From positions 1 through 31,038 of IMG/VR virus record IMGVR_UViG_3300025137_004735: 31,038 nt of DNA; one strand, 5' to 3'. The notes beneath the pieces were generated by a model. The model saw nothing but the letters and a program-made list of their open reading frames with translations. It ran no database searches and was not told the DNA's origin. Shown here piece by piece: positions 1 through 31,038 of the stretch. Position 1 is the stretch's first letter. Every line of letters starts with the position of its first letter. Origin of the DNA: a virus. The position numbers and the translations under genes are program-made.

Positions 1-1
1 T

Positions 2-1738
2 GCAGTGTTTAACTTTGCAACCAACGATTACACAACAGGGCAAGCAGAAGGATCAAACGTATCAACAGGTACATATGCCGTTAGTCCGCCTTCTGGTCTT
101 TCTTTATCGCAACAAAACAACATAGACGGAACAACGAGCAAGGTAGAGATTCTTGCCAACTGGACAAACAATACAAGCGATAAAGTAACGCTTACAGAGA
201 TTGCTTATAAATTAAGTACAGACAGCAACTACACATCAGATTTCACTGTAGGCAAAAGAGTCACACGTGCAGCAATACCAAATGTAGTTGTTGGAAAAAC
301 ATACAATGTGAGAATAAGACACATTGATCTTAATGGTGTGACCAGTGTTTATACCAGTGTTGTGAATATTACAATAGCAGTTGCTTCATCAGCACCATCA
401 ACACCTTCAAGTTTGACTGTAACAACAGGAAGGCTAAATATGTTGCTTTCTTGGACCAACCCTAACTCAACAGATTTTAGAGCAGTTAAGGTATACAGAA
501 AAACAGCCAACAGCACACCAACAGACGATACAGATTTAGTAGACACAATCGGCGGTGAGCCTAATAAGATCTCTACGACATTGTTTGGAGATCAAGACAC
601 CTTAACTGCAGGGGTCACTTATTACTTTTGGGTGAGGGCAGTCAATCATTCAGACCAACACTCAGCATTTAGTAGCTCAGTTGCAGGCAATTTCACAAGT
701 GCGGTTCCTGACGGAACAATCACAACTCTTAAGCTTGCAGATGATGCCGTAACAAATGCAAAGATAGCAGTAGATGCGATTCAAAGCGATGTGATAGCCG
801 CAGGTTCAATAGTAGAATCAAAACTAGGTGTAGATGCTGTAACAAATGCCAAGATAGCAGACAACGCTATAAATGGACCTAAGATTAATGCGGGTGCCGT
901 TGTTGCAGAAAAAATAGCTTCAAATGCAGTCACAGCAGTTAAAATTGTTGCTGATGCAATTACAGCAGATAAAATAGCAACTAACGCAGTTACAGCAGCA
1001 AAAATATCAGCAGGTGCAATAGTTGCAGGAAAACTTGCTGCAGATTCTATTATTGCGAGTAACATTCAAACTGATGCAGTTACATCAGATAAAATTGCAG
1101 CCGATTCTGTAACAGCAAATAAAATAACAGTATCAACACTCTCAGCAATTACTGGAAATCTAGGTACACTTTCAGCAGGAACTATTGATGCAAGCAATGT
1201 AACAATAAGCAATCTAAACGCATCAAATATAACCACTGGTGATCTTAGCGCACAAAGACTTGTACTTAATGGCTCAACGCTTACAGCAGATGGAACTGGT
1301 TTAAAAATTACAGCCAATGGTGTTACTGTAGCCGAGATAGGTACAAGGGCTGTTGGTTCTATGGGTGTTAATGGTCAACGTAGTTCAAGTGTATTTGGTA
1401 GTGGTACTTTGGCACATTTAATGACATTGACTTTTACCTCTGCAGAAGCAGGAGATTATCTTCTAGTTGGCAATATGATGGTTGGTGGATTTTTCACCAC
1501 TTCAATAGTGTTAAATACAGAATTACAGTTAGATGGAACCGTGATTTCAGATTACACATCAGGAGTGGGAACAACACTTGCAGTTCAACCGATTTTGCAT
1601 GCGGCTAAAGCAACATTAGCAGCAAATACTTCATTTACACTAGTGTTGAAAGGTAGAATAGTACAGGGACAAGCAAGTTCAGGTGGAATTTCAGGTTTTA
1701 ACATAAGAATGTCTTCATTAAAATTAGCTAAACAATAA
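2..1738 (+). CDS. Tail-tip / fibre protein with two FN3-like domains (5' end cut by window)
   Basis: C-terminal 579 codons of a virion host-recognition protein. The reading frame is open to the window edge, so the first in-frame GTG at base 5 is probably not the real start. Numbered from that GTG, residues about 28-128 and 131-232 look like two fibronectin type III domains (PPSGLSL..., then TPSSLTV... with W150 and FWVRA). A strictly periodic decapeptide repeat follows at 237-376. Residues about 380-440 are Ser/Thr/Asn/Leu-rich beta-like sequence, and 450-577 form a Gly/Ser/Thr-rich domain that could be a receptor-binding beta sandwich. FN3 modules plus a repetitive stalk fit the C-terminus of a lambda gpJ-like tail-tip protein or an attached fibre. 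The tail assembly chaperone gene comes next, supporting a tail role. The exact family is inferred. Confidence 0.75.
   Translation, partial: AVFNFATNDYTTGQAEGSNVSTGTYAVSPPSGLSLSQQNNIDGTTSKVEILANWTNNTSDKVTLTEIAYKLSTDSNYTSDFTVGKRVTRAAIPNVVVGKTYNVRIRHIDLNGVTSVYTSVVNITIAVASSAPSTPSSLTVTTGRLNMLLSWTNPNSTDFRAVKVYRKTANSTPTDDTDLVDTIGGEPNKISTTLFGDQDTLTAGVTYYFWVRAVNHSDQHSAFSSSVAGNFTSAVPDGTITTLKLADDAVTNAKIAVDAIQSDVIAAGSIVESKLGVDAVTNAKIADNAINGPKINAGAVVAEKIASNAVTAVKIVADAITADKIATNAVTAAKISAGAIVAGKLAADSIIASNIQTDAVTSDKIAADSVTANKITVSTLSAITGNLGTLSAGTIDASNVTISNLNASNITTGDLSAQRLVLNGSTLTADGTGLKITANGVTVAEIGTRAVGSMGVNGQRSSSVFGSGTLAHLMTLTFTSAEAGDYLLVGNMMVGGFFTTSIVLNTELQLDGTVISDYTSGVGTTLAVQPILHAAKATLAANTSFTLVLKGRIVQGQASSGGISGFNIRMSSLKLAKQ
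713..1132 (+). repeat. 14-unit 30-bp / 10-residue repeat in the tail protein
   Basis: Fourteen consecutive decapeptides with the pattern (D/N/G)-(A/S)-(V/I)-x-x-x-K-(I/L)-x-x, for example DAVTNAKIAD and NAVTAAKISA, run without a phase break. DNA units are 30 bp and have diverged at third positions, so the repeat is kept at protein level. It is probably an extended trimeric stalk. Two units (DAVTNAKIAV and DAVTNAKIAD) are nearly identical. Confidence 0.85.
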
Positions 1739-1740
1739 TT

Positions 1741-1980
1741 ATGGGAACTGAATACTATTACGGAACGCCTGAAAATCCTGAGACAACTTCTCAAAAGATC
1801 AGGAACACAAGAAACTCTTTGTTGATTGACTGTGATTGGACAGTTGCAATAGATAGCCCACTATCAGACAGCAAGAAAGCAGAGTGGGTAACTTACAGGC
1901 AAGCACTCAGAGATTTACCAAGTAGCTACTCAAATAGTGATAACTATGATGATGTAGTATATCCAACAGAACCATCATAG
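1741..1980 (+). CDS. Tail assembly chaperone-like protein (Phage_tail_APC type)
   Basis: 79 residues. The central segment, RNSLLIDCDWTVAID followed by SPLSDSKKAEWVTYRQALR, closely follows the pattern of the small tail assembly chaperone family found after fibre genes (R..LL...DWT....PL......W..YRQALRDLP). It probably assists folding or attachment of the preceding fibre. It begins two bases after the fibre stop with no clear Shine-Dalgarno, which suggests translational coupling. The C-terminal 20 residues (SNSDNYDDVVYPTEPS) are acidic and probably flexible. Family assignment is by pattern recognition. Confidence 0.75.
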   Translation: MGTEYYYGTPENPETTSQKIRNTRNSLLIDCDWTVAIDSPLSDSKKAEWVTYRQALRDLPSSYSNSDNYDDVVYPTEPS

Positions 1981-1990
1981 GAGAATAATT

Positions 1991-2374
1991 ATGCAACATG
2001 ACGGAAGATTCCAAGGCGACATGGACAGAAACGAAGTAGAGATGGACCTTAACAAGTTCATGGCTATGGTTGAAGAAATAGGATCCCTTAAGGATAAAAT
2101 AAGAGATCTAGAAGATGAATCAACTAAGAACCCGCATCAACGATGGATCTTCTTAGCGCAAGCTGTGGACTCATGGAGAATATTTCCTAGAGCATTCTTA
2201 AGTGTCTATATGTATCTTTTGTATTACACGACATTTTGGTTTATGGCATTAGAAACCCCAAGCTTTGAGCAAAGTGGACTTATATCAATAGTAGTTGGTG
2301 CGGGTGCAGCATGGTTTGGATTGTACGCAGGAACTAGCGGTTCAAGTAAGAGTTTTAAAGGAGAGGATAAATAA
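1991..2374 (+). CDS. Putative holin / small membrane protein with N-terminal coiled coil
   Basis: 127 residues. The first 50 are charged and heptad-like (MVEEIGSLKDKIRDLEDE). Two hydrophobic segments follow: about 79-97 (AFLSVYMYLLYYTTFWFMA) and about 105-122 (LISIVVGAGAAWFGLYAG). The C-terminus is polar (GSSKSFKGEDK). Two spans, a charged cytoplasmic-looking region and a position after the tail genes fit a holin or holin-like protein that permeabilises the inner membrane for the lysozyme encoded downstream. A TAGGAG ribosome site lies seven bases before the ATG. It could instead be a membrane-anchored accessory protein. No named holin family is claimed. Confidence 0.55.
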   Translation: MQHDGRFQGDMDRNEVEMDLNKFMAMVEEIGSLKDKIRDLEDESTKNPHQRWIFLAQAVDSWRIFPRAFLSVYMYLLYYTTFWFMALETPSFEQSGLISIVVGAGAAWFGLYAGTSGSSKSFKGEDK

Positions 2375-2759
2375 GTTAGGGCTACTCACAAGTTTGCAAC
2401 CTTGCTTTCACCCCCAATAAAATATTCTATTCAATATTATTATAAGTATTAACGAATGCGTCAGTCTAAGGCGTTAAAGGAGATTAGCCTTTAAATTTAA
2501 ATACCCTGTGCTACATATTAGTTTTCTCATTATTTCTAACAAGCAATGCAAACTAATTTAATGCCTCACTAATACTATATGAGAAGCATTGGGGGGTACT
2601 TACCCTAAACAATACAAAACAAAATATCTTAAATTTCTTTAGGCTTTAAACTAACAACACTACATTGTTATTGCCGCCAATCAATAATCTTTTTATTGTT
2701 TATGTAGTTATTATAACAACCCTATCTATAAATGCAAGCATTGATGCTAAAATAATTTA
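2375..2759. other. 385-bp non-coding gap with several inverted repeats
   Basis: No ORF above about 12 codons is convincing here. Visible structure: a near-palindrome CAAGTTTGCAACCTTG at about 2386-2401; a hairpin TTAAAGG-7 nt-CCTTTAA at 2474-2494; an 8-bp inverted repeat ATTAGTTT (2517-2524) / AAACTAAT (2550-2557); and a hairpin ATGCCTCA...TGAGAAGCAT at about 2562-2590 with a two-base bulge, followed by a run of six G. A minus-strand promoter at 2710-2737 fires into the region although no minus-strand gene lies there. A small RNA is possible. No clear T-tract terminator was found. Confidence 0.45.
2710..2737 (-). promoter_or_regulatory. Sigma70-like promoter pointing into the non-coding gap
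   Basis: Reading the minus strand: TTGCAT (2737-2732), 16-bp spacer, TATAAT (2715-2710). Bases 2701-2720 are an exact 20-bp match to 29606-29625, where the same promoter layout precedes a minus-strand gene. The -10 box lies in a near-palindrome, GTAGTTATTATAACAAC. The predicted start is near 2703, upstream only of non-coding sequence. Confidence 0.6.
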
Positions 2760-3053
2760 ATGAATATTATTAAGCTAATTGAAGATGTAGGTTTGCCAAT
2801 TGCAGGTGGTCTTATCATGGGATATTTTATTTTCTTAATAATGAAGCAGCTAATGGGCAATCTAGTAAATGACATAAAAGGCGTACAAGGAATCACAAAG
2901 ATGTTAATTACTAGAGCATCAATTATGAATAACGATATGATAAGAATAGATACAAGCGTATCAAGCGCTTTGAATTTACCACCCGACCTAGACCGAATCG
3001 CGAGAGCAGAAAACTTTGTGGAAGATGGCAAGATTGACGCAAGGCGTGATTAA
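2760..3053 (+). CDS. Small single-span membrane protein (possible holin accessory)
   Basis: 97 residues. A short N-terminal helix is followed by a hydrophobic span at about 12-30 (GLPIAGGLIMGYFIFLIMK) and an amphipathic C-terminal region (IKGVQGITKMLITRASIMNN...). Layout and some residues resemble the next gene (MNIIKLIEDVGLP versus MDIVSLVEKFGFT), so the pair may be ancient duplicates. Such N-in, C-out span plus helix proteins are frequent in phage lysis regions, but no specific function can be assigned. There is no obvious Shine-Dalgarno before the ATG. The stop overlaps the start of the following gene. Confidence 0.65.
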   Translation: MNIIKLIEDVGLPIAGGLIMGYFIFLIMKQLMGNLVNDIKGVQGITKMLITRASIMNNDMIRIDTSVSSALNLPPDLDRIARAENFVEDGKIDARRD

Positions 3054-3313
3054 TGGACATTGTAAGCTTAGTTGAAAAGTTTGGTTTCACGTCGGTCATG
3101 GTTATAGGCTTGGGCTATTTTGTTTATTATGTTTGGCAAACCATAACCAATACAATTGACCCTGCTGTTTCAGAAATGAAAAAAACAATAATTAGACTGA
3201 CTGATCAATTAAGGCTCTTAGACCAAGATATGATACGATTACAGCAGAAAGTGAATACGGTTTTAGAATTGAATGAAAAAAAACCAAAAAACAAAGATAG
3301 ACAAGATCCTTGA
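3053..3313 (+). CDS. Small single-span membrane protein with coiled coil, paralogue-like of its upstream neighbour
   Basis: 86 residues. The hydrophobic span lies at about 12-30 (FTSVMVIGLGYFVYYVWQT). A heptad-patterned helix follows (MKKTIIRLTDQLRLLDQDMIRLQQK within 43-70), and the tail is very basic (EKKPKNKDRQDP). Its ATG shares the last base of the upstream stop (TAATG), so translation is probably coupled. The span plus coiled coil could support oligomerisation in the inner membrane, as in holins, pinholins or antiholins. Function is inferred from position only. Confidence 0.65.
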   Translation: MDIVSLVEKFGFTSVMVIGLGYFVYYVWQTITNTIDPAVSEMKKTIIRLTDQLRLLDQDMIRLQQKVNTVLELNEKKPKNKDRQDP

Positions 3314-3398
3314 TTTTATTACTGAATTTATAATTTGGGGATTTAGTTTAGGTGTTTTAGTTTTGATCGGATTAATTATATTCCTCATAGCTAAATAG
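3273..3398 (+). CDS. Tiny membrane protein (41 aa) overlapping its upstream neighbour
   Basis: ATG at 3273, stop TAG at 3396-3398. The protein has a basic N-terminus (MKKNQKTKIDK) and one long hydrophobic stretch (IIWGFSLGVLVLIGLIIFLI) ending in AK. It overlaps the end of the preceding gene by 41 bases in another frame and stops ten bases before the csgF ATG, so its stop region carries the csgF ribosome site. No strong ribosome site of its own is seen, and re-initiation is plausible. Single-span tiny proteins like this are common in lysis regions. It may be real, but is supported only by the hydrophobic pattern and tight packing. Confidence 0.5.
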   Translation: MKKNQKTKIDKILDFITEFIIWGFSLGVLVLIGLIIFLIAK

Positions 3399-3408
3399 GA
3401 GATTGAAG

Positions 3409-3870
3409 ATGGGTAGCACAGAATTAAAACTTATAGCAATAAATGTTCTGTTTGTTTTCATTGTTGTGCAGGTTATACAAGCCGATGAAATGACCCACAC
3501 TTTTAAAAACCCTAGCTTTTCAGGGGTAGGAACATCAAGTCACTATTTGACTATTGAGAATCAACAATTCAACAGAAAAGAATCAATCAAAGAAGAAATC
3601 AAAGCCTATCAAGAAGAATTAGAAAGAGATGCAAAAAATACCACATTAGCCCGATTCATAAGAAATCTTGAATCACGAATCTATGCACAGTTGAGCAGAC
3701 AACTTGTAGACAACCTATTTGGTGAAACGCCTATGACATCAGGACTGCTAGAACTTGAAGGCAATAAAATTGAATATTCAACAGACGGCGACTTTATAAC
3801 TTTAATCATTACGGATGCAGATGGAAACACGACTGAAATTACTCTACCCATTGGTGATTTTGCTTTCTAG
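3409..3870 (+). CDS. csgF: CsgF-like curli assembly protein
   Basis: 153 residues. The N-terminus is a Sec signal peptide (hydrophobic 6-22, likely cleavage after A25 in QVIQA). The mature N-terminus MTHTFKNPSFSG matches the CsgF pattern T-x-x-F-x-N-P-x-F-x-G, the part of CsgF known to insert into the CsgG pore. A variable helical, charged middle follows (KEEIKAYQEELERDAK). The C-terminal part matches CsgF in order: helix with L...I...I..QL, then beta strands (YSTDGDFITLIITDADGN). In known curli systems CsgF tethers nucleator and fibre to CsgG at the cell surface. ATG 3409 is chosen because AGGAG lies seven bases upstream; a TTG at 3403 is in frame but worse placed. It overlaps csgG by 56 bases. 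Confidence 0.85.
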   Translation: MGSTELKLIAINVLFVFIVVQVIQADEMTHTFKNPSFSGVGTSSHYLTIENQQFNRKESIKEEIKAYQEELERDAKNTTLARFIRNLESRIYAQLSRQLVDNLFGETPMTSGLLELEGNKIEYSTDGDFITLIITDADGNTTEITLPIGDFAF

Positions 3871-4651
3871 TTGCACCAACTGGTCCATATTAGATAATTA
3901 CATACCGCCAGTAAGCTTAACCAAGCAATCAGAAGTTGGAACCCTAATCAACAAAGATCTAGCAGCAATAGGTAAGCCATTTCTTAAGCCCACTATAGCT
4001 GTATATCCTACTAGCTTCACAGATCAAACAGGGCAAAGAAGAAGTAACAGTTCGTATGCGTCCTTCTCAACAGCTATTACGCAAGCACCACACGCATATT
4101 TAATCCGTGCCTTACAGCATGCAAGCAATGGAGAATTTTTTGATGTGGTAGAGAGAGTAGGTTTAGATAATTTGACTAAAGAAAGACAACTAATACGTTC
4201 AACAAGAAAAAGTCACAAAGAAAATAAAGACCTACTGCCACTGACATTTGCAGGTTTGTTAATGGAAGGCGGTGTGATAGGATATGAAAGTAACATAAAG
4301 TCAGGCGGCTTGGGTGCTAGATATTTGGGCATAGGCTCTACCAAAGAATACAGGCAGGATATTGTGACTGTATCTTTAAGGACCATTTCTGTAAGTACAG
4401 GTAAAGTCTTGACTGAGGTGTTGACTACAAAATCAATTCTTAGCGTAGCTATAAGTCAAGATGCTTTCCGATTCGTTTCCAATGATACTGAATTAGTGGA
4501 AATAGAAAACGGAATGGTAGAAAACGAGTCTGTGAATATTGCCTTGCAGAATGCCATAGAAACAGCAGTTTTAGAAACCATTAATTTAGGATTAAAGAAA
4601 AATTTGTGGAGAATTGTAGATGAAGAAATACTTAATAATATTCGCGGTTAG
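3815..4651 (+). CDS. csgG: CsgG-like outer-membrane curli secretion channel
   Basis: 278 residues. Lipoprotein signal with lipobox L-S-S-C (C20). CsgG signatures follow in order: IAVYPTSFTDQTGQ, YASFSTAITQAPHAYLIRAL, FFDVVERVGLDNLTKERQLIR, a GGVIGYESNIKSGGLGARYL segment, an RTISVSTGKVL strand, and a C-terminal IALQNAIETAVLETINLGL helix. Length and motif order equal bacterial CsgG, which forms a nonameric outer-membrane pore. In the constriction loop the Phe (F of ASFSTA) is kept, while the positions of E. coli Tyr51 and Asn55 are Ser by simple alignment, so the gate may differ. The start lies inside csgF and the end overlaps the next gene by 32 bases. No csgE or csgB homologue is recognisable nearby. 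Confidence 0.92.
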   Translation: MQMETRLKLLYPLVILLSSCTNWSILDNYIPPVSLTKQSEVGTLINKDLAAIGKPFLKPTIAVYPTSFTDQTGQRRSNSSYASFSTAITQAPHAYLIRALQHASNGEFFDVVERVGLDNLTKERQLIRSTRKSHKENKDLLPLTFAGLLMEGGVIGYESNIKSGGLGARYLGIGSTKEYRQDIVTVSLRTISVSTGKVLTEVLTTKSILSVAISQDAFRFVSNDTELVEIENGMVENESVNIALQNAIETAVLETINLGLKKNLWRIVDEEILNNIRG

Positions 4652-5324
4652 TTCAAGTTTTATTTTTGCAGATAACGAGGTATATGTGGACCAAGTGGGC
4701 GCAACCTTTAATCTTGACATAGAGCAACTGGGATCCTCAAACATTATAGGCGGTGCGACTGCAGCAGCAGGTAACATGACCCCTCTTGATTTAGACGGTG
4801 CAACTATGACACTAGACATCAACCAAATAGGTGATAGTAATAAGTTCTTAGGCGATATAACAGCCGATACATTTACAGGTTTCTTTGAGTTTGATGGTGA
4901 TAGTAATACCTTTAACATACAAACTGACCCGACAAATACTTATGGTGCTGACAGTGGTAACTTCAATGTTGATGTCACAGGTTCAAGCAATACTTTTACG
5001 CTTGACGTTGCCACAAGTGATTTAGCAAGCACTTTAGATCTAGATTGGATCATACAAGGTAACAGCAATACATTTGACTTTGATATTGACTATGATCAAG
5101 CAACAAACTATGTTGATATAGATGGAGATTCCAATACAGTCAATTTTGATGCAGATGGGTATGCTCAAGGCTACTTTAAACTTGAACATGATGGTAACTC
5201 ACGAACCTTCAACATAGATCAACAGAGTACATTAGCAAGTGACTGGTTACGCATACTTTCTAACGGCAATAGTGGCACTGTCTGTGTCATTCAAAGTGAC
5301 GGCGGTACAAGCACAAGCTGTTGA
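4620..5324 (+). CDS. Secreted curlin-repeat-like protein (candidate CsgG substrate)
   Basis: 234 residues. A clear signal peptide (MKKYLIIFAVSSSFIFA, cleavage before D18) precedes a low-complexity Asp/Asn/Ser/Thr-rich protein. It is built from about eight degenerate repeats of hydrophobic beta strands around a G-(D/S/N)-S-N turn: near residues 38, 72, 93, 121, 147, 169, 192 and 216. Flanking strands such as ATFNLDIEQLG and MTLDINQIGDSN retain the Gln-x-Gly-x-x-Asn feature of curlin repeats, while later repeats are more acidic. It ends in two cysteines (C222, C234), unlike classical CsgA. Directly following csgG, it is the natural candidate cargo for the pore and may form amyloid-like or beta-solenoid fibres. 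That it is a true curlin is inferred. Confidence 0.7.
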   Translation: MKKYLIIFAVSSSFIFADNEVYVDQVGATFNLDIEQLGSSNIIGGATAAAGNMTPLDLDGATMTLDINQIGDSNKFLGDITADTFTGFFEFDGDSNTFNIQTDPTNTYGADSGNFNVDVTGSSNTFTLDVATSDLASTLDLDWIIQGNSNTFDFDIDYDQATNYVDIDGDSNTVNFDADGYAQGYFKLEHDGNSRTFNIDQQSTLASDWLRILSNGNSGTVCVIQSDGGTSTSC

Positions 5325-6348
5325 TATTGGAGATGTGTCAGAACTTACAGGCAATGCACAAGTTTTAAGGGACAAGCCCTACAGAGCAGAGTTAGACTTT
5401 AACATTCAACAAAATGATAATGTAGAAACGTCTGATGGTCGTATTGCCATAAAGTTTTTAGACGATTCAACCGTTAAACTCACTGAACATTCCCAACTCA
5501 CGATTGATGAATACATCTATGACCCGAATCCATCTAACTCCAAGCTTGCATTAAACTTTGCCAGTGGTACAGCAAGGTTTATAACTGGACAATTAGGCAG
5601 AATTGATAAAGAAAACATTAGCATACAAACACCAACAGCCAATATTGCGATTCGTGGGACGGATTTTACCGCGACAGTAGATGAGTTAGGTCGTAGTCTT
5701 ATTATCCTTCTGCCAGATCTCTCAGGGCTTTCTAGCGGCGAAATAACAGTAACTACTGCTATGGGTACTGTTGTTTTAAATAAGCCCTATGAAGCTACTA
5801 CAACTACAGTTTTTGAAAGCAGCCCAAGCAAGCCAGTAATACTAGATCTTACATTAGACATTATTGACAATATGCTCATTGTGCAACCGCCCAAAGAAAG
5901 CAAAATAGTCACAACTGAAAATACAACATCTACAAGCAATGTACTAGATGTAGACTTTCTAGAATTTGACGGATTGGATGCAGATTATTTTGCATCAGAT
6001 GATCTAGAGTTTACAGAATTAGATATTAATTATTTAGATGTTAATTTCTTTGAAGATTTATTAAAAATTATGGATGAATTAGATAAATTAAAAGATGATG
6101 AGTTGCAACAAGAACAAACTATCACAAGAATAACAGGCACATCAGTAGGTCAAGATACAACAACACAAATTATAACTTTGGTTACAGGAGAGTTGATCTC
6201 CCTAAGAAGAACCGTTGAGCAGTCTGTGCAAGTAGATCTAAACTCAAGTCAAGGCTATACCGTTATCTTTATACAAGATGGTGTATCAAACACCGTAAAA
6301 ATAAATGGTGGCGGTGATTCAGTGATAAAAATCGCACAGGGATCATGA
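5239..6348 (+). CDS. Periplasmic FecR-domain protein
   Basis: 369 residues from a GTG start. The signal peptide (residues 1-27, ending VQAQA) is encoded inside the end of the upstream curlin-like gene, an 86-base overlap; the ORF extent and the need for export decide this start. Residues about 29-165 are a FecR domain: VSELTGNAQVLRD, a NVETSDGRIAIKFLDDST segment, KLTEHSQLTIDEY, and then IQTPTANIAIRGTDF. The middle is acidic (about 230-270) with a predicted coiled coil at 265-300 (LLKIMDELDKLKDDELQQEQ). The last 35 residues (VIFIQDGVSNTVKINGGG) resemble one curlin-type repeat. In bacteria, FecR-domain proteins are often encoded beside CHASE2-cyclase genes, as here, which suggests a periplasmic partner of the sensor. 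Its stop overlaps the cyclase start. Confidence 0.85.
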   Translation: MTGYAYFLTAIVALSVSFKVTAVQAQAVDIGDVSELTGNAQVLRDKPYRAELDFNIQQNDNVETSDGRIAIKFLDDSTVKLTEHSQLTIDEYIYDPNPSNSKLALNFASGTARFITGQLGRIDKENISIQTPTANIAIRGTDFTATVDELGRSLIILLPDLSGLSSGEITVTTAMGTVVLNKPYEATTTTVFESSPSKPVILDLTLDIIDNMLIVQPPKESKIVTTENTTSTSNVLDVDFLEFDGLDADYFASDDLEFTELDINYLDVNFFEDLLKIMDELDKLKDDELQQEQTITRITGTSVGQDTTTQIITLVTGELISLRRTVEQSVQVDLNSSQGYTVIFIQDGVSNTVKINGGGDSVIKIAQGS

Positions 6349-8123
6349 AAAAAACAACAATATTCATAGCGCTTATATTTGGATTATCACTACCAATGAT
6401 AATGCAAAATGTTTCACATGAAACATTAAAACTAAAAACATTTGATACATTTGTTACTAAAAAAGACCCAACTGGCTACTTCACAATATTAAACATAACT
6501 GAAGAAGATGTAATATCTGAAGGCGGTTATCCCTTCCCTAGAGCAAGACTGGCAGAGATACAAACAGATCTATACAACGCAGGTGCATTGGGTGTTGGTT
6601 GGGTGATTGCCTTTACGGAAAAAGATAGATTTGACGGCGATCATCAATTTGCATCATCTTTAAAATTGCTGCCTAGTGTTTTATCTACTTTTGAAAGTAA
6701 TATTGGAAGTTATCCGCCTACTACTGGTACGGTAATATTGGGCGAGAACATAACTGGCATCAAAGCAAAAGGTATAAGAGAAAATATTAAGGTCCTGTCA
6801 AAATACGCAGGTCAAGGTATTGCTTTTGCGCCAGTAGATGTTGATAACCTAGTCAGACAAATACCTTTGCTTATGCAGACTGATGATGGTTGGGTTGCTT
6901 CTTTCGGCACTGAGGTTCTCAAAACATTAGCTCAACAAGATACCTACATAATAAAAGGATCTGCAGCAGGAATTGAGGAAATTGCTGTACGTGGAATACC
7001 ACCTACAAAGTTAGATAAGTATGGCAGACAGTGGATTGATTGGGTCAATACACCGCAGACAACACTACAAGAAATGGATGTACAAAATAAATTTGTTTTT
7101 ATTGGTGTAACCGCAAACGGAGTAATGCCGCAAATAGCTACGCCAATTGGATTGCTAGAGCCACACAAAATACAAGCCGCGTTAGCAGAATCCATACTGT
7201 TAGAAAATAGCCCATACGTACCGAACTGGCACTTAACAGCAGAACTAACAATATTTATAGTATTGAGTTCCCTTACATGGATTCTATTGCATGCTTTGGG
7301 TATGACTAGCGGACTAGTTTTGACTACTTGCATTTATTTAGGGGCAATTTACGGCGGAAAAACTTTAATTGAAAAAGGTATCTTAATTGATGTGTCTTGG
7401 TCTTTAATATCAGCATTCATAATTGGATCAATAGCTTTTTATCTCAAATTTAGAGAGCAATACAAACTGCGACAACAGATAAAAAAACAATTTGAACATT
7501 ACTTAGATCCAAGGCAAGTCAAAAGACTACAAGATAATCCTGATCTACTTAAGTTAGGTGGTGAAAAAAGAACATGTACCTTTTTATTTACAGATCTTAG
7601 GGGCTTCACTGCTTTGTCAGAGACAGTAACACCTGAAAGAGTCACTTACATTATGAATAAAGTTTTAACGGTACAGCAGCATTCTGTGCAAGCACATGGC
7701 GGAATGGTAGATAAGTATATTGGAGATGCAATGATGGCGATTTTTAATGCACCTTTAGATCTAACAAATCACAGCAGAAAAGCTGTTGAATGTGCAACAG
7801 ATATAATGGCAGCAATTAAGATCCTGAATATAGAATTAGTGTCAGAAGGAATACCACCAATTGCTATAGGTATTGGTATAAATTCAGGAGATGCAATTGT
7901 AGGTAATATGGGAAGTGAGAATAGGTTTGATTATACGGCTATAGGTGATGCCGTAAACGTAGCTGCAAGACTTGAAAGCGCCACCAAAGAAAGGAATGTA
8001 GATATACTTATAGGCAGACAGACTGAGTCTTATTGCGGATTTCATTTAAAACTTTTAGAGCCTATAATGGTAAAAGGTAAATCACAGCCGTTGCAAATAT
8101 TCACATGGATAGACAGTCAATAA
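6345..8123 (+). CDS. CHASE2-domain class III adenylate cyclase (membrane receptor)
   Basis: 592 residues. Membrane anchor at about 5-21, then a periplasmic CHASE2 domain (about 30-290). Three further spans follow near 299-318, 321-338 and 350-367. A short linker (FEHYLDPRQVKRL) leads to a class III cyclase domain at 405-592. Metal-binding Asp417 (FTDLRGF) and Asp461 (KYIGDAMMA), purine-selecting Lys457 and Thr531, and the Asn538/Arg542 transition-state pair (NVAARLE) are all present. The enzyme should therefore make cAMP from ATP on the cytoplasmic side, controlled by a periplasmic or membrane signal. ATG overlaps the FecR stop by four bases (ATGA). Such a receptor is ordinary in bacteria but very unusual in a phage lysis-region neighbourhood. 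No truncation or frameshift is seen. Confidence 0.92.
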   Translation: MKKTTIFIALIFGLSLPMIMQNVSHETLKLKTFDTFVTKKDPTGYFTILNITEEDVISEGGYPFPRARLAEIQTDLYNAGALGVGWVIAFTEKDRFDGDHQFASSLKLLPSVLSTFESNIGSYPPTTGTVILGENITGIKAKGIRENIKVLSKYAGQGIAFAPVDVDNLVRQIPLLMQTDDGWVASFGTEVLKTLAQQDTYIIKGSAAGIEEIAVRGIPPTKLDKYGRQWIDWVNTPQTTLQEMDVQNKFVFIGVTANGVMPQIATPIGLLEPHKIQAALAESILLENSPYVPNWHLTAELTIFIVLSSLTWILLHALGMTSGLVLTTCIYLGAIYGGKTLIEKGILIDVSWSLISAFIIGSIAFYLKFREQYKLRQQIKKQFEHYLDPRQVKRLQDNPDLLKLGGEKRTCTFLFTDLRGFTALSETVTPERVTYIMNKVLTVQQHSVQAHGGMVDKYIGDAMMAIFNAPLDLTNHSRKAVECATDIMAAIKILNIELVSEGIPPIAIGIGINSGDAIVGNMGSENRFDYTAIGDAVNVAARLESATKERNVDILIGRQTESYCGFHLKLLEPIMVKGKSQPLQIFTWIDSQ

Positions 8124-8329
8124 TTTTAAAAATAGTTAGATTCTTTAGACCACGTTATCAAGTGCGTGTCTCTTTTAATAAAGAATATGGCGATTCTGAT
8201 GATAAGGTATATATTGCAAAAAAAATAATTAAACAAAAAGAGAATCATTTAAAGTTTCGTAATCTAGCAAATAAGACTATTGAGTATAGAAGCGCAGGCG
8301 GATTAAACTATATTATTGAGGATATGTAA
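8105..8329 (+). CDS. Conserved small phage protein, unknown function
   Basis: 74 residues, basic. The N-terminus has an amphipathic basic segment (IILKIVRFFRPRYQ). The C-terminal half (KVYIAKKIIKQKENHLKFRN, then AGGLNYIIEDM) has the look of a small beta-rich protein that I associate with phage lysis or tail neighbourhoods, but I cannot give a function. It starts inside the end of the cyclase gene (19-base overlap) and its stop overlaps the following start (TAATG), so it is translationally embedded between cargo and spanin genes. Confidence 0.6.
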   Translation: MDRQSIILKIVRFFRPRYQVRVSFNKEYGDSDDKVYIAKKIIKQKENHLKFRNLANKTIEYRSAGGLNYIIEDM

Positions 8330-8724
8330 TGCAGCAATTATTGGTAGGAGTAGTAATAGTATTGGGTTTAGCTTCTTATTATTTTTATAGTCAAAATCAA
8401 ATATTACAGGCTAATAATTCAGCACTTGAAGGTGCGGTAGCCACACAAGAAGAAGCAATAAAAACTATACAAGCTGACTTTGAAATGCAAACACAGCAAT
8501 TGCAGGACTTGACAATTAAGAGTCAAGCAGCGCAAAAAGAATTAAATAGATACACGCAGTTCATACAAAACTATGAACTTACTGCTAAAATTTTAACCGA
8601 TCCAATAGAAATGCAGAGGAAAATTAACAATGGTACAAAACATATCATGGAAGAGATTGAGAAACTCAGCGACACAGTTGATAATCTTGATGATGGTTTG
8701 CAGTTGCAGTCTAATTCCAACTAA
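8329..8724 (+). CDS. Rz-like inner-membrane spanin subunit
   Basis: 131 residues. One N-terminal membrane span at about 3-21 (QLLVGVVIVLGLASYYFY) is followed by a long helical periplasmic domain rich in Gln, Glu and Ala (ANNSALEGAVATQEEAIKTI...). This is the N-out, C-periplasmic architecture of Rz-type i-spanins. The o-spanin-like lipoprotein gene starts inside it in another frame, the classic Rz/Rz1 arrangement. Together they would bridge and fuse inner and outer membranes at lysis. Sequence identity to a named family cannot be shown here, but topology plus the embedded lipoprotein make the call good. Confidence 0.75.
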   Translation: MQQLLVGVVIVLGLASYYFYSQNQILQANNSALEGAVATQEEAIKTIQADFEMQTQQLQDLTIKSQAAQKELNRYTQFIQNYELTAKILTDPIEMQRKINNGTKHIMEEIEKLSDTVDNLDDGLQLQSNSN

Positions 8725-9019
8725 GAAAATAGAAGTATCAGCAAAACCTTTAGAAAGGCAAATAGTGCAACCTATTATGCCGAGAGAAATAGATCTAAAA
8801 CAACCACAATGGATTGCTGTTACGCCCGATAATTGGGAAGAGCAATTAGCACTAATTGAAGAACAGGAAGGAGAGTTAGTGTTCTTGGCTATGACAATTC
8901 CTGACTATGAGGTGATGGCATATAACATGCAAGAGATCAAAAGATACATCACAGAGTTAAAGGATGTAGTTGTTTATTACAGAAAAGTAACAACAGAAAA
9001 ACTTCCAAATGATAAATAA
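8630..9019 (+). CDS. Rz1-like outer-membrane spanin lipoprotein, nested in the Rz gene
   Basis: 129 residues. A basic N-terminus and hydrophobic stretch (LIILMMVCSC) end in a lipobox-like cysteine (V-C-S-C), so the mature protein would be lipidated. The following segment is Pro-rich (SLIPTKK...AKPLERQIVQPIMPR), as in Rz1. The remainder (TPDNWEEQLALIEEQEGELV...) is acidic and helical and makes the protein longer than lambda Rz1. It overlaps the Rz-like gene by 95 bases in another frame. AGAGGA lies about nine bases upstream of the ATG. Partner of the preceding i-spanin. Confidence 0.7.
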   Translation: MVQNISWKRLRNSATQLIILMMVCSCSLIPTKKIEVSAKPLERQIVQPIMPREIDLKQPQWIAVTPDNWEEQLALIEEQEGELVFLAMTIPDYEVMAYNMQEIKRYITELKDVVVYYRKVTTEKLPNDK

Positions 9020-9055
9020 ATCTGATAGCCTTTAATTTTCATATAGGAGAATACT

Positions 9056-9217
9056 ATGGGAATGATATTTGAGTGGATTGGTATAATCACAATAGTAGTC
9101 ACTTTGGCTTCTGTTATTTGTGCTTTAACTCCAACACCAAAGGACGATAAAATGCTTGGCAAACTCTACAAAGCGATAGAATTGGCAGCATTGAATATCG
9201 GAAAAGCTAAACAGTAA
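9056..9217 (+). CDS. Small membrane protein with conserved ALTPTPKDD tail (53 aa)
   Basis: ATG at 9056 with TAGGAG eight bases upstream; stop at 9215-9217. One hydrophobic span lies at residues 8-24 (IGIITIVVTLASVICAL), followed by TPTPKDDKMLGKLYKAIELA and ending ALNIGKAKQ. This (A)LTPTPxDD...GKLY...(A)LNIGKAK pattern recurs in small phage membrane proteins near lysis genes. It may be a holin or lysis accessory, but its role is not established. It lies between the spanin and nuclease genes with its own strong ribosome site. Confidence 0.75.
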   Translation: MGMIFEWIGIITIVVTLASVICALTPTPKDDKMLGKLYKAIELAALNIGKAKQ

Positions 9218-9223
9218 AACATA

Positions 9224-9239
9224 AGGTGCAGAAGCACCT
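9224..9239 (+). terminator. Short hairpin before the nuclease gene (weak terminator or start-site structure)
   Basis: Perfect 6-bp stem AGGTGC / GCACCT with an AGAA loop, followed by ACTTATTT. The T-tract is interrupted, so termination would be weak. The hairpin ends eight bases before the nuclease ATG, where no Shine-Dalgarno is visible, so it may affect initiation instead. Confidence 0.4.
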
Positions 9240-9247
9240 ACTTATTT

Positions 9248-9643
9248 ATGTCAAACACAGTTACACCATTTGTTTATAACGCAATACTTGAAAGGGTTGT
9301 TGATGGTGACACTGTTGATGTTACTCTTGACTTGGGGTTTTCAGTTTTTCTGCGCAAACAACGCTGCAGGTTGGCAGGCATTGATACCCCAGAGTCTAGA
9401 ACTCGCAACCTAGCAGAGAAGGCATTGGGAAAAAAAGCATCAGCTAGGCTCTCTGAACTTTGTGTAGGCTCATTTAAAATACAGTCATTGGGTAAAGGTA
9501 AATATGGGAGAATACTTGCAATACCTTATACGGAAGATGGTCAAGATATTTGTCAAATGCTTGTCAATGAAGGTCATGCCGTGGAATATCATGGCGGAAC
9601 AAAAACAGCAAAAGTCAGAAATGACGGAACATGGGGCAACTAA
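9248..9643 (+). CDS. Staphylococcal-type (thermonuclease) nuclease
   Basis: 131 residues, a complete SNase domain. Ca-binding and catalytic motifs are present: VVDGDTVDV (D19, D21), RLAGIDTPE (R41, E49) and KGKYGRIL (R88), which correspond to Arg35, Glu43 and Arg87 of the S. aureus enzyme. It should cleave DNA or RNA endonucleolytically with Ca2+. There is no signal peptide, so it acts in the cytoplasm or after lysis. Possible roles are host nucleic acid degradation or debris removal. It lies between lysis genes, one base before the lysozyme start. Confidence 0.9.
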   Translation: MSNTVTPFVYNAILERVVDGDTVDVTLDLGFSVFLRKQRCRLAGIDTPESRTRNLAEKALGKKASARLSELCVGSFKIQSLGKGKYGRILAIPYTEDGQDICQMLVNEGHAVEYHGGTKTAKVRNDGTWGN

Positions 9644-9644
9644 A

Positions 9645-10106
9645 ATGCACTTATCAGATGAAGGCTTATCATTAATTAAAAAGTTTGAGGGATGTCCAAC
9701 GGAAGGCGGTCTTGCTGTCCCATATAAATGTCAAGCAGGTGTTTTGACTATAGGTTACGGTCATACTAGAACGGTCAAACCGCATGATAAATGGACAATG
9801 GATCATGCAAGCTACATTCTGCAAGAAGAAATAGAAGATGAATATGAACCGTATGTCAATGATCTAGTAACAGTGCCATTACATCAAAATCAATTTGACG
9901 CTTTGGTAGCATGGGTATTTAATCTTGGACCAACAAACTTCACAAGCAGCACAATGATACAGGTACTTAATTCAGCAGATTATGATGGTGTTCCATATCA
10001 AATGAAAAGATGGAACAAAGTAAATGGGCAGGTCAGTGACGGTTTAATTCGTAGACGAGAAGCGGAAGCATTGCTGTTTGAGGGTAAAAGTTGGGAACAT
10101 ATCTAA
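9645..10106 (+). CDS. Endolysin, GH24-type lysozyme
   Basis: 153 residues from ATG 9645 (alternative in-frame ATG at 9621 adds eight residues; the family normally begins with LSDEGLSLIKKFEG, so the later start is preferred). Motifs: KFEG with Glu, then CQAGVLTIGYGHT, and later HQNQFDALVAWVFNLG and RWNKVNGQVSDGLIRRREAE, typical of phage muramidases of the R21/P1 Lyz type. The catalytic spacing is odd: the FEG Glu is 13 residues before the Cys of the C-x5-T motif, while a second Glu (PTEGG) sits at the canonical distance of eight. There is no signal or SAR segment, so a holin is needed. Hydrolyses peptidoglycan. Confidence 0.92.
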   Translation: MHLSDEGLSLIKKFEGCPTEGGLAVPYKCQAGVLTIGYGHTRTVKPHDKWTMDHASYILQEEIEDEYEPYVNDLVTVPLHQNQFDALVAWVFNLGPTNFTSSTMIQVLNSADYDGVPYQMKRWNKVNGQVSDGLIRRREAEALLFEGKSWEHI

Positions 10107-10325
10107 ATGGCTCTAAGCAAGACACAGAACAAAAGGCTTGGGGTAATACTAAGTGTCATGTTCAAGGAAGAAACCCCGCAGGAACTACTACAGGACGTTC
10201 TAGAGCATGGTTTTGTAACTCAAGTTGATAATACTTACGAACTTACAGATAAAGGCATTGATGAAAAAAACCGACTCTGTACTTTGTCAGGACTTAATAT
10301 CAAATATTCTAACGAGAAAGCCTAG
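10107..10325 (+). CDS. Small hypothetical protein, possibly winged-helix-like
   Basis: 72 residues starting directly after the lysozyme stop, so probably co-translated. The sequence (KTQNKRLGVILSVMF..., then VTQVDNTYELTDKGIDEKNRL) has the helix - helix - strand - ELTDKG pattern common in winged-helix proteins, though too short for certainty. It is the last plus-strand gene before the convergent early operon, whose final stop lies two bases away. No clear terminator is visible at the junction. Confidence 0.55.
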   Translation: MALSKTQNKRLGVILSVMFKEETPQELLQDVLEHGFVTQVDNTYELTDKGIDEKNRLCTLSGLNIKYSNEKA

Positions 10326-10326
10326 A

Positions 10327-10884
10327 TTAAATCCAATCATTTCCCTCATACCATCCAACAAGGCTGAAACGACTGCCCTTAGATACCTCAGTGACTCTAT
10401 GATAAAGAAAGGATGGAAAAACTAGTATAGTTCCTTTTTCTCTCAACTTTTTCTTATCTAAATTACCAACATCTTTACTAAACTCAAAATCACCGCCTAC
10501 ATAATCAATGCTATCTGAAAGTTGTACTGTAACGCTCAGTTTTCTTTGTGATGTATGATTGAAGATATTGGAATCCATATGATAGTCATAAAAATCACCT
10601 TCGGAGTAATTGGCTATTTGAAATTCTTGAAAACCGTTTAGCTGCACACCAAAACATTCGCGATTTGCCATAGTAATATATGTGTTCATTATTCTATTCA
10701 AATATATTCCATTCTCGGAATCATAGGTACAAGGCAGAATATTTGAAGATCTAACGGACTTGTCAATATTAGACACATTTCCAACCTCAGACTCTTTAGG
10801 TTTGCCCTCTAGATACAAAGATATTATTGCTTCACAATGTTCAGCGCTAAGTTCTGATTGCCAAGAGTAGCAATAGGTATTCAT
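10327..10884 (-). CDS. 2-oxoglutarate/Fe(II) oxygenase (prolyl-4-hydroxylase / PKHD-like)
   Basis: 185 residues. The double-stranded beta-helix motifs are visible: YDYHMDS (H102, D104), RKLSVTVQLSD, DYVGGDFEF, and FPSFLYHRVTEVSKGSRFSL (H162 as third iron ligand, R172 for the 2-oxoglutarate carboxylate). It should hydroxylate a protein or small substrate using 2-oxoglutarate and oxygen. Such oxygenases are frequent in marine phages; the substrate is unknown. It is last in the minus-strand early operon and its ATG overlaps the stop of a 31-codon ORF. Confidence 0.9.
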   Translation of the reverse strand: MNTYCYSWQSELSAEHCEAIISLYLEGKPKESEVGNVSNIDKSVRSSNILPCTYDSENGIYLNRIMNTYITMANRECFGVQLNGFQEFQIANYSEGDFYDYHMDSNIFNHTSQRKLSVTVQLSDSIDYVGGDFEFSKDVGNLDKKKLREKGTILVFPSFLYHRVTEVSKGSRFSLVGWYEGNDWI

Positions 10885-10979
10885 CAGCTTCTATTTCTAA
10901 AAAGATAAATTAAGTTTCTTAATGTTTGCTTTGACAAATGCTGCAAATGTTTTGGTATTGTAATTCCTTGGACTATCAT
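10884..10979 (-). CDS. Possible 31-aa coupling ORF before the oxygenase
   Basis: Start ATG at 10979-10977 overlaps the stop of the upstream gene as ATGA, and its stop TGA overlaps the oxygenase ATG as TGATG. The peptide is basic (IPKHLQHLSKQTLRNLIYLF) and ends in RNRS. Both junctions are typical of translational coupling, which is unlikely by chance for a spacer of this size. No homologue is recognised. It could be a real microprotein or only a relay that delivers ribosomes to the oxygenase start. Confidence 0.45.
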   Translation of the reverse strand: MIVQGITIPKHLQHLSKQTLRNLIYLFRNRS

Positions 10980-11350
10980 AACCACTCTTTATCAATCTCC
11001 TTAGTTTTATCACTAACATTTAGATCTCCATAAAGATTCAACATATCATTCCATTGCTTATCATCTTTATGTTCTTTTTGCATAAGATAGAAATGTATTG
11101 ATTTCTTAATATTCACATGATCTTCCTCAGTCAAATACACAAGACCTTTATCAAATTTAATATCCATATCATCTTTTAAAGAATCACGACCTGCACGATC
11201 CAATCTAAACATTCTCCTACGCACTAACTCACAAAAACATTTAATTTTCAATGGCAGGGAACTGCTTGAAGATACAAGCCAATCTTTTAGTTCACTGTTA
11301 TAGGCTCTTCTCAATTTTTGTGGAATCCACGTTTTTTCTTGTATTAACAT
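10976..11350 (-). CDS. Hypothetical protein
   Basis: 124 residues, highly charged, no membrane segment. The N-terminal part is basic (TWIPQKLRRAYNSELKDWL; CELVRRRMFRLDRAGRDSL), the C-terminal part acidic and helical (TEEDHVNIKKSIHFYLMQKE). A GAGGA ribosome site lies upstream. Its start overlaps the end of the upstream gene by seven bases. I do not recognise the family; a nucleic acid or protein-binding role is only a guess from the basic N-terminus. Confidence 0.6.
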   Translation of the reverse strand: MLIQEKTWIPQKLRRAYNSELKDWLVSSSSSLPLKIKCFCELVRRRMFRLDRAGRDSLKDDMDIKFDKGLVYLTEEDHVNIKKSIHFYLMQKEHKDDKQWNDMLNLYGDLNVSDKTKEIDKEWL

Positions 11351-11565
11351 AATTTATCCTCTACTGGTCCAAGTTTAAGTTTTGTAAAATGGCAACTTAT
11401 AAAGCCATGTAGGTCAGCATCATAATCATGTATAACTTGGTGTGATTCATTATCTTCCACTAAACTCGTTTTATATTTTTTTAACAACTGACCAGTTTTT
11501 TTATCTTCTATATCTATAGAAATTTTTACATCAAAGTAATCACCAACATATGTTGAATTAGCCAT
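11344..11565 (-). CDS. Hypothetical protein
   Basis: 73 residues. Alternating hydrophobic and polar residues (YFDVKISIDIED, LLKKYKTSLVEDNESHQVIH) suggest a small beta-rich protein. It has a strong AGGAG ribosome site. It sits in the middle of the minus-strand early operon between tiny membrane proteins and another unknown gene. Not recognised. Confidence 0.6.
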   Translation of the reverse strand: MANSTYVGDYFDVKISIDIEDKKTGQLLKKYKTSLVEDNESHQVIHDYDADLHGFISCHFTKLKLGPVEDKLC

Positions 11566-11574
11566 ATTTTTCTC

Positions 11575-11727
11575 CTATTTATTTATAAATTTTATTATTT
11601 CAATATCAGATAAGACTACATTTACTAAAATCAACATTGCAAAAGATAATAAGGCTATAAGAACAATGATAGCTATACCAACCCATTTCATTTCTTTTGC
11701 TATTTCCTTTTCAAATATTTTATTCAT
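11575..11727 (-). CDS. Tiny membrane protein (50 aa)
   Basis: ATG at 11727-11725 with GGAG upstream; stop TAG at 11577-11575. An amphipathic charged N-terminus (MNKIFEKEIAKEMKW) precedes one long hydrophobic span (VGIAIIVLIALLSFAMLILV) and a short polar tail (SDIEIIKFINK). Its ATG overlaps the stop of the upstream tiny gene (ATGAATAA), implying coupling. It could alter the host inner membrane early in infection; function unknown. Confidence 0.65.
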   Translation of the reverse strand: MNKIFEKEIAKEMKWVGIAIIVLIALLSFAMLILVNVVLSDIEIIKFINK

Positions 11728-11860
11728 TATTTTTACTCCATTTACAATTTACAATGTCCTCTAGTTCGTGTGTTGAACTATCTTTCACTATAAAATCTAT
11801 TACGATCCAAGCCATGCACCAAATTGCTGTTGGCAATATCAACCAAAATATATAACTCAT
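11720..11860 (-). CDS. Tiny membrane protein (46 aa)
   Basis: ATG at 11860-11858 with AGGGGGA upstream; stop TAA at 11722-11720. The N-terminal half is a hydrophobic Trp-rich span (YIFWLILPTAIWCMAWIVI), the rest polar (DFIVKDSSTHELEDIVNC...). With the next gene it forms a pair of overlapping single-span membrane microproteins inside the early operon. No family recognised. Superinfection exclusion or host takeover are possible early roles for such proteins but are not shown by the sequence. Confidence 0.6.
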   Translation of the reverse strand: MSYIFWLILPTAIWCMAWIVIDFIVKDSSTHELEDIVNCKWSKNNE

Positions 11861-11868
11861 ATTTCCCC

Positions 11869-12060
11869 CTAATGTAATATTCTTTCTCTACATCCATTCT
11901 TTATAAAGTCATGCAGATCTTGCCAATCATCTTCATTTAAAAACTTCTTAGCATCCTTCAACGTCATAGACATAATATCTATTTGGTACTTTATAGAAAG
12001 TTTTACTACTTTTCTTTCCATCGGATTTAACCCTGCAAATTCATCATTCTTATATGTCAT
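11869..12060 (-). CDS. Hypothetical protein
   Basis: 63 residues, no membrane segment. The sequence (MTYKNDEFAGLNPMERKVVK, then DAKKFLNEDDWQDLHDFIKN) is mainly helical. TAGGAG precedes the ATG at the usual distance, and the gene starts two bases after the upstream stop. Not recognised; the helical, charged character fits a small regulatory or inhibitory early protein. Confidence 0.6.
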   Translation of the reverse strand: MTYKNDEFAGLNPMERKVVKLSIKYQIDIMSMTLKDAKKFLNEDDWQDLHDFIKNGCRERILH

Positions 12061-12061
12061 T

Positions 12062-12283
12062 TTATACTCCTAGTTTAGATTGTTCATATTCGTTACGCAT
12101 CTCAATATTTTTTAGATAAAGATATTCAATTAAAACAGACTCAGGCGTTTGCCCTATATGTTTATTGGCAATTCTTGACTTGCTTATGTCAGCTAAAACA
12201 TTGAAATACAAGCAAGCTAAATCTTTTATATCATGATCGTGTATGTAAGTGTCTAGTTCCCCTAACTGGTCCTTAGTTATCAT
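12062..12283 (-). CDS. Hypothetical protein
   Basis: 73 residues from the ATG at 12283 (an in-frame TTG at 12295 would add four residues; the ATG overlaps the end of the regulator gene by 11 bases and is preferred). Acidic and helical (DQLGELDTYIHDHDIKDLAC, SVLIEYLYLKNIEMRNEYEQ). It shares a transcript with the Cro/CI-like gene directly upstream. Not recognised. Confidence 0.6.
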   Translation of the reverse strand: MITKDQLGELDTYIHDHDIKDLACLYFNVLADISKSRIANKHIGQTPESVLIEYLYLKNIEMRNEYEQSKLGV

Positions 12284-12470
12284 TTTTCTTCTCAAAAAAA
12301 TGGTTTATTAATAACTCAATTCTAAAATTGATTGCAACATATCCGCATTCCATTCTAGCAATCATGCTGCGGTTAGGCTCTCCATTTACTTTGTAGCCAA
12401 GAAACTCTGCAAGTTCAACTTGTGTAACTCCTGCATCTTTTCTTAACTGTCTTAATTCGGGTCCGCTCAT
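12273..12470 (-). CDS. Cro/CI-family helix-turn-helix regulator
   Basis: 65 residues, a single XRE domain: LRQLRKDAGVTQVELAEFLG (helices 1-2 and turn), then a recognition region NGEPNRSMIARMECG and a closing helix (FRIELLINHFF). It lacks a C-terminal dimerisation or cleavage domain, so it resembles Cro or an excisionase-like regulator rather than full CI. It has its own promoter (12497-12524) and a good AGGAG site, and heads the distal half of the minus-strand operon. It is one of two candidates for the protein that binds the palindromic operators in this window. Confidence 0.8.
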   Translation of the reverse strand: MSGPELRQLRKDAGVTQVELAEFLGYKVNGEPNRSMIARMECGYVAINFRIELLINHFFEKKNDN

Positions 12471-12496
12471 ATATCTTCTCCTATAGTTATTTGGTT

Positions 12497-12524
12497 ATTA
12501 TAGCAACTTACGTTATATATGCAA
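12497..12524 (-). promoter_or_regulatory. Promoter for the Cro/CI-like gene and distal early genes
   Basis: On the minus strand: TTGCAT (12524-12519), 16-bp spacer, TATAAT (12502-12497). Same layout as the promoters at 2710 and 29615, including the GTTATTATA core around the -10 box. Predicted start near 12490, 20 bases before the regulator ATG. Confidence 0.65.
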
Positions 12525-12525
12525 C

Positions 12526-12867
12526 CTAAAAGGGCAGATCGTCATTGGGGTCGTTTAGATAGAGTTGAGATTTTTCAAAAAGTTTTTTTGCCCATTCTTG
12601 CCCGAATGTCTCAGGCAATCCGTAATGTGCAAAGAACTTGAATTCGTCACCGAACTTCGTGTGCAGGGTAGAGTGGTGATGATAGCAAAGGGGTATCACT
12701 TGATCATCTCCTGCACGTAATGACATTCCGCGCTTTTTATCTGCAGGCTTTAACAAATGGTGAACCTGTATCTCTTTAGAATGAGAATAAAATCCTGCTT
12801 TGCACAAGAGACAAGAAAGGCTTGCAACATACTCAAGATGCTCCCTGTCCTTGTAACGCTTTGACAT
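12526..12867 (-). CDS. HNH-type nuclease / Ref-like recombination protein
   Basis: 113 residues. A zinc-bound HNH pattern is visible: SCLLCKAG (C-x2-C), IQVHHLLKP (the HH of HNH), GDDQVIPLCYHHHSTLHTKFGDE (C-x2-H...H). Order and spacing resemble phage HNH proteins of the Ref/DUF968 group that act in recombination. It ends in DPNDDLPF, like the tip that SSB proteins use to recruit partners. The ATG abuts the stop of the upstream ssDNA-associated gene. Context (ERF, exonuclease) supports a recombination or repair role. Confidence 0.75.
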   Translation of the reverse strand: MSKRYKDREHLEYVASLSCLLCKAGFYSHSKEIQVHHLLKPADKKRGMSLRAGDDQVIPLCYHHHSTLHTKFGDEFKFFAHYGLPETFGQEWAKKLFEKSQLYLNDPNDDLPF

Positions 12868-13239
12868 TTAGAATGGAGGTTTATCGTCAGATATTACCTG
12901 TGGTTGATCATCTTCTATGGGCGTAAATCCAACACTGGTAAAAGGTTGACCTTTTTCTGACTCCCTAGCCCATCCTCCAAACTTATAAGTTTTTTTATTC
13001 CAAGTGACCTTTCCGCCAATATCAGGTGATTTTTCGCTTTTTTTATCAGAGTTGATATGCAAAAGACCTATAGAAACCATGGCTTCATATTTAGGTTCTC
13101 CCTGAGCATTAAAGCTTTTGACTATGGCACCGTATTCTTTTTTTCCGTCCAAGGTCCAAGATCCTTTTCTGTCAATTACGGCATCATTTTCATGCCAAAG
13201 ATAACCTCTTCCTTCATCGTCATATTTTTTATCATTCAT
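12868..13239 (-). CDS. Putative ssDNA-associated protein with SSB-like acidic tip
   Basis: 123 residues. The core is beta-rich (WTLDGKKEYGAIVKSFNAQG, then DIGGKVTWNKKTYKFGGWAR and GQPFTSVGFTPIEDD), a pattern resembling small phage/plasmid proteins grouped near DUF736 and phage ssDNA-binding proteins. The C-terminus (DDQPQVISDDKPPF) ends in an acidic-PPF tip comparable to the DDxPF tip of SSB. Adjacent ERF and exonuclease genes fit a role coating ssDNA during recombination or replication. The fold is inferred, not proven. Confidence 0.6.
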   Translation of the reverse strand: MNDKKYDDEGRGYLWHENDAVIDRKGSWTLDGKKEYGAIVKSFNAQGEPKYEAMVSIGLLHINSDKKSEKSPDIGGKVTWNKKTYKFGGWARESEKGQPFTSVGFTPIEDDQPQVISDDKPPF

Positions 13240-13499
13240 TTTTTTTCTCCAATTAATTTATATTTATAACCGTTTCCGCTTGATCTTCTTTTTTTCTCAT
13301 AAACTTCCCCAAGCGCAGGCAGTTTATATTTCTCTCTAGCAGGCTGTTTACTTAAATTTCTTATTGCTGCAGAAATGGACGGCTCTCCATAAAACCGTCC
13401 CGTATTTTTCTTTATCATTGACTGCAACTCCCAAAAAGTCCAGTAGCCACCTTTGCTCATACAAAGGTACACGCAATCATCAAGAGTTAGCTTTTTCAC
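13236..13499 (-). CDS. Small winged-helix-like DNA-binding protein
   Basis: 87 residues from a GTG start. The sequence TFWELQSMIKKNTGRFYGEP, followed by SISAAIRNLSK, fits a winged helix recognition unit, and the basic end (EKKRRSSGNGYKYKLIGEKK) fits the wing. It overlaps the end of erf by 20 bases and its stop overlaps the ATG of the next gene by four. Possibly a replication or recombination accessory protein or a regulator. No ATG is available without losing helix 1, so GTG 13499 is kept. Confidence 0.6.
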   Translation of the reverse strand: MKKLTLDDCVYLCMSKGGYWTFWELQSMIKKNTGRFYGEPSISAAIRNLSKQPAREKYKLPALGEVYEKKRRSSGNGYKYKLIGEKK

Positions 13500-14130
13500 C
13501 TGAATATTTATCTATTAATGTTTCATACGACGTTCTGTTTGCATCATCGGGAGTAAGATCATTGTAAGCTTTTTCAATATCATTTGAGTTTTCTGCAAAA
13601 ATAGCCATTCTTTTTTCTTCATCTACGCTAGTCATAAGATCTCGCAAAGCGTTCAAATATTGATTTGTGCCGTCATAGGAATTTCTTGCAGCACCATTAG
13701 ATCTTAATACATATTTTCTTTTAAGATTAACTGGCTCTACTTTATTTCTTTGCATTGCTGCTTCCGCATCATCATCCTCAGACTTTGTGGCAACACCGCA
13801 AGCCATAAGCAACGAATATCTTTTGGCATAGCTTAGAGCGCTCCCATAAGCTTGTGGATCATGTTTTGCGGCGGGTATTGTTACCTTGCCCGCAGACATT
13901 TTTCCGCCGTGTCCATAAAAAATAGTTTCTACACAAGCACCAGTATCGCAATCATGTGACTCCTGCTGTATATATATCCCTCTATCATTCATTGGTTTTT
14001 TTACAGAATCAAAGACCTCTTTTAAAGAAGCGTAATTGCTTTTAAAAAACGGATTCTTTGCATCCTGTACTACATGGTCAATTTCTTTTTGCGCCTTAAC
14101 CAAAGCGATTATCAGTGTATCTGTTGTCAT
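13480..14130 (-). CDS. erf: ERF-family single-strand annealing protein
   Basis: 216 residues. ERF signatures: KNPFFKSNYASLKEVFDSVK, the GKMSAGKVTIPAAKHDPQ region, and AYGSALSYAKRYSLLMACGV followed by SEDDDAE, the family's (D/E)-rich motif. ERF proteins anneal complementary ssDNA in phage recombination and genome circularisation. The upstream gene is a RecB-like exonuclease, as in a two-component exonuclease-annealase pair. AAGGAG lies before the ATG. The C-terminal 70 residues are less conserved and probably bind partners. Confidence 0.9.
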   Translation of the reverse strand: MTTDTLIIALVKAQKEIDHVVQDAKNPFFKSNYASLKEVFDSVKKPMNDRGIYIQQESHDCDTGACVETIFYGHGGKMSAGKVTIPAAKHDPQAYGSALSYAKRYSLLMACGVATKSEDDDAEAAMQRNKVEPVNLKRKYVLRSNGAARNSYDGTNQYLNALRDLMTSVDEEKRMAIFAENSNDIEKAYNDLTPDDANRTSYETLIDKYSGEKANS

Positions 14131-14142
14131 AATATCTCCTTT

Positions 14143-14937
14143 TCAATACATAAATAGTTCTTTAGCGCCAACGATCTCGTTGACACCCCAAGTTCTAGTA
14201 AAGTCCTCATTTGATATATCGGGTTCAATACACGATAAATAAGCAACCTCACTAATATTGTCCGATAATGATAAGAGTCTCATCATTTTCACACAAATTC
14301 TTTTTATCTCATTCATTGTTGCATCAGTATTTTCTACTGACATAGAGATAAGCGTTTGTTTTGTTTTTAATGAATAAACGAAATCAACCACAGGATCTTT
14401 GCCTGTTGCATATTCATAAATAGCAAGTTGTCTTTGGTAGTCAGATCTAAGCTTCGGAGAAACACCAGTTGTCTTAAGATCTCTGACTTTATCTTCATAC
14501 AAATAATCAACATATCCAATAATCGGTATAGGCAAAACTTCTAAGTCTATTGATATTTTTTTCTGTGTTGCTATTGGAATGCCAAATTTTCTGTACAAAG
14601 GAACTATCTCAGTCAAAAGATTTGCGGTCCTATCTCTTCTTTCATGACACTTAGCAAAGCTATAATCATATGCTTTATTGTCATTGATACTGTCATAGAT
14701 CTTTTGATAAGATCTGTTTGTTGCGGAAATGCAATCTTCAATAGAGCAGTCGGGTTCGTTTACCCCTTGAGTAATACCATCTTCTATAGCAATTCCAAAA
14801 CTCATAGCAGGGCTAAATATTCTATCTGTATAGCCCGCTATATTTACAAGCCACTTCGCAGGGTCTTTTCTAAATTTGTTTATGGATGATGCGCTAAGAT
14901 GATTTACGCCGTGAACTTCAAATGGATTATTTTTCAT
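14143..14937 (-). CDS. PD-(D/E)XK (RecB/Cas4-like) exonuclease
   Basis: 264 residues. N-terminal HLSASSINKFRKDPAKWLVN resembles the start of phage RecB-like nucleases. Active site: GYVDYLYEDKVRDLKTT supplies the G-x-x-D and D-x-K parts, followed by the QLAIYEYA helix (Q...Y motif). It probably resects DNA ends to give ssDNA for the ERF protein encoded 12 bases downstream. It overlaps the upstream gene by 11 bases and has only a weak Shine-Dalgarno, so translation may be coupled. Confidence 0.85.
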   Translation of the reverse strand: MKNNPFEVHGVNHLSASSINKFRKDPAKWLVNIAGYTDRIFSPAMSFGIAIEDGITQGVNEPDCSIEDCISATNRSYQKIYDSINDNKAYDYSFAKCHERRDRTANLLTEIVPLYRKFGIPIATQKKISIDLEVLPIPIIGYVDYLYEDKVRDLKTTGVSPKLRSDYQRQLAIYEYATGKDPVVDFVYSLKTKQTLISMSVENTDATMNEIKRICVKMMRLLSLSDNISEVAYLSCIEPDISNEDFTRTWGVNEIVGAKELFMY

Positions 14938-15172
14938 TTTTATCTAAATAATTTTCAAGCCATTCTCTAGCTTCTTTAAAAGTAAAACCAAAACCATTTG
15001 AGTCGCTGATTTGAGTCTCGCCATCGTAGACTTCCCAACCCATATAAATATCTCTTGTTTTAATTCTGTATTGCTTGTAGCCATAGAGTGATCTACTTGA
15101 ATCATGGTAATGACCTATACCACTCCAAACATGCGTTAGTTCTTCGTGCATTCTTTTTAATTTAATCTTCAT
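14927..15172 (-). CDS. First gene of the early minus-strand operon, unknown function
   Basis: 81 residues. Basic N-terminus (MKIKLKRMHEELTHVW), central aromatic beta-like segment (YKQYRIKTRDIYMGWEVYDG) and C-terminal helix (FKEAREWLENYLDK). GAGG lies six bases before the ATG at 15172, so this start is chosen over the internal Met8. Expressed from the divergent control region, it would be among the earliest products. Not recognised. Confidence 0.6.
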   Translation of the reverse strand: MKIKLKRMHEELTHVWSGIGHYHDSSRSLYGYKQYRIKTRDIYMGWEVYDGETQISDSNGFGFTFKEAREWLENYLDKNEK

Positions 15173-15190
15173 TTTATTACCTCATTTTAT

Positions 15191-15226
15191 AGTACAGTTT
15201 GTATTTTAAATGAATTGATATAAAAT
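15191..15226 (+). promoter_or_regulatory. Divergent control region with operator and promoter of the possibly leaderless regulator
   Basis: Plus strand: TTGTAT (15199-15204), 16-bp spacer, TAAAAT (15221-15226). A 15-bp operator half-matching AATAC-N5-GTATT (AGTACAGTTTGTATT, 15191-15205) covers the -35 box. The predicted start falls at the ATG of the 15233 gene. On the minus strand TATAAA at 15190-15185 and a TTCATT 17 bases upstream may serve the early operon, so one bound protein could control both directions. Confidence 0.6.
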
Positions 15227-15232
15227 AGCAAC

Positions 15233-15439
15233 ATGACACTCAAGGACTGGCTAGATCAAAAAAAATTAAAGCAGGTAGATCTTGTTACGATGTTTGCCAC
15301 CGCAGGCAATGAAGTTACACAAGGTTGTATTAATAAGTGGGTAAATCACGAAAGAATCCCAAGAAAATCAGAGATGAAATTTATTGCTAATATTACCAAT
15401 GGCAAAGTTAAACCAAATGATTTTTACGAGATAGCTTGA
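15233..15439 (+). CDS. Cro/CI-like helix-turn-helix regulator, probably leaderless
   Basis: 68 residues: MTLKDWLDQKKLKQVDLVTM, then NEVTQGCINKWVNHERIPRK and a C-terminal helix. This is the layout of small Cro-type regulators (helix, turn, recognition helix around TQGCINKWV). No Shine-Dalgarno exists, and the -10 box ends six bases before the ATG, so the mRNA probably begins at the start codon as for lambda cI. It lies divergent from the early recombination operon, the classic switch position, and is the best candidate to bind the neighbouring operator. Confidence 0.8.
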   Translation: MTLKDWLDQKKLKQVDLVTMFATAGNEVTQGCINKWVNHERIPRKSEMKFIANITNGKVKPNDFYEIA

Positions 15440-15463
15440 TAATTTTCAGTCTTTGCATATAAT
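15436..15463 (+). promoter_or_regulatory. Strong sigma70-like promoter for the replication genes
   Basis: TTGATA (15436-15441), 16-bp spacer, TATAAT (15458-15463). The predicted start is about six bases before the initiator ATG at 15476 and no ribosome site is seen, so the transcript is probably leaderless or nearly so. It overlaps the end of the regulator gene. Confidence 0.65.
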
Positions 15464-15475
15464 CCTAAATGGATT

Positions 15476-16084
15476 ATGAGTATACAAGGACTAAATTGGT
15501 GTATTAAACAAAAGACAGACACCCCGACAACAAAGCTAGTACTTTTTATATTAAGTAATTATGCTGATGAGAATGGTAGCTGTTATCCAAGTGAGAAGTA
15601 TCTTGGGGAGTTAGTAGGTGTAAGTGACAGACAAATAAGACGATGCCTTAACTACTTAGCTAAAAACAATTTAATATCAATACAGGCAAGGACAGGCACT
15701 AGTAACCGATATTTTTTGACTATGGAAGCTGATGTCCGCACCCCCTCGGTAGCTGATGTCCGCACAGATAGGACGCACACTTCCTATAATACTAAAGAAG
15801 ATACTAAAGAGAATACTAAAGATGGATCGTATAGTAAAAACTTTGAGATCTTTTGGAGTAAGTACCCAAGAAAGGTAGGTAAATACAATGCAGCTAAATC
15901 TTTTATAAAAGCTGAACAGTCCCATAATTTTGAAATGATAGTAAAAGGTCTAGAATTATTTTTAAAATTAAACCAAGATACAGAAACACGATTTATACCG
16001 CATGCAGCTACATGGCTAAACGGTAGAAGATTTTTAGATGAAAAACCCAAGGCTAGTAATAGCCTTAATAATATTGCAGGATAA
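15476..16084 (+). CDS. Phage replication initiator (lambda O-like, HTH_36 type)
   Basis: 202 residues. The N-terminal winged helix region KLVLFILSNYADENGSCYPS, then VSDRQIRRCLNYLAKNNLIS, is the helix-turn-helix_36 type seen in phage replication proteins. Charged linker (90-120) with repeated ADVRT and TKE units. The C-terminal domain FEIFWSKYPRKVGKYNAAKS, ending HAATWLNGRRFLDE, is the conserved C-terminus of such initiators and helicase loaders. It should bind the origin and recruit the replication machinery encoded directly downstream. Repeated DNA in the linker-coding part may itself be the origin. Confidence 0.8.
   Translation: MSIQGLNWCIKQKTDTPTTKLVLFILSNYADENGSCYPSEKYLGELVGVSDRQIRRCLNYLAKNNLISIQARTGTSNRYFLTMEADVRTPSVADVRTDRTHTSYNTKEDTKENTKDGSYSKNFEIFWSKYPRKVGKYNAAKSFIKAEQSHNFEMIVKGLELFLKLNQDTETRFIPHAATWLNGRRFLDEKPKASNSLNNIAG
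15727..15822 (+). repeat. Iteron-like repeats and AT-rich tandem repeats inside the initiator gene (candidate origin)
   Basis: AGCTGATGTCCGCAC occurs exactly at 15727-15741 and 15751-15765 (24-bp period), with a degenerate third copy near 15767-15778. Directly downstream ATACTAAAGA occurs three times at 12-bp spacing (15789, 15801, 15813) in AT-rich sequence. Iterons followed by an AT-rich element inside an O-like gene is the layout of the lambda origin. Confidence 0.55.
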
Positions 16085-16088
16085 TAAT

Positions 16089-17792
16089 ATGACTATATAC
16101 GATAGATTGAATGAAGAAAGAATAAAACCAAAACACTTTGACCACGGCAACCAAAAATTAAAATGTCCAAGCTGCCAACCACCACACAACGCACACGATA
16201 CACCGTTATCTTTTACTATAAATGATGAAGGTGCGGTATGGAATTGTCACCACTGCGGTTACAAAGGCGGCTACAGTGAAAATTATAAGTTTACAAAACC
16301 ACAGACAACATATGTAAAACCAAAGCTACCAACGCAGGAAGAAAGACCCTCAAAAATGTTGACGTATTTTGCAGAGAGAGGAATAAGCAAGGGTACTATT
16401 GAAAAGCAAGGCATATATTTAGAAGGCAGATGGATTGCGATACCTTACAAGGATGCTGATGCAAGCGTAGTGAATATTAAATACAGAACAAGGGATAAAA
16501 AGTTTAAGCAGTCTGCTAATGCCAAAAGAATACTTTATAACTATTTTGCAGCTAAGGACCAAGAAACAATTATATTTGTTGAAGGCGAGTTTGACTGTTT
16601 GGCTTTGATAGAGTGCGGTTATGATAATGTTGTATCTTTGCCTGATGGCGCTCCTAAAGAAGCAAAGTTTAAAGAGAATGATGCAAGGTTTAAATGTTTA
16701 GAAAATTGTCCATTAGAAAACGCAAAGAAGATAATTATATTTACAGACAATGACCAAGCGGGTAACAGTTTGCATGATGAATTATTGCACAGATTTGGCA
16801 AAGATATTTGTTGGTATGTAGATTATCCAAAGGACTGCAAGGATGCCAATGATGTATTGATAAAGCATGGCGCACAAAAACTTAAAGAAACAATAGAGCA
16901 GGCGACACCGTACCCTGTTGACGGTCTATATGCAGCAAACAACTATTACGGCAGTGTATTGGATTTATATAATGGTAACTATGTTAAGCCGATTGAGGTA
17001 GGTTTTGATAACTTAGACGAAATATATAAAGTCTTAAAAGGAACTTTTCATTGTGTGACAGGAATCCCAAATCACGGCAAGTCTAGCTTTGTTGACCAAA
17101 TGTTAATTAAGATAGCTGAAAATCATAATTGGAAGTTTGCGGTGTACAGTCCCGAACATAGCACACAAATGCACTTGCGCCGATTGGTACAAATGCAGCA
17201 GAAGAAAGCTTTTGATGAAGGCTTTACAAACAGAATGACAACAGAAGATCTACAGGAAAGTTTGGCATGGCTAAATGATAGATTCTATTTTATAGAAACA
17301 AAAGATGTTGTACCTGATATTGATTATATTTTAAACATAGCTAAAGCAAGTTGTTTGAAGTATGGGATCAACGGATTAGTTATAGATCCTTTTAATGAAG
17401 TCTCAGCCGCAAGAAGTGGTAATACAAGAGAGGACGAGCATATAAGGGATTTCATTTCTAAGTGCAAAAGGTTTGCAAGGGTACACGATGTAACGATTTG
17501 GGTTGTAGCGCATCCTACAAAACTACCAAAGGGCAATGACGGCGGTTATTCTCCGCCTACGGCATATGATATTAGTGGTGCCGCGCATTGGCACAATCAA
17601 TCTGATGCGGTCCTGACTGTGCATAGAGATTTTGATGATGATAGCATTCAGGTATTGACAAGAAAGATTAGAGAACAAGGTCTTTATGGTAAGATTGGAC
17701 AAGCTGATTTTCTTTATGATGCAAAGAGCAGGTGTTTTGTTGAAAAGAGTACACTCGGTTGGGATGTACCTGAGCAATGGCAAAGCATGTAA
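16089..17792 (+). CDS. Bifunctional primase-helicase (T7 gp4-like)
   Basis: 567 residues. N-terminal zinc ribbon CPSC...CHHC (C26, C29, C53, C56). TOPRIM domain with FVEGEFDCLAL (E165) and IIIFTDNDQAG (D220, D222). RecA-like helicase with Walker A GIPNHGKS (325-332), Walker B GLVIDPFNE (429-437) and VVAHPTK as the H-motif. It primes lagging-strand synthesis and unwinds DNA at the fork. ATG 16089 is chosen since an upstream in-frame extension would overlap the initiator. It follows the initiator by four bases, in one replication operon. Confidence 0.93.
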   Translation: MTIYDRLNEERIKPKHFDHGNQKLKCPSCQPPHNAHDTPLSFTINDEGAVWNCHHCGYKGGYSENYKFTKPQTTYVKPKLPTQEERPSKMLTYFAERGISKGTIEKQGIYLEGRWIAIPYKDADASVVNIKYRTRDKKFKQSANAKRILYNYFAAKDQETIIFVEGEFDCLALIECGYDNVVSLPDGAPKEAKFKENDARFKCLENCPLENAKKIIIFTDNDQAGNSLHDELLHRFGKDICWYVDYPKDCKDANDVLIKHGAQKLKETIEQATPYPVDGLYAANNYYGSVLDLYNGNYVKPIEVGFDNLDEIYKVLKGTFHCVTGIPNHGKSSFVDQMLIKIAENHNWKFAVYSPEHSTQMHLRRLVQMQQKKAFDEGFTNRMTTEDLQESLAWLNDRFYFIETKDVVPDIDYILNIAKASCLKYGINGLVIDPFNEVSAARSGNTREDEHIRDFISKCKRFARVHDVTIWVVAHPTKLPKGNDGGYSPPTAYDISGAAHWHNQSDAVLTVHRDFDDDSIQVLTRKIREQGLYGKIGQADFLYDAKSRCFVEKSTLGWDVPEQWQSM

Positions 17793-17805
17793 CCAAAAGG
17801 TAAAC

Positions 17806-18420
17806 ATGACAGAAGAACTAAAATTTAAAAACATAACTCTTAAGGTGATGGATATAGAAGATCTAAAACCTTATGAAAACAACCCAAGAAATATTACAAA
17901 AACTGCCATTGATGCAGTTGCTAAGTCAATTGCAGAAAATGATTTTAATTCAGTAATTGTTGTAGATAAAAACTTAGAAATAATTGCAGGTCATACAAGA
18001 GTTCTTGCGGCTAAGAGTTTGGGCTATAAAGAATTGCCAGTAATGGTATCTAATATTGACGAACTGCAAGCAAAAAAATTGAGACTTTTGGATAATCGTT
18101 TAACAGAGTTGACGGAATGGGATTCGGAAAAACTTTTAATTGAAAGTTATAGCGCAGAACTTGATGAAGATTATCAAGCAATGTTTGCCCCTCTTATGCG
18201 GGACGACATGAGTGAATTTGATCTGTCAGATGATGATTATGTAGATAATGAAATGACTACATACAATAACGCAATCATTCAATATAACTTAGTTTTTGAC
18301 AACGAGCAGCAGCAAGCCGATTGGTATACTTTTTTGGCAAAACTTAAAGAACAATATCCCAATGAAGAAACACATGCTGCAAGAGTGCAAATGTATATCA
18401 AAAGCGTCACCAAAGTTTAA
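17806..18420 (+). CDS. ParB/Srx-domain protein (first of the cassette)
   Basis: 204 residues. ParB/sulfiredoxin-like core: VMDIEDLKPYENNPRN, NSVIVVDKNLEIIAGHTRVL (GHTR at 62-65) and DNRLTELTEWD. The C-terminal 70 residues (YNNAIIQYNLVFDNEQQQ...) match the extra domain seen in phage ParB-methylase proteins, but no methylase is fused. ParB-fold proteins bind DNA or hydrolyse CTP, ATP or nucleic acid; here the activity is unknown. It starts 13 bases after the primase stop and its stop overlaps the ATG of the PAPS reductase-like gene. Confidence 0.82.
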   Translation: MTEELKFKNITLKVMDIEDLKPYENNPRNITKTAIDAVAKSIAENDFNSVIVVDKNLEIIAGHTRVLAAKSLGYKELPVMVSNIDELQAKKLRLLDNRLTELTEWDSEKLLIESYSAELDEDYQAMFAPLMRDDMSEFDLSDDDYVDNEMTTYNNAIIQYNLVFDNEQQQADWYTFLAKLKEQYPNEETHAARVQMYIKSVTKV

Positions 18421-19487
18421 TGGGAAAACATCAAAAAAAGGTTAGAACCTATATTGACACAAATGTTTATGATGAATCTATCAAACGTATAAACCATATA
18501 TTTGATACTTTTGATACCGTGGTTGTTATGTTCAGTGGCGGGAAAGATAGTTTGGCTACTTTGCATTTAGTCAAAGAAGTTTCTGAAAAAAGGGGCATTA
18601 AAAAGGTGAATGTGGTTTTTAGAGATGAAGAATTAATTAACAAGTCAGTAATAGATTTTGTGGATCACTACTATCATTTGGACTGGGTGGAGATGCTATA
18701 TTTTTGCGTACCATTACACAGTCAAAAATACGTTCTAGGAAACACTGAAAGCTATATACAGTGGGATAAAAAAAGAAAACATATAAGACCTATGCCTGAC
18801 TATGCAATTAAAACAGGCGCGTCTGATGAAAATGTTTTTTCGCAAGATACTATGGATGAATACACAGCCAGTTTTTACAAAGGCAAAATAGCTTTTGTTA
18901 ATGGCATAAGGGCAAGTGAGTCATTGATAAGGTTTGCTTCATGTATGAACAAATTAAATGAAAATTATATTAATGAAACTAAAAGCGGTGTGAAGAATGT
19001 TAAATTTTGCAAGCCAATATTTGATTGGGAAGAGGACGATGTTTTTAAATATTTTTATGACAACGAAATACCTTATTGCAAGATCTATGATTATCAAATG
19101 TGGAACTCCGATCAATTGCGAGTAGCAACACCAGTACATGCAGAAAATGCCAAGAAATTTAATAAATTAAAAACTTTAGATCCACTTTTATATGAACAGA
19201 TAATAGATATTTTTCCTGAAATGATTGTACAGGATAGGTACTACAAAGAATTCAACAAAGATGCAGTCAAAGAAAAATATTCTAAAGATATGCAGGGAGT
19301 GCTTCAATATATAAAAGATACCTTGATAGATCCTAAGCAAAAACATGAAGCATATAAAATGTTCAAACAGACAGTAGTAGCAAATCGCAATAATCCTCAA
19401 GCTTATCCTGTACCGTATATATTGAAATATTTTATGTCAGGAAGTTATAAAAGAGCCTTACAACCATTACCCAAAAAACAACAATGA
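18420..19487 (+). CDS. PAPS reductase-family protein (IbrA-like, PP-loop ATPase fold)
   Basis: 355 residues. The PP-loop SGGKDS is present at 39-44, followed by ATLHLVKEVSEKRGIKKVNV. Further motifs: VNGIRASESLIRF and FCKPIFDWEEDDVFKY, typical of the PAPS reductase/DndC fold. The long C-terminal helical region matches the IbrA group rather than true CysH. Enzymes of this fold adenylylate or reduce sulfur compounds. Flanked by two ParB-domain genes, it matches the IbrA/IbrB arrangement reported in enterobacterial phage-related elements. Chemical role unknown. It overlaps both neighbours by one to four bases, so the set is one transcription unit. Confidence 0.85.
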   Translation: MGKHQKKVRTYIDTNVYDESIKRINHIFDTFDTVVVMFSGGKDSLATLHLVKEVSEKRGIKKVNVVFRDEELINKSVIDFVDHYYHLDWVEMLYFCVPLHSQKYVLGNTESYIQWDKKRKHIRPMPDYAIKTGASDENVFSQDTMDEYTASFYKGKIAFVNGIRASESLIRFASCMNKLNENYINETKSGVKNVKFCKPIFDWEEDDVFKYFYDNEIPYCKIYDYQMWNSDQLRVATPVHAENAKKFNKLKTLDPLLYEQIIDIFPEMIVQDRYYKEFNKDAVKEKYSKDMQGVLQYIKDTLIDPKQKHEAYKMFKQTVVANRNNPQAYPVPYILKYFMSGSYKRALQPLPKKQQ

Positions 19488-20005
19488 AAGAACCAATAGA
19501 TCAAATACAGTGGATAGATGCAAACGAACTTATAGCAAATGACTATAATCCAAATGTTGTATTCACCCCTGAACTCAAAAGCCTAGAAAAAAATATATTG
19601 GCTATAGGTTGGGTGCAACCAGTAATAGCGTCTACATCAAAAGTAATCATAGACGGCTTTCATAGAACCCAATTAAGCATCAATAGCAAAGCGCTGCAAA
19701 AAAAATATAAAGGCATGGTCCCTTGTGTGCTGTTTGACGCTACGAGAGACGAGTCAATGATACTTACGGTCCGCATGAATAGAGCAAAAGGCAGCCATGT
19801 AGCCGTGCGAATGTCTGACATGGTTAAAGAACTTATAGATGTTCATAAGTGGGAAGTAGAAGCATTGGCAAAAGAATTAGGCGCAACAAAAAAAGAAATA
19901 GATCTGTTGTATCAAGACGGAGTTTTCAAATTTAAAAATATAAAAAACTATAAATATTCAAAAGCATGGTACCCACAATTACAGGAGAAAGAAGATGAGA
20001 TTTAA
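19484..20005 (+). CDS. IbrB-like ParB-domain protein (second of the cassette)
   Basis: 173 residues. N-terminal ParB-type core: IQWIDANELIANDYNPNVVF, NILAIGWVQPVI, KVIIDGFHRTQLSI (GFHR at 58-61), and ILTVRMNRAKGSHVAVRMSD, the pattern of IbrB. Short C-terminal helix-turn-helix-like region (VEALAKELGATKKEIDLLYQ). The catalytic or nucleotide-binding His/Arg is kept. Its start is inside the end of the IbrA-like gene, and the methyltransferase start lies inside its own 3' end. Confidence 0.85.
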   Translation: MKEPIDQIQWIDANELIANDYNPNVVFTPELKSLEKNILAIGWVQPVIASTSKVIIDGFHRTQLSINSKALQKKYKGMVPCVLFDATRDESMILTVRMNRAKGSHVAVRMSDMVKELIDVHKWEVEALAKELGATKKEIDLLYQDGVFKFKNIKNYKYSKAWYPQLQEKEDEI

Positions 20006-20546
20006 CTCAATTGAAAGACTAGAGCAATGGAAAGAGAATCAATACCCAACAATACATGACAAGATTTTTGATTTAATTGAAGAACACATGATTGGAAACA
20101 GCGCTTGTGATTTATGTTGTAGTACTGGGTTATTAGGTCAAAGGATCAAAACAGAATTAAATAAAAATGCTATAGGGATTGACGTAGATAAAGAAGCGCT
20201 AACAAATGCTAAAAACTTTGGTATCAACATACCTCTTTTTCTCTGTGATATAGACGCAGATAATCCAAAACCTTTTATGACAATTTTAGAGGAGCAAGGA
20301 ATTGACACATTGATAGCGCGTAGATGTATATCAGAAATATTTTTTAAAAAAATATCCAGTGGTGTATCGTTTGCCAAAAGATTAAAAGAAACAAATGTTC
20401 AACAGATCTTCTTTCAAGGAAGGCAGGTTAGAGCAAACTCAAATCATCCCCTAAAATCAGTCAATGAAGAAATTGCACTGTTTCAAAAAGATTGGAAAAC
20501 TGTACAACATTGGGGTGATTGTGCATTATTAATTAGAAGAAAATAA
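19995..20546 (+). CDS. SAM-dependent methyltransferase, class I (unknown substrate)
   Basis: 183 residues. Motif I ACDLCCSTGLLGQR (39-48) and motif II AIGIDVDKEAL fit a Rossmann-fold SAM enzyme; ACDLCCSTG replaces the common DLGCGTG. The later part (DTLIARRCISEIFFKK, then VQQIFFQGRQVRA) lacks the NPPY/DPPY-type motif of amino-DNA methylases, so DNA adenine or cytosine-N4 methylation is unlikely by this signature. It is co-transcribed with the ParB/IbrA/IbrB genes and has AGGAG upstream. It might modify the same substrate. Confidence 0.75.
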   Translation: MRFNSIERLEQWKENQYPTIHDKIFDLIEEHMIGNSACDLCCSTGLLGQRIKTELNKNAIGIDVDKEALTNAKNFGINIPLFLCDIDADNPKPFMTILEEQGIDTLIARRCISEIFFKKISSGVSFAKRLKETNVQQIFFQGRQVRANSNHPLKSVNEEIALFQKDWKTVQHWGDCALLIRRK

Positions 20547-20559
20547 AGGAAGTAATAAC

Positions 20560-21084
20560 ATGAATACATATAATAGTTTCAGCGTATCGTTGAGAGCAAA
20601 ATCAGCTAAATGGCAAGACGAAATGTACGCAAAAGGATTAATACAAAAGCCAACAAAGTGTTGCATATGCGGTCAAACAAAAGGTCACTTTGACGCGCAT
20701 GCAGAAGATTATACCGAGCCTTTTGAGATAGGTAAGACCGATAGATTTCATTTATGCTATATATGTCATATGGTCGTTCATTGTCGTTTTGGTCATAAAG
20801 GTGGAACAAGATCTTATGATCCAAGGTTAGACAAATCAAGAACCGAATTATGGAATGTATATCTAGTGGCACTAGATTATAAAATATGCTTTGAGCCGTT
20901 TTACAGACCCAACTGGAATTTATTTTTTGAGGAATGTTTAAAAGGTCTTTTCAAGAAAAGAAAGTGTTTCAAGGTAGAGGAGAACGACCCTCAGCTAATG
21001 AGAGAGATAGGAGAAGGTCGTTATATTAATCAAAGCACCTCGTCTAATGTGTTCCATAAAGAAGCAACGGGAAGTTTGTTTTGA
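20560..21084 (+). CDS. HNH-like zinc-binding nuclease
   Basis: 174 residues. Zinc ligands CCICG (C34, C37) and CYICH (C66, C69, H70); catalytic-type His in FDAHAEDY (H47) and the final His in VVHCRFGHKG (H74). This order is that of phage HNH endonucleases, although the usual His-His is reduced to DAHAED. It probably cleaves DNA or serves packaging or recombination. The end overlaps the convergent GGCT gene by 55 bases. A GGAAG ribosome site precedes it. Confidence 0.7.
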   Translation: MNTYNSFSVSLRAKSAKWQDEMYAKGLIQKPTKCCICGQTKGHFDAHAEDYTEPFEIGKTDRFHLCYICHMVVHCRFGHKGGTRSYDPRLDKSRTELWNVYLVALDYKICFEPFYRPNWNLFFEECLKGLFKKRKCFKVEENDPQLMREIGEGRYINQSTSSNVFHKEATGSLF

Positions 21085-21440
21085 TAGTACCCGTCCTCAA
21101 TAGTTTCAAAATAACTTTGCGACGGCATTGAATATCCTTCTCTATTCATTTTGTAAAACATTACATCATGAATCTCACCATGTATCTCAACAGTAAAATA
21201 TTCTTTTCTGTACAGGCGAGGATAACCCTCAAATATATCAAGGCTTGCTTCACACCGATCAGTGATCTCCCACAATAACCCATGTACAGTATTGTATGGA
21301 GCAACTTCAATATCTGCTACTCCTTTGAATACTAACCGCCAATCAGGAAGATCTAAGCTACAAAGTTTTTTTGCTTGAGGGCATCTACCGCTCATATTAG
21401 CCAAGTTTAAATTTGCTCCATATGCGAAATATAGTTTCAT
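21030..21440 (-). CDS. Gamma-glutamylcyclotransferase-like protein (GGCT/AIG2 fold)
   Basis: 136 residues. Fold signatures: MKLYFAYGANLNLANM (YGAN at 7-10), HGLLWEITDRCEASLDIFEG with general base Glu71, and YPRLYRKEYFTVE. These fit GGCT enzymes that release pyroglutamate from gamma-glutamyl amines or peptides. The amidoligase encoded upstream could form such bonds, so the two may be synthesis and reversal halves of one modification pathway (inference from known pairing). Strong AAGGAG site. Confidence 0.88.
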   Translation of the reverse strand: MKLYFAYGANLNLANMSGRCPQAKKLCSLDLPDWRLVFKGVADIEVAPYNTVHGLLWEITDRCEASLDIFEGYPRLYRKEYFTVEIHGEIHDVMFYKMNREGYSMPSQSYFETIEDGYYQNKLPVASLWNTLDEVL

Positions 21441-21673
21441 TATTGTATCTCCTTTATAAAACCGTAATTAATCAATTCGTTCACAAAAGTTTCCAAATCA
21501 TCAAAGATAAATTTGTAATCATATTGCTCATAGATTCGTGCTGCACATTGCTCGCACCAATCATCAACGCTAGCTGCCCTCACAGAAACGAAACTAGACT
21601 TGTACAACTCAACAGCCAAATCTGCTTTTGTTTTAGCTGCATAAAAATTAAATTCATTATCTGCAAATCGCAT
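21440..21673 (-). CDS. Small protein encoded between amidoligase and cyclotransferase
   Basis: 77 residues, acidic. Contains DWCEQCAARIYEQYDYKFIF, with a C-x2-C pair that could bind metal, and a C-terminal helix (DLETFVNELINYGFIKEI). Not recognised. Its start overlaps the amidoligase end by 17 bases and its stop overlaps the GGCT start by one, so it is a third component of this operon. It may be the target, carrier or regulator of the ligase. Confidence 0.65.
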   Translation of the reverse strand: MRFADNEFNFYAAKTKADLAVELYKSSFVSVRAASVDDWCEQCAARIYEQYDYKFIFDDLETFVNELINYGFIKEIQ

Positions 21674-22484
21674 TGTTCAACTCCTTGTTTCTTTTCATGT
21701 AAAACTTTTTAACCTCAAGACTTATCACTTTTTTCTTGCGCAATTCGTCAAGCAAGTTCTTAGTTGTGTATGTGCTTGTAACATCATCTCTATGTACAGT
21801 CACACCTCTAAAGTCAAAAGCGCAAGCTACAAACCCTTGCGTCAATCTAACCCAGTTCTCAACTTTCTCAGGGTTCAATGTACCTTGGTGCGCTCTGTTC
21901 TCAACAGAACCATGTCTCCAATAATTTTGGAAATTCCATTTACCTCTACCTGCAAATGCACCGCGTCCCAACAATCTATCTTTGTTCAATTTATTCAAGT
22001 CAGTAAAGAAATCCCAAAGATTTTCCGCACCGCCAAAATGATCTGCGCAATATCTATTTTGTCTACCACGTCTGCTTTCACTTATAAGACCATTAATACC
22101 CTTTTCATATTTAGCAAAAAACTTCTGCAATTTTCTCAAAGGCGTTGTATCTGCATCAGTAATGTCAATATGCACGTGCATGCCAGTAGTTCTGTTCACA
22201 GTCCCATGTTTCTCACATACAGCCACAACTGCTTTCAACTTTTGCATATCTTCTTCACCGCTCAAGATAGGAGTTACAAGTTCCATGCCATGCGCGTAAT
22301 CATTACCTCTAGGGCTAACGCTACCATCAGGCTTTAATCTCCAAAGATTAGACTTATTGGAATAGTTTGTAACAGTTATCTCAACACCAGTCTCGTCATA
22401 AATTAATGCAGCCATATCGTACATAGATCTGTCAGCAAGAAATTCAAGTTCAACCCCGTATCTTCTTAAGTTATCTAAATTCAT
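21657..22484 (-). CDS. Amidoligase (Amidoligase_2, GS-like COOH-NH2 ligase)
   Basis: 275 residues. Amidoligase_2 features in order: RYGVELEFLAD, an HGMELVTPILSG element, GMHVHIDITD, the NYWRHGSVENRAHQGTLNPE segment, then KVENWVRLTQGFV. The family has a glutamine-synthetase-like fold and forms amide bonds with ATP; known relatives often adjoin GGCT genes, as here. Substrate unknown, perhaps a peptide tag or small metabolite. ATG 22484 is preferred over an upstream TTG at 22502 because AAGGAG is placed correctly for it. Operon promoter lies just upstream. Confidence 0.85.
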   Translation of the reverse strand: MNLDNLRRYGVELEFLADRSMYDMAALIYDETGVEITVTNYSNKSNLWRLKPDGSVSPRGNDYAHGMELVTPILSGEEDMQKLKAVVAVCEKHGTVNRTTGMHVHIDITDADTTPLRKLQKFFAKYEKGINGLISESRRGRQNRYCADHFGGAENLWDFFTDLNKLNKDRLLGRGAFAGRGKWNFQNYWRHGSVENRAHQGTLNPEKVENWVRLTQGFVACAFDFRGVTVHRDDVTSTYTTKNLLDELRKKKVISLEVKKFYMKRNKELNNAICR

Positions 22485-22500
22485 ATTATCTCCTTGTTTC

Positions 22501-22542
22501 AATGTATAAATACATTATGGATTATAATAGTTATAAATGCAA
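22501..22542 (-). promoter_or_regulatory. Promoter and palindrome upstream of the amidoligase operon
   Basis: On the minus strand: TTGCAT (22542-22537), 17-bp spacer, CATAAT (22519-22514). A perfect palindrome AATGTAT-AA-ATACATT (22501-22516) overlaps the -10 box and predicted start, a likely operator distinct from the AATAC-N5-GTATT type. The amidoligase ATG is at 22484. Confidence 0.55.
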
Positions 22543-22562
22543 CCCCTAAATTAATTTATTTT

Positions 22563-22599
22563 AATACAATTTGTATTATTAAAATCCATGTGTTAGGAT
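22563..22599 (+). promoter_or_regulatory. Operator and promoter for the 22623 gene cluster
   Basis: Perfect palindrome AATACAA-T-TTGTATT (22563-22577). The -35 TTGTAT (22571-22576) lies inside it, followed by a 17-bp spacer and TAGGAT (22594-22599). Predicted start near 22606. Same operator class as at 15191 and 29641. Divergent from the amidoligase promoter. Confidence 0.7.
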
Positions 22600-22622
22600 C
22601 ATATTTTTACGAGGAAAATAAA

Positions 22623-22856
22623 ATGAATAAAGATAATGAAAAACTATACGACGCACTTGATAACATCGCTTATGTGAATAGAAAAAATAACTTTATGATG
22701 TTGCCTGAAGAGTCGGCTGATGAAGAACCCTTTTTGCTTTCACAATTGAAGGAGCAAATTGATATAGCTATAGCTAAATATATTAGCAATGATCTTAATA
22801 GTGAGAGAGTTCAATTCTATGGACTAGAAGCTAGCAGCAATAAAAATAATGGATAG
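22623..22856 (+). CDS. Hypothetical early protein
   Basis: 77 residues from the ATG at 22623, chosen because GAGG lies eight bases upstream and the operator-controlled promoter precedes it. Acidic (DNEKLYDALDNIAYVN..., then LPEESADEEPFLLSQLKEQI), no membrane span, ends in KNNG. Not recognised. It is first in a plus-strand series of tiny genes and overlaps the next ORF by eight bases. Confidence 0.6.
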   Translation: MNKDNEKLYDALDNIAYVNRKNNFMMLPEESADEEPFLLSQLKEQIDIAIAKYISNDLNSERVQFYGLEASSNKNNG

Positions 22857-22974
22857 TTTTGTATTCAATAATAAACTTATAATAAGAATGACAGATGATT
22901 GTTATAAATCATTTAGCACTCAAAGGTTTAGTAAAAATGTTGTTGTAAAAATTGTTCCTGAAACGGAGTTATAA
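22849..22974 (+). CDS. Possible 41-aa protein
   Basis: ATG 22849, stop 22972-22974. It overlaps the upstream gene's end by eight bases (ATGGATAG) and ends one base before the next ATG at 22976, with the GGAG site for that gene near its own end. The peptide is beta-like and basic (FNNKLIIRMTDD, FSKNVVVKIVPETEL). Packing suggests a real coupled gene, but there is no other evidence. Confidence 0.45.
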   Translation: MDSFVFNNKLIIRMTDDCYKSFSTQRFSKNVVVKIVPETEL

Positions 22975-22975
22975 A

Positions 22976-23170
22976 ATGAAAGCTAGTGAATATTTTATGT
23001 TGGAAGAATTGACCACTGATCTTATACAGGTCCTTAATAAATACTATCCAAGAATGACTTGTGATTTAACAGATCCAATTGATGAAGAACAGGTCAAGAA
23101 AACTATTGATTTCATTGCACAATTGAATCTAGATAATTTAAATAAAATTTACCCATCACAAGACGGGTAA
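22976..23170 (+). CDS. Hypothetical protein
   Basis: 64 residues from the ATG at 22976 (an in-frame TTG or ATG upstream would extend into the preceding ORF). GGAG precedes at a suitable distance. Helical and acidic (MKASEYFMLEELTTDLIQVL, EEQVKKTIDFIAQLNLDNLN). Not recognised. A hairpin overlaps the stop codon. Confidence 0.6.
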   Translation: MKASEYFMLEELTTDLIQVLNKYYPRMTCDLTDPIDEEQVKKTIDFIAQLNLDNLNKIYPSQDG

Positions 23171-23171
23171 A
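23148..23171 (+). other. Hairpin at the end of the 22976 gene
   Basis: TTTACCC (23148-23154) pairs with GGGTAAA (23165-23171), and two further pairs are possible around an ACAA loop. It lacks a following T-tract on the plus strand; on the minus strand a T-rich run follows. Weak terminator or processing site at best. A new promoter starts 18 bases downstream. Confidence 0.35.
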
Positions 23172-23188
23172 AAAAGATACATAAATAG

Positions 23189-23217
23189 TTGCAATAGTAA
23201 CTATAATATCTTATAAT
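23189..23217 (+). promoter_or_regulatory. Promoter for the 23252 gene cluster
   Basis: TTGCAA (23189-23194), 17-bp spacer, TATAAT (23212-23217), with a second TATAAT at 23202-23207. AAGGAG lies before the ATG at 23252. Near-consensus boxes; probably drives the small genes up to the terminase leader. Confidence 0.65.
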
Positions 23218-23251
23218 TAATGTATAAGTTGATAAACATAAAGGAGATAAA

Positions 23252-23530
23252 ATGACAAACTTAAAATTTGATAAAAACCTAAGCAGTGACGAAATGATTG
23301 CTGCAGTATTACCTACACTACTTGACGCTATTAAAGCTAAAGCTTTTGTTGGTGGCTATGAAGCTACTGATGCAGAAGCGCTTGGCTTAGTAGTGAGCAA
23401 GCATATGCAATGGGACGCAGAAGCTATTACACAAGTAGCAGCAGAAGCGCTTATTGATTCTAACTATGACGCACTGGCAGCGGACTTTAAAACTTCACAA
23501 GCTTACATGCACTTGCATGGTTCTAAGTAG
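23252..23530 (+). CDS. Hypothetical protein, helical
   Basis: 92 residues, Ala-rich and helical (DEMIAAVLPTLLDAIKAKAF, EAITQVAAEALIDSNYDALA), ending in KTSQAYMHLHGSK. Strong promoter and AAGGAG site suggest high expression. Not recognised. It heads a set of five tightly spaced small genes. Confidence 0.65.
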   Translation: MTNLKFDKNLSSDEMIAAVLPTLLDAIKAKAFVGGYEATDAEALGLVVSKHMQWDAEAITQVAAEALIDSNYDALAADFKTSQAYMHLHGSK

Positions 23531-23540
23531 GGGCAGCATT

Positions 23541-23735
23541 ATGAATTTAGATAAAAAAATGAATAAGTCTGTTATGAGTGAATTACATGACACAGAAGCC
23601 TTTGCTTTGATATGTAAAGTTGATGATGAAGTATTGGCAAGAAAGTTGACGATTGCAGTATCTGACGCATTGACAGCAAAATATAGAAAGGGTCTTAGTG
23701 ATGGCTGTGAAATTGGAGCGCAATATGACAACTAG
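23541..23735 (+). CDS. Hypothetical protein
   Basis: 64 residues from the ATG at 23541, which has a GGGG-type site upstream; a longer frame upstream overlaps the preceding gene and is rejected. Helical (DTEAFALICKVDDEVLARKL, SDALTAKYRKGLSDGCEIGA). Not recognised. It overlaps the next gene by 11 bases. Confidence 0.6.
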   Translation: MNLDKKMNKSVMSELHDTEAFALICKVDDEVLARKLTIAVSDALTAKYRKGLSDGCEIGAQYDN

Positions 23736-23886
23736 AAAAATAGCAATAACCCAAGTAGTTAATAGATTAAATCTTATGATAGAAAAGGGTCTTACTAGAA
23801 TGGATTGTATTGATGCTTTAAAAGCAGCTAAATATTCTGACGACACAATCATATTTTTGTTAGATCTTATACAGGCAGACAAATGA
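23725..23886 (+). CDS. Hypothetical protein (53 aa)
   Basis: ATG 23725 has GGAG six bases upstream, better than the earlier in-frame GTG at 23698. Sequence: basic start (MTTRKIAITQVVNRLNLMIE), then DCIDALKAAKYSDDTIIFLL and a polar end. Helical, no membrane span. Stop overlaps the next ATG (ATGA). Not recognised. Confidence 0.6.
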   Translation: MTTRKIAITQVVNRLNLMIEKGLTRMDCIDALKAAKYSDDTIIFLLDLIQADK

Positions 23887-24104
23887 ATAGACCACTACCT
23901 TTTAAATGTGAGATATATGATACAGAACCGCAATTTGTTTCTAACCCTTTTACTGGTGAAAAGTGTCTGCTTGCACCTGACTCAATAGCCGTTTACGACA
24001 CCATAAAAGGCTCTGAATTAATTGAGGATTATGAAACTGTACGAAAAGGTTTAGATTGGTTTATGGACAATGAGCCTAAAGCTTACATGATCTTGCTAGA
24101 TTAA
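23883..24104 (+). CDS. Hypothetical protein
   Basis: 73 residues, acidic. Contains NPFTGEKCLLAPDSIAVYDT, KGSELIEDYETVRKGLDWFM and ends KAYMILLD, a pattern of a small alpha/beta protein seen in phages without known function. Start overlaps the upstream stop by four bases, and the next gene begins one base after its stop. Confidence 0.6.
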   Translation: MNRPLPFKCEIYDTEPQFVSNPFTGEKCLLAPDSIAVYDTIKGSELIEDYETVRKGLDWFMDNEPKAYMILLD

Positions 24105-24105
24105 T

Positions 24106-24588
24106 ATGAATATATTTGCAGTACATAAATGTCCCACAAGATCTGCTAGAGCATTGCCCGATAAATTGATAGTTAAGATGCCATTAGAAACTGCTCAAAT
24201 GCTTTGCACCGCGCATAGAGAACTTTCACCTGCGCAGTATTGTGATAATTTTGGTTTATATAAACCTGCTTTTATAAATCACCCTTGCACTAAATGGACA
24301 AGAGAAACACATGAAAACTATAGATGGGTCTTAGAGCATTTCATTTCTTTGTGTGAAGAGTACACTAAGCGTTATGACAGGTATCATTTATGTTGGACAG
24401 AGTTATGGGATGGTTTGGCTAGATTTCCAATGAACATAAAAGAAGGAGATCTAACTGAGTTTGCGCAGGCAATGCCCGATGAATATAAAACAGACAATCA
24501 TATATCGTCTTATAGAAATTATATGATTAATGAAAAGCACTATGCGAAGTGGGAGAGAGGAACTAAAAAGCCTACTTGGTGGAAATAA
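24106..24588 (+). CDS. Conserved phage protein, unknown function
   Basis: 160 residues. Pattern I recognise in many phages, without a function: LIVKMPLETAQMLCTAHREL, then LYKPAFINHPCTKWTRETHE, FISLCEEYTKRYDRYHLCW, FAQAMPDEYK, and an aromatic end KWERGTKKPTWWK. Conserved His/Arg and Trp residues suggest an enzyme, but no motif assigns the activity. Final gene before the terminase leader. Confidence 0.6.
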   Translation: MNIFAVHKCPTRSARALPDKLIVKMPLETAQMLCTAHRELSPAQYCDNFGLYKPAFINHPCTKWTRETHENYRWVLEHFISLCEEYTKRYDRYHLCWTELWDGLARFPMNIKEGDLTEFAQAMPDEYKTDNHISSYRNYMINEKHYAKWERGTKKPTWWK

Positions 24589-24754
24589 TTTTGGCAGGGG
24601 AAGTATCACTGTTTGTCTAGTGATGGTGTGAGCAAGTAGAGAACCCTGCGCTCCTTGTTATGACTTTACTTGCACACTAGACACATTCCATATACTCTCA
24701 ATTTACTTTACAATCCAATATGGAAATTCTATCATTGGGATTAATTGAGAAATT
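24589..24754 (+). other. Structured leader upstream of terminase (alternative stems, pseudoknot-capable)
   Basis: Paired elements: GCAGGG (24594-24599) / CCCTGC (24644-24649); ATCACT (24605-24610) / AGTGAT (24619-24624); TGTCTAGTG (24614-24622) / CACTAGACA (24675-24683), extended by GCAAGTA (24632-24638) / TACTTGC (24667-24673). The second and third are mutually exclusive, the first crosses the third. Its site just before terS fits a packaging (pac/cos) or regulatory RNA element. Confidence 0.55.
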
Positions 24755-25303
24755 ATGAGCAAAAAACAATCTAAACTTACCGCATCATTGAAGGAGAAAG
24801 TGCGCAATTTATATGTGCAGGGCATAGATGATGATAATGGTGACAGGATTTTATTCTCACTTGATGAATTAGCTAAAAATCATAAGATAGCCAAAAGCAC
24901 ACTTTACAGACATGCAAAGAATGAAAACTGGAAAATAGAACAAGAGCGCTTTCAACAAGGCTACCTTTCAGAACTGGACGCAAGAAGAAAAACTGAACTT
25001 GTAAAAGAAAGCAAAAGATTTGATACAACCACTTTAAATATATCAAAGGCACTTTTAGGTCAAATTGGTACAATGATAAAACGGAGTCAACAAGAAGATA
25101 AATTTACGCCAAATATGGTAAATCAATTGTGCGAAGCCACGTACAAAGTTCAAAGGGTAGCTAAACTGGCTCTAGGTGAAGCTACAGAAAATATGAATCT
25201 TAACGCTAATGTTAAAGACACAACAGCATTCAACGAAGCTATGGAACTCTTGGACGAGATTGGACGAGCCAAACGAACTGGCGACGTGGACCCTCTACAC
25301 TAG
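24755..25303 (+). CDS. terS: Terminase small subunit
   Basis: 182 residues. N-terminal helix-turn-helix: LYVQGIDDDNGDRILFSLDE, then LAKNHKIAKSTLYRHAKNEN. Central helical oligomerisation-like region (ALLGQIGTMIKRSQQEDKF) and C-terminal helix with acidic end. TerS binds the packaging site and loads the large subunit. It lies directly before terL, which starts inside it by 95 bases in another frame. Start is ATG 24755 with a weak GAGA site. Confidence 0.82.
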   Translation: MSKKQSKLTASLKEKVRNLYVQGIDDDNGDRILFSLDELAKNHKIAKSTLYRHAKNENWKIEQERFQQGYLSELDARRKTELVKESKRFDTTTLNISKALLGQIGTMIKRSQQEDKFTPNMVNQLCEATYKVQRVAKLALGEATENMNLNANVKDTTAFNEAMELLDEIGRAKRTGDVDPLH

Positions 25304-26510
25304 ATGGCTGAAAACAGCTAGAGAAAAACAGCTACCACCTGATGAAGATTTCTTCATATGGCTCATACTTGCAGGTCGTGGTTGGGGAAAAACTAGAACT
25401 GGCGCTCAAGACATTGCTTTATATGCTTTAAGAAATCCCAATTCAAATTGTGCAGTCGTTGCCCCAACATTCGGAGATCTTAGAAGAGTTTGTTTTGGCG
25501 GTCCTAGTGGACTCCTTTCATTGATACCGCAGGACTGTTACGAATCTAACTATGGGACCAATGGCTTCTCTTCCAGTGTGTGTGAGATCCGTTTACAGAA
25601 TGGTTCTAAGATAACAGGATATGCAGCAGTAAACCCCGAAAGATTGCGTGGACCGCAGTTCCATAGAGCATGGTGCGATGAATTAGCCGCATGGCAATAT
25701 CCCGAAGCATTTGATCAATTGATGTTCGGATTAAGACTCGGAAATAAGCCGCAGTGTGTCATAACTACAACACCTAAGCCCATTAAGCTTATAAAGGACC
25801 TGATAGCACGTAAAGATGTAAGTGTTACTAAAGGGTCTACTTTTGAAAATCAAGCTAATTTAGCAGACTCAGCTTTAGAGATGATGCGACAAAGATATGA
25901 GGGAACTGCATTAGGTCGTCAAGAATTATATGCAGAGATCGTAGATGATGTTGAAGGTGCGTTATGGAGTCAAAATATGATTGAGAGCGAAAGGCTGCCA
26001 ATTGACACAGAGATAGAACTAACACAAATAATGGTAGCCATAGATCCTGCTGTAACCTCACATGAGGACTCAGATGAAACTGGTATCATGGTGGTAGGCA
26101 AAGATCACAATAACAATTTTTATGTGTTAGAAGATTTAAGTGGTAGGCATACTGCGGATAATTGGGGTAAGATAGCTATAAGGGCTTATTATGAATGGGA
26201 AGCTGATAGAATTATTGCAGAAGTCAATAATGGTGGAGACTTAGTTGAGCGTTTAATACGAAGCATTGACCCTAATGTACCATATAGGTCTGTACGAGCA
26301 TCAAGAGGTAAAATGCTAAGAGCAGAGCCAATTGCCGCACTGTACGAACAAAGAAGAGTGCATCATATAGGTGTATTTGAAGAACTAGAGACACAAATGT
26401 GTACTTATGTGGGTCAAGTGAAACCCAGTCCTGATAGATTAGATGCTTTGGTTTGGGGACTTTCAGAACTTAGCAAATCACAGGGTAAAGTAAACTGGAG
26501 AATAAGCTAA
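25209..26510 (+). CDS. terL: Terminase large subunit
   Basis: 433 residues. ATPase: Walker A GRGWGKT (56-62), Walker B RAWCDEL (D157, E158), coupling motif VITTTPKP. Nuclease: MVAIDPAV (D279), DSDETGIMVV and a C-terminal DRLDALVWGL segment with Asp. It cuts concatemers and pumps DNA into the prohead. ATG 25209 leads to about 55 residues before Walker A, normal for the family, despite the 95-base overlap with terS; no Shine-Dalgarno is obvious. The stop overlaps the portal start (TAATGG). Confidence 0.95.
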   Translation: MLKTQQHSTKLWNSWTRLDEPNELATWTLYTRWLKTAREKQLPPDEDFFIWLILAGRGWGKTRTGAQDIALYALRNPNSNCAVVAPTFGDLRRVCFGGPSGLLSLIPQDCYESNYGTNGFSSSVCEIRLQNGSKITGYAAVNPERLRGPQFHRAWCDELAAWQYPEAFDQLMFGLRLGNKPQCVITTTPKPIKLIKDLIARKDVSVTKGSTFENQANLADSALEMMRQRYEGTALGRQELYAEIVDDVEGALWSQNMIESERLPIDTEIELTQIMVAIDPAVTSHEDSDETGIMVVGKDHNNNFYVLEDLSGRHTADNWGKIAIRAYYEWEADRIIAEVNNGGDLVERLIRSIDPNVPYRSVRASRGKMLRAEPIAALYEQRRVHHIGVFEELETQMCTYVGQVKPSPDRLDALVWGLSELSKSQGKVNWRIS

Positions 26511-28534
26511 TGGCAGAAAAAACATTTATACAAAGGATCTTAAATAGACAACCTGTAGAACAAAAAAACTCAAATATGATGGGTTATTTTGGAGTTGGAA
26601 CTGAGGACGCAAAGACTTATAAGTATCAAGATCTAGCAAAGGAAGGATATTTAAAAAATGCAATTGTATATAGATGCGTCAATGAGATCAGTAAAGGTGC
26701 AAGCGCAGTTCCTTTTGTTATAAAAGCAGGCGATCAAATAATAGAAGATCATCCCTTAATAGATCTATTGATGCGACCAAACCCCCTTCAATCTTATAGT
26801 GAGTTCTTTAATAGCTTATTTGGCTATGTATTATTGAGCGGTAATGCTTATATATTGAAAACTGGAAGTGATACGGGTGCGCCAAAAGAATTACATCAAC
26901 TAAGACCTGATCGGATAAGCATAAAAGGAAGTGGTAAACCCATACCTGAAAAATATGATTATTTGGTAAATGGCAGAGTAAGCAATACCTATCTCGTAGA
27001 TCAAGAAAACGGTTTCAGTGAACTCAAACACATCAAGTTATGGAATCCTTTAGACGATTACTATGGTTTAAGCCCTATGAGCGCTGCTGCAGTAGAGGTG
27101 GATCAATTTAATATGGCAAGTAAACACAATGTAAACCTTTTGCAAAATGGCGCTAGACCGAGCGGTGCTGTCATATTTAAACCTCAAGACGATTCAGGTT
27201 TTGCAGTCAACTTAACTGAATCACAAAGACAGCAACTACTTACAGATCTTAATAATAGGTTCAGTGGCGCAGGCAATGCAGGCAGACCAATGCTACTTGA
27301 AGGAGACTTTGATTGGAAAGAAATGGGGTTAAGTCCAAAGGATATGGATTTTGCAACTTTAAAACATATGAGTGCTACAGACATAGCGCTTTGTTTCGGG
27401 GTCCCAAGTCAACTGGTAGGCGTTCCTGACAGTCAAACATATGCAAACGTAGCAGAAGCAAGACTTGCTTTGTATGAAGAAACAATAATTCCTCATTTGA
27501 GAAAAATAGCTTCGGATCTTAATGAGTGGTTGGTGCCGCTATTTGACGAACGCTTAAAGTTAGAGTTTGACATTGATGCAATACCTGCGCTTAGTGAAAG
27601 GTTAAAAAGAACATATGAGAATGTGACGAGTGCAGTGAGAGAAGGCATTATGACAAGAAATGAAGCACGTCAAGAACTAGGGCTAGAGCCAAAGGATGGT
27701 GGAGATGATCTATATATTTCAGCTACATTATTTCCATTGGGGGACGGTGAGGTAGAAAAACCTAAAGATCCTGTCAACGAAGAAGATCTTGAAGATTACG
27801 ATGATGAAGAAGATGTTGATAAGGAGATTGCTTTCTTATTATCAGAAGAGAAGGCTCTTTCTGACATAAACACAACCCCAAATAACTCAATGGCAGAGGA
27901 AGCCGCAAGGGGCTTAGAGTGGCGCAGAAAATATAAGCGCGGTGGTACAAGCGTAGGTGTCGCAAGGGCAAACCAACTTATGAACAAAGAAAGGCTGTCT
28001 ATATCTACCGTCAAGCGCATGTACAGCTTCTTTGCGAGACATGAAGTAGATAAGCAAGCCGAAGGGTTTAGTCAAGGTGAAAAGGGCTATCCAAGCGCAG
28101 GCAGAGTTGCATGGGCATTGTGGGGCGGCGACGCAGGATTCACATGGTCTACCAAAGTAAGAAATCAAATAGAACGTGAGCAGTCTAAAGATTACTCAAA
28201 TGATATACACATAGACATCATTGAAGATGTAAAAGCCTTAAGTGGTGCAGTCAAAGAAGGCTTGCAAAACAAAGTGGACAAGCACAACGAAAAGCATGGA
28301 GATAAGCCAACAAAGAGAGCAACATTGCGAATGCTTGAAGCTGTATTTCGCAGAGGTGTGGGTGCATACAGGACTAACCCAAGTTCCGTAAGACCAAACG
28401 TAAGCGGACCCGATCAATGGGCATATGCAAGAGTAAATAGTTTCTTGAGGGCATTATCAAGTGGCAGGTTTAGTGGTGGCAAGCATGACACAGATCTATT
28501 CCCAAAAGGACACCCATTATCCAGTAAGACCTAG
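26510..28534 (+). CDS. HK97-type portal protein with extra C-terminal modules
   Basis: 674 residues. Residues about 40-400 are the portal: YLKNAIVYRCVNEISKGASA, SEFFNSLFGYVLLSGNAYIL, DDYYGLSPMSAAAVEVDQFN, the GDFDWKEMGLSPKDMDFATL segment, then CFGVPSQLVGVPDSQTYANV. An acidic linker (EEDLEDYDDEEDVDKE) follows at about 415-432. Beyond it, about 460-545 (GGTSVGVARANQLMNKERLS, YPSAGRVAWALWGGDAG) and about 570-670 (RATLRMLEAVFRRGVGAYRT, RVNSFLRALSSGRFSGGK) are modules that I know as small phage structural or maturation-linked domains. A typical portal ends after the linker, so this is a fusion. Forms the dodecameric vertex for DNA entry. Confidence 0.9.
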   Translation: MAEKTFIQRILNRQPVEQKNSNMMGYFGVGTEDAKTYKYQDLAKEGYLKNAIVYRCVNEISKGASAVPFVIKAGDQIIEDHPLIDLLMRPNPLQSYSEFFNSLFGYVLLSGNAYILKTGSDTGAPKELHQLRPDRISIKGSGKPIPEKYDYLVNGRVSNTYLVDQENGFSELKHIKLWNPLDDYYGLSPMSAAAVEVDQFNMASKHNVNLLQNGARPSGAVIFKPQDDSGFAVNLTESQRQQLLTDLNNRFSGAGNAGRPMLLEGDFDWKEMGLSPKDMDFATLKHMSATDIALCFGVPSQLVGVPDSQTYANVAEARLALYEETIIPHLRKIASDLNEWLVPLFDERLKLEFDIDAIPALSERLKRTYENVTSAVREGIMTRNEARQELGLEPKDGGDDLYISATLFPLGDGEVEKPKDPVNEEDLEDYDDEEDVDKEIAFLLSEEKALSDINTTPNNSMAEEAARGLEWRRKYKRGGTSVGVARANQLMNKERLSISTVKRMYSFFARHEVDKQAEGFSQGEKGYPSAGRVAWALWGGDAGFTWSTKVRNQIEREQSKDYSNDIHIDIIEDVKALSGAVKEGLQNKVDKHNEKHGDKPTKRATLRMLEAVFRRGVGAYRTNPSSVRPNVSGPDQWAYARVNSFLRALSSGRFSGGKHDTDLFPKGHPLSSKT

Positions 28535-28560
28535 TTTGCTCTTACGGGGATCCTCAATAT

Positions 28561-29394
28561 ATGAAAGTAAGGGCAAAACGGGCGCAGCAAAAGAAATTCA
28601 ATACCTTTAGGCAAGGTCGTGTCAGTGTAAGGCAAGAAGTCAGAAAGCAATTACGGATCAGAAACAACCTTGAAAAAAGGCACTATAAAAACCTACAAAC
28701 CTTATTTAGAAAATTCCTGAATGTTCAACTATATCTATACAAAGAGTTTGGACTCTATGAGGTTGATATAGCTGCTAGATCTTTGAACGAAGATTTTATG
28801 CCAATGATGCTCGCGCATTACCGCAGGACCTTTGAAGTTATATATAAATACAATGAGGAAAAGTACATGATGAACCGAAAGGCAGAAGAAGCTTTTGTGT
28901 TCGGAAGAAGCGTTGACTTTGAATCTGTAGTCAATGAGTATTTTAATAGCAGGCAATTATTACTTACAGGAATATCAACAAGTCTCGCCAGTAGAATAAG
29001 CAATGCAATTGAACAGGGCAGGGCTGACAACATGACCTTGCCACAGATAGCAAAGCTAGTCTCTGATAAATTCCTGCCTATCAGTAGAAGCAGGGCGGCT
29101 TTGATAGCTAGAACTGAGACACACAATGCGGCTTCGTATGCTAACCATGCTTATCATTTACAGGTAGAAGCAGATCTTGGAACTAAGATGATCAAAAGAT
29201 GGGCAGCAACCAATGACGCAAGAACAAGATCTGCACATGCAGCAGCAAATGGTCAAACTGTAGATATGGCAGAAAGCTTTATTGTTGGTGGCGCACAGAT
29301 GGAGTTTGCAGGCGACTCAAAAGGCGGTGCAAAAAATGTAATAAATTGCAGGTGTGTGATTCTTTATGTAGACGAACAGGACCTTGTTGACTAA
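28561..29394 (+). CDS. Head morphogenesis protein (Mu gpF / SPP1 gp7-like)
   Basis: 277 residues. Basic helical N-terminus, then the MuF signature: SRAALIARTETHNAASYANH, KRWAATNDARTRSAHAAANG and NVINCRCVILY. Such proteins join the portal during prohead assembly and may enter the host with DNA. It starts 26 bases after the portal stop and ends with a stop that overlaps that of the convergent minus-strand gene (CTAA shared). Confidence 0.9.
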   Translation: MKVRAKRAQQKKFNTFRQGRVSVRQEVRKQLRIRNNLEKRHYKNLQTLFRKFLNVQLYLYKEFGLYEVDIAARSLNEDFMPMMLAHYRRTFEVIYKYNEEKYMMNRKAEEAFVFGRSVDFESVVNEYFNSRQLLLTGISTSLASRISNAIEQGRADNMTLPQIAKLVSDKFLPISRSRAALIARTETHNAASYANHAYHLQVEADLGTKMIKRWAATNDARTRSAHAAANGQTVDMAESFIVGGAQMEFAGDSKGGAKNVINCRCVILYVDEQDLVD

Positions 29395-29582
29395 TAAACA
29401 GTCAACAATTTACCTGTAGTCTTTTCTACTGCTGCAATATTTCCCATATCATCACGTAGAATCCAAAAGGTTCTATACTCAGAACTATCGCTCATTACAG
29501 GATGTCTGTAGCTAAAACCCGCATCGCTCATTTGTGATTTATATTGGTAGCTTGCCATTTCGTATGTAGTTGCTTTTTTCAT
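29391..29582 (-). CDS. Antisense small gene (moron-like) between MuF and protease
   Basis: 63 residues from ATG 29582, chosen because AGGAG lies six bases upstream; an ATG at 29603 in frame lacks a site. The sequence (MKKATTYEMASYQYKSQMSD, YRTFWILRDDMGNIAAVEKT) looks like a small soluble beta protein. It has its own promoter (29615-29642) and operator (29641-29655) and points against the head operon, the hallmarks of a moron or early/lysogenic gene. Not recognised. Confidence 0.65.
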   Translation of the reverse strand: MKKATTYEMASYQYKSQMSDAGFSYRHPVMSDSSEYRTFWILRDDMGNIAAVEKTTGKLLTVY

Positions 29583-29614
29583 GTTATCTCCTAGTTTTAT
29601 CATGTTATGTAGTT

Positions 29615-29655
29615 ATTATAACAACTATTTATCTTATTGCAATACTTTTAGTATT
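29615..29655 (-). promoter_or_regulatory. Promoter plus operator for the antisense gene
   Basis: On the minus strand: TTGCAA (29642-29637), 16-bp spacer, TATAAT (29620-29615). A perfect operator AATACTTTTAGTATT (29641-29655) overlaps the -35 box. Bases 29606-29625 repeat 2701-2720 exactly. Predicted start near 29608. Confidence 0.7.
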
Positions 29656-29674
29656 TATTTTAAAACACAAGATG

Positions 29675-29703
29675 TTGTGATATGGTGATAGCTGAAGTAA
29701 TAT
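29675..29703 (+). promoter_or_regulatory. Possible promoter for protease and capsid genes
   Basis: TTGTGA (29675-29680), 17-bp spacer, TAATAT (29698-29703). It would restart transcription of the head genes after the antisense gene. The operator at 29641-29655 lies 20 bases upstream of its -35 box. Confidence 0.45.
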
Positions 29704-29737
29704 ATCTTGTATCAATGAATATTGGAGACACCAAGTA

Positions 29738-30718
29738 ATGAGCGAACTTTACGATTCAAACCAAGCTGTCTGTACCAATGAGTACGATTCCTACAACGAA
29801 GATTCTATAGAGAATGAAATAAAAAAAGAAATACGAAAGGATGTTTTTGACAATCCTATTGAAGCGAATGCACGTGCAAAAGATATTGGATGCGTAGGCT
29901 CACATTCACATGATGAAGATGGCAACAAAGTATATATGCCTTGTAAGACTCATGAGGAATATACAAAGTTGACTGGTGACGAAGTATCAGGATATAAACC
30001 GAAACCTAAAAAAGATCTTGAAGAAATTTTAGAGGACCTTGCAGAGACAAAAGATATTATAGAGGTCAAATCAGATCTTGAGATTATAAAAAGCTATGAC
30101 GATGATGATGAAGAAGATAAAGAATTTGGCAGGTTTGAAGGTTACGGATCTGTATTTGGCAACAAAGATCTAGGTAATGATGTCATTGAGAAAGGTGCGT
30201 TTGCAAAATCAATTAGAAGAAGAAAAGCCAAAGGAGTAAAACTTCTATATCAACATAAATCAGATATGCCTATAGGTGTATTTGATGAAATTAAAGAAGA
30301 TGAACATGGTCTTGTTGTAAAGGGCAGGCTTGCTCTCAAAACACAAGCAGGAGCAGAAGCTTACGAATTATTAAAAATGGGTGCTTTAGATGGTCTTTCT
30401 ATAGGCTTTAGAGTCAACCCAAAAGAAGTTTCATATGATAAGCGTGGAGGAAAGCGCATTATCAAGGAAGTAGATTTAATGGAAGTGTCTCTAGTAACTT
30501 TCCCGATGAATCCGCAGGCAACTGTGAGATCGGTCAAAGGTGAACAGTACTCTATTAGAGAATGGGAGAACGGACTGCGTGATGCATTCAACTTATCTCG
30601 TTCAGAAGCAAAAGTGGCTGCAAAAGCAGTTACTAAGTGTTTTGATCAACGAGAGGTTGATGAAAGTGCCGAATTGGTAGAAGCCATAAAAACCTTAACT
30701 TTAACCTTAAAAACTTAA
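29738..30718 (+). CDS. HK97-type prohead protease with Cys/His-rich N-terminal extension
   Basis: 326 residues. Protease domain about 130-280: GRFEGYGSVFGNKDLGNDVI, VKLLYQHKSDMPIG (H173), GALDGLSIGFRV (S221), VDLMEVSLVTFPMNPQA (E249). This is the serine protease that removes the scaffold-like part of the capsid precursor. The N-terminal 130 residues are additional: IGCVGSHSHDEDGNKVYMPC and KTHEEYTKLTG, with C52, H56, H58, C69 and H72 that could bind zinc, then an acidic helix. Such motifs recur in marine phage maturation proteins. Promoter lies at 29675. Confidence 0.88.
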   Translation: MSELYDSNQAVCTNEYDSYNEDSIENEIKKEIRKDVFDNPIEANARAKDIGCVGSHSHDEDGNKVYMPCKTHEEYTKLTGDEVSGYKPKPKKDLEEILEDLAETKDIIEVKSDLEIIKSYDDDDEEDKEFGRFEGYGSVFGNKDLGNDVIEKGAFAKSIRRRKAKGVKLLYQHKSDMPIGVFDEIKEDEHGLVVKGRLALKTQAGAEAYELLKMGALDGLSIGFRVNPKEVSYDKRGGKRIIKEVDLMEVSLVTFPMNPQATVRSVKGEQYSIREWENGLRDAFNLSRSEAKVAAKAVTKCFDQREVDESAELVEAIKTLTLTLKT

Positions 30719-30731
30719 TAGGAGTATTATT

Positions 30732-31038
30732 ATGTCGGAAGATATAAAAAACGCTATTTCAGACTTAGGTCAAACTTTCAATGAATTTAAGAAAGTAAAT
30801 GACGAGAGACTGGAACAAATTGAGAAAGGCGAAAGCACAGCAGCAAACGAAGAGAAATTAGCCAAGATAGAAGCCAAAATGGATTCTTACGAGGAAATGA
30901 ATCAGAAGTTGACCGTTGCAGAAGCTAACGCTGAACAAATCAAGGAGCAAGTTTCAAAAATTGAGACAATGGTCACTAGACCAGACTCAGGCTTTGAATC
31001 TAAGCAAGTTGATGATTATCTCAATGCTTTTGATAGAT
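30732..31038 (+). CDS. Major capsid protein (HK97 fold), 3' end cut
   Basis: First 102 codons are visible, open to the window end. GGAG lies at the proper distance before ATG 30732. The sequence is the coiled-coil delta domain typical of HK97-type precursors (SDLGQTFNEFKKVNDERLEQ, EEKLAKIEAKMDSYEEMNQK, EQIKEQVSKIETMVTRPDSG), which the upstream protease would cut away; the mature part probably starts after DYLNAFD. Identification rests on context and the delta domain. Confidence 0.85.
   Translation, partial: MSEDIKNAISDLGQTFNEFKKVNDERLEQIEKGESTAANEEKLAKIEAKMDSYEEMNQKLTVAEANAEQIKEQVSKIETMVTRPDSGFESKQVDDYLNAFDR

Follow-up and report, generated by a model that had tools for sequence, protein, structure and literature searches.

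The stretch of DNA from an ocean phage analyzed here (IMG/VR record IMGVR_UViG_3300025137_004735, positions 1 to 31,038, classed as linear and hereafter the window) carries an intact, conserved and co-inherited cassette comprising small transmembrane (TM) proteins, CsgF, CsgG, a curlin-like protein, a FecR-domain protein and, usually, a CHASE2 adenylate cyclase. The earlier note on this DNA had taken the combination of the five genes from CsgF to the cyclase to be new, which proved not to be the case as the phage isolates HTVC008M and Melnitz both carry it and it is described in PMC9599517. The cassette thus belongs to a published kind (PMC7029224, PMC9004378, PMC9599517), and what is new is its presence in a further, siphovirus-like lineage. 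As far as we searched the literature, we found no earlier description of the slot beside the lysis genes in which the cassette is exchanged, of its counterparts on bacterial chromosomes, or of the curlin-type tail of its FecR protein.

The identities of all five genes, which are encoded on the plus strand, were confirmed by Pfam and HMM searches. These are CsgF, the collar or chaperone of the curli pore (3409–3870; PF10614, E = 1e-17; phrog_35372 over its whole length), CsgG, the outer-membrane curli pore with the lipobox LSSC (3815–4651; PF03783, E = 1e-47), a curlin-like secreted protein with a signal peptide (4620–5324; assigned from its repeats, its structural model and relatives that match Curlin_rpt, PF07012), a periplasmic FecR-domain protein with a GTG start (5239–6348; PF04773, E = 2e-10), and a protein that joins a CHASE2 sensor, TM helices and a class III adenylate cyclase (6345–8123; PF05226, E = 5e-27; PF00211, E = 1e-19). 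Their operon-like arrangement was also borne out, with neighbors sharing 4–86 nt; the overlaps between successive genes, from CsgF through the small open reading frame that follows the cyclase (orf8105), are 56, 32, 86, 4 and 19 nt. The ATG at 3409 that had been proposed as the CsgF start is likelier than the TTG at 3403 chosen by the ORF caller, as it lies 6 nt after AGGAGA. The five genes are therefore real, but the unit is longer than had been recognized, since two small plus-strand genes upstream of CsgF were missed. Their products are paralogues (phrog_18771) with one TM helix and a coiled coil, of 97 aa (2760–3053) and 86 aa (3053–3313).

The possibility of a chimaeric assembly, raised in the earlier note, was rejected because the joints at both ends of the five-gene block recur in many contigs: that between the small TM genes and CsgF was found in 145 other loci and that between the cyclase and orf8105 in 20 (some contigs being counted twice in both figures). 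The database search that the note had proposed recovered the cassette in identical order on more than 100 IMG/VR contigs. Scans of IMG/VR with CsgG and with the cyclase retained the best 80 of at least 572 and at least 599 confirmed relatives, respectively, and the loci were annotated using HMMs derived from the sequences of the window, HTVC008M and Melnitz; because only the best matches were kept, these locus sets are biased towards close relatives of the window. Among the non-redundant loci from the best CsgG matches that had enough flanking sequence, CsgF and a small TM protein were each present in 52 of 52 (the latter as one copy in 38 and two copies in 14), the curlin-like gene and FecR were each present in 56 of 56, and the cyclase was present in 33 of 38, with the remaining five keeping everything else.

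Gene decay and frameshifts were ruled out by open reading frames and low dN/dS values. The latter, calculated by NG86 against close relatives with some dS values near saturation, were 0.04–0.065 for CsgG and the curlin-like gene, 0.05–0.13 for FecR, 0.06–0.09 for the cyclase and 0.02–0.12 for the second small TM gene (3053–3313), compared to 0.16–0.26 for the tail fibre gene. Every gene of the cassette is under strong purifying selection, that for the curlin-like substrate included, and the curli block as a whole is functional and selected.

The components of a type VIII secretion pore are recognizable in the cassette. CsgG has the lipobox of a lipoprotein and the PF03783 fold, aligns with residues 46–269 of E. 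coli CsgG (PDB, E = 3e-43), and retains Y51 and F56 of the constriction, with N55 replaced by S. CsgF would provide the collar, and the mature N-terminus HTFKNPSFSG is conserved in the phage CsgF proteins; a CsgF profile had no match in the PDB. No CsgE gate was found among the cassette proteins. CsgE enhances curli secretion and is non-essential for it (PMC7029224), and its absence has been remarked upon for the type VIII secretion system (T8SS) of pelagiphages as well (PMC9599517). Homology of CsgG, CsgF and the curlin-like protein supports the proposal of an outer-membrane export pore with a likely secreted substrate, export being predicted.

The curlin-like protein has eight turns spaced 22–33 aa apart and two C-terminal Cys residues, and GxSN-type turns average 6.7 per curlin-like protein versus 0.8 in shuffled sequences. 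Curlin_rpt was matched by 16 of 43 family members (best E-value 8e-8). The window copy had no significant Pfam match of its own, Curlin_rpt being missed, and it qualifies as a curlin-type substrate through its relatives, the family as a whole having the expected repeats. A family profile weakly matched PDB entry 8c50, a "curlin associated repeat-containing protein" (hmmsearch, E = 0.006). The AlphaFold solenoid model is confident and nearly all strand (pLDDT 87.5, pTM 0.82), but Foldseek returned no significant PDB fold match for it.

The FecR protein consists of a signal peptide, a FecR domain whose fold matches 4m0h and the PupR-type 6ovk, ~110 residues predicted to be disordered, and short terminal strands modeled at low confidence. 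Those C-terminal strands carry a conserved motif that is of curlin type, as judged from the sequences. All 97 non-redundant relatives end in the pattern [IVL]x[IVLF]xQ, against a mean of 4.7 after shuffling, and 60 of them have QxGxxN among their final 50 residues (2.5 after shuffling), a pattern seen only twice in the remainder of the proteins. From this curlin-type motif we infer that FecR may contact curlin. The protein does not have the features of a FecR sigma regulator, namely a cytoplasmic anti-sigma N-terminus and a FecI-type sigma partner, as its signal peptide directly precedes the FecR domain and there is no sigma factor gene in the cassette.

The catalytic set of a class III adenylate cyclase is present by alignment (D417, K457, D461, T531, N538 and R542), which we take to comprise the two metal-binding Asp residues, the Lys and Asp/Thr for adenine, and the Asn and Arg. 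The nearest cyclases in the PDB are 6fht, 2w01 and 3r5g. A regulated cAMP output, as had been proposed, is plausible given these intact residues, but it is not the core of the cassette because the five of 38 loci that lost the cyclase kept FecR and the curlin-like protein. The conserved core without the cyclase, together with a FecR that has a curlin-like tail, narrows the candidates for the function of the cassette.

Small TM genes precede CsgF in the window as they do in HTVC008M (gp011–gp012) and Melnitz (gp97–gp98). By position and shortness, they presumably correspond to the "HK" genes of PMC9599517. The label "histidine kinase" given to the small upstream genes in that study is not supported by our analysis, because these are small TM proteins without a kinase domain: no kinase family, HisKA and HATPase domains included, was matched even at E = 5 by 15 members of ~84–116 aa. 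BhlA holins were considered as a possible identity for these proteins, and that family is not among their Pfam matches.

The window encodes a primase/helicase at 16.0–17.8 kb and terminase, portal, head morphogenesis and head protease genes at 25.2–30.7 kb. Its left end is formed by a J-like tail fibre gene, and the cassette genes read from this gene towards those for the spanins and lysozyme. Six cassette-bearing contigs of 44–53 kb have terminases 70–78% identical to that of the window, and one of them, G896, encodes a 556-aa tape measure protein and a J-like central tail fibre; the window lineage therefore looks like a siphovirus. Other carriers of the cassette, such as G898 (58 kb), have no match to the window terminase and are similar in size to HTVC023P-type phages. 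None of 50,697 phage records was related at the DNA level to the initial 25 kb of the window. Lysogeny was rejected as no tyrosine integrase was found in the window or in 13 related records, several of which are fragments. No riboswitch or other known RNA was detected in the window at the gathering threshold, and a sigma-70 promoter scan returned fewer sites than in shuffled sequences.

The placement of the cassette in a lysis region held up, as it is followed by an Rz/Rz1-type spanin pair (8329–8724, phrog_739, E = 8.5e-8; 8630–9019, phrog_812, E = 1e-11; both in the lysis category) and a phage lysozyme or endolysin (9504–10106; PF00959, E = 3e-40), all on the plus strand. The borders of the slot that it occupies are a TM protein and candidate holin, TMx (1991–2374, plus strand; phrog_10198), which adjoins Rz or the cassette in relatives, and the small flanking protein encoded by orf8105 (8105–8329, plus strand). 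Loci recovered in a scan with the TMx gene differ in what lies between TMx and the spanins: among the non-redundant ones, 18 have the curli cassette and 20 have an undescribed alternative cassette of ~4 kb, while in eight more TMx adjoins Rz, several of these having a cassette just upstream of TMx, and six have other arrangements. The alternative cassette encodes a secreted protein of ~370 aa that is rich in Asn and Thr (Asn making up 19% of the whole and ~36% of its middle part), a secreted protein of ~750 aa and a small coiled-coil protein with one TM helix, and no homologue of the pore. The 750-aa protein belongs to no convincing Pfam family and had no match in the 50,697 phage records; a NIDO label for it was dropped since Pfam did not support it. 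The two cassettes were never seen together, either in the TMx-scan loci or in the 80 loci that a search with the 750-aa protein yielded. Downstream of TMx the small flanking protein follows either cassette, and in other phages each cassette can also sit between an SNase gene and a lysozyme gene. The slot beside the lysis genes is thus exchangeable between two cassettes, and the mutual replacement of secreted repetitive proteins at this site suggests a product that would be extracellular and released around lysis.

Among the isolates, Pelagibacter phage HTVC008M (NC_020484, gp011–gp019) has, like the window, two small TM genes, CsgF, CsgG, a curlin-like gene, FecR and a cyclase, with identities over the matched parts of 46% for CsgG, 41% for FecR and 33% for the cyclase. 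It differs in being a 147-kb myovirus, in having an extra gene between FecR and the cyclase that is curlin-like by HMM, and in that its cassette does not lie beside lysis genes. Methylophilales phage Melnitz (MZ577097, gp97–gp104) has an order identical to that of the window; however, it is a myovirus, has a second annotated curlin gene, and has a replacement of the cyclase-site Asn (VS for VN). The HTVC023P-type module of PMC9599517 has the same gene list and order as the window, "HK" genes included, and the order HK-CsgF-CsgG-CsgA/B-FecR-(CsgA/B)-AC given there is that found here. HTVC023P-type phages are Podoviridae of ~59 kb, whereas the 31 kb of the window are a fragment from a lineage whose contigs measure 44–53 kb, with a tape measure and a lambda-J-like fibre. 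That study described the module of T8SS, FecR and adenylate cyclase, with comparable proposed functions, from pelagiphages of both podo- and myovirus type. Compared to the E. coli curli system (csgBAC and csgDEFG), the window has homologues of CsgG and CsgF and curlin-type repeats; no CsgA or CsgB orthologues, CsgC, CsgD or CsgE were found, and FecR and the cyclase are additions.

FecR and the cyclase have been stated not to occur within bacterial T8SS operons (PMC9599517). A CsgG genome scan and FecR genome searches identified three Caulobacterales chromosomes (L216, L222 and L327) that carry csgF, csgG, one or more curlin genes, fecR and the CHASE2 cyclase in the phage order, and these are counter-examples to that statement. 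L216 and L222 are closely related Caulobacteraceae MAGs whose operon-bearing contigs measure 82 and 32 kb; the third, L327, is from the same order and has a contig of 705 kb. Such operons are rare, 2 of 398 genomes from this order having one. They resemble that of the window in gene order, in a FecR that is ~40% identical and in a CsgG that falls in the phage CsgG clade, but they have no small TM genes and, in L216 and L222, are flanked by metabolic genes (acyl-CoA dehydrogenase, amidohydrolase, peptidase and glycosyltransferase). A search that did recover the small TM genes of the phages found none in 289 alphaproteobacterial genomes or in the three genomes with the operon. Viral and bacterial cassette CsgGs were separated from 19 ordinary bacterial curli CsgGs by a branch with 99% support, with the bacterial-operon proteins nested among the viral ones in this quick tree, which sets no direction of transfer. 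Two published points are hence corrected, the "histidine kinase" label and the absence of FecR and cyclase from bacterial curli operons, and the bacterial relatives of the whole operon offer material for laboratory work.

The reading that we favor, with somewhat more conviction than doubt, is that a curlin-type fibre is exported late through CsgG-CsgF, FecR being its tethered partner and the cyclase an optional reader. Expression of the cassette would be late and coincide with that of the tail and lysis genes. CsgG would form a nonameric outer-membrane pore with a CsgF collar, taken here as ungated because no CsgE was found, through which the curlin-like beta-solenoid protein would be exported to polymerize into an amyloid-like fibre on the infected cell. 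FecR, predicted to be periplasmic from its signal peptide, may hold the C-terminal strands of curlin type on its flexible tether of ~110 residues and cap, nucleate or anchor the fibre, a job like that of CsgB, while the dispensable cyclase could read the state of FecR or of the fibre and make cAMP. Rather than serving lysis itself, the cassette would most likely benefit the phage by altering the outside of the cell or of its debris at around the time of lysis, either keeping sibling cells and virions together or hiding receptors. Observations on the side of export are that FecR is kept where the cyclase is lost, that bacterial chromosomes harbor the operon at sites remote from lysis genes, that the alternative cassette also encodes secreted repetitive proteins and no pore homologue, and that expression of pelagiphage T8SS genes in metatranscriptomes is reported in PMC9599517. 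On the other side, no fibre has been seen, Melnitz infections having shown no clumping in cytograms or by TEM (PMC9004378), the curlin-like model has no significant fold match, the window copy alone misses Curlin_rpt, and the FecR C-terminus is modeled at low confidence.

Fibre, superinfection and pore hypotheses were already put forward in PMC7029224, PMC9004378 and PMC9599517. Superinfection exclusion, with the fibre or pore occupying or hiding a receptor against competing phages (PMC9599517), would agree with the expected surface location, and competition among phages could account for the swapping of secreted-protein cassettes at a single site; we consider it unlikely, as exclusion genes are usually early, whereas this cassette lies with late genes, and no receptor is known. 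It also overlaps with fibre export to an extent that sequence cannot separate. That the pore is instead a lysis-timing device, either gated or a pinholin-like channel whose opening the cyclase or FecR would control, as proposed for Melnitz (PMC9004378), is suggested by the position of the window-lineage cassette between a candidate holin and the spanins and by the presence, in 12 of 26 loci from the best CsgG-scan matches, of a lysis-gene homologue no more than 7 kb downstream. The cassettes of HTVC008M and Melnitz, however, lie between replication and baseplate genes, bacteria carry the operon chromosomally, the export substrate is never lost among the best CsgG-scan matches (56/56), and the alternative cassette in the slot, having no pore homologue, points to an extracellular product rather than a pore for lysis; we regard a timing role as quite improbable.

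Two further readings center on other parts of the cassette. The main product could be cAMP, with FecR and the CHASE2 cyclase reprogramming host transcription and the curli parts serving as a sensor. The intact cyclase residues agree with this, and there are precedents in the outer-membrane barrel NsrA, which feeds CHASE2 cyclases in Sinorhizobium meliloti (PMC13001267), and in a FecR-CHASE2 kinase pair in Burkholderia (PMC5192318), but the five of 38 loci (best CsgG-scan matches) that keep all the rest without a cyclase make it very unlikely. The pore might instead serve the infected cell by importing small molecules (PMC7029224, PMC9599517), and with no CsgE gate encoded it may be open both ways (as also noted in PMC9599517), but this would leave the always-kept curlin substrate, CsgF and FecR unexplained, and we give it hardly any credence.

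Export of a fibre may also be part of a broader pattern, which we propose tentatively as a possibility that we doubt more than we believe: marine phages may reserve an exchange site next to the lysis genes for cassettes that encode extracellular-matrix products and are switched on shortly before lysis, a site filled either by curlin secreted via CsgG-CsgF with FecR as nucleator or by the Asn-rich protein and its 750-aa partner, both of which would tie or shield lysing cells, debris and virions. Phage-borne curli systems are widespread in the ocean, viral curli proteins having been recorded at all 65 GOV2.0 stations (PMC9599517).

The variable slot between TMx and the spanin genes, in which the window carries its curli cassette, is occupied in relatives of this virus by a second, alternative cassette that is undescribed, examples being L422:4581-8293 and L374:9378-13061. 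This cassette encodes a secreted, Asn/Thr-rich protein of ~370 aa, an acidic secreted protein of ~750 aa and a one-TM coiled-coil protein of ~119 aa. Relatives of the ~750-aa protein were identified on 234 stretches in the IMG/VR scan; none was found in the search of 50,697 phage records. TMx itself (window 1991-2374; phrog_10198) is probably the holin, as it directly abuts Rz at the loci L174, L361 and L371.

Cassettes of the phage type, with the small TM genes, were also found within bacterial MAG bins (L211, L212, L224, L231, L218 and L209), the first three all from one Rhodobacteraceae MAG, and Water_Bin34 holds three separate examples. These are likely phage contigs co-binned with bacteria. 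A CsgG 41% identical to that of the window is encoded by OR851715 (match H15), an unannotated "Salmonella phage" record of 1499 bases, which is perhaps host DNA.

Elsewhere in the window, a GGCT/AIG2-like cyclotransferase and an adjoining putative amidoligase (21030-22502, minus strand; PF06094, PF12224) resemble a peptide-tagging pair. Consecutive genes at 17686-20005 encode a ParB_N protein, a PAPS-reductase-domain protein and a third, ParB-like product, the last recognised by eye only.
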